Shown here in pieces: positions 1 through 64,000 of a stretch of 64,000 bases of DNA. The notes beneath the pieces are model-generated. The model was not told where the DNA came from. It worked only from the letters and a program-made list of their open reading frames with translations, and did no database searches. The stretch comes from Capsulimonas corticalis (GTDB taxonomy: Bacteria; Armatimonadota; Armatimonadia; Armatimonadales; Capsulimonadaceae): contig NZ_AP025739.1 in assembly GCF_003574315.2 (NCBI RefSeq), positions 4,402,001 to 4,466,000 of the forward strand, given 5' to 3'. The translations under genes and the position numbers were made by a program. Numbering within the stretch: the first letter of the stretch is position 1; the number at the start of each line of letters is the position of its first letter.

Positions 1-260
1 ACGCGCCGGTTCTTTATCGCGCAGTCGGATGCTCCGAATGCCGACAAACTGGATATCAGGGCCGTATTGGACTACAAGAGGTCCTCGCCTGTGACTCGAA
101 ATTGGTCACTCAGCTTCTTCAAAGCGGCGGCGCCGAGGAAATGAGGCTGCGCGCAGTCGCAAGCGGCATGCGCACTCTGGTCGCCGATGGAGTGAGAAAA
201 GCCATTGCTGGCAAGACCACCATTGAAGAACTACTCCGCGCCACCGGATCCGCGATCTGA
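1..260 (+). CDS. Type IV pilus/type II secretion assembly ATPase (PilB/GspE family), C-terminal fragment
   Basis: Only the last 85 or so codons are in the window, read from base 3 and ending with TGA at 258-260. The frame contains CSECRQTGYQGRIGLQEVL, the second half of the zinc-binding region typical of PilB/GspE extension ATPases. It then shows the usual C-terminal pattern MRxxAxxxGMxTLxxDGxxKxxxGxTTxEELLRxTG. This family hydrolyses ATP at the cytoplasmic base of type IV pili or type II secretion systems to assemble pilin subunits. The Walker boxes and first cysteine pair lie upstream of the window. PilB cannot be told from GspE with this fragment. The DUF1559 pilin at 34.2 kb could be a substrate, which is inference. 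Confidence 0.85.
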   Translation, partial: APVLYRAVGCSECRQTGYQGRIGLQEVLACDSKLVTQLLQSGGAEEMRLRAVASGMRTLVADGVRKAIAGKTTIEELLRATGSAI

Positions 261-272
261 TAAGCGGGCGGA

Positions 273-785
273 TCACGTCCTACTCGGATCCAAATTCCAC
301 TCCGCGCTCAGCACACTTTCGCACACCCCGCACTCGTAGACGCCATCTTTGATGATATTCTTTGTCCCACACGTCTCGCACAGACGAATGGTGTAGGCGC
401 AGGTGAAGCCCGTCGGGCTGGGGATGCCGGCGCGTGCAAGCGCATCGGCTACCGCCGGCCATGACTCCGGCTCCGGGCAATACCCCAGCGATTGATTAGT
501 CACTTCCGTAACGGAAACGTCCTTGTGGTCTACAGCAAACGTCATTTCTCCGGCGGACAGCACCCGCCTGCCGGCCGCGCAGGCGACATGTTCGGAACGT
601 CGGTCGGCAATCCAAAGCGCGCCTGCCACGTCAATAACAAACGTTGCGACGATAGTGTGATTTTCGAGGCGCTGCGCCGTCTTACCGATCCAGGATAAGA
701 CATCCTGCGGTTGGAGAACGCATTGTCGCTCTGAACGGAAGTTTGCGAGATCTTCAGAACCGATGTACCGATAGCTACGTTGCAT
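273..785 (-). CDS. Uncharacterised protein with C-terminal zinc-ribbon-like motif
   Basis: 170 residues, not recognised as a named family. The last 35 residues hold CETCG followed 13 residues later by CGVC, a CxxC-x(13)-CxxC pattern that suggests a small zinc ribbon. The rest has no signal peptide or membrane segment, so a cytoplasmic protein is likely. The start is supported by an extended -10 box (TGT-TATAAT, bases 791-796 on the minus strand) that leaves only 5 nt before the ATG, with no Shine-Dalgarno. The mRNA is therefore probably leaderless. The gene is convergent with the PilB/GspE fragment. Function unknown. Confidence 0.6.
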   Translation of the reverse strand: MQRSYRYIGSEDLANFRSERQCVLQPQDVLSWIGKTAQRLENHTIVATFVIDVAGALWIADRRSEHVACAAGRRVLSAGEMTFAVDHKDVSVTEVTNQSLGYCPEPESWPAVADALARAGIPSPTGFTCAYTIRLCETCGTKNIIKDGVYECGVCESVLSAEWNLDPSRT

Positions 786-790
786 GATGT

Positions 791-796
791 ATTATA
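791..796 (-). promoter_or_regulatory. -10 box immediately before the 785-273 gene (leaderless start)
   Basis: TATAAT on the minus strand, preceded by TGT (extended -10). It is separated from the ATG at 785 by 5 nt, so transcription should begin at or within a base or two of the start codon. No good -35 hexamer is seen. Confidence 0.55.
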
Positions 797-843
797 ACAT
801 CGAAGCAGACGGGAACTGATCGATGAGTGATATTGTTAGTTCA

Positions 844-862
844 ATGTTAAATGAATTAACAT
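844..862. promoter_or_regulatory. Inverted repeat, candidate operator upstream of the VOC dioxygenase gene
   Basis: Perfect 7-bp inverted repeat ATGTTAA-5 nt-TTAACAT centred about 48 bp before the ATG at 901. The AT-rich symmetric form is typical of MarR or TetR-type repressor sites. Ring-cleaving dioxygenases of the MhqO type are often under MarR-type control. No regulator gene is adjacent, so the link is inference. Confidence 0.4.
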
Positions 863-900
863 AGATGTGTTGACGGTTATTGGAGCAAAGGAGCGCTGTG

Positions 901-1848
901 ATGGAACTGACTGGGCTGCATCATGTGACGGCGATTACGAAGGTCGCTTCCGAGAATTTGGCGTTTTATACGCAGACACTGGGAATGCGTCTGGTGAAGA
1001 AGACGGTGAATCAGGATGACGTTTCCGCGTACCATCTGTTTTACGCCGACGAGGCCGGGAACGCTGGCACGGATATGACGTTCTTTGACTGGGCGATGTC
1101 CGCGCCGCACCGGCCAGGGGCGGGCGATGTTTCGACGACGGCTCTGCGTGTGGCGAGCCGAGAGGCGTTGGACTGGTGGGTGGCGCGCTTTGACAGCCTG
1201 GGCGTTGCGCATGGCGAGATCGAGGAGGTTTCAGGACGAGCGCGGTTAACCTTCACCGATCCCGAAGGGCAGCGGCTGGCGCTGGTGACGGATGACGGCG
1301 CGCCTGGCGGTACGCCGTGGGACAAGAGCCCGGTGCCCGTGGAAATGGGCGTCAAAGGTCTGGACGCTGTCACGCTTACTGTCCGCCGCGCGGCGGCGAC
1401 GGCGAAGGTGCTGACGGATGTTCTCAGCTTCCGGCAAACGCGGACGTATCAAACGGCTGATGGATACGAAGCGGTGGTTTATGAGACAGGAGCGGGTGGG
1501 GCGGGGACGGAAGTGCATTTGGTCGAGCGCCCCGACTTGCCGCAGACGCGTCAGGGAGCGGGCGGCGTGCATCACGTCGCATTCCGCACGCCGAACGCCG
1601 AGGAGCAACGGGAGTGGCTGAAGCGGATCACGGCGGCGGGCTTGCAGGCGTCGCAGCAAATCGACCGGTTCTATTTCCAGTCGATTTACTTCCGCGAACC
1701 CAACGGCGTTCTGTTCGAGATCGCGACGGACGGCCCCGGCTTCGCCACCGATGAGTCCCGGGAGCACATGGGAGAAGCGCTCGCGCTGCCGCCATTCCTG
1801 GAGCCGCATCGCGCGCAGATCGAAGCGGGACTGAAGCCGCTGAAGTAA
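901..1848 (+). CDS. VOC-family ring-cleaving dioxygenase (MhqO/glyoxalase-type)
   Basis: 315 residues made of paired vicinal-oxygen-chelate modules. The N-terminal half starts GLHHVT (His7/His8). The C-terminal half has GGVHHVAF (about residues 221-228) and NGVLFEIATDGPGF, with Glu273 as a likely metal ligand. This is the usual length and motif order of MhqO/MhqA-like extradiol dioxygenases, which are cytoplasmic metalloenzymes linked to quinone or hydroquinone detoxification. I chose ATG 901 over an upstream TTG at 880 because AAAGGAG (887-893) sits 7 nt before it and the homologous region begins there. A hairpin terminator follows. Family is clear; the substrate is not. Confidence 0.85.
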   Translation: MELTGLHHVTAITKVASENLAFYTQTLGMRLVKKTVNQDDVSAYHLFYADEAGNAGTDMTFFDWAMSAPHRPGAGDVSTTALRVASREALDWWVARFDSLGVAHGEIEEVSGRARLTFTDPEGQRLALVTDDGAPGGTPWDKSPVPVEMGVKGLDAVTLTVRRAAATAKVLTDVLSFRQTRTYQTADGYEAVVYETGAGGAGTEVHLVERPDLPQTRQGAGGVHHVAFRTPNAEEQREWLKRITAAGLQASQQIDRFYFQSIYFREPNGVLFEIATDGPGFATDESREHMGEALALPPFLEPHRAQIEAGLKPLK

Positions 1849-1866
1849 GCGAGAGGGTCTTCGCGG

Positions 1867-1903
1867 CAAACCCACCCCGGGCCGAAGCGCTGGGGTGGGT
1901 TTG
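1867..1903. terminator. Hairpin between convergent genes
   Basis: 12-bp perfect arms CAAACCCACCCC / GGGGTGGGTTTG around a 13-nt loop, 19 bp after the dioxygenase stop and about 20 bp before the stop of the convergent 1925-2167 gene. The T-tract is short, so termination is likely but not certain. The same CAAACCCACCCC arm begins the large palindrome at 59934. Confidence 0.55.
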
Positions 1904-1924
1904 TCAGGCGGGGACAGGACCGAC

Positions 1925-2167
1925 TTACGCAGCCGCCATCGCCTTGATTTCGGCGATGGCTTCTTCACGGATCTTCTCGACGATGACCGGCGCCTTGCCG
2001 GGACGGCCATACTCGATGTTGCCGAGGTTGACGGCGCCGTCTTCAGTCAGGCGGCCGGTGACGACGCAGAACAGATGCGCGGCGTCGTCCTCGGTCGTGA
2101 ACGTGACGCGGTAGAGATGGTCGCCGATTTCCTCGACGACTTTGGTGGTGGTGTAGGCAATTGCCAT
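1925..2167 (-). CDS. Small uncharacterised protein, 80 aa
   Basis: 80 residues, soluble and acidic, with a beta-rich first half (HLYRVTFTTEDDAAHLFCVV) and a helical lysine/alanine-rich end (KIREEAIAEIKAMAAA). The ATG at 2167 is preceded by AAAGGAGAAAA, a clear ribosome-binding site. No family is recognised. It is convergent with the dioxygenase gene and lies downstream of another small unknown gene on the same strand. Confidence 0.6.
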   Translation of the reverse strand: MAIAYTTTKVVEEIGDHLYRVTFTTEDDAAHLFCVVTGRLTEDGAVNLGNIEYGRPGKAPVIVEKIREEAIAEIKAMAAA

Positions 2168-2236
2168 TCGGTTTTCTCCTTTGACGGTCCACCGAAGGCG
2201 TGTGACACAGTCAGTACTGGCCCCTCGCTGCCTTTC

Positions 2237-2662
2237 CTAGGAAAGAACAGCTTTCAGGGCGTTGATCAATTGCTGCTCCGGCGTGAGTTCGGATGTTTCG
2301 TCCAAAGTCGCCGTATGGCATTTGTGTTCGGTATCCCCGCTGAGAATGCGGCCGATCGACGTCAGGTTCGCGACCCGCTCGACGATCACCTGGCCGCATT
2401 GCAGGCAGGAATAACGGATATCGATATGTTCGACTCCCGATTCGCAGACAAAGGTGACTTCGCCCATTTCCGCTTCGGGCCACCCGGTTTTTTCAGCGCC
2501 AGGAATAGAGATGGCGTCTTCCGGAATTTCCGTTTGCAGCAGCTGCGATAGATTTTCTCGAAATTGACTTGCTTGCTTGATGCGTATACTTTGAAGGCGC
2601 TGCAGCTTCGCTTCTTTGTCCGACTCATAGGCGGCGATCGCCGCTTCTTTCCAATCCGACAT
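2237..2662 (-). CDS. Uncharacterised 141-aa protein with Cys/His motif
   Basis: 141 residues, not recognised. The first 50 are helical and charged. The middle carries CLQC and, about 30 residues later, HKCH, which could together bind a metal (CxxC-x(n)-HxCH). AGGAG lies 7 nt before the ATG at 2662. No signal peptide or membrane helix. It precedes the 80-aa gene on the same strand with a 69-bp gap. Confidence 0.55.
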   Translation of the reverse strand: MSDWKEAAIAAYESDKEAKLQRLQSIRIKQASQFRENLSQLLQTEIPEDAISIPGAEKTGWPEAEMGEVTFVCESGVEHIDIRYSCLQCGQVIVERVANLTSIGRILSGDTEHKCHTATLDETSELTPEQQLINALKAVLS

Positions 2663-2966
2663 GCAATTCTCCTATTCCCTCATCGGAGCCCGCGAATGGT
2701 TGGTTCGAAAGGAGAGAATTGCAACAAAAAACGAAAAATTCCTGCAAGCAAGCGTGGCGGAAGCCTTTTTTTTAACGTCGTATGATGAATAACGTCAAAA
2801 TTTGAGGAATCGTTCCCATGTCCGTTCGTTGGAAGCACCTCGAACGACGACTTACAGTGGATTTGGTAGGCGTAGAAGTGGCGGTCTAAAAGTCAGGATT
2901 CATCGAAATCGGGGCTAAGTTCCAGGTGAAGCGTCATGTTCTTTTGGAACGGCTCCCCTCCCTGCG
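2663..2966. other. Gene-poor interval
   Basis: About 300 bp, noticeably AT-richer than its surroundings around 2690-2800. A 23-codon frame begins ATG 2819 with GAGGAAT nearby, but nothing else supports it. I see no RNA gene or repeat until the tRNA-Val terminator. Confidence 0.4.
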
Positions 2967-3007
2967 AAAACAAAGGCCCGCTGATCCTTCTGTGGATAAG
3001 CGGGCCC
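2967..3007 (-). terminator. Intrinsic terminator of tRNA-Val
   Basis: On the minus strand GGCCCGCT pairs with AGCGGGCC (arms 2999-3006 and 2975-2982), with a further inner GAT/ATC pairing, and is followed by TTTGTTTT. It starts 11 nt past the encoded CCA of the tRNA. Confidence 0.75.
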
Positions 3008-3017
3008 ATAGCGGTTA

Positions 3018-3092
3018 TGGTGGGCGGTACAAGATTCGAACTTGTGACCCCTTCGATGTCAACGAAGTGCGCTACCACTGCGCCAACCGCCC
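3018..3092 (-). tRNA. tRNA-Val(GAC)
   Basis: A 75-nt cloverleaf folds fully. The acceptor stem is GGGCGGT/ACCGCCC, with a 4-bp D stem, anticodon stem CTTCG/CGAAG, loop TTGACAT (anticodon GAC), a TTCGAAT T-loop, discriminator A and an encoded CCA (3018-3020). It decodes GUC valine codons. A strong promoter (3106-3134) and a terminator flank it, so it is a single-gene transcript. Confidence 0.95.
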
Positions 3093-3105
3093 GAGAACGA
3101 AAATG

Positions 3106-3134
3106 AGTATACCCCCGCTTGGCATGGAAGTCAA
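3106..3134 (-). promoter_or_regulatory. Promoter of tRNA-Val
   Basis: Minus-strand TTGACT (3134-3129), 17-bp spacer, TATACT (3111-3106). The tRNA begins 14 nt past the -10 box. Confidence 0.75.
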
Positions 3135-3213
3135 GCCTTTGGAGGCGCGGCGCAAAATGAGTTTCGACGCCACGCTCCCAGAGGCGGGAATAACACCCAT
3201 GTCAGCAGAGAAA

Positions 3214-3414
3214 CTATGCGGATTCGGGCTTGGCGTCTTGTTCGATTTGCTTGACGGTTTCGGTGTTGAAAAACGTGCCCAGGCCCAAGATCGTCGGCGC
3301 CCAAAGGCCGACGAAAATGCCTAAATCGCGCTTTCCGCTGACGAACAGATAGATTGCTGCGGCGATGGAGAGGAGGCTGGATCCGTAGATCAATGCCTGT
3401 ACATCCTTGTTCAT
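3214..3414 (-). CDS. Small two-helix membrane protein, 66 aa
   Basis: 66 residues with two hydrophobic helices (about residues 8-26 and 33-48) and a charged C-terminal tail containing TETVKQIEQ. It looks like a small inner-membrane protein of unknown function. The ATG at 3414 has only a weak GA-rich ribosome site (AAAAGACACCG). It is divergent from the Nramp gene. Confidence 0.5.
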   Translation of the reverse strand: MNKDVQALIYGSSLLSIAAAIYLFVSGKRDLGIFVGLWAPTILGLGTFFNTETVKQIEQDAKPESA

Positions 3415-3509
3415 GACGGTGTCTTTTCTAAATAACCGAGGTTTACTGGGTTATACGGCGGAATACGCCCATATGCATTGGTATCCCCATGTTATGCCCA
3501 GGCGGGCCG

Positions 3510-3539
3510 TTGACAAAACATTTGTTTTGGGGCTACAAT
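3510..3539 (+). promoter_or_regulatory. Promoter upstream of the Nramp-family gene
   Basis: TTGACA (3510-3515), 18-bp spacer, TACAAT (3534-3539). The predicted transcript has a leader of about 140 nt before ATG 3686, containing a GAGCCG/CGGCTC hairpin near 3648-3670. A second TATAAT lies at 3559-3564. Confidence 0.6.
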
Positions 3540-3685
3540 TACTTGGCGCGTCAGGGTTTATAATGTCGTCCTCTTGCTGATCGTTCCCGGCGTCCGAAAA
3601 ATCAATCCCATGGACAGTCATAGTCCCAGCCACAATTGTTCGTATGAGCCGGCTCCCTGGAGCGGCTCGCCGATGAATAACGCCC

Positions 3686-5074
3686 ATGCCCGAGCCACGC
3701 GACATTCGCGAAGCGGAAGGGTCGCCGCTCGCCACCATGTCGGCCGCGGCGTCGCCACCGCCGGCCTCGTCCGGGTCCGCCTCCAGCACGCCGAGCCCCG
3801 CTTCGGCGCCGAGACGGCGGTCGCGTTGGCTTGTCTTGCTCTCGGTCCTCGGTCCCGGGGTTATTTCGGCTGCGGCCGGTAACGACGCCGGCGGCATCAC
3901 CACCTTTTCCCAAGTCGGCGCAACCTACGGTTTCACGCTCCTCTGGTGCCTCGCTCTCGTCACGGTCGGCCTGATCGTCGTGCAGGAGATGTGCACGCGC
4001 ATGGGCGCGGTCACCGGCAAGGGCCTCGCCGATCTCATCCGTGAGAACTTCGGTCTCAAAGTCACCATGTTCGCGATGATCGTTTTGCTGATCGCGAACT
4101 TCGCCATCACCGTCTCGGAATTCGCCGGCATCGCCGCCGTCGGCGAGATGTTTTTAGGCCACTCCGCGCGGAAGATCATCGTTCCCGTCGCCATGCTGCT
4201 GGTATGGGGCGTCGTTTCGCGCGGATCGTATCAGAAGATCGAGCGCGTCTTCTTGATCGCCTCGCTCATCTTCCTCACCTATATCGTCACCGCGCTCAAA
4301 ATCGGCGTGCCGTGGGGACAGGTCCTGCACGCGACATTCCTGCCGCCTCTCTCAAAGCTGCCCTGGAGCGGCGATTTGATCGTGATGATCGTGACGCTCA
4401 TCGGCACCACGATCTCTCCCTACATGCAGTTCTATCAGCAATCGGCGGTGCGCGACAAAGGCATCTCGATGAAGGACTACGCGCTGGCGAAGTGGGACAC
4501 CATTCTCGGCTGCATGCTGTCCTCGATCGTCGCCATGTTCATCGTCGTAACCTGCGCCCAGGAATTACATACGGCGGGGATCACGCAGATCGACAGCGCC
4601 GGACAGGTCGCCATCGCCTTGCAGCCGCTTGCCGGCAAGTACGCCTCGATCCTCTTCGCCTTCGGCCTTCTGAACGCCTCGCTGATGGCCGCCATGGTCG
4701 TGCCGCTGTCCTCGGCGTACGCCGTGACGGAGTCGCTGGGGTGGGAGAGCGGCCTGGGCCGCCGCATCCGCGAACTGCCCTTGTTCTACGGCACCTACGG
4801 CGCGCTGATTCTGCTCAGCGGCCTCTTGATCATGTTCCTGCCCGCGCATTCCAACCTGATCCAGATCATCCTGAACGCCCAGATCGTCAACTGCGCGCTG
4901 CTTCCCGTGGAGCTGATCCTGATGCTCATCCTGATCAATCGCCGCCGGATCATGGGGCGCTACAAAAACACGATTGGGATGAATGTCGTCGCCTGGACCA
5001 CAACGGCGATCGCCGCCTCGCTGTCCCTGTTCTTGCTGGTTCGCCAGATCTGGACGGCGATTCATCCCGCCTGA
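3686..5074 (+). CDS. Nramp-family divalent metal transporter with altered metal-site motifs
   Basis: 462 residues. A low-complexity Ser/Pro/Ala-rich cytoplasmic N-terminus (about 45 residues) is followed by roughly 11 membrane helices. The first helix carries GPGVISAAAGNDAGG where classical Nramp proteins have a DPGN motif. Helix 6 carries TTISPYMQF where they have the metal-binding Met of A-x-x-MPH. The fold and positions match the Nramp superfamily, but loss of the Met and DPGN places it with the Nramp-related clades, some of which are known to carry Mg2+ rather than Fe2+/Mn2+. ATG 3686 lacks a Shine-Dalgarno; Met18 (3737) is an alternative. Transport of a divalent metal is likely; the ion is unknown. 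Confidence 0.85.
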   Translation: MPEPRDIREAEGSPLATMSAAASPPPASSGSASSTPSPASAPRRRSRWLVLLSVLGPGVISAAAGNDAGGITTFSQVGATYGFTLLWCLALVTVGLIVVQEMCTRMGAVTGKGLADLIRENFGLKVTMFAMIVLLIANFAITVSEFAGIAAVGEMFLGHSARKIIVPVAMLLVWGVVSRGSYQKIERVFLIASLIFLTYIVTALKIGVPWGQVLHATFLPPLSKLPWSGDLIVMIVTLIGTTISPYMQFYQQSAVRDKGISMKDYALAKWDTILGCMLSSIVAMFIVVTCAQELHTAGITQIDSAGQVAIALQPLAGKYASILFAFGLLNASLMAAMVVPLSSAYAVTESLGWESGLGRRIRELPLFYGTYGALILLSGLLIMFLPAHSNLIQIILNAQIVNCALLPVELILMLILINRRRIMGRYKNTIGMNVVAWTTTAIAASLSLFLLVRQIWTAIHPA

Positions 5075-5094
5075 ACATCCGGCGCTGACTATGG

Positions 5095-5100
5095 TACAAT
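5095..5100 (+). promoter_or_regulatory. -10 box of the response-regulator gene
   Basis: TACAAT ends 24 nt before ATG 5125. AGGAAAAG (5106-5113) then serves as the ribosome site in a leader of about 18 nt. Confidence 0.45.
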
Positions 5101-5124
5101 CCATCAGGAAAAGACCCAAACACT

Positions 5125-5499
5125 ATGCCCTACAAGATACTCGTGGTGGACGATGAGCCGCCGATTGTCCGCCTGATGGAGTTTATCCTCGCGCGGCAAG
5201 GACACGAAATGCTAGTCGCGGTGAACGGCGAAGAAGCCCTCGCCCAGGTGCGCGAGCACAAGCCGGACTTAATCCTGCTGGACATCATGATGCCCCGCAT
5301 CGACGGCTACGAAGTCGCCCGCACGCTGCGCGCCGACCCGGCGACCTGCGACATGCCCATTATCATGCTTTCGGCGAAGGCGCAGGAAGAGGATATTCAA
5401 AAGGGGATGGATGTGGGGGTAAACGAATACATCACCAAGCCGTTCGGCCCGGATCATCTGGTGCGGGTGGTGAATAAGTATTTGGCGGAGGGGGAGTGA
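5125..5499 (+). CDS. Single-domain CheY-like response regulator
   Basis: 124 residues, a complete receiver domain and nothing else. It has acidic pocket Asp9/Asp10, phosphoacceptor Asp53 in LLDIMMPRIDG, Ser83, and Lys105 in ITKPFGP. Without an output domain it must act by protein-protein contact, as CheY, Spo0F or DivK-type regulators do. No kinase gene is adjacent, so its partner is unknown. It has its own promoter and is convergent with purM. Confidence 0.9.
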   Translation: MPYKILVVDDEPPIVRLMEFILARQGHEMLVAVNGEEALAQVREHKPDLILLDIMMPRIDGYEVARTLRADPATCDMPIIMLSAKAQEEDIQKGMDVGVNEYITKPFGPDHLVRVVNKYLAEGE

Positions 5500-5516
5500 C
5501 TCTCGTCTTCGAGCCC

Positions 5517-5541
5517 CATCCCCCATCGAGCGAAAGCTCGA
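5517..5541. terminator. Hairpin between the response regulator and purM
   Basis: CCATCGAGC-GAAA-GCTCGATGG, 9-bp arms closed by a GAAA tetraloop, between two convergent stop codons. A related hairpin ending GGGGAGAT lies at 34411-34446. Confidence 0.55.
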
Positions 5542-5557
5542 TGGGGAGATGGAGCGC

Positions 5558-6604
5558 TTACCCCAGCTCCACTCCGTCGCCCTCAATCGCCACTCCCAGC
5601 TTTACGGCCTTTTCGCCGGCGTTCTCAAAGTACGCGATCGCCGTGTCGGCGTCGTCCGCCGGAACGACCAGCACGTACCCAATTCCCATGTTGAACACGC
5701 GGTGCATTTCGTAATTTGAAACGCCGCCCAGTTTTTCGATGAGTCCGAAGATCGGCGGGACGGTCCAGGCGCTGCGGTCGATATGGACGCCGACGCCGGT
5801 GGGCAGGACGCGCGGGATGTTGTCTAAAAAGCCGCCGCCGGTGATGTGGGCCATGGCGTGCACGCGGTTTGTCTCCAGGTAGGAGAGGACGGCGGGGGCG
5901 TAGCAGCGGTGCGGCGCGAGCAGCACATCGGCGAGGGTTTCACCGCCGAGTTCGGGGATCGGTGTTTCTAAGGGCAATTGGCCGTCGTGCAGGAGCGCCT
6001 GGCGGGCGAGGGAATAGCCGTTGGTGTGCAGGCCGTCGGAGGCGAGGCCGATGAGGACGTCGCCGGGCGCGACCTGGGAGCCATCCACGATCTTGGCGCG
6101 CTCGACGATGCCGACAATGCTGCCGGCGAGGTCGTATTCGCCGTCGCCGTACAACCCGGGCATTTCGGCGGTCTCGCCGCCGATCAAGGCGCAGCCGGCG
6201 GCCTGGCAGCCGTCGGTCAGGCCCTTAACCACGGCCTCGGCGACGTGTGGCTGGAGCTTGCCGGTCCCAAAGTAGTCGAGAAAGAACAGGGGGCGGGCGC
6301 CCTGCACCAGGATATCGTTGATGCAGTGGTTGACCAAGTCGCGGCCGATCGTGTCGTGACGGTTGGTCGCGAAGGCGATTTTTAACTTCGTGCCGACGCC
6401 GTCGATGCTGGAGACCAGGACCGGGTCCTGCAATGTCCCAAGCGCCGACAGCGCGAACATGCCGCCGAAGCTGCCGACGCCGGTCAGCACGCCCGGAGTC
6501 AGCGTCTTCTTGATATGCGACTTCATCCGGTCCACGGCGTCCGTCGCCGCATCGATATCCACACCCGCCCGCGCATACGCGCTCTGCTCTTTTGCTTCAC
6601 TCAT
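5558..6604 (-). CDS. purM: Phosphoribosylformylglycinamidine cyclo-ligase (AIR synthetase)
   Basis: 348 residues from ATG 6604. PurM catalyses the ATP-dependent closure of FGAM to AIR, step five of purine synthesis, in the cytoplasm. The sequence shows the family hallmarks: an N-terminal YARAGVDI, SIDGVGTKLKIA in the dimer-interface strand, GGETAEMPG, and GLASDGLHTNGYSLAR. The upstream ATG at 6631 is rejected because a TGC-TATAAT extended -10 box (6617-6612) lies between it and ATG 6604, so the longer frame would not be transcribed. Transcription should start at or next to ATG 6604, giving a leaderless mRNA. No other purine gene is adjacent. Confidence 0.93.
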   Translation of the reverse strand: MSEAKEQSAYARAGVDIDAATDAVDRMKSHIKKTLTPGVLTGVGSFGGMFALSALGTLQDPVLVSSIDGVGTKLKIAFATNRHDTIGRDLVNHCINDILVQGARPLFFLDYFGTGKLQPHVAEAVVKGLTDGCQAAGCALIGGETAEMPGLYGDGEYDLAGSIVGIVERAKIVDGSQVAPGDVLIGLASDGLHTNGYSLARQALLHDGQLPLETPIPELGGETLADVLLAPHRCYAPAVLSYLETNRVHAMAHITGGGFLDNIPRVLPTGVGVHIDRSAWTVPPIFGLIEKLGGVSNYEMHRVFNMGIGYVLVVPADDADTAIAYFENAGEKAVKLGVAIEGDGVELG

Positions 6605-6611
6605 GGCAACT

Positions 6612-6617
6612 ATTATA
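6612..6617 (-). promoter_or_regulatory. -10 box of purM (leaderless start)
   Basis: Minus-strand TGC-TATAAT with 7 nt to the ATG at 6604. No Shine-Dalgarno is present in the 7 nt. Confidence 0.6.
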
Positions 6618-6653
6618 GCACAGCGCGCCAAGGCGAAGCCTGTTTGGCCGTGG

Positions 6654-7718
6654 TTACTTTCCGTTGGCCGAGGCCGTCAATTCGCGAATGAGTTCCGTTT
6701 CGGCGGGGCGATAGGGCGCTCCGTAGGTGTGGAAGACTTCGTGGAACCAGATTTCGGGATCGCGGTCGGTGTAGGGCTTTTCCCAGGAATCCCAGGGCAG
6801 GAACGTCTGTGTCTTGCCCGCGACCAGTCCCCAGTTGATCATGGCGACTCGATGCTCTTTTCCAATCGGCAGGGAGCCCTGGAAGGTGCTGCCTGCGCCG
6901 CGCGCCATATATTCGGTGCAGAGGAGAGGGCGGCCGTACTGCTCCAATTGCTGGACGCGCTTCGCAAAATCTTCGGCGGGACCGTAGTTATGGAAGGAGA
7001 TCACATCGGATTCGGCGATCTGTATCTTCTCGGTGGCGCTGAGCGTGTCCGGGCTGGACCAATCGCCCATCCAGACGCCGCTGGTCAGCGGCTGCTTGGG
7101 ATTGGCCGACCGCGCCCAGGCGAACGCCTGGGGCAGGAGCGCGGCGACCAGATCAACTTTGTTGGCGGGCTCTTTGTCTCCGTAGCTGGTGGCGTTGGTG
7201 TTATCGGGTTCGTTCCAGACATCCCATCCCAGGATACGCTCGTCCTGGGAAAAGGCGCCGACCACGCCGGTCACATATTCCTGAAGCCGGGGATACTGCG
7301 TCGGATCCTGAAGGGCGTCGGCGCCCGGACTTTGCAGCCAGCCCGAATTGTGGTAGCCAGGGGCGGGAGCGCGCTGCGCGCCAAGGGTAGGCAAGGGATC
7401 CCAGCAGGAATCGAACAGCACGAAGAGCGGCTTGATTCCGCGCGTATCGGCGATCGTCAAAAACTCTTCGATGCGTCCCCGAAATCCTTCGGCGTCTTGC
7501 TTCCAAAGCAGATCGTGAAGATAAACGCGCATGGTGTTCATGCCGAGAGACTGCGCCCAGCTCAGCTCCAAATCGATGGTCTTGGGATCGAAGGTGTCCG
7601 CCTGCCACATCTCCATCTCATTGATGGCGTTCGCCGGGTTATAGTTAGCGCCCACCAGCCAGGGCTGCCGGGCGTACCATTCGTTCGCTTTTTCCGCGCT
7701 CCATTTTTGAATAGACAA
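6654..7718 (-). CDS. Clan GH-A glycoside hydrolase (GH5-like), cytoplasmic
   Basis: About 354 residues of a single (beta/alpha)8 glycosidase domain. The acid/base Glu sits in GWDVWNEPDN and the likely nucleophile Glu in LLCTEYMAR, the paired strand-4 and strand-7 glutamates of clan GH-A. WLVGANYNPANAINEMEMW near the start and SFHNYGP are typical of the cellulase-family relatives often labelled beta-xylanase or mannanase. No signal peptide, so it probably acts on imported oligosaccharides. I prefer TTG 7718 because AAGGAG lies 5-6 nt upstream; the in-frame ATG at 7748 has no ribosome site. The gene is divergent from polA. Exact substrate unknown. Confidence 0.8.
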   Translation of the reverse strand: MSIQKWSAEKANEWYARQPWLVGANYNPANAINEMEMWQADTFDPKTIDLELSWAQSLGMNTMRVYLHDLLWKQDAEGFRGRIEEFLTIADTRGIKPLFVLFDSCWDPLPTLGAQRAPAPGYHNSGWLQSPGADALQDPTQYPRLQEYVTGVVGAFSQDERILGWDVWNEPDNTNATSYGDKEPANKVDLVAALLPQAFAWARSANPKQPLTSGVWMGDWSSPDTLSATEKIQIAESDVISFHNYGPAEDFAKRVQQLEQYGRPLLCTEYMARGAGSTFQGSLPIGKEHRVAMINWGLVAGKTQTFLPWDSWEKPYTDRDPEIWFHEVFHTYGAPYRPAETELIRELTASANGK

Positions 7719-7861
7719 AAAAATCTCCTTCTCACTCACGCGCGCCATGGATGAGCGCCGAGGAATATTGGTCTTATCGCGGTAAAGTTCCTGCCTGAAT
7801 TGCCGCGATGCGAGGAGGCTCACGCAAATTGTTTCGTCGTGTCGGGCTCCAGCATTGCGGG

Positions 7862-7867
7862 TATAAT
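7862..7867 (+). promoter_or_regulatory. -10 box of polA (leaderless start)
   Basis: TATAAT with 6 nt (CTGCAC) to ATG 7874 and no Shine-Dalgarno. The longer frame from 7808 would include the promoter itself. Confidence 0.55.
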
Positions 7868-7873
7868 CTGCAC

Positions 7874-10582
7874 ATGCCGAAACTTGTGATTCTGGACGCC
7901 AACAGCCTGCTGTATCGCGGCTTCTTTGCGATGCGCTATCTGTCGACGTCGGACCGGACGCCGACGAACGCCGTCTTTGCCTTCGTGATGATGCTTCTGA
8001 CCATTCTGGAGCGCGAGAAGCCCGACGCGATCTTCGCCGCGTTCGACCATCCGACACCCACGTTTCGACATAAGGAGCTGGCAAGCTACAAAGCCCAGCG
8101 CAAGCCTATTCCCGACGATCTGAAACCCCAGCGACAGCCGGCGCGCGACGCCGCCGCCGCGTTCAATGTCCCGGTGATCGAGGTCGAGGGCGTGGAGGCC
8201 GACGACGCTGTCGGCACGCTCGCCGAAATCGCGAAGAACGAAGGCTTTGAAGTCCTGATCGTGACGGGGGACGGCGACGCCTTGCAGCTCGTTGACGACG
8301 AGCAGGGTCCCGTCAAAGTCATGATGATGGTTAAGGGCGTCACGGATACGGTCATCTACGATGAGAAAGCCGTGCGCGATCGCTACGGGCTAGACCCATC
8401 GCAGATCCCCGATCTCAAGGGCATCAAGGGCGACGCCAGCGACAATCTGCCCGGCGTCCCCGGCATCGGCGAAAAGGGCGCGTCCAAGCTCCTCGGGCAG
8501 TACAAAACGCTCGAAGAGCTGATCTACCATGTGGATGAGCTGCCGGTCAAACAGCGCGACGCGTTGATCGCGCACACCGACGGCGCGCTGCTTTGCAAGC
8601 GGCTCGCGACGATCCTGCGCGATGTGCCGCTTGGCGACATCGACTTGAACGACAATTATCAGGAGACCGGACCTGACTTCGCCGCCGTGCGCGCGCTGTT
8701 CGAGAAGCTGGAGTTTCACACGCTGCTGCGCCGCCTGCCGGGCCTCGAAGCCGCCCAGCGCGCCAAAGGCGGCGCCGCTCCGCCCGCCGCCTTGACAACT
8801 CCTGTCACACGCTCCCAGATCGAACATAGCGTTCCAACGAACGCCGCCGCGATCGACGCCATGCTCGCGCGCTTCACCGCCGCAAACGCTCCCGTCGGGA
8901 TCCAGCTGCACTTTACGCCCGCGAAGGCGACGCTGATGGACGCCAGCCTCAAAGGCGTTGGTCTGGCGATCGACGGCGCCGGCGCCTATGTCGATTGGTC
9001 GAACGTCTCCCCAGCGCTCAAAGCCTATCTCGAAGACGCGAGCAAGCCAAAAACCGTCCATGATTTGAAGTTCGCCGCAGGCGTGCTCGGTCGAAACGGC
9101 GTCGAGCTGCGCGGCGTCACGTTTGATACTCATGTCGCCGCTTACCTTCTGAACGCCGGACGCGCGGGATATCCGCTGCGCGAACTCGCCGCCGATTTCG
9201 CCGGCACGGAGCTGCTGTTTGACGAAGACGATCCGGAATCGAGTGTCGCCGACGAAGCCGCCGCCATTGCCGCCCTGCGCGAGCCATTAATGGCGCGACT
9301 GGAATCCGACGGCCTGGCGCAGCTTCTCTTTGACATTGAGCTCCCGCTGGCCGTCGTCTTGGCGCGCATCGAACGCACGGGCGTTACCGTCGATGGCGAT
9401 ATTCTCAAGGAGGCCAGCAAGCGCCTGGCCGAGCTCATGGCCGGATTGGAAGCGGAGATCTACGCCATCGCGGGCGAAGAGTTCGCCATCGGGTCCACGA
9501 AGAAGCTTCAGGAGATCTTGTTCGACAAGCTCAAGCTGCCCGCCGGCAAGAAGAACAAGACGGGATACTCCACCGGGGCCGAAGTGCTCGACGACCTTGC
9601 GGCCAAAGGCCACGAGATCGCTTCCAAGATCGTCGCCTGGCGCGAGCTGTCCAAGCTGAAATCGACCTACGCCGACGCGCTGCCGGCTTTGATCAATCCG
9701 GAGACCGGCAAGGTCCACACATCGCTCAATCAAACCGCGACCAGCACGGGCCGTCTCAGCTCCAGCAATCCCAATTTGCAGAACATTCCGATCCGCACCG
9801 AAGTCGGCCGCGAGATCCGCAAAGCCTTTATCGCCTCGCCCGGATGCGTTCTCGTTTCCGCCGACTACTCGCAGATCGAACTGCGTTTGTTCGCGCACAT
9901 GACCCACGATCCGGGGCTGGTGCAAGCCTTCGCCGCCGATGACGATATCCACTCGCGCACCGCGCGCCTGATCTTCAAGATCCCGGAGGGGCAGCCGGTC
10001 ACCTCCGATCAGCGGCGTCAGGCGAAAACGATCAACTTCGCCGTCATTTACGGCGCCAGCGCCTTCCGCGTCTCCGCAGAGTTGGGCGTCAGCCAGGCTG
10101 TCGCCTCCGAGCTGATCAAAACCTATCTCGCCAGCTACCCGGGCGTTCGCGAATACTTAGAAAAGATCCTCGATGACGCCCGCGCCAAGGGTTTTGTCCA
10201 TACCATGCTCGGCCGCCGCCGTTACGTTCCCGAAGTCAACAGCACGAACTACCAGTTCCGGCAGGCCGCCGAGCGCGAAGCCGCCAACATGCCGGTCCAG
10301 GGGACGAGCGCCGACATCATCAAGCTCGCCATGCTCAAAGTTGACAAGGCGCTCACGGACCAAAAGCTCGCCGCCAAGATGGTCCTGCAAGTCCACGACG
10401 AACTCCTCTTCGAATGCCCCGAATCCGAAGTCCGCACGCTCGCCGCGCTGGTGAAGGAGGGAATGGAATCGGCGTTCCCATTGGATGTGCCGCTGAGAGT
10501 CGAAGCGAAGTCCGGGCGCAACTGGTGGGAAGTAACGCCGCTGGAGGATTTGGACGAGGTGGAATTCAGCCCTCAATCCTAA
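7874..10582 (+). CDS. polA: DNA polymerase I
   Basis: 902 residues. An N-terminal 5'-nuclease domain (residues 1-290, starting KLVILDANSLLYRGFFAM, with VEADDAVGT and GVPGIGEKGA) is followed by a degenerate 3'-5' exonuclease-like domain. The palm/fingers/thumb polymerase has motif A DYSQIELR (about 663), motif B RRQAKTINFAVIYG (about 715) and motif C QVHDELLFE (about 839). It fills gaps and removes Okazaki primers. The proofreading domain lacks the DxE of motif I and the YxxxD of motif III, as in Thermus and Bacillus enzymes, so it should have no 3'-5' exonuclease. ATG 7874 is chosen from the leaderless promoter and family start. Confidence 0.95.
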   Translation: MPKLVILDANSLLYRGFFAMRYLSTSDRTPTNAVFAFVMMLLTILEREKPDAIFAAFDHPTPTFRHKELASYKAQRKPIPDDLKPQRQPARDAAAAFNVPVIEVEGVEADDAVGTLAEIAKNEGFEVLIVTGDGDALQLVDDEQGPVKVMMMVKGVTDTVIYDEKAVRDRYGLDPSQIPDLKGIKGDASDNLPGVPGIGEKGASKLLGQYKTLEELIYHVDELPVKQRDALIAHTDGALLCKRLATILRDVPLGDIDLNDNYQETGPDFAAVRALFEKLEFHTLLRRLPGLEAAQRAKGGAAPPAALTTPVTRSQIEHSVPTNAAAIDAMLARFTAANAPVGIQLHFTPAKATLMDASLKGVGLAIDGAGAYVDWSNVSPALKAYLEDASKPKTVHDLKFAAGVLGRNGVELRGVTFDTHVAAYLLNAGRAGYPLRELAADFAGTELLFDEDDPESSVADEAAAIAALREPLMARLESDGLAQLLFDIELPLAVVLARIERTGVTVDGDILKEASKRLAELMAGLEAEIYAIAGEEFAIGSTKKLQEILFDKLKLPAGKKNKTGYSTGAEVLDDLAAKGHEIASKIVAWRELSKLKSTYADALPALINPETGKVHTSLNQTATSTGRLSSSNPNLQNIPIRTEVGREIRKAFIASPGCVLVSADYSQIELRLFAHMTHDPGLVQAFAADDDIHSRTARLIFKIPEGQPVTSDQRRQAKTINFAVIYGASAFRVSAELGVSQAVASELIKTYLASYPGVREYLEKILDDARAKGFVHTMLGRRRYVPEVNSTNYQFRQAAEREAANMPVQGTSADIIKLAMLKVDKALTDQKLAAKMVLQVHDELLFECPESEVRTLAALVKEGMESAFPLDVPLRVEAKSGRNWWEVTPLEDLDEVEFSPQS

Positions 10583-10604
10583 AGCGATATTATATGTCAA
10601 TTGT

Positions 10605-10750
10605 CCCGGTTATGAAACCCGGGCCTGGGAGTCGCTGCGCGACTAACCGTCCGTGCCGGACGGAGGATATTTTGTCATCGACAACCGGCGTTTGCGTCCG
10701 GTGCGGACGCTTAACGCCTTGCGCTCCCAGACCCGGGTTTCATAACCGGG
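10605..10750. repeat. Dispersed palindromic element, copy 1 (146 bp)
   Basis: Near-perfect terminal inverted repeats of about 27 bp (CCCGGTTATGAAACCCGGG and its complement, then CTGGGAG/CTCCCAG) enclose two smaller hairpins, CCGTCCG-tg-CCGGACGG and GCGTCCGG-tg-CGGACGC. A second copy, about 142 bp with the same architecture and internal sequence, lies at 52235-52376. Both copies are intergenic, between polA and the M42 gene and between rtcB and groES. No reading frame is present. This is a MITE/REP-like family. Confidence 0.85.
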
Positions 10751-10783
10751 GATTTGATCTGGGGCGTGCGATTGGACCCACCC

Positions 10784-11848
10784 ATGCCCTTACCCAACAC
10801 GCTCGACCTCATCCGTGAACTCATCGCCATCCCCGGCCCGCCCGGGCAGGAATCCGCCGTCGCCACCGCCGTGGCGGCGCACGCCGAATCGCTTGGCTGC
10901 GCGCACGCAACCGATGCGCGGGGCAATTTGATCATCGCCGCGCCCGGCGCGGGTGCGGTCCCGGAAAAGGCGCGCGTCGTGGTGATGGCGCACCTGGACG
11001 AGATTGCGCTGATGGTGGAGCGGATCGAACCCGATGGTCTGCTGCGCGTTGTTTCGCTGGGGGGGTTATTACCCTGGAAGCTGGGCGAGGGGCCGGTGGA
11101 GATCCTGGCGTCGTCGGGTGAGATCACGGGCGTATTAGGGTTTGGATCGATCCACACCAACTCGCCGGAGAGTCCGACGGTAAAGGCGCGGGACAGCGCG
11201 CTGACGTGGGACGCGGCGCGGGTGTTTACGGGGCTGAGCGTTACGGAATTGAAAGCGCGCGGCGTGCGTCCGGGAACGCGTGTGGTTCTGGGCCGGGCGC
11301 GGCGGACGGTGACGGAGATGGGCGACTTTATTGCCGCGCCGTTTCTTGACGACCGCGCCGACGTCGCCGCGCTGCTTCTGGCGCTGGAGATCGTGAAGAG
11401 TGAAGGCTTGAACTTGCCAGGCGTTGTCTTTGCGGCGACTTCCGCCGAAGAGGTCGGCGGGCATGGGGCGCTCTACATGCTGCGCAATCTCCAGCCGGAA
11501 GTCGGGATCGCGTTGGAGATTGGGCCGCGAGTCCCGGAAAGCCGCTTCACGCTCGACGATCAGCCGACCGTCTGGGTCCATGACGGTTACTGCGACACGC
11601 TCGCGTCGGATTTGGACCTGATCGCCGGCGCCGCCGAGGCGGCGAAGCTCACGCCGCACTGGCAGGCGCTCTCGCGCGGCGGCAGCGACGCCAGCTGCGC
11701 CGGATCGCACGGCCTGGTCGCGCGACCGATCACGCTGGCCTTCGCCGCCGAAAATTCGCATGGTTATGAGATCACGCACAAAGACTCCGTGACAAACCTG
11801 GCGCGCCTTTTAGTCGAAGTTCTGCGGCGCGTGGCGAACGGCGATTGA
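10784..11848 (+). CDS. M42-family aminopeptidase
   Basis: 354 residues from ATG 10784. M42 peptidases are cytoplasmic dinuclear zinc/cobalt aminopeptidases that form tetrahedral oligomers and degrade peptides. Family motifs are present: VVMAHLDEIALM (metal His), DDRADVAALL (bridging Asp), SAEEVGGHGA (catalytic Glu and metal Glu), EIGP and a terminal ENSHGYE (metal His). Length matches the family. The frame could open at 10754, but the extra residues lie next to the palindromic element and are not conserved in type. The next gene begins 65 bp downstream on the same strand. Confidence 0.88.
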   Translation: MPLPNTLDLIRELIAIPGPPGQESAVATAVAAHAESLGCAHATDARGNLIIAAPGAGAVPEKARVVVMAHLDEIALMVERIEPDGLLRVVSLGGLLPWKLGEGPVEILASSGEITGVLGFGSIHTNSPESPTVKARDSALTWDAARVFTGLSVTELKARGVRPGTRVVLGRARRTVTEMGDFIAAPFLDDRADVAALLLALEIVKSEGLNLPGVVFAATSAEEVGGHGALYMLRNLQPEVGIALEIGPRVPESRFTLDDQPTVWVHDGYCDTLASDLDLIAGAAEAAKLTPHWQALSRGGSDASCAGSHGLVARPITLAFAAENSHGYEITHKDSVTNLARLLVEVLRRVANGD

Positions 11849-11913
11849 ACTTTTCCGCTCCTTCGATTGTAGAGAATGCAAACAAACTCTCGATCTTAGG
11901 AAGGCGCACGTTC

Positions 11914-12459
11914 ATGAACGCATTCACACTCGCGGCGGCCACGCTGGCCCTCGCTTCGGTTTCTCTTTCGGCTGTCCACGCGGACGCTATCCCTGTCACG
12001 ACGCGTCCCGCCCCGGCGCTGGCGCAAGGCGTCTGGATCAACGGCGCGCCGACGACCATCGCCGCCCAGCGCGGGAAAGTCACGGTCCTGCTGTTCTGGA
12101 CGCACGAGTGCATCAACTGCAAGCACAATCTGGGCTACTGGAATGACTGGGCGAAAAAGTACAAAGACACGGACGTGACGGTGCTGTCGGTGCATACGCC
12201 GGAAACGGCGACGGAGCGCGTGATTGGCAATGTTCGGCATTTTGTGAAGGATCGGAACATTCAATTTCCCGTCGTCACTGATAACGACGAAAAGACCTGG
12301 AACGCCTACAGCGTCCAGGCGTGGCCGACGGAGATTTTGATCGACAAGGCGGGGAATATCCGCTATGAGTTCAACGGCGAGCTGAACTGGGGCGGCAGCG
12401 GCGAGTATAAGACGGTGCAGGGGTTGATTGAGAAGCTGCGTGGGGAGAAGGCGGGGTAA
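11914..12459 (+). CDS. Secreted thioredoxin-like (redoxin/TlpA-type) protein
   Basis: 181 residues. A 24-residue signal peptide (MNAFTLAAATLALASVSLSA, then VHADA) is followed by one thioredoxin-fold domain with the active site ECINC (Cys66 and Cys69) and the cis-proline region AWPTEILIDKAG. It should work in the periplasm as a thiol-disulfide reductase or resistance-type redoxin. TTAGGAAGG (11897-11905) sets the start at ATG 11914, not the frame start at 11845, which overlaps the peptidase gene. Substrate proteins unknown. Confidence 0.85.
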   Translation: MNAFTLAAATLALASVSLSAVHADAIPVTTRPAPALAQGVWINGAPTTIAAQRGKVTVLLFWTHECINCKHNLGYWNDWAKKYKDTDVTVLSVHTPETATERVIGNVRHFVKDRNIQFPVVTDNDEKTWNAYSVQAWPTEILIDKAGNIRYEFNGELNWGGSGEYKTVQGLIEKLRGEKAG

Positions 12460-12568
12460 CGACATTAGAGCGCCTTCTCCCTCGCAGTATGGCCCAGGCA
12501 ATTTGAAGAGCCGGCGAATTCATTCGCCGGCCTTCCTTGATCTGATATTGTATTGAGGGAAAAGGCGA

Positions 12569-13987
12569 ATGACCATCATCGAAGAGCTAAAACAGATTGT
12601 CGGCGGCGACGCGGTGCTGTCGGGTAAGGGCGAGCGCATGACCTACGAGCGCGACGCCTATCCGCTGGAGGCGGCGCAGCCGCTGGCGACGGTGCTGCCG
12701 AGCACGACGGAGCAGGTCGCGGCTATTGTGAAGCTTTGCGTGAAACACGATATTCCATTCACGCCGCGCGGGGCGGGGACGGGGCTTGCGGGCGGGACGC
12801 TCTGTCCGGGCGGCGTGCTGATCGGCGTGGCGCGCATGAATCGGGTTTTGGATATCGATCTGCGCAACCGGCGGCTGACGGCGCAGGCGGGGGCGGTGAA
12901 TGTCGAGCTGACCAAGGCCGTCGCGGGCGATGGGTATTTGTACGCGCCCGACCCGTCGTCGCAGGGCGCCAGTACGATCGGCGGCAATATCGCGAACAAC
13001 GCCGGCGGGCCGCATACGCTCAAGTACGGCGTGACCGTCAACCATGTGCTGGCGCTGGAGATGGTGCTGCCGGACGGCGAGATCGTGACGCTCGGCGATA
13101 AGACGGAGGACACGAACGGCTACGACCTGATGGGGCTGGCCGTCGGCGCAGAGGGAACGTTTGGGATCGTGACGCAGGCGACCCTGCGCCTCGTGCGCCA
13201 GACGCAGGCCGTGCGGACTCTGCTCGCCGTGTTTGGAACGATTGACGACGCCACGCAGACCGTTTCGGACATCGTGGCGGCCGGCATCGTGCCGGCCGCG
13301 CTGGAGATGCTCGACGGCGTGATCATTCAGACCGTGGAGGACGCCTTTCATTACGGCTTTCCGCGCGACGCCGGCGCGGTGCTGATCATCGAGCTCGACG
13401 GCCTCGCCGCCGGCATCGACACCCTGGCCGCCCGAGTGCGCGATGTCTGCACGGCCAGCGGCGCCCGCGAAGTCCGCCAGGCGTCCACGCCTCAGGAACG
13501 CGCGAAGCTCTGGGCGGCCCGCAAAAAAGCCATCGGCACCCTCGGCCGTCTTGCGCCGTCTTGTGTCACTCAAGACTGCGTGATCCCGCGCTCCAAGCTC
13601 CCCGAGGTCCTGCGCGCGATCGCCGGCATCGGCGCTAAACACAACCTGCGCATCGCGAACGTCTTCCATGCCGGCGACGGCAACTTGCACCCCGCGACCC
13701 TCTTCGACGAGCGCGACCCCGAGCAAGTCCAGCGCGTTATGGCCGCCTCGCACGATATTCTCGAACTCTGTATCGGCATGGGCGGAACGCTGACCGGCGA
13801 GCACGGCATCGGCGTCGAAAAGCGCGACTACATGCCGCTTCTCTTTCCCGCCGAAACCCTGCGCACGATGTCCGATGTCCGCGATGTGTTCAACGCCGCG
13901 GGTCTTTGTAACCCGGGGAAAATACTGCCGACATCGCACGGCTGCTCGTTTGAATTTACGCCGCGGGGCGGGGCGGTGGCGGTGTGA
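12569..13987 (+). CDS. FAD-linked oxidase, glycolate oxidase subunit GlcD family
   Basis: 472 residues. The N-terminal FAD-binding PCMH domain has PRGAGTGLAGGTLCPGG and DPSSQGASTIGGNIANNAGG. The C-terminal FAD-oxidase cap has VFHAGDGNLHP and GEHGIGVEKRDYM, with the usual helix ending FNAAGLCNPGKILP. These are the signatures of GlcD, D-lactate and related 2-hydroxyacid dehydrogenases, which pass electrons to an iron-sulfur partner or to quinones. GlcE and GlcF are not adjacent, so the physiological substrate is open. GAGGGAAAAGG precedes ATG 12569. The 3' end overlaps the convergent DUF488 gene by 32 bp. Confidence 0.88.
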   Translation: MTIIEELKQIVGGDAVLSGKGERMTYERDAYPLEAAQPLATVLPSTTEQVAAIVKLCVKHDIPFTPRGAGTGLAGGTLCPGGVLIGVARMNRVLDIDLRNRRLTAQAGAVNVELTKAVAGDGYLYAPDPSSQGASTIGGNIANNAGGPHTLKYGVTVNHVLALEMVLPDGEIVTLGDKTEDTNGYDLMGLAVGAEGTFGIVTQATLRLVRQTQAVRTLLAVFGTIDDATQTVSDIVAAGIVPAALEMLDGVIIQTVEDAFHYGFPRDAGAVLIIELDGLAAGIDTLAARVRDVCTASGAREVRQASTPQERAKLWAARKKAIGTLGRLAPSCVTQDCVIPRSKLPEVLRAIAGIGAKHNLRIANVFHAGDGNLHPATLFDERDPEQVQRVMAASHDILELCIGMGGTLTGEHGIGVEKRDYMPLLFPAETLRTMSDVRDVFNAAGLCNPGKILPTSHGCSFEFTPRGGAVAV

Positions 13988-14438
13988 GGACCGGGGTGAT
14001 TTCCAAATGCGCCACCGTAATTGCCCCGCCGCTCATCTCCACGGCGCGCTCCGCCACGAACCACCGATGGCATTCTCTGGCGTCCGCCTCATAACACATC
14101 AGGCAGCAGCGCTCCTGCTGCGCTCGCTCGACTAAATCCCGCATCGCCTCGTCTTGAGTGGCGAGATGTTCGAGATAGCCTCTGCGGAACGCCTCGGCGT
14201 CGTGATCGATCTTGCGCTGGTAACGGATGTCGCGAGGCGTGCCGAGGGCCCGGATGTGGGCGTATTGCATGCCGTAATCTTTGGCGGCGAGACCGAGGGC
14301 GGTTTTGGAGAGGCCGGGCTTGCGGCTCTGCGGCAGCTCGCGGATATCGAGCAGAGTTTGGACGTCGTTGTAGAGCAGCGTTTGAAAGAGATCCGGCTGC
14401 GCGGATCCCTCGTAGCCGATGGTGTAAAGTTCAGGCAT
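13956..14438 (-). CDS. DUF488 domain protein
   Basis: 160 residues. The DUF488 signatures are visible: an N-terminal LYTIGYEG, LLDIRELPQSRKPGLSK, and near the end CCLMCYEADARECHRWFVAE, containing the conserved C-x-E-x(5)-CHR pattern. The family is widespread in bacteria with no firmly established biochemical role. The gene follows the SpoIIE phosphatase gene by 20 bp on the same strand and may be co-transcribed. Its proline-rich last codons overlap the end of the convergent glcD-like gene. Confidence 0.82.
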   Translation of the reverse strand: MPELYTIGYEGSAQPDLFQTLLYNDVQTLLDIRELPQSRKPGLSKTALGLAAKDYGMQYAHIRALGTPRDIRYQRKIDHDAEAFRRGYLEHLATQDEAMRDLVERAQQERCCLMCYEADARECHRWFVAERAVEMSGGAITVAHLEITPVLTPPPPRPAA

Positions 14439-14458
14439 GATGTTAGGGGGCGCGGAGA

Positions 14459-16432
14459 TTAACGCCGGGCCATGAGGACACAGATATCGTCTCGGAAGAC
14501 GCCATGCGCGAAGTCGCCCGCGCCGGCGACGATACGCTGCGCGGCTTCCGGGAGCGATAGATCCGCGGGCAGTCCGGTCAGTAAGCGTATCAGTCCTGTT
14601 GTACCCAGCAGGCTGAGCCGCGTAACCCCGGCTTCCGAAAGGCCGTCCGTGTAGAGGAGAAGCGTGTCGTGTTTGGCGAGCGTGATCGACCGCGCCATGT
14701 AGCGCGCCTGCTCCGCGACTCCCAGCGGCGGGCCGCAGGGATCCAGCGTTTCCAGAGCGCCGTCCGATCGGCGCAGGAGGCCGGGCTCGTGGCCGCAGGA
14801 AACATATTTGAGTGTGCTGTTGGTCGAATCGTAAACCGAGCAGAACACCGTGACGTATCCCGTCAGCAGATCGTGATTGGTAAGAATGGCGTTCAGATCG
14901 GAGATGGATTCGTCGAGAGGCGCTTTTTGATAGAGAACGGTGCGCAGCATATTGCGCACGGTGGCGAGCTGCGCGGCGGCGGCCAGCCCCTTGCCGGAGA
15001 CATCGCCGATCACGAGCGCGTAACAGGTGGCGTTGAGCGCGAAAACGTCATAGAAATCCCCGCCGATGGAGGCTTCCTCCAGAGCGGGCTTCATGAATGG
15101 AGCGATCTCAAGGCCGGGGATAACGTCTGGAGCGAGCGGCTGCAGCGCCGCTTGCAGCGCCGTCGCGATCCGGCTCTCGCGCTGCTGGGCGCGCGCCTCC
15201 TCGACCGCGTTTCTCGTTTGCAGCGCGACCGCTTCGACCAGGGCAATTTCGGCGTCCGTCCAGAAGCGAGTCGTGTCCGCCATTGCGACCGTGAGCGTCG
15301 CCGAAAGGCGACCGGCGTCGTAAATGGGGACGGCGAGGGCGGCGCGCACGCGCAGGCGCTTCATCGCCGCGAGGAGGGGAGCCGGGAAGGACCATGTCTC
15401 GACATCGTTGACGATCAGGGTTTGGCCGTCCGGATGATAATCCTCCGGGTTGACTTGAAAATCCGAGATTTTGTACGTTCCGGCGAGTGACGGCATTCCT
15501 TCGCGGCGGAAGTCCTGACCGATCCAGCGAGTGTCCGCCGGGATATCGTAAAAGGAAAAGTAGCATCGGTCGACCTGCATCAGTTCGCCAAGCGCGTGGG
15601 CGCTCGCCTGCTGAATTCCGTCCGGGTCGCGCAGCGTGCGGACCGCCTTGCCGATCTTGTTCTGAAGCGCCTCGTAATCCGCATGCGTGCGCAGCTCTTC
15701 TTCGGCGCGCTTGCGTTCGGTGACGTCGATGCTCAGTCCTTCCATGTGGGTTGCGATATCGGATGCGTCATAAAAACCGCACCCTTTGGCGGCGTGCCAG
15801 TGCACGCTGCCGTCCGGCCATATTACCCGCAGCTCGATATCGTATTCCGACTTATCCCGCAGGGACGTCGTGACGGCGTTTTGGACCGCCGTCCGGTCGT
15901 CAGGATGAACCCACTCGATGAAGCTTTCAAAGGTGGGCTCCACATCCTCGCTTCGTCCCAGCATCGCATACATCGATTCCGACCAGATCAGCGTATTCGC
16001 GAGGAGATCCCAGCGCCAGGTTCCCACGTGGGTCGCTTCCAGCGTACGATGGAGACGCTCCTCGCTCTCCTTCAGATCGCGCTCGCGCTCCCGCGTGGCG
16101 GTGAGATCGCGGATATACGCCGTGAAGATCGTTTCTCCTTCGATTTGCACGGGAGTGACGGTCAGCTCGACGGGAAATTCGGATCCGTCTTTGCGCATCG
16201 CGGGCACTTCGATGCGCTTTTGCAGGATCGGCCCTTCGCCCGTGGCGAAATAATGCGCGAAGCCCGCGGCGTGCGCGCTGCGCAGGGATGGGGGGATGAG
16301 AGTTTCTGAGATGGATTTGCCAAGCGTCTCGTCCCGCGTATAGCCGAAGGTGCGTTCGGCGGCGGGGTTGAATTCGCGAATCAGCCCCTGACTGTCAATG
16401 GTGACAATACAGTCCAGAGCGACCTCCAGCAC
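14459..16432 (-). CDS. PAS-PAS-GAF-SpoIIE (PP2C-type) serine phosphatase
   Basis: 657 residues from GTG 16432. Domains in order: PAS (1-115, including NPAAERTFGYTRDE), PAS with PAC (120-240), GAF (about 250-410) and SpoIIE-type PP2C phosphatase (about 420-657). The metal-binding motifs IGGDFYDVF, IGDVSGKG, LYTDGLSEA and RDDICVL are all present, so it should be active. Such proteins sense a signal through PAS/GAF and dephosphorylate anti-anti-sigma factors. No STAS or anti-sigma gene is adjacent. The frame stays open about 120 bp upstream without ATG, GTG or TTG, so the true N-terminus is uncertain; the first residues already enter the PAS core. Confidence 0.88.
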   Translation of the reverse strand: MLEVALDCIVTIDSQGLIREFNPAAERTFGYTRDETLGKSISETLIPPSLRSAHAAGFAHYFATGEGPILQKRIEVPAMRKDGSEFPVELTVTPVQIEGETIFTAYIRDLTATRERERDLKESEERLHRTLEATHVGTWRWDLLANTLIWSESMYAMLGRSEDVEPTFESFIEWVHPDDRTAVQNAVTTSLRDKSEYDIELRVIWPDGSVHWHAAKGCGFYDASDIATHMEGLSIDVTERKRAEEELRTHADYEALQNKIGKAVRTLRDPDGIQQASAHALGELMQVDRCYFSFYDIPADTRWIGQDFRREGMPSLAGTYKISDFQVNPEDYHPDGQTLIVNDVETWSFPAPLLAAMKRLRVRAALAVPIYDAGRLSATLTVAMADTTRFWTDAEIALVEAVALQTRNAVEEARAQQRESRIATALQAALQPLAPDVIPGLEIAPFMKPALEEASIGGDFYDVFALNATCYALVIGDVSGKGLAAAAQLATVRNMLRTVLYQKAPLDESISDLNAILTNHDLLTGYVTVFCSVYDSTNSTLKYVSCGHEPGLLRRSDGALETLDPCGPPLGVAEQARYMARSITLAKHDTLLLYTDGLSEAGVTRLSLLGTTGLIRLLTGLPADLSLPEAAQRIVAGAGDFAHGVFRDDICVLMARR

Positions 16433-16666
16433 GGCGGCGTGGTGTGCCTCCGAACGGCGCAGAGTCGCCAGGGCGGTAAGATCGTGCTTCTCGCTGCGTG
16501 AGTGGACGTTAATGAGAGTGTTCCCCTCGCGCCTTAACGCGCGGAATATCGACGCGACTTAGCGGAATTTCCGTAGCTGTAAAATGATGCGATTTCCTTT
16601 CATTTTACCATGATACGCGCATATTTACCAGGACCCTCCGGATGATAAGGTCAACGGGCGTACTCT

Positions 16667-17860
16667 CTAAGGAACACGCCTCTTCTTCCACATCGCCGTC
16701 TGCGCTTCGGCGAGCACTTGTGGGTTGAGGATATATCCGAAGCCCGCCCGCTCCAGCCGGTGAACGAGCTCATGACGTGTTGTTTGCAGCGCCTCGGCGG
16801 CGGCGTCCAGTTGCCATTCGTGCGCCGAGAGCTGGCTGAGCAGATAGGCGCGGCGGGTCTGGGCGCCGGAGAGACGGAATGTTTTGAGATATTCCAGCAT
16901 GCCGTCGTCTCGGACAATCGCCTCGCCGATATGATTCTCGATTTTAGGATCGAGCGTCGTGATGAATCGCTGCAAGGCGAAGGGACCGGCCTGGTAGACC
17001 GGCTTGGAGATCGTCGTGCGGCCGATCAGGTCAGAGGCCATGAAGCCATGGAACTTTCCCCAGTCGTCGCGGACGCGCGTGATTTCCGCACGCAGGCTCG
17101 CCAGATCGGTGACCTTCTCGTCGTGGACGGAGATGTCCAGCGGGATCGCGGTATTCCAGAGCAGGGCGTACTGATAGAGCAGTTCGCCGTAGAAATCGAG
17201 CAGCAGCGTTTCGTGCAGCGCGCGGTAGTCGTCGGGGTGGGAGACGACGAAGGCCGACGCCATTTCGTCGGCGACGAACACCAGCATGCCGACCTGATCT
17301 TCATGGATCTCGAAGACGCGCAGGGCTTCTTCGAGACCGTCGATGCGCCGTCCGGACACCGCCAGCTCCCAGCGCGATTCGAAGCCGTTGTTCCGAAACT
17401 TGCGCGAGAACTCCTGCCACGCGATCTCCGGCCCGGAGAAGAATAGCGACAGAAAGCCCTCCATCGCCAGATGCAGCGGCAGAAAGCGCAGCCGGTTCGC
17501 CGCTTCCCGCTTCGCCATGCGCGACAGCACGCGCAGGCTCATGCCACAGCCGCGAAGCTGTTCTCCGTCTTTGGCGATCTGTGCGCCGTTCGACACGACC
17601 GGAGAACCGTCCTCGCTCCAGTCGATCACCATGCCGTGTGGCGCATAGCTGGAGACGTAGTGTGGATCCCGTCCGAACATCTCTCCCTTTGTGGCGACGA
17701 TCGTTAAGTCATCCCGGTAATTGCGGCGCGCGAGTCGCAGGTCGCCCGGCGCGCCTCGACGCAGCAGTGGGACAAGACGCATGGCGCCGCGAACCTGCGA
17801 GGGAGCGATTTCGAGCCCGTCCAGCGAAATATGCGAGATTGGCGTGGCGTGGATCGTCAT
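16667..17860 (-). CDS. ARPP-2-like domain protein of unknown function
   Basis: 397 residues, no signal peptide or membrane helix. The pattern (SHISLDGLEIAPSQVRGAMRLVPLL at the start and a central SFVVSHPDDYRALHETLL-like region reading AFVVSHPDDYRALHETLL) resembles the ARPP-2 family; this assignment is from memory of the family and moderate. The last 60 residues form a helix-turn-helix-like segment (AAEALQTTRHELVHRLERAGFGYIL). The ATG at 17860 overlaps the stop of the upstream vWA gene by 4 bp (ATGA), so the two are translationally coupled and their products probably work together. Biochemical function unknown. Confidence 0.7.
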   Translation of the reverse strand: MTIHATPISHISLDGLEIAPSQVRGAMRLVPLLRRGAPGDLRLARRNYRDDLTIVATKGEMFGRDPHYVSSYAPHGMVIDWSEDGSPVVSNGAQIAKDGEQLRGCGMSLRVLSRMAKREAANRLRFLPLHLAMEGFLSLFFSGPEIAWQEFSRKFRNNGFESRWELAVSGRRIDGLEEALRVFEIHEDQVGMLVFVADEMASAFVVSHPDDYRALHETLLLDFYGELLYQYALLWNTAIPLDISVHDEKVTDLASLRAEITRVRDDWGKFHGFMASDLIGRTTISKPVYQAGPFALQRFITTLDPKIENHIGEAIVRDDGMLEYLKTFRLSGAQTRRAYLLSQLSAHEWQLDAAAEALQTTRHELVHRLERAGFGYILNPQVLAEAQTAMWKKRRVP

Positions 17861-19338
17861 TCGCCTTCCTCGCTTTCTTTGGCTTCCTCTGGAAGAGGCG
17901 CTGCCCCCAGGAAGTGCGCTGCGCGAGCCGCCAAATACGTTTCCAGCTCCGACAACGGCGCGGCGCCGCTGGCGAAGCGGGCAAACCCGAGCATGGTCGG
18001 CAGATCCTCCGCGTCACGCAGACCGACAGTCGGGACATACGGGCTGAGTTCCTGCAATGTGAAATCGTCGGAATGAAACACCGGGTTGCAGTGAACGATC
18101 GTCGTCTTGCCCAGCGGATCCAGGCGCTCCCGGAACACGCGCAGCGCTTCGGCGGCGCCGCGCGGCGGATCGTTTTCAAATCCGTCGGATACAATCACCA
18201 CAAGATCCGGCTTCCATTCCAGCGCGTCCAGTAAAGGCGTTGCGAGATCCGTCTGCCCGCGCGGAGCCGCCATGACCGGCGAGTCCATCGGCGATGTCCA
18301 GAAGGAGCGATACGTCCCGCTCGCCTCCTGAAGCAGTGAATGCGCCGCGATGGCGACGGCCAGCGGACGACGCCGTTTTTCCTGTGATCCCGACGTGGAG
18401 TAGCTGTTATCCAGAACCGCCGCCACTCGTCCAAGCCGCATGGGGGCGGCGCGCAGCGTGTGCCGCGCGGAGGCCCGCAGCGCTTCCTCAAGCTGTTCCT
18501 GCTTTTGCCTGCGCTCGGCCCATGGCATGGAGAGAATAAAGAGGGCCAGACGCGTGAGCGGCAGACGTTCCCAATCCAGCATCGGCGCGTCCAAGCCCGC
18601 GCGTTCGGACGTGCGCTGCAATCGCAGCTTCTCGTGGGATGTCATCTGCGGCGCAATCCGTTCGAGAAAAACTTCGCGCTTCAATCCCTTGCGCGCCGCC
18701 AGTCCTTCGGCAATCGAGTAGGGAAGCTTGTAAATGGCTTCGGCGCTGTACTGCGCCTGCCGGAACGTCTCCAGCAGAGGCGTCTGAAACGTGCGTTTTG
18801 ACCGATCTTCGAAGAGGAATACGCCCGTCTCACCCGGCAGGACCAAGTGCGCGTGGATCGCGGACGCCAGAAATTGCCGGCGATATTTCACCACATGAAA
18901 CGACGGATCCGAGCGAGACGCCAGATAATCGCGGGCGACGGCGCGGGAACGGCGGTTGTTGACGCCGCGTTTGCGCAGCGACTCCAGCACGTTCCACGCC
19001 CGGTGCGGCGGCAGCGCGCGCAGCGCGGCGCCGATCAAGGCGTTTTCCTCCGCGCGGTGTTCCGGCGGGGTATCGCGTCCCGTGGCGAGCAGATTCACAA
19101 GGATCTGCGCCTGACCGAAATGGTTGACGCCCGCCGCGAGCGTCCTCGCATACAGCAATCGGTAATTTCCCAGAATGTAATGGTGCAGAAAGTCGATAGA
19201 GACGCGCTGATCGAAGCCGCTGCTATAAAACTCGCGCTGCCCGGTGCAGGCGAAGCAGGCGTTGATGAACATCACCAGATCTTCACGAGCGACCTGATTG
19301 GCGCGAGCCTGCGGAATGTTGAGAGAGGTGACGGTCAT
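17857..19338 (-). CDS. vWA-domain protein with helical N-terminal region
   Basis: 493 residues. Residues 1-295 are predicted helical, with a repeat-like arrangement recalling TROVE/Ro or other HEAT-like vWA partners. Residues 300-470 are a von Willebrand A domain with an intact MIDAS: Asp310-x-Ser312-x-Ser314 in VLDNSYSTSG, Thr363 in GQTDLATPLL and Asp385 in IVSDGFEND. vWA proteins of this kind often act as metal-dependent adaptors for AAA+ ATPases, as in chelatases and MoxR systems. Here a Ycf46-like AAA+ gene lies in the divergent operon, so such a pairing is plausible but unproven. A minus-strand TATAAT lies at 19455-19450, giving a leader of about 105 nt. Confidence 0.8.
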   Translation of the reverse strand: MTVTSLNIPQARANQVAREDLVMFINACFACTGQREFYSSGFDQRVSIDFLHHYILGNYRLLYARTLAAGVNHFGQAQILVNLLATGRDTPPEHRAEENALIGAALRALPPHRAWNVLESLRKRGVNNRRSRAVARDYLASRSDPSFHVVKYRRQFLASAIHAHLVLPGETGVFLFEDRSKRTFQTPLLETFRQAQYSAEAIYKLPYSIAEGLAARKGLKREVFLERIAPQMTSHEKLRLQRTSERAGLDAPMLDWERLPLTRLALFILSMPWAERRQKQEQLEEALRASARHTLRAAPMRLGRVAAVLDNSYSTSGSQEKRRRPLAVAIAAHSLLQEASGTYRSFWTSPMDSPVMAAPRGQTDLATPLLDALEWKPDLVVIVSDGFENDPPRGAAEALRVFRERLDPLGKTTIVHCNPVFHSDDFTLQELSPYVPTVGLRDAEDLPTMLGFARFASGAAPLSELETYLAARAAHFLGAAPLPEEAKESEEGE

Positions 19339-19449
19339 GACGGTAAACTTCGAGAAGCTGCCCGGGAAATGACGGAGCGATTAACTGGGTTCAGTTCCAT
19401 AAACGGAGCACGGAAATCGCGCCAAAGTCCCACAGGCAGCTTGGCTCGA

Positions 19450-19455
19450 ATTATA
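19450..19455 (-). promoter_or_regulatory. -10 box of the vWA/ARPP-2-like operon
   Basis: Minus-strand TATAAT in the divergent region between the vWA and radical SAM genes; a T-rich tract lies just downstream on the plus strand. No convincing -35 box. Confidence 0.4.
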
Positions 19456-19526
19456 CCTTTTTTTGTTCTCCGCGAAAATTATTGAATCGCCGCGAAACTT
19501 CCGCCGTGTTTCCCCGTTTAACACCC

Positions 19527-20642
19527 ATGACGAACTCGAAACCCGAGGGCGATGACGGGATCTTCGCAAACGGCTTGGACCATTATTTAGCCGTTCGTGA
19601 CGGCCGGCGGGCGCCGCGCTTCGTGGAGTCTCGGCTTGCGGGGCTGCTGGACCGCAAGATCCAGATGGCGGACCGCATGCTGGACGCCTGCGATCTTTGC
19701 CCGCATCATTGTCTTGTGAACCGAAACGCGGGGGAGAGAGGTTTTTGCGGGGTAACGGACCGGACGGCGGTGCACTGGGAGGGCGTGCTGCACGGAGAGG
19801 AGATCGAGCTGGGCGCTTCGCACGAGGTCTTTTTTTCCGGATGCACGATGCGCTGCGCGTTTTGCTTCGCGCACGCTCATATCACACGGCCCATGTCGGG
19901 GCTGCCGATGGCGCCGGAGGAACTGGCGAATTGCGTGGACAAGCGGCGCGCGCAGGGCGCGTCGAACGTAAATTTGGTGGGCGGCGAACCGATCGTTCAT
20001 CTCGCGAATATTTTGAAGATGCTTCGGGACGTGACGCGGCCGTCGCCGGTGGTTTGGAACTCCAATCTGTATGCGACCGAGGACACAATGGCGCTGCTGG
20101 AGGGGGTGGTGGACCTCTACCTGGGCGACATTCACTTCGGCAATGAAGAGTGCGCGGCGAAGTTGGGGCGCATTCCGGATTATCTGCCGTCGGTGCATGC
20201 GGCGTTTCAAACGGCGGCGCGATCCGGGGCGAGCGTGATTATCCGGCATCTGGTGATGCCAGGGCATCTGGAGTGCTGCGCGCGGCCGGCGATGGAGTGG
20301 GCGGCGCGCGAACTGCCGGACACGCCGTTTCATTTGATGTTTCAATATCTGCCCGAGTTTCGGACGCTGGGCGATCCGGTGATGGGCAGAGCGCTGTCGC
20401 TTCCGGAGATCGCGCGCGCCGAGGAGCTGGCGCGGGAAATTGGCGTTCGTCGATACCAAGAAGCCGAGTTCGCCTCGCCTCCGATGCCGGAGACCGAGGG
20501 AGGCGTCGGCGAGACGGTGGATATTCTGATTCATGAAGATGGTCGTGTCAGCTTCACAAGGCTGACAGGGGATTTGCTGCCGGTGGCGGCGGCGCTGAAC
20601 GCCGGCGATGAGCGGGTGTCGATGCGGATGGGGAGATCGTAA
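19527..20642 (+). CDS. Radical SAM protein, PflX/COG1313-like
   Basis: 371 residues from ATG 19527 (the frame opens at TTG 19482). The radical SAM cluster motif is CTMRCAFC (Cys106, Cys110, Cys113). Upstream is a second cysteine set CDLCPHHC...GFC (Cys55, 58, 62, 74), as in PflX-type activating-enzyme homologues. NLVGGEPIVH is the GGEP-type SAM-binding strand. These enzymes use a 4Fe-4S cluster to cleave SAM and abstract hydrogen; glycyl-radical activation or peptide modification are known roles of relatives. Neither start has a Shine-Dalgarno. It is followed after 5 bp by the AAA+ gene, so they share an operon. Substrate unknown. Confidence 0.85.
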   Translation: MTNSKPEGDDGIFANGLDHYLAVRDGRRAPRFVESRLAGLLDRKIQMADRMLDACDLCPHHCLVNRNAGERGFCGVTDRTAVHWEGVLHGEEIELGASHEVFFSGCTMRCAFCFAHAHITRPMSGLPMAPEELANCVDKRRAQGASNVNLVGGEPIVHLANILKMLRDVTRPSPVVWNSNLYATEDTMALLEGVVDLYLGDIHFGNEECAAKLGRIPDYLPSVHAAFQTAARSGASVIIRHLVMPGHLECCARPAMEWAARELPDTPFHLMFQYLPEFRTLGDPVMGRALSLPEIARAEELAREIGVRRYQEAEFASPPMPETEGGVGETVDILIHEDGRVSFTRLTGDLLPVAAALNAGDERVSMRMGRS

Positions 20643-20647
20643 CGCAA

Positions 20648-22240
20648 ATGGCGCAGAAGTCGATACAAGAGTTGGAAGTGCTGCTCCGGGCGCGCTATCC
20701 GGTGATCTATGTGGTGAGCTGGGAGGAAGGGCGCGTCGAGGAAGCGCTGGCGCAGATCGCGCGGCGGCGCGAGAAGAAGCTGTACCTGTGGTCGATCGCA
20801 CGCGGTCTTCAGCAGTACGGCTCGCCGGTTGAGGGCAAGCGGCGAGCCGATGAGCGGACAACGGATCCGCCGGTGGCGCTCGACCATGTTTTGGAGAGCA
20901 TGGAGAACGCTATCTATGTCTTCCGAGACCTGCACCAGTTCTTTAACAGTCCGGCGGTGACGCGGCGTATTCGGGAGCTGGCGAGTTATTTAAAGAACAG
21001 CTACAAGACGCTGGTGATTATCGGGCCGACGCTGCAAGTGCCGACCGAGCTGCAAAAAGACGTGACCGTGGTCGAGTTCGATCTGCCCGACCGCGAAGAA
21101 CTGAACTCACTGCTGGACCGTACGCTCTCGGAAGTCAACGAAAGCACCGGGCGGGAACTCAGCGTCGCGCCCGAAGCGCGGGATCGCATTCTGGGCGCCG
21201 CTTCCGGGCTGACGCTGAACGAAGCGGAGAATGTCTTTGCGAAGACACTCGTGATTTCGGGGCGATTGAGCGAGGAAGACCTGCCGATTATTCTTTCCGA
21301 GAAAGAGCAGACGATCCGGAAATCGGGTCTGCTGGAGTACTACCATGCGGATACGAACCTGGCGCAGATCGGCGGCATGGATGTCCTCAAAGATTGGCTG
21401 AGCAAACGCAGCGTCGCGTTTGACTCAGAAGCCGCTAAATTTGGTCTGCCCGCGCCCAAAGGCGTGCTTCTCATCGGCGTGCAGGGCTGCGGCAAGAGCT
21501 TGACGGCCAAGGCCATCGCGGGCGTTTGGGGACTGCCGCTGCTGCGCCTGGATGTGGGGCGTCTTTTTAACAGCCTCGTCGGCTCCAGTGAGGAAAACAT
21601 GCGCACCGCCATCCGGGTGGCGGAGTCCGTGGCGCCGGCGGTGCTATGGGTGGATGAAATCGAGAAGTCCATGGCCGGCAGCCAGAGCAGCGGATCGACG
21701 GATGGCGGCACTTCGGCGCGTGTTCTTTCCGGCTTTCTTACCTGGCTTCAGGAAAAAACCGCGCCGGTCTTCGTGGTGGCGACGGCGAACAGCATCGATC
21801 AATTGCCGCCGGAACTGCTGCGGCGAGGTCGTCTTGATGAGACCTTCTTTGTCGATCTGCCCGACGCCACCGAACGCCGGGAGATCTTTCAGATCCACTT
21901 GCAGAAGCGAGGGCGCGATTCGACATGCTTCGACGTCATCGCGCTCGCCGAAGCGGCCGAGGGATACAGCGGCGCCGAGATTGAGCAATGCATCATTGCG
22001 GGTCTTTTCGAGGCCTATTCGGCGAAGCGGCCATTATCGACGGAGATTTTGCTGCGCTGCACCCGCGATAGCGTGCCGCTGTCGCGAACAATGAAGGAGC
22101 CGATCGACCGGCTGCGCGAGTGGGCGGACGGCCGCGCCCGGCGCGCTTCGACGGGAGAGGCGCCGCGAATTCAGGCCCTGGTCTCCGGCGGGCGAAAGCT
22201 GGAGATGGATCACCTGGATCCGATCGAAAAGGAAGGATAA
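20648..22240 (+). CDS. AAA+ ATPase, Ycf46-like
   Basis: 530 residues. The N-terminal 230 residues (beginning SIQELEVLLRARYPVIYVVS, then WEEGRVEEAL) match the Ycf46 pattern of a degenerate first ATPase-like domain. The C-terminal AAA+ module has Walker A GVQGCGKS (about 277-284), Walker B VLWVDEIEKS (about 331-340), sensor ATANSIDQLPPELLRRGRLDE with the arginine finger, and a C-terminal lid. Ycf46 is a plastid/cyanobacterial protein; non-photosynthetic homologues often sit beside DUF1257 and DUF2997 genes, as here. It should use ATP to remodel a protein target. Short spacings to the radical SAM gene (5 bp) and the DUF1257 gene (4 bp) show an operon. Confidence 0.88.
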   Translation: MAQKSIQELEVLLRARYPVIYVVSWEEGRVEEALAQIARRREKKLYLWSIARGLQQYGSPVEGKRRADERTTDPPVALDHVLESMENAIYVFRDLHQFFNSPAVTRRIRELASYLKNSYKTLVIIGPTLQVPTELQKDVTVVEFDLPDREELNSLLDRTLSEVNESTGRELSVAPEARDRILGAASGLTLNEAENVFAKTLVISGRLSEEDLPIILSEKEQTIRKSGLLEYYHADTNLAQIGGMDVLKDWLSKRSVAFDSEAAKFGLPAPKGVLLIGVQGCGKSLTAKAIAGVWGLPLLRLDVGRLFNSLVGSSEENMRTAIRVAESVAPAVLWVDEIEKSMAGSQSSGSTDGGTSARVLSGFLTWLQEKTAPVFVVATANSIDQLPPELLRRGRLDETFFVDLPDATERREIFQIHLQKRGRDSTCFDVIALAEAAEGYSGAEIEQCIIAGLFEAYSAKRPLSTEILLRCTRDSVPLSRTMKEPIDRLREWADGRARRASTGEAPRIQALVSGGRKLEMDHLDPIEKEG

Positions 22241-22244
22241 CGCC

Positions 22245-22748
22245 ATGTCAGTCGTCTTTGTCGTCGCGCCCATTGTCGCGGGCAGCTGGCCCGTGATCTC
22301 CGCCGCCATCCTCGCCGCCGGCGCGGCGATGGGGTACCACGCCGCCGCGAACGCCAACGAACAGCTTCGCCGTCAGGAAGAAGCCGGCTGTGGAAATCTC
22401 TTGTACAGCGAGGTGTCGCCCGTCCAGCGCTCCGTGAAGCTGGTCATGGACGACAGTGAGATCTTGATGGAGACGCTGATGCGCGGCGAATCGTTCGCCA
22501 TGGAGCGTGAAGGCTTGACCGCGACGTTCCGTGTGGATGGGCGCGGCCAGTGCACCGTGCACGTCAGCGGCGAAGGCCGCAGTGAGATGGAGCTGCAGGA
22601 GGCGGGATACTCGCTGATGGACCGCGTTCGCCAGCAATTTGCCTACTCCAAGGTGATGGCGGAGCTGGAGGAGCGCGGCTTCGATGTCACCCAGCAGGAA
22701 GTCCGGGCGGACCAATCGATTCGAATTCAAGTTCGCCGCTGGAATTGA
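22245..22748 (+). CDS. DUF1257 (Ycf35-like) protein with hydrophobic N-terminus
   Basis: 167 residues. The C-terminal 50 residues (YSLMDRVRQQFAYSKVMAEL, then a region ending IRIQVRRW) match the Ycf35/DUF1257 signature Y-x-(H/K)-x-x-x-E, followed by a D-x-S-I-R-x-x-x-x-RW end. The first 40 residues are hydrophobic and Ala/Gly-rich (VVFVVAPIVAGSWPVISAAI), possibly one membrane helix or a packed helix. Ycf35 family function is unknown; in cyanobacteria and plastids the gene travels with AAA ATPases. It begins 4 bp after the AAA+ stop. Confidence 0.8.
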   Translation: MSVVFVVAPIVAGSWPVISAAILAAGAAMGYHAAANANEQLRRQEEAGCGNLLYSEVSPVQRSVKLVMDDSEILMETLMRGESFAMEREGLTATFRVDGRGQCTVHVSGEGRSEMELQEAGYSLMDRVRQQFAYSKVMAELEERGFDVTQQEVRADQSIRIQVRRWN

Positions 22749-22780
22749 AGGCCAGCAACGTTTTATCCTTCTGAGAATTG

Positions 22781-22789
22781 TGTTATGAT
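22781..22789 (+). promoter_or_regulatory. Internal extended -10 promoter before the TPR gene
   Basis: TGT-TATGAT in the 75-bp gap after the DUF1257 gene, 34 nt before ATG 22824. It could let the second half of the locus (TPR, DUF2997, S26-like, PilT-like) be expressed separately. Confidence 0.4.
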
Positions 22790-22823
22790 AATGACATTCT
22801 CTTGAAGGAGTCGCGAAAAAGTT

Positions 22824-23606
22824 ATGGGACGATTTTCGAAACTCGACTTTCAGCCGGAGCCGCCCGCCGCCATCGCCACGCCGGATGACCCATGGCCGAA
22901 TATGGACGAGCACGGCTGCATGAAGCTGGGCGAAAGCCAGTTTCAAACCGGCCTTTACGAGCCGGCGCTGACGTCTTATTCGCGCGCCTTGCGGTTTAAC
23001 AAAGGTCTGGTCGAGGCGTGGATCGGGCAGATCCGCTGCTTGATCTGTTTGGGCGAGTACCCCGAGGCCGTCACCTGGAGCGATCGCGCTTTGGAGAAGT
23101 TCTTCAAGTCGCCGGACCTGCTGGCGTGCAAGGGGTTGGCGCTGGTGCGCGGGGGCAAGCCGGCGCAGGGACTGGAGTATCTGGACGGGGCCGTGGAGCT
23201 GCGCGCGCCGTCGGCGTGGGTGTGGCAGGCTCGCGGCGAAAGCTTGCTGCTGACCGGCCAGGATGTCGTCAACGCGCAGCGCTGCTTTCTGAAGGCTCAG
23301 GAGCTCAGTCCACAGGATTGGCACCTGGAGATGCGCATCGGGATGTCGTATAACGCGGTCCGCAAATTCGCGCCGGCGAGGCCGCATTTGCTGACGGCGG
23401 CCCGGGGAGCGCCGAGCAATCCGCTGGCGCTCTATCAGCTCGGACTGATGCATGAAGGGTTGGGAGAGTTTTCACTGGCGCAGGGCTGCTTTCAAAGGGC
23501 TCAAGCGGCGCGGCGCGGTTACGTAGAGGCGGAGCGGGCGGCGGAGCGTGTGAGCGGAAACAATGTGTTCGCTCATCTCTGGCGTGGCCTGCGTCTGAGA
23601 AAATAG
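22824..23606 (+). CDS. TPR-repeat protein
   Basis: 260 residues, soluble. About five tetratricopeptide repeats span residues 40-240, for example ALTSYSRALRFNKGLVEAWI and QLGLMHEGLGEFSLAQGCF. TPR arrays scaffold protein-protein contacts. GAAGGAG (22804-22810) lies 13 nt before ATG 22824. The next gene starts 12 bp after its stop. Within this locus it may bridge the AAA+ machine to its targets, which is inference. Confidence 0.85.
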   Translation: MGRFSKLDFQPEPPAAIATPDDPWPNMDEHGCMKLGESQFQTGLYEPALTSYSRALRFNKGLVEAWIGQIRCLICLGEYPEAVTWSDRALEKFFKSPDLLACKGLALVRGGKPAQGLEYLDGAVELRAPSAWVWQARGESLLLTGQDVVNAQRCFLKAQELSPQDWHLEMRIGMSYNAVRKFAPARPHLLTAARGAPSNPLALYQLGLMHEGLGEFSLAQGCFQRAQAARRGYVEAERAAERVSGNNVFAHLWRGLRLRK

Positions 23607-23618
23607 CCGGGAGGAAAT

Positions 23619-23825
23619 ATGGCGAAGCAGGAAGTGCTGGAAATTGAGATCGATGCGGCGGGCAAGGTTCAGGTGCATGTGAAGGGCGCCAACGGCAAAC
23701 GCTGCACGGATTACGTGAAGATCTTTGAGACGCTGCTGGGCCGTGTCGAGAAGCAGGAGCTGACGGCGGAATACTATCAGAACGAAGTCACCGGCCACAC
23801 CCATGTCCATCACCGCCGGGATTAG
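23619..23825 (+). CDS. DUF2997 small protein
   Basis: 68 residues. The pattern EVLEIEIDAAGKVQVHVKGA, then NGKRCTDYVK, and a final EYYQNE-H-x-H-x-H-H tail fits DUF2997: beta-hairpin, conserved G-x-x-C and E-Y-Y. A His-rich end (HTHVHHRRD) could bind metal. DUF2997 genes recur next to DUF1257 and AAA ATPase genes, which supports the locus as a conserved module. GGGAGGAAAT precedes the ATG. Function unknown. Confidence 0.82.
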   Translation: MAKQEVLEIEIDAAGKVQVHVKGANGKRCTDYVKIFETLLGRVEKQELTAEYYQNEVTGHTHVHHRRD

Positions 23826-23834
23826 GACGCCGCG

Positions 23835-24926
23835 ATGAAGTGCGCGCAGTGCGGATACTATAACCTGCCGGGCGCCGCCGTTTGCGGCCGCTGCAAATCC
23901 AGCTTGACCGCGGATTCCGGAGCGCCCGTCGCCCCGCCGCCCAAGCCCGTGACGCCCGCCGCCGATTATTACCCGCCGCGCGCGCGCGACCGGTCTCTGA
24001 CGGACAATGTTCGGCTTCATGTCCGGCCTCCAGAAGCGCTCGCCACGCGCGTACGCTCGCTGCCGCGCCCCAGCATGCATCTGCTTCGAGCCGCCGGCGG
24101 CTCGTCCAGGCTGTCCATACAGCCTACTCTGTCGCAAAGCGACATGCTTCTGATTTGTTTCGCTCCCTTACCGGGATGTGTCCAGTGGATCCAGAAGAGG
24201 CGACGGGCGGCGATCGCGTTCTTCGGCGCGTTTTTCACGCTGTGTCTTGGCGCCATTGCGACGATCCACTCCGATGCCTCCACGGTCTTTATCTGGCTGA
24301 TCGCCCTGGTCGTCTTGGCGTCGATCGTCGACGCCTGCTGGCGGGCGGCGATCGTGAACTCAACCGCCTCGCCGGAGTTTCAGCGCCTGCGCGCGGGGAT
24401 GCTGGCGTTTCAAAGCTTTTGCGCGCTGGGCCTGAGTATCACGTCGGTCTTTATTTTTCTGGCGCAGTACTTTCCGATTTATGAGATGCGGACGGATTTG
24501 GCCGCGCCGACGCTGCTGAACGGCGACGGAATTATCGTGCAGTCCTGGTCCGATCCTCTGCACAACGCCCGCCGGGGCGATGTGATCATGGTCATTATGG
24601 ACAATTACTATCCGGTGACGGAACGCCTCATCGGACTTCCGGGAGACAGGGTGGAGTACGCGAATGGCGGTCTCTGGGTCAACGGGCGTCCGCTGCGGAC
24701 GCCGGAGTTGCCGATCGCCTTTCAGCCCGCGTCCAATCCCTTTGCAGTCGCGGTTCCGAAGGGAGAGTTTTTCATTTGGCGGGCAATGGCCAGGCCGTAT
24801 ACGGAGGAGCGCGGGGGCGATCCGATGCAGACCACGCAGTCGTATCTGCTGGTTTCTCCCGAGGACGTGCGCGGCAAAGTGATTGCGGTTTACACCCCGC
24901 CGGCGCGTCGCCGCTGGCTTCGGTAA
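23835..24926 (+). CDS. Zinc-ribbon membrane protein with degenerate S26 signal-peptidase domain
   Basis: 363 residues. A zinc ribbon (Cys3, Cys6, Cys17, Cys20) is followed by a proline-rich linker (to about 100), membrane segments around 105-118, 125-145, 150-170 and 190-212, then an S26-like domain. That domain keeps PTLLNGDGIIV and RLIGLPGDRV with GGLWVNGRPL. Aligned to LepB, the nucleophile Ser position is Leu222 and the general-base Lys position is Glu263, so it should not cleave signal peptides. It may instead bind peptides or act as a membrane scaffold. It begins 9 bp after DUF2997 and is followed by the PilT-like gene. Confidence 0.8.
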   Translation: MKCAQCGYYNLPGAAVCGRCKSSLTADSGAPVAPPPKPVTPAADYYPPRARDRSLTDNVRLHVRPPEALATRVRSLPRPSMHLLRAAGGSSRLSIQPTLSQSDMLLICFAPLPGCVQWIQKRRRAAIAFFGAFFTLCLGAIATIHSDASTVFIWLIALVVLASIVDACWRAAIVNSTASPEFQRLRAGMLAFQSFCALGLSITSVFIFLAQYFPIYEMRTDLAAPTLLNGDGIIVQSWSDPLHNARRGDVIMVIMDNYYPVTERLIGLPGDRVEYANGGLWVNGRPLRTPELPIAFQPASNPFAVAVPKGEFFIWRAMARPYTEERGGDPMQTTQSYLLVSPEDVRGKVIAVYTPPARRRWLR

Positions 24927-24957
24927 TTTTTGAGACTCGGTGAGCAGGAGGTAGATT

Positions 24958-26097
24958 TTGGACACGCCTTTATCGTTTGCGCACAACGGCCGTATGACCG
25001 GGCTGGACCTGTCGTCACAGACCAATCACTATGCGCGGCTTCTGGCGGCTTTGCGGCGCGCCACCCAGCGGCGCGCGTCCGACGTGCATCTGGTCGTCGG
25101 CCTCCCGCCGATGTTCCGGATCGATGGAGAATTGGTGGCGGACAGCGATACGTCCCTGGGGCGCGAGGATGTGCGCTCACTGGTCTATTCGCTGCTCAGC
25201 GAAGGGCAGCGCGAAGAGTTCGAGCGTGACTGGCAGCTCTGCGTCTCGATCTTCCTGCCGGATATGGGACATTTTCGCGTGACCGTGTACTTCCACATGG
25301 GGAATGTGGAGGCGTCCATCCGGGTCTGCCCCCTGAGCCTGCGCACGCCGCAGGAGCTGGGCCTGCCGGAGATCATGCACAAGCTGGTCGAGAAGCGCAG
25401 CGGCTTGATCTTGATCACCGGACCGACCGGTAGCGGAAAGACGACGACGTTCAACTGCATGATCGATATGATCAACCGGCAGCGGCGCTGCAAGATCATC
25501 ACGGTCGAGGATCCGGTCGAGTTCGTGCATGAGAATCGTTTGAGTTTGATCGTGCAGCAGCAGGTTCATTCCGATACGCGCTCATTCAGCAAGGCGCTGG
25601 TGCATATTCTGCGTCAGGATCCCGACGTAATCGGGGTGGGGGAGATGCGCGATCTGGAGACGATCTCCACCGCGCTGACCGCCGCCGAAACGGGACATCT
25701 GGTGATCGCGACGCTGCATACGCCCGACGCGGTGCAGACGGTGGACCGGATCGTGGACGCCTTCCCGGGCGACACGCAGGCGCAGATCCAGACTCAGCTC
25801 GCGGCGTGTTTGGTCGCTGTCGTCGCGCAGCAGCTCCTGCCGCGCGTGGACGCCGACGGCCGAAAGCTCGCTACGGAAGTGCTGATCAACAACGCCGCCG
25901 TCCGAAGCCAGATCCGCGAACGCAAGTCCAACATGCTCCGCAGCACGATGCAGACCAGCCGCAAGGAAGGCATGCAGCTCATGGAGCGCTCGCTGCTGGA
26001 CCTCTACCAGAGCGGCGTCATCACCTACGACACCGCGCTTGCGCACGCGCATTCGCCCGAGATCATTCAGCAGTTGATGGCGCCCGAAAAGAAGTAG
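24958..26097 (+). CDS. PilT-like type IV pilus retraction-family ATPase
   Basis: 379 residues from TTG 24958, fixed by AGGAGG (24946-24951) 6 nt upstream. The N-terminal PAS-like domain has RRASDVHLVVGLPPMFRIDG. The RecA-like core has Walker A GPTGSGKTTT, VEDPVEFVH, Walker B region DPDVIGVGEMRDLET and the His box GHLVIATLHTPDAV. The C-terminal AVRSQIRERK matches the AIRNLIRE helix of PilT. Such hexameric ATPases power pilus retraction at the inner membrane. Its place at the end of the Ycf46/DUF1257 locus is unusual: no pil genes are adjacent. Confidence 0.88.
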   Translation: MDTPLSFAHNGRMTGLDLSSQTNHYARLLAALRRATQRRASDVHLVVGLPPMFRIDGELVADSDTSLGREDVRSLVYSLLSEGQREEFERDWQLCVSIFLPDMGHFRVTVYFHMGNVEASIRVCPLSLRTPQELGLPEIMHKLVEKRSGLILITGPTGSGKTTTFNCMIDMINRQRRCKIITVEDPVEFVHENRLSLIVQQQVHSDTRSFSKALVHILRQDPDVIGVGEMRDLETISTALTAAETGHLVIATLHTPDAVQTVDRIVDAFPGDTQAQIQTQLAACLVAVVAQQLLPRVDADGRKLATEVLINNAAVRSQIRERKSNMLRSTMQTSRKEGMQLMERSLLDLYQSGVITYDTALAHAHSPEIIQQLMAPEKK

Positions 26098-26172
26098 GCG
26101 ATTTCCATGGCCCCTCGTTCACGTCCAAGAATATCGCCCATCGGCGCGGATTTGCCAATTTTCGCAATTCCG

Positions 26173-26181
26173 TGCTATAAT
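26173..26181 (+). promoter_or_regulatory. lexA promoter (extended -10)
   Basis: TTGCCA (26152-26157), 18-bp spacer, TGC-TATAAT (26173-26181). Predicted start near 26188, just before the LexA-like box. Confidence 0.6.
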
Positions 26182-26191
26182 GCCTCATATT

Positions 26192-26205
26192 CGAACATCT
26201 GTTGC
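26192..26205 (+). promoter_or_regulatory. Putative LexA (SOS) box controlling lexA
   Basis: CGAACATCTGTTGC differs in few positions from the Gram-positive/Bacillus-type consensus CGAAC-N4-GTTCG. It lies 10-24 nt past the lexA -10 box, where bound repressor would block initial transcription, as in autoregulated lexA genes. Confidence 0.6.
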
Positions 26206-26240
26206 CAAACAGCTGTACCCGAGGGAGGCTCAGCAATATC

Positions 26241-26864
26241 ATGCCCAGGCCGTTATCCACGCGACAAAAACAAATCTTAACATATATTCAGCAGCATATG
26301 GACGGCCATGGTTATCCCCCGACCGTCCGCGAAATCGGTTCCGCCGTGAACCTCTCCTCCTCGTCCACGGTGCACGCGCACCTGAAGACGCTGGAGGAGC
26401 AGGGGCATATTCAGCGCGACGCCGTGCTGACGCGCGCCATCAAGCTCGTGCCCGGCATGGACGGCGGCGCCGAGCCGCCGCGCAGCAAGCAGATCGTTCA
26501 GGTGCCGATTGTCGGCACCGTCGCGGCCGGCAAGCCCCGCCTTGCTGTGGAGGACGTCGAAGACGTATTCCCGCTGCCGCACGATTTTATCTCCGGCGAC
26601 GGGTTTATTCTCGAAGTGCGTGGGGATAGTATGATCGACGACGGCATCCACGACGGCGACCTCGTCGTTGTGCGCCGCCAGCCCACCGCGAACAATGGGG
26701 AGACTGTTGTCGCCATGATCGAGAGCGAGGCGACCGTCAAGCGCTTCTACAAAGAAAAGCAGCGGATCCGTCTTCAGCCCGCGAACAAGTTTATGAAGCC
26801 AATGTACTTCGAAGATGTTCAGATCGCCGGCAAAGTCGTCGGATTGGTCCGCAAGTTCTCTTAA
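26241..26864 (+). CDS. lexA: LexA repressor
   Basis: 207 residues from ATG 26241, with GAGGGAGG upstream (26221-26228). The N-terminal winged helix starts RPLSTRQKQILTYIQ and has the recognition helix SSSSTVHAHLKTLEEQG. The autocleavage site Ala96-Gly97 lies in GTVAAGKP, and the S24 dyad is Ser130 (RGDSMID) and Lys167 (EATVKRFY). LexA represses DNA-damage genes until RecA filaments trigger its self-cleavage. A candidate LexA box in its own promoter implies autoregulation. The extra 13 N-terminal codons of the frame are upstream leader. Confidence 0.94.
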   Translation: MPRPLSTRQKQILTYIQQHMDGHGYPPTVREIGSAVNLSSSSTVHAHLKTLEEQGHIQRDAVLTRAIKLVPGMDGGAEPPRSKQIVQVPIVGTVAAGKPRLAVEDVEDVFPLPHDFISGDGFILEVRGDSMIDDGIHDGDLVVVRRQPTANNGETVVAMIESEATVKRFYKEKQRIRLQPANKFMKPMYFEDVQIAGKVVGLVRKFS

Positions 26865-26890
26865 GGTCCCGTTTTAAGGTTCTGTATTTT

Positions 26891-27352
26891 ATGCCCACGA
26901 TTGAAAATGAAGTCACCGTCAACGCTCCGCTGGAGCGTGTTTATGCGCTCGCGAAGGATGTTGAGAGCTTTCCGGAGTTCATGCCGGATGTCGAAAGCCT
27001 CGTCGTTCAGGAGCGCAGCGACGACGGCGCGCGGACGGTGACTCAGTGGGTGGGCGTGGCGTCGGACTTCAAATTGAAGATCCGCTGGACGGAAGAAGAC
27101 GTATGGGATGACGCCGCGCACATTTGCCGCTTCACGCAGGTGAAGGGTGACTATCAATCGTACGGCGGAAATTGGACATTTAGCGATCTGGGCGGCGGGC
27201 AGACAAAGTTTTCGTCGGTCCTGACCTACGAATTCGAGATCCCATTGATCGGGCCGCTGCTCAAAAAAGTGGTGGCGAAGCTGATGCGCGAGAACACGCA
27301 GCGGCTGCTCGACGCGATTAAGACCCGCGCGGAGCAGCCGGAGCCTGCGTAA
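26891..27352 (+). CDS. SRPBCC-family (polyketide cyclase/Coq10-like) protein
   Basis: 153 residues. The START/Bet v1 pattern is clear: an N-terminal ENEVTVNAPLERVYALAKDV, then ESFPEFMPDVESL, mid-protein RWTEEDVWDDAAH, and a C-terminal amphipathic helix PLLKKVVAKLMRENTQRLLD. The fold binds hydrophobic ligands; relatives include Coq10 and aromatase/cyclases, and many are of unknown role. It starts 26 bp after lexA, so it may be co-transcribed. Its end overlaps the convergent SpoIID gene by 35 bp. Confidence 0.82.
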   Translation: MPTIENEVTVNAPLERVYALAKDVESFPEFMPDVESLVVQERSDDGARTVTQWVGVASDFKLKIRWTEEDVWDDAAHICRFTQVKGDYQSYGGNWTFSDLGGGQTKFSSVLTYEFEIPLIGPLLKKVVAKLMRENTQRLLDAIKTRAEQPEPA

Positions 27353-28628
27353 ACTGTTTCGGCGCGGACGCCTGCGCCGGAGTCAGTTTGACCGTGCTCA
27401 GCGGCACGATCTGGACGCCGACATAGTAATGCGTCAAGATGTCCTTGTAGCTTTTCCGGTAAGGCGGCGAGGCCATCGCGACCGCCCCCAGCTGTGACAT
27501 CCCCATTCCGTGGCCCCATCCCCGGCCACGGAACTCATAACTTCCATCCTGCAATACCTTCATGGAAACCAGCGTGCTGCGCAGCTGGTCGTATCCCAGA
27601 ATCTGCCGAAGCTGAGGCCCCGTCACGGTCTTCGTCTTTCCATCCTTGCCGACGACCGTCGCGGTGGCGATCCGACCGGATGTATCCACCCCGTCGATCG
27701 TCAGAACTTTGAGTTTGCCGACATTTGTCCGGTCGTCCTTGCAGAGCAGCGCCTCGATTTGCGCGCCGCTGAAGGTGCATAGCCAGAGATGCTTCGGCGC
27801 ATCGGCGGCGTACTCCGGCTTGCCCGGCGCCGGGCAGTCCGGCACGGCCTGGAGGTAGGGGGCGGCGCCCGTCGGATCGCAGGCCGTCACGCCCCCGCTG
27901 TCGGTGGAGTAGGTGGCGTCGATCAGCGCGTCGCCGTAAGTGATGACCTGGCCCTTCGTGGCGTCGACCGCCGCCGTCACAAAGGCGGTCTCGCCGTCGA
28001 TCCCCACATAAGACTGGCACCGTGTGGTGTCGTCCAGATCCATTCCCTCGCGCGCCAGCTTGCCCCGGTTCTTCAGCGTATAGGTGCGCGCCGCGACCGC
28101 CTGCGCTTTCAAGGCTTCCAGCGGAGACTTCGCCCCGATCTCCGCCGGCACCACGCCGCACAAATACGCTTCCAGATCGACGACGTTAATCACGCGCAGC
28201 GTCGCGTCGTCTTCGAACTTAACGGAGAGTGATCCGTGATATCGTCGCCATGGGACGGTGAGTTTGGGGGTCGGGTCGTTGAGGCGGGCTGCTTTGACGG
28301 TCGTGTTTTGTTCCGGGATCAGCTCGATCGGTCCCGCGAGATCGCTTGCGATCTGTTCGTCCTGCTTTTTATCGATCCGGGCCAGCGTCATCCCTTCATC
28401 GTTGGAGACAATTCGGTAAATCGCGCCGGGGGCGGCGCGCGCGACGACGGTGTTTGTCGCGGCGTCTTTCAGGGAAAATGCGCTCTCGGCGGAGACCAGC
28501 AGGGCGGTGGAGTGGCGGAACGTTCGATCGAGACCGATCTTGAGAGGCGGGAGCGGATCGTTCTGCGCGCATGCGGCGAGCGGCAGGACAACAATGGCGG
28601 CGCAAGCGGCGAAGCAAGGGAAGCGCAT
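27318..28628 (-). CDS. SpoIID/LytB-domain lipoprotein (amidase-enhancer/peptidoglycan-binding type)
   Basis: 436 residues from ATG 28628, with GGAGAAGG upstream. A lipoprotein signal ends in LPLAAC. The SpoIID region follows: INVVDLEAYLCGVVPAEIG, SPLEALKAQAVAARTYTL, CQSYVG, YSTDSGGVT and the terminal RGWGHGMGMSQLGA. SpoIID-type proteins are lytic transglycosylases or amidase enhancers acting on peptidoglycan. In a Gram-negative cell this one would sit in the periplasm on a lipid anchor. The Pro/Ala-rich end overlaps the SRPBCC gene. Confidence 0.87.
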   Translation of the reverse strand: MRFPCFAACAAIVVLPLAACAQNDPLPPLKIGLDRTFRHSTALLVSAESAFSLKDAATNTVVARAAPGAIYRIVSNDEGMTLARIDKKQDEQIASDLAGPIELIPEQNTTVKAARLNDPTPKLTVPWRRYHGSLSVKFEDDATLRVINVVDLEAYLCGVVPAEIGAKSPLEALKAQAVAARTYTLKNRGKLAREGMDLDDTTRCQSYVGIDGETAFVTAAVDATKGQVITYGDALIDATYSTDSGGVTACDPTGAAPYLQAVPDCPAPGKPEYAADAPKHLWLCTFSGAQIEALLCKDDRTNVGKLKVLTIDGVDTSGRIATATVVGKDGKTKTVTGPQLRQILGYDQLRSTLVSMKVLQDGSYEFRGRGWGHGMGMSQLGAVAMASPPYRKSYKDILTHYYVGVQIVPLSTVKLTPAQASAPKQFTQAPAAPRGS

Positions 28629-28655
28629 ACGGGCCTTCTCCGTGGGACACAAATG

Positions 28656-28681
28656 CAAACAGCCCAGGGATACTGGGCTGT
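28656..28681 (-). terminator. Terminator of tRNA-Pro
   Basis: Minus-strand ACAGCCCAG / CTGGGCTGT hairpin with a 5-nt loop, followed by TTGCATTTGTG, 30 nt past the tRNA 3' end. Confidence 0.6.
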
Positions 28682-28710
28682 CAATCTGCGGTATGGATTC
28701 TGAAAAACTC

Positions 28711-28787
28711 TGGTCGGGGTGAGAGGATTTGAACCTCCGACCTCACGGACCCGAACCGTGCGCTCTACCAAGCTGAGCCACACCCCG
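28711..28787 (-). tRNA. tRNA-Pro(CGG)
   Basis: A 77-nt cloverleaf: acceptor CGGGGTG/CACCCCG, D arm GCTC-AGCTTGGTA-GAGC, anticodon stem CACGG/CCGTG with loop TTCGGGT (anticodon CGG), T arm GGAGG-TTCAAAT-CCTCT, discriminator A and encoded CCA (28711-28713). It reads CCG proline codons, which suit a high-GC genome. Own promoter and terminator. Confidence 0.95.
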
Positions 28788-28804
28788 TCGTCCAGAGCGA
28801 ATAT

Positions 28805-28834
28805 ATAATAGCACTTTCAATCAGCGTTTGTCAA
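28805..28834 (-). promoter_or_regulatory. Promoter of tRNA-Pro
   Basis: Minus-strand TTGACA (28834-28829), 18-bp spacer, TATTAT (28810-28805), 17 nt before the tRNA 5' end. Confidence 0.7.
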
Positions 28835-28876
28835 CAGTTTCACTGCGGATGAGCAGAAAACCATAGAATTACTTGA

Positions 28877-28911
28877 GAGACCTCCCCCGGCCGAAGGCCG
28901 TGGGTTGGTCT
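28877..28911 (-). terminator. Hairpin at the end of the cobalamin cluster
   Basis: Minus-strand AGAGACC...GGTCTCT stem with an inner GGCC-TTC-GGCC hairpin, directly after the stop of the BtuF-like gene. No strong T-tract. Confidence 0.5.
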
Positions 28912-29844
28912 CTACTTCCCAAGCAGCGCGTTGATTCGCAGGATCTTTCGCGGATCGTCGGGCTCGCCGAAGATCGCGGGGTGGATCATGCGCGCCATAA
29001 GCTCCAGGCTGTCCACGACGCGCGGGCCGGGGCGGCTGAAGTAGTCGGAGCCGTTGACGAGGTAGACGTTCCCATTGCGCACGGCGGCGAGATCGGTATA
29101 ACCCGGCAGGGCCTCCAGAATCGGAATGTCTTCGATGGATCGTTCGATGGGGAAGCCGCACTGCGCGATTACCAGCACCTCAGGATCGAATTCGCGTATG
29201 CTGTCCCAGGTGATCTGCGTCGAGGGTTCGTGCATCCTGCCGAGCGCATCGTGGCCGCCTGCGATTTCCACCAGCTCGGGATCCCAGTGTCCGCCGCAGA
29301 AGAGGGGATCGATCCATTCCAGAAGCACCGTGCGCGGGCGGGTCTCGGTGAAGTGCGCCACGGTTGTCCGGACATCGTCGATCCGCGCCTGTAAGCCGGC
29401 GATCACTTGTTCCGCCTTTTCGGGAATCCCGGCGGCCGCGCCGACCTGACGGATATTCTCCAGAATGTCCGAAAGCGTCGTTGGCTCCAGGTTGAGAACC
29501 TGGGGGCGCGGCTCGGGCAGGAAACAGACGGCCGCCACGACATCGTCATAGGCCACGGCGCAGACATCGCAAAGCTGCTGCGTCAAAATCAGATCGGGCT
29601 GAAGCGCTTGCAGCAGCTCGGAATCGATCGTGTAGAGGCTGTGCGAATCGCCGATCTTGTTGGTGACAATGGCGTCGATCTCGCGGCTGGAAAGCCCTGG
29701 AGGGATGATGCTGCGCGTGATGTGCGGCTTGGCGAGCGCGGCGCTCGGGTAATCGCACTCGTGGGTGACGGCGACGACGCTGTCTCCCAGTCCCAGGGCG
29801 AACGCGATCTCCGTGGCGCTTGGCAGCAGTGAAACGATCTTCAT
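28912..29844 (-). CDS. BtuF-like cobalamin/helical-backbone metal receptor family protein without signal peptide
   Basis: 310 residues. It begins directly with MKIVSLLPSATEIAFALGLG, the first beta strand of class III substrate-binding proteins, and has VVAVTHECDYP and ITWDSIREFDPEVLVIAQCG as in the 'cobalamin-binding protein' subgroup. It lacks a signal peptide, unlike the second BtuF homologue at 32401-33300, so it may act in the cytoplasm. It follows cobT by 6 bp on the same strand, tying it to B12 metabolism. Confidence 0.8.
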   Translation of the reverse strand: MKIVSLLPSATEIAFALGLGDSVVAVTHECDYPSAALAKPHITRSIIPPGLSSREIDAIVTNKIGDSHSLYTIDSELLQALQPDLILTQQLCDVCAVAYDDVVAAVCFLPEPRPQVLNLEPTTLSDILENIRQVGAAAGIPEKAEQVIAGLQARIDDVRTTVAHFTETRPRTVLLEWIDPLFCGGHWDPELVEIAGGHDALGRMHEPSTQITWDSIREFDPEVLVIAQCGFPIERSIEDIPILEALPGYTDLAAVRNGNVYLVNGSDYFSRPGPRVVDSLELMARMIHPAIFGEPDDPRKILRINALLGK

Positions 29845-29850
29845 CTGACG

Positions 29851-30897
29851 TTACTCCCGGTCCGAAACGCCCGCCTGTTCGAATGTCGCGACATCCCGGA
29901 GGACGGCAAGAGCGGATTGGATGAGCGGAACCGCGAGCGCCGCGCCGCTGCCTTCGCCCAGACGCATGCCAAGGTCCAGCAGGGGCGTCAGTTCTAATCG
30001 TCTCAGCAGCAGCGTGTGTCCCGGTTCAGGCGACCGGTGGGACGCCAGCAGATATTCGCGCGCCGCCGGCGCAATCGCCGCCGCGAGCAGTCCAGCCGTG
30101 GTTGAGATAAATCCATCCAGCAGCACCGGAACGCGCCGCCGCGCGGCCGCCAGCGCGACGCCCGCCATCGCCGCGATTTCCAGGCCGCCGATCGCCGACA
30201 AGATCTCCAGTGGGTCGGATGTTTTGGGAAGCCGGGCCAGTCCCGTCTCAATCGCCGCGAGTTTGCGCGCCAAACCGGCGTCGTCCACGCCGGTTCCGCG
30301 TCCGATCAGCTCCGCCGGCGCCAATCCCGTCAGCGCCGCCGAAAGCGCGGCCGCCGTGGTCGTATTCCCGATGCCCATCTCGCCAATGACCGCCAGATCG
30401 GCGCCCGAGGCTTCGAAGATCTCCGCGCCGATCTGGATCGCCCGCAGGGCTTCCTCGCGCGTCATGGCGGGACCCTCAGTCCAATCCGCCGTCCCGAGCC
30501 GAACTTTACGATGATGTATGATAAGATCATCGGGCAGCGCCGACGACACGCCGACATCCGCCACTGTCAATTCCGCGCCGATTTGCTTCGCCAGCACATT
30601 GATCACCGCGCCGCCGCGCGCGTAGTTCAGCACCATCTGAGCCGTCACTTCGGCGGGGTAGGCGCTGACGCCGCGCGCCGCCACCCCATGATCGGCGGCG
30701 AAGACAAAGATGCCCGGCCGGTCCGTACGCGGGAGAGGATTTCCCGTGATCCCCGCCAGCTGGATCGACAGCGCTTCCAGTTGACCCAAACTGCCCTGCG
30801 GCTTTGTCAGGCGGTCCTGTCGCTCCCGCGCCTGCCGCGCGGCGTGAACATCGAACGCCGGAATGGAGGCGGCAATGTCGGAGAGTAAAAATGTCAT
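29851..30897 (-). CDS. cobT: Nicotinate-nucleotide--dimethylbenzimidazole phosphoribosyltransferase
   Basis: 348 residues. CobT transfers phosphoribose from nicotinate mononucleotide to dimethylbenzimidazole, making alpha-ribazole phosphate for the lower ligand of B12. Motifs: RLTKPQGSLGQLEALS, FAADHGVAARGVSAYP, GEMGIGNTTTAAAL, GRGTGVDDAGL and LGMRLGEGSGAALA, which carries the catalytic glutamate. Length is standard. It lies between cobS and the BtuF-like gene in a compact minus-strand operon. Confidence 0.95.
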   Translation of the reverse strand: MTFLLSDIAASIPAFDVHAARQARERQDRLTKPQGSLGQLEALSIQLAGITGNPLPRTDRPGIFVFAADHGVAARGVSAYPAEVTAQMVLNYARGGAVINVLAKQIGAELTVADVGVSSALPDDLIIHHRKVRLGTADWTEGPAMTREEALRAIQIGAEIFEASGADLAVIGEMGIGNTTTAAALSAALTGLAPAELIGRGTGVDDAGLARKLAAIETGLARLPKTSDPLEILSAIGGLEIAAMAGVALAAARRRVPVLLDGFISTTAGLLAAAIAPAAREYLLASHRSPEPGHTLLLRRLELTPLLDLGMRLGEGSGAALAVPLIQSALAVLRDVATFEQAGVSDRE

Positions 30898-30918
30898 TGA
30901 TTTATCATCTTTCCCAGA

Positions 30919-31692
30919 TTAATGCAGCAGCCGCGCCGCCATGAGCAGTGTCGTGGCTTCCGCCAGTTGATTCGTCGCGCCCAGGCAATCGCCGGTAATG
31001 CCGCCGAATTTCTTTCGATAGAACCATCCCGTGGCCGCCGCCATCGCCACGGCTCCCAAAAACAGCATCGCGCCGTGGACCATTCCCAGCCAGCGCCCGA
31101 TTACCGCGAGGGTGATGACCGTGGCGATCAGCGTCTCACGCCAGGTCACGAGCGCGGCGATTCCCGCGTTCGCGCCCTTCGCCTCGCGCGCGTACGGCAG
31201 CGCCATGGACATGGGCAGCGACGACCAGCGGGCCAGCATATGCGCGGCGACGAGCGCGCCCCACAGGCGCCCCGGCTCCAGGGACATGATAGCGGACGCC
31301 TTCAATGTGAGCAGCATCCAGAGGCCGACGCCGCCAAAGGTTCCGATCCGGCTGTCGCGCATCACGCGAAGCGCGTCCTCGCGCGTGTGCGGCCCGAGCC
31401 CGTCGCACACATCCGCAAGACCGTCTTCATGAAACGCGCCGGTGACCATCGCCGACGCCGTGACGGTCAGCACGGCAACCGCCAGCGGGTTCAGCCCCAG
31501 CGCCTGTCCCGCCGCGTATACGCCGGCCGCAATCGTCGCGACCACCATCCCCACGGCGGGAAAGAACGCCAGCGCCGCCTGTTTTCCGCCCGCCTCGTCA
31601 TACGCCCAGTCCGGCACGCCGCGCACGGGGATCCGCGTCAGAAATTGCAGGGCGATCAGCGGCGACCAGAGCCATCCCTTGAGCGTCGTCAA
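30919..31692 (-). CDS. cobS: Adenosylcobinamide-GDP ribazoletransferase (cobalamin synthase)
   Basis: 257 residues, an integral membrane enzyme with about six hydrophobic helices. AFHEDGLADVCDGLG and the early LQFLTRIPV are diagnostic of CobS, which joins alpha-ribazole (or its phosphate) to adenosylcobinamide-GDP, the last assembly step of B12. It overlaps the end of cobU by 4 bp and precedes cobT by 21 bp, so the three enzymes of lower-ligand assembly are co-expressed. Confidence 0.93.
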   Translation of the reverse strand: MTTLKGWLWSPLIALQFLTRIPVRGVPDWAYDEAGGKQAALAFFPAVGMVVATIAAGVYAAGQALGLNPLAVAVLTVTASAMVTGAFHEDGLADVCDGLGPHTREDALRVMRDSRIGTFGGVGLWMLLTLKASAIMSLEPGRLWGALVAAHMLARWSSLPMSMALPYAREAKGANAGIAALVTWRETLIATVITLAVIGRWLGMVHGAMLFLGAVAMAAATGWFYRKKFGGITGDCLGATNQLAEATTLLMAARLLH

Positions 31693-32243
31693 CCCTTCAC
31701 CACCATCGGAATGCCCGCGACCAGCAGCCGCACCCGCGTCGCCGCCGCCGCCATCTCCTGATTCGCGCGTCCCGCCACATCCCGGAAGACGCGCCCGAGC
31801 GCCGTCTCGGGAACCAGCCCCATCCCGACTTCGTTGGACACCACGATTACCGTCGGCGCCGCCTGCTGAGCGACCTGCGCCAGCTCCCGCACGGCGGCCT
31901 CCGCCGCCTCAGCGTCCCAGGTTTCCGCCTCACAGGTCGCCGCATCGCCCGAGCGCAGCATATGGTTGACGACGAAAAACGTCAGACAATCGAGCAGTAT
32001 GACGCCCGCCTTCGTTTCCCGCTTCAATACGGCGGCGACATCCAGCGGCTCCTCCACCGTCCGCCACTCCGCCGGCCGGTCCTGCTGATGCCGCGCAATC
32101 CGCTCCCGCATCTCCTCATCGCCCGCCTGCGCCGTCGCGATATAGACCACCGGACGCCCTTGCGCCTCCAATGCGGCGAGTTCCTGCGCGTATCGGCTCT
32201 TGCCCGAACGCGCGCCTCCGAGGATTAGTGTTAGATTGCTCAT
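31689..32243 (-). CDS. cobU: Bifunctional adenosylcobinamide kinase/guanylyltransferase
   Basis: 184 residues. P-loop GGARSGKS at 9-16, then RYAQELA; VIVVSNEVGMGLVPE and LGRVFRDVAGRANQEMA match CobU/CobP. The enzyme phosphorylates adenosylcobinamide and then adds GMP from GTP. It is the first gene of the cobUST-btuF-like run. Between it and the upstream BtuF gene lies a 143-bp palindrome, which may separate two transcripts. Confidence 0.94.
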   Translation of the reverse strand: MSNLTLILGGARSGKSRYAQELAALEAQGRPVVYIATAQAGDEEMRERIARHQQDRPAEWRTVEEPLDVAAVLKRETKAGVILLDCLTFFVVNHMLRSGDAATCEAETWDAEAAEAAVRELAQVAQQAAPTVIVVSNEVGMGLVPETALGRVFRDVAGRANQEMAAAATRVRLLVAGIPMVVKG

Positions 32244-32253
32244 AATGTTGTAC

Positions 32254-32396
32254 GGCCCTCACCCGGCCCTTCGGGCCACCCTCTCCCAATTCTGGGAGAG
32301 GGTTAAGATTCGGATCTTTGATCCGAAAGATCTTATCATTGAAACTCTTGCCCCCATTCTCCCAGAATTGGGAGAGGGGGCCGGGGGGTGAGGGCC
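32254..32396. repeat. Palindromic intergenic element (143 bp)
   Basis: Outer arms GGCCCTCACCC / GGGTGAGGGCC, an inner CTCTCCCAATTCTGGGAGAG motif repeated in inverted form, and a central GATTCGGATC/GATCCGAA hairpin. It fills the gap between btuF and cobU and has no reading frame. It resembles short dispersed palindromes common in large bacterial genomes; no second copy is seen in this window. Confidence 0.7.
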
Positions 32397-32400
32397 AATT

Positions 32401-33300
32401 CTACTTCCCAAACGCCTCCGGATGCAGCGCCTTCGCCACTTCCAGCAGTCCCCATCGCAGTCGTGGTCCCGGCCGGTTTGTCCAGTCCGCCGGCACGCCA
32501 AAGCAGCGGCCCGCGCGGATCGCGCGCAGCTGGAGGCGCGCGAGGCCGGCTGGCGTTTTGTGCATGGTGACCGTTCCATCGGCTCCGGTGAGAAGGATAT
32601 CGGGATTGTCGCGCACCAGGCTTTCGGGCGAATAGAGCGGGTAGGGCGTCGGCGTCTTCTCCGCGACGTTTGTCCCGCCGGCGAGGCGCACCAGGTCGCC
32701 CATGAAGCTGGCGCCGGACGCGGTCATCAGCGGCTTATCCCAGATTACCAGGAACGCCTTCGGCTTCGGTTTCCCCGCGACGGCTTTTTGCACGAGCCGC
32801 CGCGCGTGCGCCATGGCGTCCAGCGTCGCTTTGGTCTGCGCCGGGCGGCCGACGAGCGCGCCGAGCGCCGCGATATTCTTCTCAGTCCCCGCGTAACTCG
32901 CGGCCGCCGTCACATAGATCGGCGCATGGAACTTGCGCGAGAGCTGATCGACTTCGGACGACGTGATGGTTTGATCCGCCATGATCACGATGTCCGGCCG
33001 CATCGCGACGATCACCTCGCCGCTCGGCGTCATCGGCCCGCCCACATGAGCGATCTTTTTCGCCGCCTCCGGATAGTCACAAAACGCCGTATCGCCCACC
33101 AGCTTATCCTGCGCCCCGACCGCAAACAAAATCTCCGTCACACTCGGCGCCAGCGACACCACCCGCCGAGGCGGGTGAGGAAGCCTGATCTGGCGTCCAA
33201 GATCATCCGTAACGGTGACCGGCGCGGCAACGACAGTGTGACAGCTGCCCAAAAGGCTTGTTAGAAATAGTGAGCATTTGAGCAGACGTTGGATGTTCAT
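32401..33300 (-). CDS. btuF: ABC transporter substrate-binding protein, BtuF/cobalamin type
   Basis: 299 residues. The N-terminus is a signal peptide, with LGSC at residues 17-20 as a possible lipobox. The mature class III binding protein shows RVVSLAPSVTEILFAVGAQDKLVG, DTAFCDYPEAAKK and KPDIVIM-like MRPDIVIMADQ. It should bind cobinamide or cobalamin in the periplasm for import. The BtuC and BtuD partners are not in the window. It starts only 15 bp after the stop of the pilin gene, so there is no room for a B12 riboswitch directly upstream. Confidence 0.83.
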   Translation of the reverse strand: MNIQRLLKCSLFLTSLLGSCHTVVAAPVTVTDDLGRQIRLPHPPRRVVSLAPSVTEILFAVGAQDKLVGDTAFCDYPEAAKKIAHVGGPMTPSGEVIVAMRPDIVIMADQTITSSEVDQLSRKFHAPIYVTAAASYAGTEKNIAALGALVGRPAQTKATLDAMAHARRLVQKAVAGKPKPKAFLVIWDKPLMTASGASFMGDLVRLAGGTNVAEKTPTPYPLYSPESLVRDNPDILLTGADGTVTMHKTPAGLARLQLRAIRAGRCFGVPADWTNRPGPRLRWGLLEVAKALHPEAFGK

Positions 33301-33315
33301 GAAACGAGTGTCAGT

Positions 33316-34227
33316 TTAAGACTTTTCCCCGCCCGAACCATCGAACAATTCATCGGTCGTGAAATCGCCGTCCTCATCGATATCGCCAAGATTTGCGGGG
33401 CGGAATTCGCTTTCATTGTAACTATTCATGTAGCCAAAAGATCCGGAACGGTACACGGGCTTCATTGCTTTGACATGCCCGTCTACCCACAGAACATTCC
33501 CCATGCCGCTATGGCGACCCTGAAAAGCCGGAAATCCATCACTGGGAGCAGATAAATAAGCGTTAGCGACAATCGCGGGAGTGGCCGATGAGAAGTTGTC
33601 GTATTCCGCAGAGTCCGCTAGCATTACGGTTTTTGTTGGCACACGGATCTTAGCGAGTGAGACTGTCGTGACATTAAACGAAGCATCATAGGGTGAAAGA
33701 TAATCGTTGTTGTATGCATAACCTGTCGAGCCCAAGCTTTTTCGCGTTGTGTTATTAAATGAGGGACATACTTGAATGCGAGCGCTCTTCATATATGGAT
33801 ATAGCAAACCTTCACTTTCGTTAAGTGACTGAGTTGCCGTATCGTAACTCGCCCACCAGTACACGGTCTTAGTTCCTGTTGTCGTCGACTGAACTGGAAA
33901 AAAGGATTCGTCGTTATCTTGGATATATTGAAGCGTTGCAAGGCCGATCTGATGCAGATTTGAAGCACAGCTAATTTGACGCGCTTTTTCTCGGGCGCTG
34001 GCGAAGACGGGAAAAAGTATCGCAGCAATAATCGCTATAATGGCTATGACGACGAGGAGCTCGATCAGGGTGAAACCGTGCTGGCGGCGGAGAGTGGAAG
34101 TCGTGCGGACGGACGGCTGGGGAGCCGTCAGGGTGGTGTGACGAATCAATGGAATGACCTCTCTGCCTGTCGCGCGCAGGCAAATGAGCAGCAGCGATGG
34201 CTTCGCTGCTGTGTCATCGGCTGGCAT
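33316..34227 (-). CDS. DUF1559-type prepilin-like protein (GFTLIELL and H-x9-DG)
   Basis: 303 residues. A prepilin cleavage site [19 protein letters not shown] (Gly51/Phe52) is followed by a hydrophobic helix. The C-terminal [18 protein letters not shown] is the H-x9-DG motif found in thousands of paralogues in Planctomycetes and Armatimonadota. It would be processed by prepilin peptidase and assembled into a pseudopilus or surface fibre. The 50-residue leader before the cleavage site is longer than usual, and no internal ATG, GTG or TTG is seen in it. GC is a little lower than in the flanking genes. A promoter lies at 34374-34403. Confidence 0.85.
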
Positions 34228-34373
34228 TCTGGCTTGAGAGGAGTGAGCCTCTTCACAGTTGCGGGACAGCGTCGGGTTTGTCTCTAGAGAGACGCACCGA
34301 ACTTCCCCATTTAAGCATCGCGTTGACCGCGACGCACCGACGACGGAGCACGATTTAGTTGTTAAGTGGCGAT

Positions 34374-34403
34374 ATTATGGCCGATTTCTTGTACAGAAGT
34401 CAA
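34374..34403 (-). promoter_or_regulatory. Promoter upstream of the prepilin-like gene
   Basis: Minus-strand TTGACT (34403-34398), 18-bp spacer, CATAAT (34379-34374), giving a leader of about 140 nt before ATG 34227. Confidence 0.5.
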
Positions 34404-34410
34404 GGACAGA

Positions 34411-34446
34411 TCTCCCCAGCCAAGCGAGAGCTTAGATGGGGAGATG
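34411..34446 (-). terminator. Terminator hairpin after the caspase-like gene
   Basis: ATCTCCCC...GGGGAGAT arms with an inner AGC-TCTC-GCT, 26 bp past the stop at 34472 on the minus strand. It resembles the hairpin at 5517-5541. Confidence 0.5.
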
Positions 34447-34471
34447 AATGGTAGCTTAACTTGTCATTCAG

Positions 34472-36133
34472 TTAGATGGGGCGATACCAATAGTGTTGAT
34501 CATGTTTCGATGAACGATATACTCCTGATAGCGTCATGAGTGGGTCGCCATATACGGCAGGAAATGCTCTTACTAATGGCTGAAGGGGTGAAGACCCTTG
34601 GGCGAATACACAGGGCAAACTTTGTTCTGCTTCTGCTACAGCATCTATTAAGAAATGTCCTTTTGAAAACTCATTCCAAAGGACGTTGTTAAAGTTTGTG
34701 ACTCCGTAATTCATCCATATCGTTTGCGGCCATCCAACTCCTGCAGTATCTTCCTCTTGTGTTACGTCAAGACCATCGAATATACTAGAAGATGATCCAA
34801 CCTCGCATGCATCGAAATGTGCAAAAGTTATCGGGGGCAAATTCAGATTTGCTTTTTTTAACTCTAATACTTTTTCAATATCTCCTGCGTTCATTATATG
34901 TGAGGTGTCGCCGTCGGGACCGCCGGGAACCCCTCCACTGTCGTCTGCAAGACAGTCCATAAAGAAAGTAGGGTCTCCATGTGTGACGGCATGAAATGTC
35001 GTGTAATATTGGAGCGTATTCACGATATCTTGACTCGTGTCACTGTCAGATGTCGCCGTGTCGTAATTTAGCGCTCCTGCTTCACCGGAAGCAACTGAAG
35101 CCGATAGTTGTGCGGAATTCTCGTATGTCCCGAATGTTTGATTTACAATCGAAAACATCCTGTTTTTCGCTGGAGCTGAAATCGCACCTTCGTAGTAATT
35201 TCCTCCGGAATCCCACACTTTTAATTTAAGCACAATATCTGATGCGTTTTGAAAGTGGGTGCTATCAAACATCACCGAGAGTGGAAGAGAAGTATACTGA
35301 TTCGTGTCGTTTGGGAAATCCGTTGGGTAAGCACGTACGACTGTGTCGCTTCCGTTTTCGCCTATGCAAAGCTGCGCTTGTGTGATATTGCCTGATAACG
35401 CTACAGCGGTTCCTGTTGCTGTGCAGCCAGTTCCACTGAAGAAACGTGGGGACTGAGGATCCCAATTTGCAGTGTCGATCGTGCTGTTAGCAGTTATAAC
35501 TGCGTCAGTTACTTGGACTTTATAGCTTATGTCTGCCCAGGCAACTCCTACAATGTTATGAGGAGAAGACGCAATGAGATGAGAGGATAAGCTTTTTGTT
35601 GGGAATTGAGCCCTCCATTGACCATTAATAAATGAAACTGGCGCTGTCAAAAAATGCGCCCCTTTCACTAACGTTCCATGTATGTCTGATACTGAAATAT
35701 CACCAGAATTTCCATTACTTGCATCGCTCTGTGTGGCAGTAATTTGCAGGCCCATACCTCCAAAATCATATGCCCTGGCTTGAGCACCAGCTGTCTCTAT
35801 CACTGTTAATTTACCTTGCTGCCTTGAAGGAGGTAGTTCTCCTGCAACATCGGGATGCCATATTAAATTAGCAGTAACTGAGCCTTGTGTATTGGCCCAG
35901 TATCCATCAGGCACTACCGCAGATGTACAGCTTGATCCAAACCCTATTGAACCATCTGATGTTCGTACTCCACCGTCAGCAGCCCAGATTGCTGAAGGTT
36001 TTGAACTAGATAATTGACTTGTCGTTCCACTGCAAACATATTGAATCTGCCATTGGCCAGCAAGCGCAGCCTTGGTTGAAACAAGAACAAGTATAACAGG
36101 GATTAATTGTAGGCAATGTTTCTTGTTTTTCAT
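34472..36133 (-). CDS. Secreted caspase-like (clan CD) protein, putative
   Basis: 553 residues with a 25-residue signal peptide (LIPVILVLVSTKAALA). The first 330 residues look beta-rich. The C-terminal third holds FHAVTHGDP with His385 and, 58 residues later, ITFAHFDACEVGSSSS with Cys443. His-Gly and (D/N/S)-A-C-E are the dyad motifs of caspase/CHAT/gingipain-type peptidases, so a clan CD peptidase fold is inferred. The gene is clearly AT-richer than its neighbours and starts 1 bp after the FN3 gene stop, so they form one operon. No family is certain; a catalytically active enzyme is a hypothesis. Confidence 0.65.
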   Translation of the reverse strand: MKNKKHCLQLIPVILVLVSTKAALAGQWQIQYVCSGTTSQLSSSKPSAIWAADGGVRTSDGSIGFGSSCTSAVVPDGYWANTQGSVTANLIWHPDVAGELPPSRQQGKLTVIETAGAQARAYDFGGMGLQITATQSDASNGNSGDISVSDIHGTLVKGAHFLTAPVSFINGQWRAQFPTKSLSSHLIASSPHNIVGVAWADISYKVQVTDAVITANSTIDTANWDPQSPRFFSGTGCTATGTAVALSGNITQAQLCIGENGSDTVVRAYPTDFPNDTNQYTSLPLSVMFDSTHFQNASDIVLKLKVWDSGGNYYEGAISAPAKNRMFSIVNQTFGTYENSAQLSASVASGEAGALNYDTATSDSDTSQDIVNTLQYYTTFHAVTHGDPTFFMDCLADDSGGVPGGPDGDTSHIMNAGDIEKVLELKKANLNLPPITFAHFDACEVGSSSSIFDGLDVTQEEDTAGVGWPQTIWMNYGVTNFNNVLWNEFSKGHFLIDAVAEAEQSLPCVFAQGSSPLQPLVRAFPAVYGDPLMTLSGVYRSSKHDQHYWYRPI

Positions 36134-39100
36134 TTATTCTTTACCCATATTGGAAAGTGGTAATTGACGCAAATTCTTAAACGTCAATTTATCTTTCCGC
36201 TTCGCGCTGGCCTTAACATACGTCATGCCGCCTATCACACTACCCGTTTGAGAATCAACCCATACTTCATCAGCTATTCCTGCACTGCTGCTATAATAGC
36301 AGTTCCATACCATACGTGCTGCTCCTAGTTGGGGGGTGGAGGAGCCTGTCTGCCAAAACGCGTTGCTTTGCACCCATTGCATCTGTGTGCTTTGGAGTGT
36401 GAGGCCGGTGATCCCCGAAGAAGCAAGTTGGGCATTTGCCGTACTTACCGCCTGAGATTGAGTGACGGAAGGTGTGAGGGCTGCAGGAGGCGGAGATGGG
36501 AAGTTGAGACTGAGACTTCGTATTGCTCCAGTTTCAGCTTGAAGCTGAACAGTGGCCTGCTCGTAGTGGTAAGGAACATTTTGGTTTTTGCGAGGCCAAG
36601 AAACAACCCAAATATTTCCAGCAGCGGACGCAGGTTGCGTCAACTGTACTTGAGTTGTTTGAACAGTGTCTAAGCTTTCTGCTTGCGAAGTTGCTTGCAA
36701 AGCCGCTGTAGCACATTGAGTAGCTGATGCGGTCGAGATGGGTGTCCCGGGGGGTTGCTGTGTTGTAACTAACTGCTGACTGAGATCATAATTGTGGTAC
36801 CAGGTAATTACACTCGTGGCGTCTGCGACTTCAACCTCCGCCTTCGCGCCTAACTTGACTAGCCAGCATGTCCTCCAATATGGAGATTGCTGGCCGCCCG
36901 TGCGATCCGGCGCAGGATAAATCGCTGTTGCAGTATCAGTAACAGGAGCGCCAATCGTTTGGCAGAAAGTTTGGGCGATCTGAATCGCTTGTGCAGATGT
37001 TAGTGTTGTAACTGGAGCTGTTGCCGCCTGTGGCATCGAAGATATTTCGCCGGAATTGGAGCCTTCTCCAGCACCATTGACAGCAGTCATTTGATAATAG
37101 TAGATCGTTCCATTAGTAACTGCCGTATCCACATAGGGGCTGCTGTTCAAACCGACTTGGTAGGGAATGCTTCCCTCAGCGCCGGCGGTTCCAGTAGAGC
37201 GGTAAAGATTGTATCGTCGTGCCCCCGCGACTGGTGTCCAGGCGATGGATACTTTGCTGTCGCCAGACGTAGGCGTTATGATTGGCAAAGCGGTCGGTAT
37301 GACTTCTTGCGGAGTTGCGTTGGCCTCAGTAGAATTCGCTCCCCTTGCGGCAGCAGTTACTGGAGCGACAACATAGTAATAGGCTGTTCCATTGTTGAGA
37401 TCGCGGTCTATCCAGGAACCAGCAGAAACATTTTGCGCGACCGTTGTATAGGGGCCGCCGGATGTGGTGGCCTGCAAAACGTCACAGCCTGTCGCTGCGA
37501 TTGGCTTTGTCCATGACACAGTTACCTGTCCGTTGCCGGCAGTTGCGGTAATTCCTGTGGCCGTTGGCAACGTTGTAACGGCGGATGCTTCATTAGAATT
37601 CGCCCCGGTTCCAGTCGAATTAACAGCGGCGATAACATAATAATATTTAGCGCCGTCGCTCAAACTGTTGTTATCTAAATATGTTGTCGCCGAAGTCGGC
37701 GAGGCAGTGAGAGTTGTATAGCCGCTGCCACTAGTGGTAGAGCGTTGCACGATATATCCCGTCGAGCCGGGAACTCTGCCCCACGAAAGGCTGACTTGGC
37801 CCAGTCCACCCACCGCCGTCAAGCCAGCTGGAGCCGTTGGGCCACTCGTCACGAGGATCAACTGAGGAGGCGTACCCGATTCGCGGGCGCGGATCGTAAT
37901 TCCCACAGCGTTCGCGGCGTCCTGCGTCAGCGCCAGCGTTACCAGCTTGTTGCCTGCCAATTGTTGTGAACGAATATAGCTCGTCACGTCCCAGGTCGGA
38001 TTGGTCTCCGTCGTGGGGATCGATGCCGAAACGATTGCCGTTCCCAGCGAAGGATGGTTCGTCCAGTTTAACGCCGTTTCCGTCCACGTTGTGTCCAAGA
38101 CCGGAGAGACCGACGCTGTCAGACCGCTGATCGTGGAGGTGGCGTCGAGTTTGAGGAGGGCGCTCGTCACCGTACCGCTGACGCTTGAGAGATCGAACTT
38201 GACATAGGCCATATTGGTGCTGGATCCAGTGTTACCAGCATACATCAAGTTGTGGTAACCGTAGATCACACTAGGGTTAGCGCTGTTGGCGGTCGTGTCG
38301 GCCACGTCGAACAAGATTGCGCCTGCCGCCGTGGACACGCCCGGAGAAGCCGCCGCTTCGTTGGAATACGCGCTCGCGCCGACGCTGGTGACAGCAGTGA
38401 CGACGTAGTAGTACGTACGGGGATTGGTCGCCGTGCCATTGATCGCCGTGGTGTCGGTGTAGCCCGTCGTGGTCGGACTGGCTAGCAGCGTGTAAGGGCC
38501 ACCACTAACGTTCAACGAGCGATAGAGCTTGTAGCCCGTCGCGCCGGTGATCGTCCCCCAGGAGAGGATGACCTGCCCATTGCCGGGAACAGCGGCCAGC
38601 CCGGAAGGAGCGGCGGGCAGCGTCGTCAGCGGTGTCGCTGAGACTTCCGACGAGAGCGCGCTTTCGGTGGTGGAGTAGCCGGTGGGATCTTTGCGCACGC
38701 CACTGACTTTATAGTAGTAGGCGGTTCCGTTGTTGACACCCGTATCGGCGTAACTGAGCGTGCTGACATCGGTGGCGAGCAGGGTCTCCGCTCCCGCTGT
38801 CGTTGATCGGTAGATGCTGTATCGCAATGCTCCCGTAGCTACGCCCCAAGCGAGGCTGACAACGCCGTTACCGGCTTTGGTGGTCACTCCCGTGGGCGTC
38901 GCAACGGGAACAGCGATGACGGAACTGGCCTGCGGTCCTTCGACATGACTGCTGTTGACGCCGCTGATGCGATAGACATACTGCGTTCCATTGGTGAGCC
39001 CCGTGTCGGTGAAGACGCTGGTTTTCCCAGTGTAGGTCGGCGTGGTGGGTTCCGTTCCAGATGTCCATCGGTAAACGTTGTAGGTCAGTCCCGCCGTGTT

Positions 39101-39283
39101 GTTCCAGGTAAGAGTGAGTTGGCTAGTTCCCCCGGTGACGGTGAATCCGGTAGGAGCGGCGGGCGTTTGGGCAAACACCGTGTGTGGAGCTGCAAACTCA
39201 GCTCCAGCGATTACTAAAACCGCCGTGAGGACATTAATCTTTTGAGAATGCCTAAACGGGACCATCCTCTGGCGGACAAACAT
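36134..39283 (-). CDS. Secreted FN3-repeat/DNRLRE protein with C-terminal PepSY-like region
   Basis: 1049 residues from ATG 39283 with AAGGAGAA upstream. A signal peptide ends near HTVFA. Three fibronectin-III repeats follow, then a DNRLRE/CBM96-like domain (about 325-485, including YVKFDLSSVSG and WDVTSYIR), three more FN3 repeats, and a C-terminal 270 residues with two PepSY-like patterns (LQAETGAIRSLSLN, VDSQTGSVIGGM). Such proteins are extracellular and often bind polysaccharide. PepSY domains can inhibit peptidases, which fits the caspase-like gene 1 bp downstream. The 3' half is AT-richer than the 5' half. Confidence 0.8.
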   Translation of the reverse strand: MFVRQRMVPFRHSQKINVLTAVLVIAGAEFAAPHTVFAQTPAAPTGFTVTGGTSQLTLTWNNTAGLTYNVYRWTSGTEPTTPTYTGKTSVFTDTGLTNGTQYVYRISGVNSSHVEGPQASSVIAVPVATPTGVTTKAGNGVVSLAWGVATGALRYSIYRSTTAGAETLLATDVSTLSYADTGVNNGTAYYYKVSGVRKDPTGYSTTESALSSEVSATPLTTLPAAPSGLAAVPGNGQVILSWGTITGATGYKLYRSLNVSGGPYTLLASPTTTGYTDTTAINGTATNPRTYYYVVTAVTSVGASAYSNEAAASPGVSTAAGAILFDVADTTANSANPSVIYGYHNLMYAGNTGSSTNMAYVKFDLSSVSGTVTSALLKLDATSTISGLTASVSPVLDTTWTETALNWTNHPSLGTAIVSASIPTTETNPTWDVTSYIRSQQLAGNKLVTLALTQDAANAVGITIRARESGTPPQLILVTSGPTAPAGLTAVGGLGQVSLSWGRVPGSTGYIVQRSTTSGSGYTTLTASPTSATTYLDNNSLSDGAKYYYVIAAVNSTGTGANSNEASAVTTLPTATGITATAGNGQVTVSWTKPIAATGCDVLQATTSGGPYTTVAQNVSAGSWIDRDLNNGTAYYYVVAPVTAAARGANSTEANATPQEVIPTALPIITPTSGDSKVSIAWTPVAGARRYNLYRSTGTAGAEGSIPYQVGLNSSPYVDTAVTNGTIYYYQMTAVNGAGEGSNSGEISSMPQAATAPVTTLTSAQAIQIAQTFCQTIGAPVTDTATAIYPAPDRTGGQQSPYWRTCWLVKLGAKAEVEVADATSVITWYHNYDLSQQLVTTQQPPGTPISTASATQCATAALQATSQAESLDTVQTTQVQLTQPASAAGNIWVVSWPRKNQNVPYHYEQATVQLQAETGAIRSLSLNFPSPPPAALTPSVTQSQAVSTANAQLASSGITGLTLQSTQMQWVQSNAFWQTGSSTPQLGAARMVWNCYYSSSAGIADEVWVDSQTGSVIGGMTYVKASAKRKDKLTFKNLRQLPLSNMGKE

Positions 39284-39579
39284 AAGATTCTCCTTCGCTG
39301 CTAAGATGCGGGAATAATATTGCAAAGAGGATTATGGTTGTAATAATACTTGTGAATAACTGGATAAATGGAAATGCCTAATCCTGCATTTCACACTACA
39401 TCATTAAAGTTCATTGCCACTTTACCAGGGATTTAATATGTATGTCAATGGAGCATACAAATTGAGCTACATGTATGATCAAATAGCCGTCGAGGTATGC
39501 ACTGAGATTTGACGGCGGTGTATAGATTGATGAGGCCGGAATATAGGGGGATCGATCTGAAGCAAGCTTGCAAGCAATT
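39284..39579. other. AT-rich spacer upstream of the FN3 gene
   Basis: About 300 bp separating the HI0933 gene from the FN3 gene. Apart from the promoter at 39419-39448 and the ribosome site at the 39283 start, I see no gene, repeat or RNA. Confidence 0.4.
39419..39448 (-). promoter_or_regulatory. Promoter of the FN3/caspase-like operon
   Basis: Minus-strand TTGACA (39448-39443), 18-bp spacer, TAAAGT (39424-39419). Leader of about 130 nt. Confidence 0.5.
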
Positions 39580-40851
39580 TTACTGTGAGGCAGATTTTGC
39601 CGCCGCGTCGCCCGCGACGTAGCCTGTGCTCCACGCCGCCTGAAGGTTGTATCCGCCGACGGGACCGGCGATATCCAGCACTTCCCCGCACAAGTACAAT
39701 CCGGAGACGATTTTGGATTGCATGGTCTGCGGATCGACCTCATCCAGGGAAACGCCGCCGGCGACGACTTCGCCGCGTTCGAGGGGGACGTGGCGGACGT
39801 CGCCGAGGGGCCAGCCTTTGAGAGTGGAGACGAGTTTTTTGAGCGCCTTGGCGGGGAACTGGGAGCCGCGCGTGTCGCCAGCGACGCCGGCGGCGGAGAG
39901 CAGGGGATCGACGAGGCGGGAAGGGACGTAGGGCGTCACCAGCGAGGCGGCGGTGCGTCGCGGGTTGTCGGTCAGCTCCTTGCGGAACGCGGCGTGCAGA
40001 TCCTCAAAGGAGCGGGCGGGGATGGTGTCGGCTTCCAGAGTGCTGGGGGATGGGACAGCGCCCGCGTCGCGTTCGGCGACTTCGCGCGAGACTCCGAGCG
40101 CCGTGGGGCCGGAGACGCCTTTGTGCGTGAAGAGTAAGTCGCCGGGCCAGTGCGCGATCTCTTTGCCCTCCCGGCCGGCGCGCGCGCGCAGAACCACATC
40201 GCGCAGGGCGACGCCGGACCAATCGGCGTGGACGTCGGCGAGGTACATCGGGGCGAGCGCGGCGCGCAGGGGGACGATCGTATGGCCGATGTCCGAGAGC
40301 CAGCGCCAGCCGTCGCCGGTGGTGCCGGTGGCCGGAAACGACGACCCTCCGGTGCAGACGATCACGCGGGAGGCGCGCAGAGTAGTTCCATCGTCCAGGC
40401 GCACGCCCTGAACGGCGCCGTTCGTGACATCAATCCCGGCGACGGGAGATTTGTACCGAATCCGAACGCCGGCTTCCTCGACATACTCCGTGAGCAGGGC
40501 CACGACGTCCTTCGCGTTCGCGGGATCGACGGGGAAGATGCGACCGTCGGGGCGAACGTAGGAGCGCAGGCCGCGCGAATGCAGGATCTCTAGAAACTGA
40601 TGATTGGTGAAGCGATAAAAGCTGGGCTTGAGGAACCGGCCTTCGTTGGGACGAAACTGGCGGCGGATCTCCTCCATCGAGCCGGCGTGAGTCAGGTTGC
40701 ACTTGCCGCCGCCGGAGATGAGGATCTTCATCCCCAGGCGCTCGTTCTTTTCCAGCAGCGTCACGCGCGCGCCGCTGTCCGCCGCGCGCCGCGCGGCGAT
40801 GATGCCCGCCGCGCCGCCGCCGACAATGAGGACTTCGGGGGCTTTACTCAT
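39580..40851 (-). CDS. HI0933-family NAD(P)/FAD-dependent oxidoreductase (BaiN-like)
   Basis: 423 residues. N-terminal dinucleotide-binding GGGAAGIIAARRAA (about 11-24), KILISGGGKCNLTHAG, and a C-terminal GLYLCGEVLDIAGPVGGYNLQAAWSTGYVAG, all typical of HI0933 flavoproteins. The family binds FAD and NAD(P)H; one member, BaiN, acts in bile-acid dehydroxylation, but most have no known substrate. The start overlaps the end of the CNNM gene by 8 bp, which implies co-translation. Confidence 0.9.
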   Translation of the reverse strand: MSKAPEVLIVGGGAAGIIAARRAADSGARVTLLEKNERLGMKILISGGGKCNLTHAGSMEEIRRQFRPNEGRFLKPSFYRFTNHQFLEILHSRGLRSYVRPDGRIFPVDPANAKDVVALLTEYVEEAGVRIRYKSPVAGIDVTNGAVQGVRLDDGTTLRASRVIVCTGGSSFPATGTTGDGWRWLSDIGHTIVPLRAALAPMYLADVHADWSGVALRDVVLRARAGREGKEIAHWPGDLLFTHKGVSGPTALGVSREVAERDAGAVPSPSTLEADTIPARSFEDLHAAFRKELTDNPRRTAASLVTPYVPSRLVDPLLSAAGVAGDTRGSQFPAKALKKLVSTLKGWPLGDVRHVPLERGEVVAGGVSLDEVDPQTMQSKIVSGLYLCGEVLDIAGPVGGYNLQAAWSTGYVAGDAAAKSASQ

Positions 40852-42205
40852 GGGCGGCGCTTTTCGCGGCGGCGCTGTCGGCGGCTTCCTGGGCGAGGAC
40901 GGTTTCCGGAGTTTCCTTCACGAAGAGCAGTCGCTTGATCCGCCGTCCGGTCACCTCCGAGATGGAGACATGGAACCCGTCCAGGTTCGACTGTTCGCCG
41001 ACGCGCGGCGCCAGGCGCAGCTTGTGCAGCGCATAGCCGCCGATAGTCTCGTACTCGTCGGGGTTCTCGATCGGGATCTCCAGGCGTTCGGCTACTTCCT
41101 CCAGCGCCACGGTGGCGGCGATGGAGTAGCGGCGGCCTTCCTCGTCGAGCGTGACAAACGGCGGGGGCTCGTCATGCTCGTCTTGAATCTCGCCGATCAG
41201 CTCTTCGATGATGTCTTCCAATGTCACCAGGCCGGCCGTGCCGCCGTATTCATCCAGCACCAGCGCCTGATGCGTGTGGCTTTTCTGAAGCTCCTTGAGC
41301 AGTTCGTCGATCGGTTTCGTTTCGGGGATGCCGATGATGGGGCGCATGACGGTCCGGATGTCGGCCTTGGGATCCCCGGCGATCGCCAGCAGGTCCTTGA
41401 TATGGATCATGCCGAGCACGTGGTCCCGGTCGCCTTCGCAGAGCGGGTATCGCGTGAAGCCGTTTTCAATCGCCACCTCGACGTTGCGGCCCACGGTCCA
41501 GGTGGTCGAAAGATAGACCATATCGACGCGCGGCACCATGATCTCGCGGGCCATCGTGTGCGCGAAGTCGAACATGTTCTCGGCCAGCTCTACCTCGGAC
41601 GGGCGCAGCGCGCCTTCCCGGTGCGAGTGCGCCATGATCGCCAGGATTTCATCCTCGGAGTGCGCCTGCTCGTGCTCGTCGCTGGGCTCGATCTTGAGTC
41701 GGCGCGCGATGACCTTCGCGGACATCTCCAGCATCGCGATCAGCGGGTAGCCGACCTTCAGGAAGATGCGCATGATGGGGGCGACGCCGAGCGCGGTGTC
41801 CTCGGTATGCGCGATGACCCACCACTTCGGCAGCAGTTCGCCGAAAATGATGTGGAAACTGGTGATCAGAACAAAGCCGAGCACGATGGCGATCGTGTGG
41901 ACGTTCGGTCCGAAGTGGTCCAGACCAGCGGCGTGGAAGAGTGGGAGGAGCACCGCCGTCATGGCGGGCTCGCCGATATAACCGAGCGCGAGGGAGGCGA
42001 TGGTGACGCCCAGCTGCGTGGCGGAGAGATAGGTGTCCAGGCGCGTCAGGAGGCCCTGGACTGCCTTCGCGCGGGTATTGCCCGCCTCCACCAGTTCAGC
42101 GATGCGTGTTTGGCGTACGCGGACGAATGCGAACTCGGCCGCGACGAAAAATCCGTTCAGGGCGACGATCAGAAGCGTCAGCCCCAGTTTTAAGAAAGGT
42201 TCCAT
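40844..42205 (-). CDS. CNNM/CorC (hemolysin) family membrane protein
   Basis: 453 residues. The N-terminal DUF21/CNNM membrane domain (1-190) is followed by two CBS domains (about 205-330, with VPRVDMVYLS and YPLCEGDRDHVLGMIHIKDLL) and a C-terminal CorC_HlyC domain (about 345-430, with EYETIGGYALHKL). Relatives export Mg2+ or other divalent cations with CBS domains sensing nucleotides. VLDEYGGTAGLVTLEDIIEE is a strong family signature. It heads a two-gene unit with the HI0933 flavoprotein. Confidence 0.9.
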   Translation of the reverse strand: MEPFLKLGLTLLIVALNGFFVAAEFAFVRVRQTRIAELVEAGNTRAKAVQGLLTRLDTYLSATQLGVTIASLALGYIGEPAMTAVLLPLFHAAGLDHFGPNVHTIAIVLGFVLITSFHIIFGELLPKWWVIAHTEDTALGVAPIMRIFLKVGYPLIAMLEMSAKVIARRLKIEPSDEHEQAHSEDEILAIMAHSHREGALRPSEVELAENMFDFAHTMAREIMVPRVDMVYLSTTWTVGRNVEVAIENGFTRYPLCEGDRDHVLGMIHIKDLLAIAGDPKADIRTVMRPIIGIPETKPIDELLKELQKSHTHQALVLDEYGGTAGLVTLEDIIEELIGEIQDEHDEPPPFVTLDEEGRRYSIAATVALEEVAERLEIPIENPDEYETIGGYALHKLRLAPRVGEQSNLDGFHVSISEVTGRRIKRLLFVKETPETVLAQEAADSAAAKSAAHE

Positions 42206-42332
42206 AGTTTAGCTCATATTAGGCGCTATGAGCGGCGCCGGCTGGACGCGAACGTACAGCAATCGTTGAAAAGTATTACCCTCTTTTTCGCAAAGTTTAT
42301 CGGTCTGCGGTCGTTTACTCCTGCGGAAAATG

Positions 42333-43343
42333 TTAGCCATGATCGCCGATCATCAGCGCTTTTCGCACGATTCGCATGGTGTCCACGGCGGCGGCGCGGG
42401 CGCGTTCGGCGCCTTCCTTGAGCACCTGATCGACGTAACCGGGATCCGCCTCGAGCTCCGCGCGCTTGGCGCGCAGCGGGGCGAGGTTCTCATTGATCAC
42501 TTCGGCCAGCTCTTTCTTGGACTGCCCGCAGCCGCGCAATCCGGCCCGGCATTCGTCCCACTGCGTCAGATAATTCGCCGGATCGTAGGTGCGGCGCAGC
42601 TTGCAGGCGACGCATCCCTCGGGCTCGCCCGGATCCGTGATGTGGATCTTGGTCGGCGTGGTGAACGCCTTATTGATCTTCTTCTGCGTTTCCTTGGCGG
42701 TGTCCGAAAGATAGATCGCGTTGTCGTAAGACTTGCTCATCTTGCGTCCGTCCAGGCCGGGGACCTCGCCGGTCGCCTCGCTGATGATCGCCTGCGGCTC
42801 CGGGAAGATCTCTTCGCCGACGATCTTGTTGAAGCGGCGCACGATCTCACGAGAAATCTCGATATGCGCCGCTTGATCGCGGCCGACGGGGACGGCGTGC
42901 GCGCGGTACAGCACAATATCGGCGGTTTGGAGCACCGGGTATCCCAGCAGTCCGTAAGAGACCTGGGTGTCGTTTTCCTTGATGATCTCGCGCTTCTCTT
43001 TGTACGTCGGCACGCGCTCCAGCCATCCGACCGGAGTCGTCATGGAGAGGAGCAGATGCAGCTCGGCGTGCTCCTTGACATCGGACTGACGGAAGATCGC
43101 GCACTTGGCGGGATCGAGGCCGGCGCTCAGGTAATCGATCGCCGTCTGCCGCGCGGCTTCGCGCAGGTCCACATGCTTCTCCGCGACCGTCGTGAGCGAG
43201 TGCCAGTCCGCCACGAAGCAGAACATCTCATAGTCGTCCTGTAGCTTCGTCCACGGGCGTAGCGCGCCTTCCAGATTGCCCAAATGCAGCTTGCCGCCGC
43301 CCGTCGGCTGCATGCCGGATAAGATTCGTTTTTTAGTCGTCAT
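42333..43343 (-). CDS. trpS: Tryptophan--tRNA ligase
   Basis: 336 residues, a class I synthetase. The N-terminal GMQPTGGGKLHLGNLEGALRP contains the HIGH-equivalent HLGN; KMSKSYDNAIYL contains KMSKS; AVPVGRDQAAHIE is the conserved AMP-binding loop. It charges tRNA-Trp. It starts 4 bp after the M50 gene stop, so it is the third gene of lysA-M50-trpS. A Cys-rich insertion (EPEGCVACKL...CRAGLRGC) near 235-270 is like the metal-site insertion seen in some bacterial TrpRS. Confidence 0.95.
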   Translation of the reverse strand: MTTKKRILSGMQPTGGGKLHLGNLEGALRPWTKLQDDYEMFCFVADWHSLTTVAEKHVDLREAARQTAIDYLSAGLDPAKCAIFRQSDVKEHAELHLLLSMTTPVGWLERVPTYKEKREIIKENDTQVSYGLLGYPVLQTADIVLYRAHAVPVGRDQAAHIEISREIVRRFNKIVGEEIFPEPQAIISEATGEVPGLDGRKMSKSYDNAIYLSDTAKETQKKINKAFTTPTKIHITDPGEPEGCVACKLRRTYDPANYLTQWDECRAGLRGCGQSKKELAEVINENLAPLRAKRAELEADPGYVDQVLKEGAERARAAAVDTMRIVRKALMIGDHG

Positions 43344-43347
43344 GGAT

Positions 43348-43977
43348 CTATCTTATTAAAAAGCCTGCCAGCAGCGCTGCCGGAACGCCAATGATATATT
43401 GCGAGATGCGAGTGAAAATGAGGATCATGACCAGCAGAAGGCCAATCGGCTCCAGCGTCTTCTGGTAGGTCATCGCCGCTCTGTCCGGCAGCAATCCCAA
43501 AAGGACACGGAAGCCGTCGAACCCGGGAATTGGCAGTAAGTTCAGAACGAACAGCGCGCAGTTGACGGTCAGCCCGATCGTCACGAACATGAGGGCCGTT
43601 GGGCTGATGACAGTATGGGTTGCCAGGATGAGCCGGATCACGCCGGCGAAGACGCACGCTTGAAGAAAGTTCGACGCGGGGCCGGCGAACGAGACGAGCG
43701 TCGAGTCGCGCTTCGGGTGCTTAAACTTCCCAGGATAGGTAATCACCGGCTTGCCCCAGCCGATGCCGTATCCCAGCGCCACGGTCACAGCCATGAGGAA
43801 TGTGCCCATCGGATCGAGATGGTCGACCGGGTTGAGCGAGATACGTCCCTGATTGCGGGGCGTATCGTCGCCCAATTTGTCCGCGACGATCGCGTGCGAG
43901 AACTCGTGGATGGTGATGGCGATCACCAGCACCAGCATCGTCGTCACGAACGTCAGCAGGTCGAAATTTTGAAACAT
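43348..43977 (-). CDS. Site-2 protease family (M50) membrane metalloprotease
   Basis: 209 residues with about five membrane helices. The zinc site is HEFSH (His24, Glu25, His28) and the third ligand Asp154 in NLLPIPGFDG. These intramembrane proteases cut membrane-anchored regulators; this short form without PDZ is the common housekeeping type of unknown substrate. It lies 6 bp after lysA and 4 bp before trpS in one operon. Confidence 0.9.
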   Translation of the reverse strand: MFQNFDLLTFVTTMLVLVIAITIHEFSHAIVADKLGDDTPRNQGRISLNPVDHLDPMGTFLMAVTVALGYGIGWGKPVITYPGKFKHPKRDSTLVSFAGPASNFLQACVFAGVIRLILATHTVISPTALMFVTIGLTVNCALFVLNLLPIPGFDGFRVLLGLLPDRAAMTYQKTLEPIGLLLVMILIFTRISQYIIGVPAALLAGFLIR

Positions 43978-43983
43978 GAGAGG

Positions 43984-45309
43984 CTACGCCAGACGTTCCG
44001 GGATAATGTCCAGCCGCACCACGTCGTCCAGCGTCTCGCGGCGCGAGACGAGGTCGGCTTCGCCGTCTTTGACGAAGACGCAGGCGGGTTTGGTGAATCG
44101 GTTATAGTTGGACGCCATCACGTAGTTATAGGCTCCCGTGGACTGCACGGCGAGGATATCGCCGGTCTCGATATGCCCGATTTTCGTGGACTGGATCAAA
44201 ATGTCCGTCTCGCAGTGCTTGCCGGCGATGCGCACTTCCTGATCCTTGGCCTCGCCCATGCGGTTGGCGACCAGGACTTCGTACACGGCGTCGTAAAGCT
44301 GCGGGCGCGGGTTGTCCGACATGCCGCCGTCGATCGTCACATAGGTGCGAGTTCCTGGATCCTGGGGAATGTTGACGCGCTTGATGACGCCGACGGTGTA
44401 GAGGGTCGTGCCCGTCTCGCCGACCAGCGCGCGACCCGGCTCCTGAAGCAGGCGCGGCTCCGGCACGTCATACTTCTCCAGCGCGGCGCGCAGCGCGCCG
44501 ATCAGGGTGTCGCCGAACTCTTCATAAGACGGGGGATGCTGGTCTTCCGTATAACGGATGCCGAGGCCGCCGCCGATGTCCAGATCTTCGGGCATCCAGC
44601 CGGTGGCGTCCGCGATCGTGCGCATGAAGCCGACCATGATGTCGATCGCCTGCTCGTGTGTGTGGGCGTCGAGCAGCTGTGAGCCGATGTGGCAGTGGAT
44701 CCCGGTGATCTTCAGATGCGGCGCGAACTCCAGGGCTTCGGTGATCGCCTCCAGCGCATCGCCGTTCGCGACGCTCAGGCCGAACTTGGTGTCTTCCTGG
44801 CCGGTGCTGATGCGCCGGTGCGTGTGCGGATCGATGCCGGGGGTGACGCGCAGCAGAATTTTCTGGGTCTTGCCCTTCTTCTCGGCCAGCGTCTTGAGCT
44901 GGCGAAGCTCCAGCAGGTTGTCCACGACGATGCAGCCGACGCCGAAGTCCATCGCCATCTCCAGCTCGAAGAGGGATTTATTGTTGCCGTGCAGCAGAAC
45001 GCGGTCCAGGGGGAAACCGGCCCGAATGGCGGTGTAAAGCTCGCCGGCGGACGCGACGTCCAGGCTCAGCCCTTCCTGCTCAACCACCTTGCAGATCGCC
45101 ATATTCAAAAAGGCTTTGGAGGCGAACGAGATGTCGTTCTTAGGATAGCGCGCTTCGAACACTGCTTTATAGTTCCGGCAGTTCTCGCGGATCGTCTCTT
45201 CGTCCATCACATAAAGCGGGGTGCCGAATTCTTTCACCAGATCGATGGCGTCGCATCCGCCAATTTCCAAGTGACCTTCCGCGTTTACCCGCTGAGTCCC
45301 CAGCAGCAT
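43984..45309 (-). CDS. lysA: Diaminopimelate decarboxylase
   Basis: 441 residues from ATG 45309 with AGGAGAAGG upstream. The PLP lysine is Lys65 in ISFASKAF. HGNNKS, TGIHCHIGSQL, DIGGGLGIRYTED, EPGRALVG and the dimer-interface GAYNYVMASNYNRFTKP are all present. LysA converts meso-diaminopimelate to lysine with pyridoxal phosphate. The frame reaches 45354 but the promoter and hairpin (45342-45379) argue for the shorter start. First gene of an operon with the M50 protease and trpS. Confidence 0.95.
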   Translation of the reverse strand: MLLGTQRVNAEGHLEIGGCDAIDLVKEFGTPLYVMDEETIRENCRNYKAVFEARYPKNDISFASKAFLNMAICKVVEQEGLSLDVASAGELYTAIRAGFPLDRVLLHGNNKSLFELEMAMDFGVGCIVVDNLLELRQLKTLAEKKGKTQKILLRVTPGIDPHTHRRISTGQEDTKFGLSVANGDALEAITEALEFAPHLKITGIHCHIGSQLLDAHTHEQAIDIMVGFMRTIADATGWMPEDLDIGGGLGIRYTEDQHPPSYEEFGDTLIGALRAALEKYDVPEPRLLQEPGRALVGETGTTLYTVGVIKRVNIPQDPGTRTYVTIDGGMSDNPRPQLYDAVYEVLVANRMGEAKDQEVRIAGKHCETDILIQSTKIGHIETGDILAVQSTGAYNYVMASNYNRFTKPACVFVKDGEADLVSRRETLDDVVRLDIIPERLA

Positions 45310-45333
45310 TCGTCCTTCTCCTCGCCCGTCGTC

Positions 45334-45366
45334 AAAAAAATGACCCGCGTCCAAGCGGGGCGGGTC
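45334..45366 (-). promoter_or_regulatory. Terminator-like hairpin in the lysA leader
   Basis: Minus-strand GACCCGC (45366-45360) pairs with GCGGGTC (45348-45342), followed by seven T (45340-45334), then the lysA ribosome site. It begins at the predicted transcription start, so it may be an attenuator, a 5' stabiliser, or a terminator for incoming transcripts. Confidence 0.5.
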
Positions 45367-45373
45367 CTGGAAG

Positions 45374-45382
45374 ATTTTAGCA
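45374..45382 (-). promoter_or_regulatory. lysA extended -10 box
   Basis: Minus-strand TGC-TAAAAT, about 65 nt before ATG 45309. Confidence 0.45.
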
Positions 45383-45655
45383 TAGGTCGGGGCGGCAAGT
45401 CAAGGAAGCATTGCATTTTCCGCGCCAGGCGCCTGGCCCAGGATCTCCATAAGAAAGGAAATCGCGCCGGGGAAATCGACATCCGCCAGGAATACTTGAT
45501 TTTTGAAGGCAGGCGTGTCTTAGGAGAAGATCTCGTATTTTGAGCGGTGGGGAGCGGCGTGTATTCCCCCGAACACTAGGTTAGGCGACAAGAAAGATTT
45601 GTCGATTCTAACTTCGTTTCGCTGGGAGTAATACACAAGATGTAGGGAGAGAATC
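45383..45655. other. Intergenic region without recognised gene
   Basis: About 270 bp between the lysA promoter and the 45656 gene. GCGCCAGGCGCCTGGC (near 45422-45437) is a short GC palindrome. Short frames here lack start signals. No RNA family recognised. Confidence 0.35.
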
Positions 45656-45973
45656 ATGCCACTCGTCGAACCCGTCGCCCCACTGGCCGACGGCTTACAA
45701 TCAACCATGGAAAGGACACAGACGGCGGCGGAGGTGAGTGTGCGGGTCGCCGCAATTTCCGACGCCCGCATGCCGAATATCGTGACGCAGTCGGTGCAGG
45801 ATTTGAATTCCGCGGTCGCCAGAACCAAGCAGGCCATCCTGTCCGGATCGCTGTCGGGAGATCTGAGCGTCGCGGCGGCCATCGGCAACCTCGTTGTCGC
45901 GGCCTCCCACATCGATCACCTGATCGCGACAATACCGCCGAACCTCGGCGTGCAATACGATGTGAACGGATGA
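45656..45973 (+). CDS. Small uncharacterised protein, 105 aa
   Basis: 105 residues, soluble, mostly helical, Ala/Ser/Val-rich (SVQDLNSAVARTKQAILSGS; AAAIGNLVVAASHIDHLIA), with no cysteine. AGGGAGAG lies 6 nt before the ATG. It resembles small helical proteins of no known family. Divergent from lysA and convergent with the kinase gene. Confidence 0.55.
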   Translation: MPLVEPVAPLADGLQSTMERTQTAAEVSVRVAAISDARMPNIVTQSVQDLNSAVARTKQAILSGSLSGDLSVAAAIGNLVVAASHIDHLIATIPPNLGVQYDVNG

Positions 45974-46085
45974 GCCGTTCGATAACGGAAATTATAGGAA
46001 AAGGAGGAAATGTATCGAGACAAAAATCCTATCACTGCGCCTTCATGAAGAAGCGCCCGTCTTTCAGCAATGTCGGACTCCGAGC

Positions 46086-46117
46086 TTCGACCGCGAGCGA
46101 ACAATCTCGCGGTCGAA
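46086..46117. terminator. Hairpin between the 105-aa gene and the sensor kinase gene
   Basis: Perfect 12-bp arms TTCGACCGCGAG / CTCGCGGTCGAA with an 8-nt loop, between convergent stops at 45973 and 46147. It can serve both strands. Confidence 0.6.
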
Positions 46118-46146
46118 ATCGAACTATCTTTGACAACTTCGGATTG

Positions 46147-47958
46147 CTATTTCCCAAAGTTGATCGCCGCGACGGTCGTGTCGTCCACGTTCGTCAGGGT
46201 GAACTTGCCCTGAAGATCGCCGTTCACGAGCGATTCGACGATCTGCAAGCCGAGGGAATTTGTTTTCTTAATATCGAACGTCGCCGCCAGCGGCTGCCCG
46301 TCGTTGGTGACCAGCAGTTCGACGTGGCGCGAATCTTCGTGCAGGCGAATAGAAATCGAGCCTTCGTCGAAGCTGGGGCCGAAGCCGTGTTCTACGGCGT
46401 TTTGCACCAGCTCATTGAGGATCAGCGCGACGGATGTGGCCTGCGACGAGGGCAGGAGAATATCCGGACCCTCGATCGTCATCCGGATATGCTTGCCGGG
46501 GGCGATGATGCTCTGGCCGGTCGCCTGGACGATACTCTCGGCGATCTTCTTGACGCTGATGATGTCCAGATCTTCGCGCGCCAGCAGCTCGTGCACGGAG
46601 GCGATCGCCAGGATCCGGTTCAGGCTTTCCGTGATCACCTGTTCGACGGTGCGCTCGCCGGCGTAGTGCATCTGTAGGCGCAGGAGCGAGGCGACCTGCT
46701 GCAAGTTGTTCTTGACCCGATGGTGCATCTCCTGGATGATGGCCGATTTGACCATCAGCTTGGCGTGCTCGATCGCGATGGCGGCGTGGTTGCCCAGCGC
46801 CGTCAGAAGAGAGATCTCTTCCTCGGTGAAGTTGTGCGGCTTCTCCGTGTAGCAGTTCAGAACGCCGATCTTCTTGTTCTTCACCATGAGCGGCACGGCG
46901 GCCATCGAGGAGAGACCTTCCTTACGGGCGATCTCCGGGGACGCATACTCCGCCGAATGCTTCAGATCGTGGACGGTGATCGTGCGCCCTTCCGCTACGG
47001 CTCGCCCGGCGACGCTGTCGCCGACCTTGATGTTGGCCTTCTTGACGTAATCCTTGCTCTTGCTCTGGGTCGCCTTGATGACCAGTTCTTGCTTGTCTTC
47101 ATCGAGCAGCATCAGCGTGCAGATCTTGAACGCCATCGTTTTGGCGGTCGCCGCGACGATCAGCTGCAAAATCTCCTCCAAATAAAGATCGCTGGTGATC
47201 GTTTTGCTGACTTCGGACAGGGCCGATAGCTGCGACGTGCGCTTTTCGAGCTTCCGGTACTGGCGGGAGTTCTCGACGGCGCCGGAGATCTGCGCCGCGA
47301 TCGATTGCAGCAGCCGCACCTGAGTCTGCGTGTACTGGTGCGTCTTGACGGTGCGGACATTGATGACGCCAAGAACGTCGTTCCGGTAGACCAGCGGCAC
47401 GCTCAGAATACTCTGATACTTGTCTTCCTGCAGCTCCGGGACGAACTTGAAACGCGCGTCGTGCTGCGCGTCGTGGTCCAGCGCCACGGCCTCTTTATTC
47501 TTCGCTACCCATCCCGTCAGACCCTCGCCGACCTTGAGGCGCAGCTTACCGACCACCTCGTCCGGCTCGGACTCGGCGTCCACGGCGCGAAGGATCAGCG
47601 TATCGTGCGCTTCGTTGAACAGGTAAACCTGGGAGGAATCCGTGCCGGTGACCTGGACAGCGATTCCGGCGACCGCGCGCAGCATCTCTTCCAGATCGAA
47701 GAGAGAGCCGGTGGTTTCGCCGATCTTGCGCAGGGCTTCGCCTTCGGCGCTGCGTTCGTCGTGCGCGCGCTCCATCTCGCGGATGCGCGCGTGCGCGCCG
47801 CGCAGTTCCTTGCCCATGTTTTCCAGACTGCGGCGCAAAGAGCGGTTCGCCGCCTCCTGCGTGCTGAGGGATTCTGAATGACGCTTCAGAAAAAGATTGC
47901 GCCGCCCAAAACCAATTTTGGGCGGCACGGAAGAGTTGCGGAAATTGTGCTGTTTCAT
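46147..47958 (-). CDS. GAF-GAF-HisKA_2 sensor histidine kinase
   Basis: 603 residues, no membrane helix. A coiled coil (30-70) is followed by GAF 1 (about 85-230), GAF 2 (about 250-395), a HisKA_2 dimerisation/phosphoacceptor segment EMHHRVKNNLQQVASLLRLQ (His near 410) and an HATPase (ILNELVQNAVEHGFG; SLGLQIVESL). This is the cytoplasmic EutW/Pdtas-type kinase architecture that pairs with ANTAR regulators. The ANTAR gene ends 37 bp upstream in the same operon, so they form a two-component pair. The GAF ligands are unknown. Confidence 0.9.
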   Translation of the reverse strand: MKQHNFRNSSVPPKIGFGRRNLFLKRHSESLSTQEAANRSLRRSLENMGKELRGAHARIREMERAHDERSAEGEALRKIGETTGSLFDLEEMLRAVAGIAVQVTGTDSSQVYLFNEAHDTLILRAVDAESEPDEVVGKLRLKVGEGLTGWVAKNKEAVALDHDAQHDARFKFVPELQEDKYQSILSVPLVYRNDVLGVINVRTVKTHQYTQTQVRLLQSIAAQISGAVENSRQYRKLEKRTSQLSALSEVSKTITSDLYLEEILQLIVAATAKTMAFKICTLMLLDEDKQELVIKATQSKSKDYVKKANIKVGDSVAGRAVAEGRTITVHDLKHSAEYASPEIARKEGLSSMAAVPLMVKNKKIGVLNCYTEKPHNFTEEEISLLTALGNHAAIAIEHAKLMVKSAIIQEMHHRVKNNLQQVASLLRLQMHYAGERTVEQVITESLNRILAIASVHELLAREDLDIISVKKIAESIVQATGQSIIAPGKHIRMTIEGPDILLPSSQATSVALILNELVQNAVEHGFGPSFDEGSISIRLHEDSRHVELLVTNDGQPLAATFDIKKTNSLGLQIVESLVNGDLQGKFTLTNVDDTTVAAINFGK

Positions 47959-47995
47959 TTTCTCACATATGTGTCGTTAGGGCGATGAAGGAAGC

Positions 47996-48571
47996 TCAGA
48001 CATTGTGCGCGATGATGATCGCTTCGGCGATCTCACGCATGCTCTTGCGCGTATTCATGCTCTGAACCTGGATGCGGCGGAACGCTTCCTGCTCCTTGAG
48101 GCCATACTGATCCATCAAGATGCCCTTGGCGCGGTCCACGGACTTGCGGGTGTCCAGCTTGTTCTCAAGGTCTGTGACCTCGTTCTCCAGCTCGACGAAC
48201 TCCTCGTAGCGGGAGATCGCGATCTCCATCGCCGGCAGCAGGTCCGCTTCCTTGAAAGGCTTGACCAGATAGGCGAAGACGCCGGCGTCCTTGGCGCGGT
48301 CGACAAGGTCTTTCTGGGAGTACGCCGTCAGCAGCAGGACCGGAGCGACGCCCTCGGTCGTGATCAGCTTCGCCGCGTCAATGCCGTCCATCTCAGGCAT
48401 CTTGATGTCCAGGATGATAATGTCAGGCTTGAGTTCCCGGGCGATTTCCACCGCCTTGGCTCCGTCGCCGGCTTCGCCGACGACTTGATGACCCATATTT
48501 TCGAGCGTTTTGCGAAGATCGAGTCGAATGATCGGCTCGTCGTCCGCGATTACAATGCGAAGCGAATCCAT
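47996..48571 (-). CDS. Response regulator with ANTAR RNA-binding domain
   Basis: 191 residues from ATG 48571. The receiver has Asp10/Asp11, phosphoacceptor Asp55 in IILDIKMPEMDG, Thr82 and Lys104. A coiled linker leads to an ANTAR domain (about 130-191: VDRAKGILMDQYGLKEQEAF, then RRIQ...MREIAEAII). Phosphorylated ANTAR regulators bind paired hexaloop RNA hairpins and stop premature termination, as EutV does. The partner kinase is the next gene. AAAAGGACGG precedes the chosen start; the frame to 48721 includes untranslated leader. Confidence 0.92.
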   Translation of the reverse strand: MDSLRIVIADDEPIIRLDLRKTLENMGHQVVGEAGDGAKAVEIARELKPDIIILDIKMPEMDGIDAAKLITTEGVAPVLLLTAYSQKDLVDRAKDAGVFAYLVKPFKEADLLPAMEIAISRYEEFVELENEVTDLENKLDTRKSVDRAKGILMDQYGLKEQEAFRRIQVQSMNTRKSMREIAEAIIIAHNV

Positions 48572-48643
48572 GCTAAAGAAACCGTCCTTTTCTGTATCTT
48601 GACCCTCGCCCGATCCGTGATAATTGCGGGCGCGGGAGGAATC

Positions 48644-48652
48644 TGCTATAAT
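48644..48652 (+). promoter_or_regulatory. Extended -10 promoter of the 48731 gene
   Basis: TTGCGG (48624-48629), 17-bp spacer, TGC-TATAAT (48644-48652), about 72 nt before ATG 48731. Confidence 0.55.
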
Positions 48653-48730
48653 GTCGTGGTTTATGGTCGACAGATATATGGTCCTAATATATCGCATTAT
48701 TACGCAAAAAGCAAGTCCCAAAGGGCCCTA

Positions 48731-49636
48731 ATGAAACGTGTAACCAGCATCAGCTTGGGCTCATCGCAACGAAATAAATCTGTTGAGGCTTACTTTTTAG
48801 GTGAAAAATTTCAAATTGAACGCGTCGGAACCGACGGCGATTTGAAGCTGTTTCACCAGAAACTGGTAGAACTAGATGGTCAGGTCGACGCCTTCGGACT
48901 TGGCGGCACGGACATGCATATCTACGCGGCGGGGAAGCGCTACACCTTTCGCCAGATTGAGAAGCTTGCGTCGGCGGCGGTCAAAACTCCCGTCGTGGAC
49001 GGGAGCGGTCTGAAGAACACGCTGGAGCGGGAGACCGTTCAGTATTTGCAGCGTGAAGGGATCGTCGATTTCGCGCACTCCAAAGTATTGCTCGTGAGCG
49101 CGGTGGATCGGTTCGGCATGGCGGAGGCGCTCGACGCCACCGGCGCTTCGGTCGTTTACGGGGATATGATGTTCGGCCTGGGCGTCCCGATCGCGCTCCG
49201 CTCATTGGGCGCCGTCAACAAGGCCGCGAAGGTTCTCCTGCCGCTGGTCGTCCAGATGCCGTTTTCCTGGCTCTACCCAACCGGCGAGAAGCAAAACACA
49301 ATCACGCCGAAGTGGACCAATTTCTACGACGAAGCGAACGTGATCGCCGGGGACTTTCCGTATATTCGCCGCTACATGCCGGAGACGCTCGCCGGCAAGA
49401 TCGTTCTGACAAACACGACGACCGCGGAAGACGTGGAAGCGCTGACCAAGCGCGGCGTCAAAACGCTGATCACGACGACGCCGGAGTTTGAAGGCCGCTC
49501 GTTTGGGACCAACGTCATGGAAGGCGTGCTCGTGACCCTTTCCGGACGCAAGCCCGAGGATCTCTCGCCCAAGGACTACATGGACCTGATGGCGAAGCTG
49601 AACTGGAAGCCGCGGATCCAGACGCTCAACACATAA
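48731..49636 (+). CDS. Conserved protein of the group labelled quinate 5-dehydrogenase
   Basis: 301 residues. It begins KRVTSISLGSSQRNK, carries FGLGGTDMHIYAAGKRY and a late KIVLTNTTTAEDVEALTKRGV. Similar proteins in other phyla are often annotated as quinate 5-dehydrogenase, but I see no clear Rossmann glycine motif and I regard the name as weakly supported. It is followed after 56 bp by the acyl-ACP-reductase-like gene on the same strand, so a shared pathway is likely. Function not assigned. Confidence 0.65.
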   Translation: MKRVTSISLGSSQRNKSVEAYFLGEKFQIERVGTDGDLKLFHQKLVELDGQVDAFGLGGTDMHIYAAGKRYTFRQIEKLASAAVKTPVVDGSGLKNTLERETVQYLQREGIVDFAHSKVLLVSAVDRFGMAEALDATGASVVYGDMMFGLGVPIALRSLGAVNKAAKVLLPLVVQMPFSWLYPTGEKQNTITPKWTNFYDEANVIAGDFPYIRRYMPETLAGKIVLTNTTTAEDVEALTKRGVKTLITTTPEFEGRSFGTNVMEGVLVTLSGRKPEDLSPKDYMDLMAKLNWKPRIQTLNT

Positions 49637-49692
49637 CGATCGCCGCCGTAAATTTCGCACTCTGCTGAACAAGCAACCCAAAGGGTAATTTT

Positions 49693-50787
49693 TTGGAAAA
49701 ATTCGCGTTTATTATCCACCCGATCGACGCCAAGCGCGATGTCGCGCGCAAAGGCGGCGTCTACAGCGTCGCCAAGTACTTGCCGGAGTCGGCGGTGGAG
49801 TGGGCGATTAAGCACAAGGAGCCGATTGTCGCCTCCCATATTACCGGCTTGAAGTCCCTCACCGGCGCTGAGGCCGAGGGCTGGTTCATTGCCTGCCCGC
49901 TGACCCCGCGCCAGCTAATGACTCTGCCGACGGAGTTTGTCATCAAGCGTCTGGTGCAGTGCGGGAAGCTCGCGGAGTCGCTGGGCGCGAAGATCATTGG
50001 CCTGGGCGCCTTTACCTCGGTGGTGGGGGATGGCGGAATCACCGTCGCCAAGCAGCTCGATATCGCCGTGACGACGGGCAATTCCTACACCGTGGCGACC
50101 GCCGTGGAGGGAACCATCGACGGCGCGAAGCGGATGGGAATCTCTCTCGAAAACGCGAAAGTCGCCATTGTCGGCGCGACCGGCTCGATTGGCCGCACGT
50201 GCGCGCACCTGCTGGCGCCCCGCGCCGCCGAGATCGCCCTGATCGGCCGCGACCTGGACCGCCTCGGCGCGGTCGCCGCCGAACTGAACGGCGCATGCGT
50301 CACGCTGCATAACGATGTCCATACGGGCCTGCGCGACGCCGAAGTCGTCGTCACCGTCACCAGCGCCGTCGACGCCGTGATTCAGCCCGAAGACCTCGTC
50401 CCCGGCTGCGTCGTCTGTGACGTCGCCCGCCCCCGCGACGTCTCCGTCCGCGTCAACCGCGAGCGCAACGACGTCCTCGTCCTCGAAGGCGGCGTCGTCG
50501 CCGTCCCCGGCGCCGATCTCGATTTCCGTTTCAACTTCGGCTTCCCCCCGAAAACCGCCTACGCCTGCATGTCCGAAACCATGATGCTGGCGCTCGAAGG
50601 CCGCTACGAATCCTTCACCCTCGGCAAAGACGTCACCGTCGCGCAGGTGAACGAGATCAGCGCGCTCGCCAAAAAGCACGGCTTTCATCTGGCGGGGTAT
50701 CGCAGTTTTGAGAAAAAAGTCGAGGACAGCGATATCGAAATGCGACGGCGCAATGCGGAGGAGCGGCGGAAGAAGAAGGCGGCGTAG
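49693..50787 (+). CDS. NAD(P)-binding oxidoreductase resembling acyl-ACP reductase
   Basis: 364 residues from TTG 49693 (AAAGGG upstream). The N-terminal EKFAFIIHPID and LGAKIIGLGAFTSVVGDGG, with TTGNSYT, correspond to regions of cyanobacterial long-chain acyl-ACP reductase. The Rossmann motif is VAIVGATGSIGRTCAHLL (about 155-172), followed by VPGCVVCDVARPRDVS, which may carry the active cysteine. Relatives reduce acyl-ACP to aldehyde or are labelled shikimate dehydrogenase-like. The lysine/arginine-rich tail (RRRNAEERRKKKAA) is unusual. Substrate unproven. Confidence 0.72.
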   Translation: MEKFAFIIHPIDAKRDVARKGGVYSVAKYLPESAVEWAIKHKEPIVASHITGLKSLTGAEAEGWFIACPLTPRQLMTLPTEFVIKRLVQCGKLAESLGAKIIGLGAFTSVVGDGGITVAKQLDIAVTTGNSYTVATAVEGTIDGAKRMGISLENAKVAIVGATGSIGRTCAHLLAPRAAEIALIGRDLDRLGAVAAELNGACVTLHNDVHTGLRDAEVVVTVTSAVDAVIQPEDLVPGCVVCDVARPRDVSVRVNRERNDVLVLEGGVVAVPGADLDFRFNFGFPPKTAYACMSETMMLALEGRYESFTLGKDVTVAQVNEISALAKKHGFHLAGYRSFEKKVEDSDIEMRRRNAEERRKKKAA

Positions 50788-50789
50788 AC

Positions 50790-50823
50790 ACTATTTCTCC
50801 GACGCTTTAGCGCCGGGGGAATA
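50790..50823. terminator. Hairpin between convergent genes (acyl reductase-like / rtcB)
   Basis: CTATT...AATAG outer arms with an inner CGC-TTTA-GCG and CCG/GGG pairing, overlapping the 40-bp gap before the rtcB stop. Mismatched, so only moderate support. Confidence 0.4.
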
Positions 50824-50827
50824 GGGC

Positions 50828-52153
50828 CTAACCTTCCTCCCCCGCCATAATCACCGCCGCCGGCATCATCCGCGCGAGCGGTCGCACTAATCCCGCGTCC
50901 ACCTGAATCCGCATCACATGCTCGATATCTTTGTACGCCTGCGGTCCTTCCTCCACGCTTAGCCCCTCGATCCAGATATCTTCCCGCTCCAGCATCCGAC
51001 GCGCCTCGGCGGCGCTAAATCTGTCGCGAGCGACCGTGCGGCTGCCGACGCGGCCGGCGCCGTGCGAGGCGCTTTCGAGCGCTTCGGGGGCGCCGAGACC
51101 TTCCACGATGTAGCTGGCCGTGCCCATGCTGCCAGGGATGACGCCAAGGACGCCCGTCTCCGCCGGCGTCGCGCCCTTACGGTGAATAATCAGATCGCCT
51201 TTGCGCCAGGCGAAGTTGTGATGGTTCTGGATCGTCGCGGCGGCTTTGAGCTTCGTGCGCTGTAGGAAATCGGCATGGATGACCTCGTGACACGCCTTCG
51301 CGAAATCGCCGGCGAGGTGCATGGCCGTCCAGTATTCGCGTCCGGCGTCCGAATCCATGTCCAGCCATTCATAGAACTTGGGCGCGCGGGCCCTGCGCCG
51401 TGTTTCTAACGCGGCGAGCCGCATATAGTGATTGGCGATGGCGTAGCCAATGCCGCGCGAGCCGCTGTGTGTGAGCAGGCCGCAGAAGCGTTGTGATACG
51501 CCGTCTAATCCATCAGGGACGAGACGTTCGCCAATCACTAACTCGGCAAAATGGTTGCCGCTGCCGCTGGTGCCGAGCTGCCCGGCGGCGCGGTCCTGCA
51601 ATCCGCGCGTCTGGCGCGTCAGATCCCAGGCGTCGTCTTCCAAGATTGCATGATCGGCGGGGTGGGGGCGCTTGCCGCCCGTCCCAAAGACCGTGATGGC
51701 TTTCAAGTCTTCAAAAAGCTTCTCGCGGCTTAGCCGAAGCTGATCGGGAGACAAATCGAACAGCGTCAGGTGCATGCGGCAGCCGATATCCACGCCGACC
51801 ATGGCCGGCGAGATGGCGTTGTGCGCCGCGAACACCCCGCCGATCGGCAGCGCGTATCCGACATGCGCGTCCGGCATGAGTGCGCCCTGCGCGGCGATCG
51901 GCAGTTGCAGGGCAAGCCGAAGCTGCGCGAGCGCCACGGAGTCAATATCCGATCCAATCTCGCCATACACACGATACGGCGCGGTCGTCTCGCGCATCGC
52001 GAGCAGCGCCTCGGGCTTGCCGAAGGCGCGTTCGAGCTCGGACGCAATGTCATCCGCGCCCCGCCCCGCCTTCTTCAGCGCCGCCGCTTCCTTCGAGATC
52101 TGCGTGAACCGCTTGTCGCCCTTCCAGGTCTTGAGTAATGGCTGTAATTTCAT
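50828..52153 (-). CDS. rtcB: RtcB-family RNA ligase
   Basis: 441 residues. The family motifs are in order: MPDAHVGYALPIGGVFA, VGVDIGCRM, SGSGNHFAEL, THSGSRGIG, IQNHHNFAW, HRKGATPA, GSMGTASYIVEG and ESASHGAGRVGSR with the GMP-accepting His364. RtcB joins 2',3'-cyclic phosphate to 5'-OH ends with Mn2+ and GTP in RNA repair. No rtcA, rtcR or archease gene is adjacent, so it stands alone. It is divergent from groES across the palindromic element at 52235. Confidence 0.92.
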   Translation of the reverse strand: MKLQPLLKTWKGDKRFTQISKEAAALKKAGRGADDIASELERAFGKPEALLAMRETTAPYRVYGEIGSDIDSVALAQLRLALQLPIAAQGALMPDAHVGYALPIGGVFAAHNAISPAMVGVDIGCRMHLTLFDLSPDQLRLSREKLFEDLKAITVFGTGGKRPHPADHAILEDDAWDLTRQTRGLQDRAAGQLGTSGSGNHFAELVIGERLVPDGLDGVSQRFCGLLTHSGSRGIGYAIANHYMRLAALETRRRARAPKFYEWLDMDSDAGREYWTAMHLAGDFAKACHEVIHADFLQRTKLKAAATIQNHHNFAWRKGDLIIHRKGATPAETGVLGVIPGSMGTASYIVEGLGAPEALESASHGAGRVGSRTVARDRFSAAEARRMLEREDIWIEGLSVEEGPQAYKDIEHVMRIQVDAGLVRPLARMMPAAVIMAGEEG

Positions 52154-52234
52154 ATATGGGCCTTATCGATTGGGGGAGGGGATTTGGTAATGATGCTGTT
52201 GAGTGGCAAGGCAACAGAGCGGCTGGCGGTTTTC

Positions 52235-52376
52235 CCCGGTTATGAATCCGGGTCTGGGAGGGCTTCGCCCTAACCGTCCGTGCCGGACGGAAGAAATTTG
52301 TTATCGGCAACTGGAGTTTGCGTCCGGCACGGACGCTTAGCCCGAAGGGCTCTCAGACCCGGGTTTCATAACCGGG
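52235..52376. repeat. Dispersed palindromic element, copy 2 (142 bp)
   Basis: Same family as 10605-10750: terminal CCCGGTTATGAATCCGGG / CCCGGGTTTCATAACCGGG, the CTGGGAG/CTCTCAG steps, and the internal CCGTCCG and GCGTCCGG hairpins, with small differences in the loops. The two copies lie 41.6 kb apart between unrelated genes. Confidence 0.85.
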
Positions 52377-52451
52377 GAATTCTGAGGGCCTTCCTCCTCT
52401 CCACTTGACAATCCCACACTCAAGGAACCGAAGAAAAAATCAAGAAGAAGT

Positions 52452-52478
52452 TTAGCACTCGCTTGACATGAGTGCTAA
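52452..52478 (+). promoter_or_regulatory. CIRCE element (HrcA operator)
   Basis: TTAGCACTC-N9-GAGTGCTAA, a perfect match to the CIRCE consensus. It overlaps the -35 hexamer of the groES promoter, so HrcA would block polymerase. The hrcA gene itself is not in the window. Confidence 0.97.
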
Positions 52479-52491
52479 TAATGAGGATAAT
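52463..52491 (+). promoter_or_regulatory. groES-groEL promoter
   Basis: TTGACA (52463-52468), 17-bp spacer, GATAAT (52486-52491); start near 52498, then a leader with GAGGGAGG (52533-52540) before ATG 52550. Confidence 0.85.
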
Positions 52492-52549
52492 ACTGGACGG
52501 AACATTCCACAAGTTTATTCTCGACAACCACTGAGGGAGGTCAACACCT

Positions 52550-52837
52550 ATGCTGAAGCCATTGGGCGACCGGATCATCGTTAAGGCTCTGGAAGCCGAG
52601 CAGACAACCGCCGGCGGAATCATCCTGCCGGAGACCGCGAAAGAAAAGCCGCAGCGCGGCGAAGTGCTGGCGGTCGGACCGGGCAAGACGCTCGATAACG
52701 GCAAAGTCAGCGCGGTCGACGTGAAGGTGGGCGACAAGGTCGTCTACTCCAAGTACGGCGGCACGGAGATCAAGGTCAAGGGCGAGGAAGTCATTATCCT
52801 GCGCGCCGACGATGTGCTGGGAATCCTGAACGCTTAG
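52550..52837 (+). CDS. groES: Co-chaperonin GroES (Hsp10)
   Basis: 95 residues. [23 protein letters not shown] starts the protein and contains the mobile-loop region; [11 protein letters not shown](R)GEVLAVGPG follows, and the end [14 protein letters not shown] is typical. The heptameric ring caps GroEL. Expression is controlled by CIRCE and the promoter just upstream, and groEL follows 81 bp later in the same transcript. Confidence 0.97.
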
Positions 52838-54565
<1,728 letters not shown>

Positions 54566-54598
54566 CCGAGCCGTTCGCACCATAGCATTTACCGTGCG

Positions 54599-54629
54599 GA
54601 GCAGGGACATACTGTCCCTGCTCTTTTTT
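54599..54629 (+). terminator. groESL intrinsic terminator
   Basis: GAGCAGGGACA / TGTCCCTGCTC, 11-bp perfect stem with a 3-nt loop and a T6 tract (54624-54629). Confidence 0.92.
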
Positions 54630-54655
54630 CGTCGCGACCTTAACCTCTGTTTGCG

Positions 54656-54661
54656 GTACAA
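54656..54661 (+). promoter_or_regulatory. -10 box of the Imm5-like gene
   Basis: TACAAT about 35 nt before ATG 54696; no clear -35 box. Confidence 0.35.
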
Positions 54662-54695
54662 TCGTCGTAGATATTAACTCTATCGATGGGCTTGT

Positions 54696-55208
54696 ATGAT
54701 TCTCACTCAACCCCGTGACCCTAGATTTATCACTCTTCGTCGTGGCGGAACGCTGACCGATACAAATCACCACCTTCTGGCGATGTGGGCTGCTGCATGT
54801 GCGGAGCACGTACTGCATTTCTTTGAGGAAGCGCGACCTGGAAATAACGGGCCGCGACATGCGATTGAGCAATGCCGTGCGTGGGCTCGCGGCGAGATTG
54901 GTATGCGCGAATCCCGCAAGACCGCTTATGACGCCAATGCGGCGGCCAGAGACCTCTCCGGCGCTGCAAGATACGCTGCTTACGCCGCCGGGCAAGCGGC
55001 GGCGGTTGCCCATGTGGCGGCGCACGAACTAGGCGCGGCGGCCTACGCAATTCGGGCGGCGCAAGCGGCGGCTCCTGAGGGGGAACGCGAACTTGCTGGT
55101 CGTCAGGAATGCCAGTGGCAGCGTGACCTGCTGCCCGACGAAATCCGAGATCTCGTGCTAGACGACCAGCGTCTGCGTAATCATGCGTGTTGGTTTGTGT
55201 TTGATTAA
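54696..55208 (+). CDS. Imm5-like putative immunity protein
   Basis: 170 residues. DPRFITLRRGGTLTDTNHHLLAMWAAACAEH near the start, then RAIEQCRAWARGEI-like HAIEQCRAWARGEIGM and an alanine-rich helical middle (AARYAAYAAGQAAAVAHVAA) fit the Imm5-type immunity family of polymorphic toxin systems. No toxin gene is adjacent, so it would be an orphan immunity gene or have another role. It is a single-gene transcript with its own promoter and a terminator. Confidence 0.75.
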   Translation: MILTQPRDPRFITLRRGGTLTDTNHHLLAMWAAACAEHVLHFFEEARPGNNGPRHAIEQCRAWARGEIGMRESRKTAYDANAAARDLSGAARYAAYAAGQAAAVAHVAAHELGAAAYAIRAAQAAAPEGERELAGRQECQWQRDLLPDEIRDLVLDDQRLRNHACWFVFD

Positions 55209-55209
55209 A

Positions 55210-55242
55210 GAGCGCATTGCTTCGGCGATGCGCTCTTTTTTT
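55210..55242 (+). terminator. Terminator of the Imm5-like gene
   Basis: GAGCGCAT / ATGCGCTC stem (55210-55217, 55228-55235) with an inner GC-TTC-GGC and a T7 tract. Confidence 0.88.
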
Positions 55243-55310
55243 GCGTCTGTATGGTTGAACGAGCGCGTTTTTGCGTACACTATGTATTCAAACCGTTGGG
55301 GAGGGCATGA

Positions 55311-56147
55311 ATGGCGAACGCAATCAAAATCGACAAGCCGCAGAAGATTCGGCTGAAAGACTACGATCCAAACGAAAAGGGCAAGACCAATAAAGAATCG
55401 AGTGAGGCGGAGATCCAGAGTCTCAGTGAAGAGATCAATCAGCTCCAGGATCTGCTCTACGCCGCGCAGACGCACAGTGTCCTGATCGTGCTGCAAGCCC
55501 CCGACACCGGAGGCAAGGACGGGACCATCACGCACGTCATGGCGGCGGTCAACCCGCTGGGCTGCTCTGTGGCGTCCTTCAAAGTCCCATCGACGCTCGA
55601 AGCCTCCCACGACTTCCTCTGGCGCATCCATCAGCAAACGCCCGGCAAGGGCAACATGACGATCTTCAACCGCTCGCACTACGAGGATGTTCTCGTGACC
55701 AAGGTGCATGGCCTGATCGACGAAAAGACCTGCAAGAAGCGCTACGACCATATCAAGAACTTCGAGGCGATGCTGGCCGATTCCAATACGATCATCATGA
55801 AGTTCTACTTGATGATCAGCAAAGACGAGCAAGAAAAGCGGCTGAAAGCCCGCGAAGCCGATCCCAGCAAAGCCTGGAAACTCAGCGCCGGCGACTGGAA
55901 AGAGCGCGAGCTATGGGACAAGTACATGGGCGCCTACGAAGACGCCATTGGCGCGACGGCGGCCCCGAATGCGCCCTGGTATATCATTCCCGGCAATTAC
56001 AAGTGGTATCGGAACCTGGCCATCGCGACGACCATTCGTGACACGCTGGCGGCGTACAAGGGCGAATGGGAAGACGCGCTGAAGAAGATCGGCGAGGAGC
56101 GCTTGAAGGAGCTGAAAGAGGCGCGGGCGGGAAGCGATCGGGCATGA
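55311..56147 (+). CDS. ppk2: Polyphosphate kinase 2 (PPK2 family)
   Basis: 278 residues. Walker A is APDTGGKDGT (Gly67, Lys69, Asp70); Walker B region is IFNRSHYEDVLV (119-130); the lid and W-x-x-R-x-x-x-x-x-P-x-x-G signature reads FLWRIHQQTPGKG. PPK2 enzymes move phosphate between polyphosphate and nucleotides, here most like the one-domain class that phosphorylates nucleotides. The protein is cytoplasmic. GGGGAGGGC precedes the ATG. Confidence 0.92.
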   Translation: MANAIKIDKPQKIRLKDYDPNEKGKTNKESSEAEIQSLSEEINQLQDLLYAAQTHSVLIVLQAPDTGGKDGTITHVMAAVNPLGCSVASFKVPSTLEASHDFLWRIHQQTPGKGNMTIFNRSHYEDVLVTKVHGLIDEKTCKKRYDHIKNFEAMLADSNTIIMKFYLMISKDEQEKRLKAREADPSKAWKLSAGDWKERELWDKYMGAYEDAIGATAAPNAPWYIIPGNYKWYRNLAIATTIRDTLAAYKGEWEDALKKIGEERLKELKEARAGSDRA

Positions 56148-56152
56148 GGGCG

Positions 56153-56194
56153 CCCCATCCCCCCGCCGAAATTTACTTCGGCGGGGGGATGGGG
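56153..56194. terminator. 18-bp-arm hairpin containing the waaA stop codon
   Basis: Perfect 18-bp arms (56153-56170 and 56177-56194), CCCCATCCCCCCGCCGAA and its complement, with a 6-nt loop. The waaA stop TAA (56175-56173) lies in the loop. It follows the ppk2 stop by 5 bp, so it can end both convergent transcripts. Confidence 0.65.
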
Positions 56195-57519
56195 ATCCTC
56201 ACCACCCCCGCGATCCGCTCCAGCGTGAACGCCGTCGCGCCCTGGTTGTCCTCTAAAATCGACCGCGCCGCCGCCCCCATCTTTGCCTGCTTCTCTGGAT
56301 CTGCAAAAATCGACCGCAGCGCCTCCGTCAAATCACGCTCCTGTGTCGCCGCGTCACTCTCAAGCGCCGTGATTTGAATCGCCGCGCCCTTCTCCAAAAA
56401 CTCATCAACAATCTGTGGGAAGTTCTCCATATGCGGCCCGATCACGATCGGCTTGGCGAACTGCGCCGGCTCCATGATGCTGTGCCCGCCCACGGGAACA
56501 AGCGTGCCTCCGACGAAGGCGACGGCGGCGAACTGGTAGGCGGCGGCAAGTTCGCCGTAGGTGTCGAGCAGCAGCACTTCGGCGCCGGCGCTTGCCTCGC
56601 CAGGGCGGGAGCGGCGGCGCACGGTGAATCCTTCACGTTCGGCGAGGGCGGCGACGCTGTCGAACCGCTCGGCGTGGCGCGGGACGATCAGCAGGCGTGT
56701 ATTCGCCAGCGTTGGATCTTCTCGAAGCGCGCGCAGGGCGCGTAAGAGGACAATATCCTCGCCCTCGTGCGTGCTGCCGGCGACGATCAGTTGCCCTTTC
56801 CATCGTGAAAGCTCCAGCGCGGCATTCAGCCCTTTGGCCTTTTCGGCGACCAGGGCGGCGTCGGCGGGTGTCTGATCGTACTTTAAGTTGCCGCTCATGG
56901 CGATTTTGCTCGGCGGCGCGCCAAGGCGCTGGATACGGGCGGCGTCCTCAGGCGACTTCATCAGCAGCGCGGCGTACTCGCCCAAAACACGAGCGAGCAT
57001 TGGCTGCGCCCACAGATATTGCCGGAACGACTTTGCCGCAATCCGTCCATTCACCATCACCACGGGAATATTGCGCAGCTTCGCCTGATGCACGACGTTC
57101 GGCCAGATCTCCGTATCGACGATAATCAGCGCCGACGGCTGGATAAAATCCAGCACATTGCCGGCGACGCCGGGCAGATCGACGGGGAAGAAGAACACAT
57201 TGCCGGGACCATACAGCTTCTCATATCGCTCATGCGCGATGGCGTTGCCGCTCGCGGTGATGGTCGAGAATATCAGCCGGGCGCCGGGAAACCGCTCGTG
57301 CAGCGCGGCTGCGAGCCCCTGCACGCTCAGCGTTTCGCCAACGGAGCAGGCATGGATCCAGAGGGTAGGGCGCCCGTCCGCGCGCAGGGATTCGGGCAAA
57401 CGGCCCATGCGCTGGCGCAGCTTCGGCAGGTGCTTCTTGTGGCGGACGGCGTTGTAGAGGAGAACAGGGGCCATCGCCAGGAGCCAGATTGTGAGGAGGG
57501 TGGTGTATAGGGCGTACAT
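56173..57519 (-). CDS. waaA: 3-deoxy-D-manno-octulosonic acid (Kdo) transferase
   Basis: 448 residues. An N-terminal membrane anchor (about residues 1-22) precedes a GT-B glycosyltransferase: WIHACSVGE with catalytic Glu62, STITASGNAIA, PVVMVNGRIAAKSF, AGSTHEGED and GGTLVPVGGHSIMEPAQF. WaaA adds Kdo to lipid IVA in the inner membrane, so the cell makes LPS. It is near kdsB, on the same strand, separated by a palindromic element. Confidence 0.94.
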   Translation of the reverse strand: MYALYTTLLTIWLLAMAPVLLYNAVRHKKHLPKLRQRMGRLPESLRADGRPTLWIHACSVGETLSVQGLAAALHERFPGARLIFSTITASGNAIAHERYEKLYGPGNVFFFPVDLPGVAGNVLDFIQPSALIIVDTEIWPNVVHQAKLRNIPVVMVNGRIAAKSFRQYLWAQPMLARVLGEYAALLMKSPEDAARIQRLGAPPSKIAMSGNLKYDQTPADAALVAEKAKGLNAALELSRWKGQLIVAGSTHEGEDIVLLRALRALREDPTLANTRLLIVPRHAERFDSVAALAEREGFTVRRRSRPGEASAGAEVLLLDTYGELAAAYQFAAVAFVGGTLVPVGGHSIMEPAQFAKPIVIGPHMENFPQIVDEFLEKGAAIQITALESDAATQERDLTEALRSIFADPEKQAKMGAAARSILEDNQGATAFTLERIAGVVRIPIPPPK

Positions 57520-57560
57520 ATAGGGTTGGCTATCTTTGCCAAACGAACGGCGGTAAGGCA

Positions 57561-57739
57561 GATTGCCGGCGGTTAAAACCGCGCCTACAAGAGCGCAGAA
57601 GTCCCCCTGCGGGGACTACGTAGTCCTATGCGATATCACCTAATATAAACGTCACATTAGGCGATATCATGACCGATGATGTAACCCACGAAGGTGGGTT
57701 TCTGCGCTCTTGTAGGCGCGGTTTTAACCGCCGGCAATC
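57561..57739. repeat. Palindromic MITE-like element (179 bp)
   Basis: Perfect 40-bp inverted arms (57561-57600 and 57700-57739), starting GATTGCCGGCGGTTAAAACC. Inside are GTCCCC-tgc-GGGGAC, an imperfect GATATCACCTAAT/ATTAGGCGATATC pair and CCCAC-gaag-GTGGG. It lies between waaA and kdsB and contains no reading frame. A single copy in the window. Confidence 0.85.
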
Positions 57740-57774
57740 CTAATCACGGTGCGGCGCACCTGCTGGTGCGTAAA

Positions 57775-58503
57775 TCAATGCAGCTCGTTCTCAAACAGCG
57801 CGATCACCTCTTGCAGTTCCGCCTCCGTGTCCACGCCCACCGTCTCAAACGGCGTTTCGGACACATAGATCGGCGCGCCGTTTTCCAGGTATCGGAGCTG
57901 CTCTAACTGCTCGCTGAGTTCTAACCCTCCCTGCGGCCAGCCGTGAAAGACGGTCAGTGCGGCGCGGGTGTAGGCGTAGAGGCCGATGTGCTTGAAGTAT
58001 TCGGCGTGGCCGGTTCCGTCGCGGTCGTAAGGAATGGGGGAGCGCGAGAAGTACAGCGCCTGCCCGTCGGTCGCGGTGACGACTTTGACGTTGTTCGGGT
58101 TCTGCGCTTCGTCCACGCCGATCTTCACCTTGAGGGTGGCGATTTGCGCCTCGCGTTCGTCCAGCATAGGCGCCAGCAGCTTCTCGATGTGCTCGGGTTT
58201 CAGTGTCGGCTCGTCGCCCTGGATGTTGACGTAAACATCGGCGTCGGTGCGGGTGAGGACTTCGTAGAGGCGGTCGCTGCCGGACGGGTGCTCGGCGGTC
58301 ATCATGACGGGGATTTCGGCGGCGGCGCATGAGTCGTAGACTTCGCGGCTGTCGGTGGCGACGATGATCTCCGTGAGCAGCGGCGAGCGGCGGGCGTTCT
58401 GGTAGACCCAGTGCACCATCGGCTTGCCGGCGATCAGGCGCAGGACCTTGCCGGGAAGGCGCGTGCTGTGGAGGCGGGCGGGGATGACTCCTAAGATCTT
58501 CAT
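57775..58503 (-). CDS. kdsB: 3-deoxy-manno-octulosonate cytidylyltransferase
   Basis: 242 residues from ATG 58503 (an in-frame TTG 6 bp upstream at 58509 is also close to AAAGG). MKILGVIPARLHSTRLPGK is the classic nucleotide-binding start; VYVNIQGDEP and YFKHIGLYAYTR follow. KdsB makes CMP-Kdo from Kdo and CTP, the donor for WaaA. Its proximity to waaA makes a Kdo-lipid module. It is divergent from the sbcD gene. Confidence 0.95.
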   Translation of the reverse strand: MKILGVIPARLHSTRLPGKVLRLIAGKPMVHWVYQNARRSPLLTEIIVATDSREVYDSCAAAEIPVMMTAEHPSGSDRLYEVLTRTDADVYVNIQGDEPTLKPEHIEKLLAPMLDEREAQIATLKVKIGVDEAQNPNNVKVVTATDGQALYFSRSPIPYDRDGTGHAEYFKHIGLYAYTRAALTVFHGWPQGGLELSEQLEQLRYLENGAPIYVSETPFETVGVDTEAELQEVIALFENELH

Positions 58504-58604
58504 AAGCAAGTGCGGCCTTTACAAATTGGAAACTGAATCCTGAGTATAACCCAGCGTGTGGAGGGGTGTCAATGACGGAGGGCCGAAGGGAGGCGATTTT
58601 CGGG

Positions 58605-58610
58605 TACAAT
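58605..58610 (+). promoter_or_regulatory. -10 box of sbcD
   Basis: TACAAT 48 nt before ATG 58659, in a frame extension that starts at 58566. Confidence 0.4.
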
Positions 58611-58658
58611 CAAGGCAAATCGAACGCCTATTTGTATTTTTACGACACCCCCAAACCC

Positions 58659-59918
58659 ATGCCGACCCATCCGCCTATCCGTCTGATGCACTTTGCCGAT
58701 GTCCACTTTGGTGTCGAGAACTATGGTCGTTTCGATCCCGCGACGGGCTTGAACTCGCGTTTGGTGGACTTCCGAGACGCGCTGAACGCCGCCATTGACG
58801 TGGCGCTCGCGGCGGGCGTGGAGATCGCGCTGTTCGCCGGCGACGCCTACAAAACGCGCGATCCGAACCAGACGCAGCAGCGCGAATTCGCCGCCTGCAT
58901 CGGGCGTCTGACACAGGCGGGAATTCCGGTGGTGATGCTGGCGGGAAACCACGACATCCCCAACACCAAGGGGCGCGCGAACTCGATTGAGATCTTCGGC
59001 GCGCTTGCGGCGGGCCGAATGTTCGTGCTGGATACGCCCAACGTGATCCAGGTCACCACCAGCAAGGGCAATACGCTGCAAGTGGCGTCGATGCCGTATT
59101 TGATCAAGAGCCTGGTTCTTTCGCGCGAAGAATCCAAGGACAAAGGCGTGCAGGAGACGACGGAGATGATCGTCGCCCGCTATGAGGCCGGCATCAATCA
59201 GCTGGCGGCGAAATGCGACCCCAACTTGCCGACGGCGCTGATGGGCCACTTCAGCGTCTCCAACGCCAAGCTCAGCGCCAACCAGATCGGATATTTGACC
59301 AACGAGCCCGAAGTCTCGATGTCCGCGCTGACTCAGTCGCCGTTCGACTATGTCGCGCTGGGGCATATCCATCGCTTCCAGGATCTGAACCGAGGGCAGC
59401 AGCCGCCCGTCGTTTATTCGGGAAGCATTGAGCGGATCGACTTCGGCGAACGAAATGAAGAAAAGGGGTTCGCGCTCGTCGATCTGGTCAAGGGCTTCAC
59501 GGAAGTCAAGCATGTCGAGGTCAAGACGCGTCCCTTTGTCGAAATCGAAGTCGACGCGACCGACGCCGGCGAGGAGCCGACGGAAAAGATTTTGCTGGCG
59601 ATCGCCAAGCACGACATCCGGGACGCTGTCGTCAAGGCGTCGTACCAGATCCGCTCCGAACAGCTGGCCCACCTGCGCGAAAACGACCTGCGCGCGGCCT
59701 TGCAATCGGCGTTCATGGTGGTGGCGCTGCACAAGGAAATCAAGCGCGACACCGACGCCGTGCGCTCCAAGCTGATGACCGAAGCGCTCGACCCGTTGCA
59801 GGCCCTTGCAACCTACTGCGACACCCGCGACAGCCTGCGCGGCCGCAAGGACGAAATGCTGCTCCGCGCCGAACCGCTGCTGCGGGAGCTGGAGGCGGAG
59901 GAGACGGTAGGGAAGTAA
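58659..59918 (+). CDS. sbcD: DNA repair exonuclease SbcD (Mre11-like)
   Basis: 419 residues from ATG 58659. The calcineurin-like phosphoesterase motifs are intact: FADVHFG, AGDAYKTR, AGNHDIP, MGHFSVS and ALGHIHRFQ, which bind two Mn2+. With SbcC it forms a nuclease that opens hairpins and blocked ends. The start at 58566 is rejected because its first codons contain the -10 box. SbcC follows after a 192-bp gap holding a large palindrome. Confidence 0.92.
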   Translation: MPTHPPIRLMHFADVHFGVENYGRFDPATGLNSRLVDFRDALNAAIDVALAAGVEIALFAGDAYKTRDPNQTQQREFAACIGRLTQAGIPVVMLAGNHDIPNTKGRANSIEIFGALAAGRMFVLDTPNVIQVTTSKGNTLQVASMPYLIKSLVLSREESKDKGVQETTEMIVARYEAGINQLAAKCDPNLPTALMGHFSVSNAKLSANQIGYLTNEPEVSMSALTQSPFDYVALGHIHRFQDLNRGQQPPVVYSGSIERIDFGERNEEKGFALVDLVKGFTEVKHVEVKTRPFVEIEVDATDAGEEPTEKILLAIAKHDIRDAVVKASYQIRSEQLAHLRENDLRAALQSAFMVVALHKEIKRDTDAVRSKLMTEALDPLQALATYCDTRDSLRGRKDEMLLRAEPLLRELEAEETVGK

Positions 59919-59933
59919 GGCGGGTTACCCAGA

Positions 59934-60082
59934 CAAACCCACCCCCGGCCTTCGGCCGACCCCTCCCGCCGCCGGGAAGGGTGAATAAGATTGCCTCTTA
60001 CGGTGGGCGCTTACGATAACACACTCTGAAATAACCCTTCCCGGCGGCGGGAGGGGTCGGCCGAAGGCCGGGGGTGGGTTTG
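59934..60082. repeat. Perfect palindrome between sbcD and sbcC (149 bp)
   Basis: 49-bp perfectly matched arms (59934-59982 and 60034-60082) with a 51-nt centre. The arm starts CAAACCCACCCCCGGCC, the same core as the small hairpin at 1867. No frame runs through it. It separates two genes usually adjacent or overlapping. Confidence 0.88.
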
Positions 60083-60093
60083 CTTTGGTTAGG

Positions 60094-60099
60094 TATAAT
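60094..60099 (+). promoter_or_regulatory. -10 box of sbcC
   Basis: TATAAT 11 nt before ATG 60111 with no Shine-Dalgarno, so the mRNA leader should be only a few bases. It gives sbcC its own promoter beyond the palindrome. Confidence 0.5.
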
Positions 60100-60110
60100 A
60101 TTCAGAACTC

Positions 60111-62689
60111 ATGATTCCAGTCCGCCTAGAACTCAAGAACTTCATGTCCTACGGCGAGGACGCGCCCGTGCTCGACCTTACCGGGATGCATACGCTGTGT
60201 CTCTCCGGCGAGAACGGCAACGGCAAGAGCGCGCTGCTGGACGCCATCACGTGGTCGCTGTGGGGCGAAAGCCGCGCGGGGAAAAACAAGCACGACGAGC
60301 TCGTTCGCATTGGCGCGGATGAGATGAGCGTGCAGTTTACGTTCGATCTGGACGGTCAGCGCTTTCGCGTGCTGCGCAAGCGGTCCAAGCGCGCGAGTGG
60401 GAACGTTTGGGAATTGCAGCAGGAGCAGGCGGAAGGCGCGTGGCGGTCGCTGACGGGGAACAACTCGGGCGAAACGGAGCGGGCGATCCAGAAGCTTCTG
60501 CGCATGTCGTACGATACGTTTATCAACTCGGCGTATCTGCGGCAGGGACAGGCGGATCGGTTTGTTCAGCAGTCGCCGGGCAAGCGCAAGGAGATTTTGG
60601 CCGACATCCTCGATCTGTCTCGCTACGATCAGCTCGAAGCCAAGGCGCGGGAAAAAGCGCGCGAGGCGATGACGGAAGTCGTGGACGCCGAGCGGGATAT
60701 CAACGGCATGAGCGCGGAGCTGGCGAGCGAGGCGCAGTATCGCGAATCGCTGGCGGCATTGCAGGCGCGTTACGCCGAGCTGGAAGCCAAGCAGGAAGTC
60801 CTCAAAAAAGAGTGGGACGATCTGCGGGACCGGCGCGGGCAATTGGAAAGTCAGCGTGAATTCGCGGAGCGGGTGAAGGCGCAGATCGCGACGCTGGACG
60901 CCGAAATCGTGGAGCTGACCAATGAGCTGACGGAGCAGAACCGCGAGGCCGACCGCTGGAAGGCGATCCTGGTCCGTAAGGATGAGATCGAACGGGACCA
61001 CGCGCTGCTTGTCCGGACCCGCGAGGATTTGGGAACGCTGGAAGAAAACGTCGCCAAGCTGCATCGTGGGCGTCAGATGCTCGCGGACGCCGAGAAAGAG
61101 TGGCTGACGGCGCAGAACGAGATGCACCGGAAGCTGGAGCGCGCGACGATCGATTACCAGCAGGCGCTCGGACGGATTGCGGTCCTGCCCGACTTGCAGC
61201 GTGAACACGCCGTCGCGAAGACGGCGGTTGCGGGCGCGGAGTCGATGGAGGCCGAGCGCCAAACGGCGCAGGCGCGCCTGACCGTTGTGCGCGAGAACCT
61301 CTCACAGCTTCAGCAGGACAATGCGGCCGTCGGCGAACAGATCAAGCAGTGGGAGAGCCGCCTGGCGGCGATTGCCGACCAGCAGGGCGTATGCTCGGTT
61401 TGTAATTCGCCGCTGCCGCCGGAGAAGATCGCCGAAACGCAGCGGGAGTACCAGGACAGCCTCGCGGCGTCCAACGCGCAGCGCAAGACGATCTGGGCGC
61501 AGGCGAAGCAGACCAAGGAAGAACTCGCGGCCCTGGAGCGTCAGGTCACGGCTTTGGACCAGTCGCTCACGGCGCTGACGGCGGACCGGGTGCGCCTCGG
61601 ACAGCTCGAACAGCGCCTCTTGGAATTAGAGGAAGTGCAGCGCGAGCTGCCGCAATTGGAAGCGCGCGCGACCGAGACTAAGGCTCTGTTCGACGCCAAG
61701 GCGTACGCGCCCGAGATCCTGGCGACGGTCACGCGTTATCGCGACGCGATTGCGAAGCTGGGCGATGTCGAGGCGGCGCATGCGGCGGCGCGCGAAACGG
61801 CGGCGCGGCTGGCGCCGGTCGATCGTCAGCACCTGGAGCTGGCGCACGCGGCCGAAGCGCTCGCCGCCGCCGAAAGCCGCTTGCAGCGCGCCGATCGATC
61901 GCTGCGCCAGCGGCGCGATGCGCGCGATGAGGCGATGATCCAGCAGAAGCAGATCGCCGACGTCAGCTCCGAGCTTGCCGCGCTGGACGCCCGCGCGAAT
62001 GAGATCAAGGTGATGGAGAACGAGCGGCGCCAGAGCGCGAGCGCGACATCCCATGAGATCGGCCGCTATCAGCAGCTCGTGATGCGCTGCGAGGACCTGA
62101 AGGCGCAGAAGGTTGTGAAAGAAGCGGCGCTGCTCGCGGCCAAGAAAGAGCAGGAGATCCACGACCAGCTTGCCAAGGCCTTCGGCAAAAAGGGCGTGCA
62201 GGCGCTGATTATCGAGAACGCCATTCCGGAGATCCAGGAAGAAGCCAATCGATTGCTGGAGCGGCTGACCGATGGCGATATGACGATTTACTTTGAGACG
62301 CTGCGCGAGGCGAAGTCCAAGAAGGACACGCCGATCGAGACGCTGGATATCAAGGTCAGCGACAGTCTCGGCACGCGGCCGCTGGAGATGTATTCGGGAG
62401 GAGAGGGGTTCCGGGCGGCGTTCGCCCTGCGGATCGCGCTGTCCAAGCTGCTGGCGCGGCGCGCCGGCGCCAAGCTGCAAACACTGATCATCGACGAAGG
62501 GTTCGGCACACAGGACGGCAAGGGGCGCGAGCGTCTTGTGGACGCCCTGAACGCGATCAAAGAAGACTTCGAGAAGATCATCGTGATCACGCACATCGAT
62601 GAACTGAAAGACGCCTTCGCCTCGCGCGTCGAGATCGTGAAGACGCCGATGGGGTCGCAGATCACGATCATGGAGGGGGCTTCGGGCTG

Positions 62690-62690
<1 letters not shown>
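60111..62690 (+). CDS. sbcC: SbcC-like SMC-family ATPase (Rad50-like)
   Basis: 859 residues. Walker A GENGNGKS (33-40), long coiled coils (about 180-700), zinc hook CSVC (Cys428, Cys431) at the apex, signature MYSGGEGFRAAFALRIALSK and Walker B LIIDEGFGTQD near the end. With SbcD it forms the ATP-controlled nuclease that processes DNA ends and hairpins. The stop TGA overlaps the next start by 1 bp. Confidence 0.93.

Positions 62691-64000
<1,310 letters not shown>

Follow-up and report, generated by a model that had tools for sequence, protein, structure and literature searches.

The window analyzed is a 64,000-nucleotide stretch of Capsulimonas corticalis DNA. Nine open reading frames lie at positions 16667 to 26097 of the window, and all of them, with the overlap and the short gaps between them, are placed as the sequence-only reading had recorded. 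The genes and motifs of this region are as follows.

16667..17860, minus strand: ARPP-2 protein (PF22549, 1.6e-106); a neighbor, outside the operon
17857..19338, minus strand: vWA-like protein with a MIDAS-type motif; 4-bp overlap with ARPP-2; outside the operon
19482..20642, plus strand: radical SAM enzyme, activase-like (PflX/PflA-type; Radical_SAM, 2.4e-12)
20648..22240, plus strand: Ycf46-type AAA+ protein (AAA, 5.2e-28); 5-bp gap after the radical SAM gene
22190..22207, plus strand: C-terminal tail GRKLEM of the AAA+ protein (residues 515-520), with ten more residues after it
22245..22748, plus strand: DUF1257 (Ycf35) protein (PF06868, 1.8e-7, C-terminal 40 residues only); 4-bp gap
22824..23606, plus strand: TPR protein, candidate adaptor (TPR, 1.5e-13); 75-bp gap
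22830..22850, plus strand: N-terminal tag RFSKLDF of the TPR protein, a variant of RFxxLE
23619..23825, plus strand: DUF2997 protein, 68 amino acids (PF11211, 1.4e-17); 12-bp gap
23835..24926, plus strand: S26-like membrane protein (Peptidase_S26, 2.2e-14); 9-bp gap
24958..26097, plus strand: PilT/PilU-family ATPase (TIGR01420); 31-bp gap

Seven of these genes, not nine, form an operon. The plus-strand genes for the radical SAM, AAA+, DUF1257, TPR, DUF2997, S26-like, and PilT proteins (19482-26097) recur as an operon, complete or nearly so, in six Armatimonadota families and also in CSSED10-310, Riflebacteria, and Phycisphaerales. Since the genes recur together in unrelated genomes, their grouping is not due to chance. 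This finding upholds the earlier proposal of a conserved, apparently undescribed operon around a Ycf46-type AAA+ protein, DUF1257, and DUF2997 in a nonphotosynthetic lineage, and recurrence across genomes likewise confirms the radical SAM, TPR, dead S26, and PilT genes as its members. The case in which only the AAA+/DUF1257/DUF2997 trio is conserved was checked, and all seven genes were found to recur across phyla. The core formed by this trio is far more widely distributed than the operon, reaching Cyanobacteria, Actinomycetota, and Bacillota, and it is near universal among the cyanobacteria sampled. Copies of the core without PilT are far commoner than copies with it. The distribution of the operon is patchy, both within Armatimonadota and across phyla.

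The divergently oriented vWA and ARPP-2 genes (16667-19338) make up an independent unit of two. They are paired in three other genomes (L026, L027, and L028) with neither DUF2997 nor any other operon gene nearby, and neither was found in any other operon copy examined. ARPP-2 is present in 4 of the 151 Armatimonadota genomes and the operon in six; both occur only in C. corticalis, which was the starting point. The vWA motif (DNSYS ... TD ... SDG) is conserved in four homologues (alignment A2), and the vWA call is based on this MIDAS-type motif, with no Pfam vWA model firing on the protein. A MoxR-vWA machine was ruled out, the AAA+ protein being of the classical Cdc48-like type and the vWA gene occurring separately. 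The sequence-only reading had taken all nine genes as one system, in keeping with the divergent adjacency and the short intergenic region in this genome. Because the vWA/ARPP-2 pair occurs separately, that larger system is rejected; it is largely refuted, and we leave it hardly any probability.

Ycf46 and Ycf35 are retained in cyanobacteria and red-algal plastids, and we know of no mechanism for either protein. The AAA+ protein of the operon belongs to the Ycf46 type, as judged by a full-length alignment and by matches in 24 of 24 cyanobacterial genomes. Its N-terminal region reads, on inspection only, as a degenerate AAA domain and is followed by an intact Cdc48-like AAA domain, to which Cdc48/p97 proteins are the nearest solved structures. 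In the tree, the protein falls within a clade of PilT-operon copies (support, 98), apart from the second AAA+ copy in the same genome.

Two short terminal motifs, unseen by the sequence-only reading, are new here, and no literature was found on either string. One is a C-terminal tail on the AAA+ protein, of the pattern Phi-[DE]-Phi, which is present in separate AAA+ groups. Such tails (GRKLEL, GRALDV, or QRLEF) end 57 of the 67 AAA+ proteins with a DUF1257/DUF2997 neighbor versus 0 of 64 without one, a count in which this protein, whose GRKLEM tail is not terminal, was scored as a miss. Residues G515, R516, K517, and E519 of the tail are invariant in alignment A1. The count was made with a looser version of the expression and with the cyanobacterial loci added; a first, stricter expression gave 46/60 versus 4/73, and the four exceptions were copies of the operon that lay in short stretches or at the end of a contig. 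In the cyanobacterial loci examined, which gene order and size suggest are slr0373-slr0376, the DUF1257 gene flanks the AAA+ gene and the AAA+ protein ends in QRLEF or QRMEF.

The other motif is an N-terminal tag. RFxx[LI]E begins 29 of the 394 genes within 5 kb of a Ycf46-type AAA+ gene versus 0 of the 686 farther away, and eight altered motifs used as controls gave 0 or 1 each. The bearers are unrelated to each other (TPR, NHL, SNF2 helicase, and zinc ribbon proteins). The first N-terminal test, performed with gaps under 400 bp, gave a P value of 1e-5; the 5-kb window was chosen later, post hoc. P values from the two motif tests are indicative only and overstate significance, since each test was refined after inspection and the nearby genes, the loci, and the tails counted are related in sequence. 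Within the operon, RFxxLE is found in seven of nine TPR proteins, with RFxxLD in this genome and RIxxLE in L017. Tag identity among the TPR proteins is 0.60 versus 0.11 in the adjacent 20 residues, showing that the motif is kept while its flank drifts. The TPR gene also recurs beside DUF1257/DUF2997 or the AAA+ gene in other operons. Peptides of the tag type include MGRFSKLDF (the TPR N terminus here), MSDRFDFLEL, MTQERFEWLEIP, and GRFDKLEL, and a tagged J-like protein is encoded beside PspA in five genomes. Genome-wide counts of the motif were in modest excess over a reversed-pattern control (55 versus 42 and 19 versus 7). Such counts are weak as sole proof, and we therefore relied on conserved families and on closeness to the AAA+ gene.

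The DUF1257 protein scored 31.8 bits against PF06868 (cutoff, 22.2), a match confined to its C-terminal 40 residues, and carries an added hydrophobic N terminus (segment at residues 4 to 22). The predicted structure of its C-terminal domain had a mean pLDDT of 81; a fold search with this structure returned no match at an E value of ≤0.001, and comparison of the sequence with solved structures gave no convincing match. The DUF2997 protein scored 63.8 bits against PF11211, above the cutoff, and has the G/G/G/C pattern, with G15, G23, G26, and C29 invariant in 47 sequences; its predicted structure (pLDDT, 62) was too poor for a fold search. The literature yielded two papers that mention DUF1257 together with DUF2997. 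The radical SAM enzyme contains CxxxCxxC at 19842-19865 and a four-cysteine N-terminal cluster at about 19689-19748, and its matches to PFLA/NrdG-type models are below the cutoff. Its gene recurs at L018, L017, L148, L053, and L032 but is missing next to the L149 and L033 operon copies.

The S26-like protein has an N-terminal zinc ribbon, three hydrophobic segments, and a signal-peptidase-like domain. Compared with solved signal peptidases, the serine of SMxPTL and the lysine before RxxGLPGD are both replaced. An active signal peptidase I was thus ruled out, and the description of this protein as a dead S26 holds. The last gene had been called PilT-like. The relation to PilT stands, and "like" can be dropped, since the protein is a true PilT-family ATPase (TIGR01420, 417 bits; cutoff, 319), one of six above the cutoff in this genome. 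An internal ATG at 24991 matches the start of its homologues better than does 24958.

From the observed gene order and motifs, we infer binding, substrate, and function. Our preferred reading, held tentatively and at somewhat less than an even chance, is that the seven genes encode one ATP-driven protein-remodeling machine on the AAA+/DUF1257/DUF2997 core, with vWA/ARPP-2 separate. The sequence-only reading had expected an ATP-driven, membrane-linked machine, and we judge it right as to the likely kind. The AAA+ ring would unfold or pull apart a protein target as a Cdc48-like remodelase. RFxxLE may be a docking tag for the AAA+ protein, in which case the TPR protein would be the bound adaptor in this operon; docking of the AAA+ tail on DUF1257/DUF2997 would tether the ring at the membrane. 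A redox or modifying arm could be supplied by the radical SAM enzyme (in cyanobacteria, by the ferredoxin Fed7); DUF2997, with its invariant glycines and cysteine, is a possible substrate. PilT might serve this membrane assembly as its second motor. Published work on the cyanobacterial relatives points to iron, redox, or membrane stress as the likely setting. Iron deficiency, salt, high light, and oxidative stress elicit a response from the slr0374 (Ycf46) operon (PMC7496141); Fed7 gives protection against oxidative, metal, and iron limitation stress and has a DnaJ-like protein as a binding partner (PMC4284462).

The presence of a full PilT-family ATPase in nearly all operon copies across phyla, with the S26-like membrane protein alongside, would also fit an accessory role for the operon in type IV pili or secretion, in which PilT is central and the AAA+, radical SAM, TPR, and dead signal-peptidase-like proteins mature or regulate a pilus-like filament. 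We consider this unlikely, however: the labeled genes of the operon and its surroundings include no pilin, PilB, or PilC, the core without PilT is by far the commoner arrangement, and a genome-wide search, made for PilT, gave five more such genes above the cutoff. Alternatively, the radical SAM enzyme might modify DUF2997 (invariant G15, G23, G26, and C29), the AAA+ and DUF1257 proteins serving only to present or unfold it. DUF2997 is indeed small, with invariant glycines and cysteine, and activase-like radical SAM enzymes of two different types accompany the core in separate lineages. Yet a ferredoxin replaces the radical SAM enzyme in cyanobacteria, several AAA+ copies have no radical SAM gene nearby, and the invariant residues may be structural; such a peptide or protein modification system seems quite improbable. 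An antiphage or other conflict system is very unlikely. The patchy distribution would suit it, and ARPP and vWA proteins have been found in predicted conflict systems (PMC9503650), but the near universality of the core in the sampled cyanobacteria argues against it, as do the position of ARPP-2/vWA outside the operon, the absence from the operon of any nuclease, protease, or toxin gene, and PADLOC matches that are weak and at the superfamily level only, with no convincing defense model.

The remodeling reading can be extended to a broader one, which is speculative and on balance doubtful. Ycf46-type AAA+ proteins would read a terminal peptide code, namely, RFxxLE[LIF] at either end of a partner and the Phi-[DE]-Phi tail directed to DUF1257/DUF2997, and would link Fe-S/radical SAM chemistry to membrane stress factors such as the J-like protein encoded beside PspA, so that Ycf46 and Ycf35 together make a tag-directed remodelase. 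If this is true, these plastid and cyanobacterial orphans share one function. The operon of a heterotroph joins Ycf46, Ycf35, DUF2997, and an Fe-S enzyme, and the tags name candidate partners, making function directly testable; away from the operon, they single out an NHL-repeat protein and the PspA-associated J-like protein of these genomes as further candidates.

Among known systems, MoxR AAA+/vWA machines (NorQD and RavA-ViaA) and vWA ternary conflict systems are superficially alike in having an AAA+ gene near a vWA gene, but here the AAA+ protein is classical Cdc48-like rather than MoxR and the vWA gene lies outside the operon. Cdc48/p97, which works with adaptors, is the nearest relative of solved structure for the AAA+ domain, and recruitment of partners by short peptides is a proposed likeness; in contrast to Cdc48/p97, the protein described here is bacterial, its first AAA domain reads as degenerate, no Cdc48 N domain was found in it, and its motifs are different. 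The cyanobacterial slr0373-slr0374(Ycf46)-slr0376 stress operon encodes an AAA+ protein of the same family, whereas the radical SAM, TPR, S26, and PilT genes are absent there. In the cyanobacterial DUF2997-ycf35-fed7 cluster (cluster g, PMC4284462), a ferredoxin takes the place of the radical SAM enzyme and the AAA+ protein is encoded elsewhere, but DUF2997 and DUF1257 form a tight pair accompanied by an Fe-S protein, as they do here.

The sequence-only reading had placed nine genes in a single system. All nine open reading frames were found, with the coordinates and gaps it had given, in a 7.6-Mb genome, and its family assignments were upheld. The genes lie in two divergent units:

16667-19338, minus strand: vWA and ARPP-2 genes
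19482-26097, plus strand: seven-gene operon of radical SAM (rSAM), Ycf46-type AAA+, DUF1257 (Ycf35), TPR, DUF2997, dead S26-like and PilT genes

The last gene, called PilT-like, encodes a full ATPase of the PilT/PilU family, scoring 417 bits where the cut-off is 319. Alignment shows a clear MIDAS-type motif in the vWA protein, on which none of the Pfam vWA models fires. Comparison with solved signal peptidases revealed that the catalytic serine and lysine of the S26-like protein are replaced, confirming it as dead. It is a zinc-ribbon, multi-span protein, and its homologues keep the N-terminal zinc ribbon and hydrophobic segments while the S26 part varies or is lost. The AAA+ protein contains an intact domain that is closest to Cdc48/p97; its first AAA domain reads as degenerate. 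The rSAM protein bears CxxxCxxC. The operon DUF1257 has an extra hydrophobic N-terminus, and its fold search returned no match at E ≤ 0.001. DUF2997 has Gly and Cys residues invariant across 47 sequences, and its predicted structure is a poor model.

Gene neighborhoods were compared in the phylum, where the operon genes were traced in five other families, and in other phyla.

Loci compared with the seven-gene operon
L018, same phylum: all seven genes, on one strand
L017/L030, same phylum: seven genes; contig end cuts rSAM
L148, same phylum: six genes visible; contig end
L149, same phylum: six genes; no adjoining rSAM; S26 part missing
L015, same phylum: contig end
L053, CSSED10-310: seven genes
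L033, Riflebacteria: six genes; no rSAM
L032, Phycisphaerales: six genes; a long TPR-labelled frame overlaps the S26 gene, uncertain
L031, Verrucomicrobia: AAA+-TPR-PilT

None of these loci contains vWA or ARPP-2. DUF2997 is present in 9 of 61 relatives; within the phylum, ARPP-2 turns up in 4 of 151 genomes. In the three other ARPP-2 genomes, ARPP-2 adjoins a vWA gene, no operon gene is close by and DUF2997 is absent. Since ARPP-2 and vWA occur elsewhere without the operon, and the operon elsewhere without them, one nine-gene system is not supported. The seven-gene operon is supported as real and is apparently undescribed. Across four genomes of the phylum (here and at L026, L027 and L028), the vWA-like and ARPP-2 genes stand as an independent pair that overlaps or nearly overlaps.

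The AAA+ tree places the window copy with PilT-operon copies from its own phylum, from Verrucomicrobia and from Phycisphaerales (SH-aLRT 98; seven rows). The Riflebacteria and CSSED10-310 copies fall outside this group on long branches. The second AAA+ copy in the genome, at 3720306, is apart from the window copy and pairs with the same genus.

A C-terminal tail, [RK]x(0-2)-Phi-[DE]-Phi (for example, GRKLEL, GRALDV, GRTIDF or QRLEF), closes 57 of 67 AAA+ proteins with a DUF1257 or DUF2997 neighbor versus 0 of 64 without (Fisher 4e-27, which overstates the association because a first, tighter form of the expression [46/60 versus 4/73] was later relaxed and the sequences are related). The window AAA+, with GRKLEM and then ten residues, was scored as a miss. 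The stronger argument is that the tail occurs in separate AAA+ groups: the Gastranaerophilales/Micromonosporaceae clade, the PilT-operon clade, loci L034 and L123, and the cyanobacterial class adjoining DUF1257. It is absent from Myxococcota, Chloroflexota, the second AAA+ copy of the phylum and the cyanobacterial class without DUF1257. TPR proteins and helix-hairpin-helix membrane proteins encoded in the same operons close with an identical kind of tail; the latter (L076-L109) end in GRIIDL, GRVLDF and similar strings, the tail type of the AAA+ proteins encoded there.

Of nine operons compared, seven have a TPR protein that starts with an N-terminal motif, R-F-x-x-[LI]-E; the exceptions are the window (RFSKLDF) and L017 (RIERLEL). 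The motif also starts NHL-repeat proteins adjoining other AAA+ genes of the phylum (MSDRFDFLEL), zinc-ribbon SNF2 helicases adjoining Caldilineaceae AAA+ (MTQERFEWLEIP) and zinc-ribbon membrane proteins adjoining Myxococcota AAA+ (SRFLHLER). Among the collected loci, it was found in 29 of 394 genes lying on the same strand as AAA+ and no more than 5 kb away, versus 0 of 686 others, with a p-value that is only indicative because the 5-kb limit was chosen after a stricter version (p = 1e-5 with gaps below 400 bp) and the 29 include many homologues of one another. Eight altered control motifs gave 0 or 1 matches. The motif is conserved where the next 20 residues drift (identity, 0.60 versus 0.11 in the TPR set and 0.79 versus 0.21 in the NHL set). 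Raw genome-wide counts exceed the reversed-pattern control only modestly (55 versus 42; 19 versus 7). Both terminal motifs at Ycf46-type AAA+ loci are apparently unreported.

An NHL-repeat protein of the same genome (L235 1489-2667, C1:5118927) starts with MSGNRFDFLEF and is far from both AAA+ copies; its counterparts adjoin AAA+ in relatives. The RFxxLE string also closes other proteins of the phylum, namely, a J-like protein, a zinc-ribbon protein and squalene-hopene cyclases. The J-like protein has GRFDKLEL or near variants directly before the stop (L242, L247-L249, L252, L255, L256, L258-L263, L265, L272); the own-genome copy is L242 994-1524 (C1 near 6882399), and the gene immediately follows PspA there and in L252, L255, L256 and L258. 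The zinc-ribbon protein (own-genome L239 1090-1524, C1 near 5591887; L254) ends in GRFNHLEL or DRFRHLEL, and the cyclases (L266-L271, family f9 genomes) end in RFANLEV.

When genomes were scanned with the AAA+ alignment and 80 loci were mapped gene by gene, AAA+, DUF1257, DUF2997 and rSAM appeared together in Gastranaerophilales, Micromonosporaceae, one planctomycete and Bacillota MAGs. The rSAM of these loci is a shorter, NrdG-like type that differs from that of the operon; the core is therefore accompanied by an activase-like enzyme in two forms. Gastranaerophilales DUF1257-like proteins of ~420 aa (L083 11634-12893 and similar loci) each contain two or three segments that match the profile, suggestive of a repeated domain. 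Myxococcota and Chloroflexota have AAA+ mostly without DUF1257.

AAA+ was found in 24 of 24 cyanobacterial genomes tested, most with two or three copies. One class adjoins DUF1257 (MSHFSTL..., Pfam 1.6e-23), another has the arrangement AAA+-DUF1257-DUF2997 and a third has neither gene beside it. Gene order and size suggest that the DUF1257-flanked loci are slr0373-slr0376. The DUF2997-DUF1257 pair occurs in 29 of 30 cyanobacterial loci, usually adjoined by a small 4Fe-4S ferredoxin gene (Fer4_13 in Pfam; one tested). At L186-L214 and L325-L327, these ferredoxins have EPELGG twice at the N-terminus; in HEAT-repeat-like proteins close to the AAA+-DUF1257-DUF2997 loci, AVLGG is present twice.

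From the sequences, we infer that the AAA+ protein may be a remodelase recruited via end tags. Its tail would tether it to membrane-anchored DUF1257, and rSAM or ferredoxin would supply a redox or modification step. Published work suggests iron and redox stress as the setting: a shortage of iron, sulfur or nitrogen elicits a response of the slr0374 (Ycf46) operon, as do salt, high light and oxidative stress (PMC7496141). Gene losses in freshwater red algae include both ycf35 and ycf46 of the plastid (PMC5940233). The operon and motifs are of high interest because they make two long-standing plastid and cyanobacterial orphans testable. The cyanobacterial pair with its ferredoxin matches in arrangement the published DUF2997-ycf35-fed7 cluster, whose Fed7 binds a DnaJ-like protein and is required for tolerance of oxidative stress, metals and iron limitation (PMC4284462).
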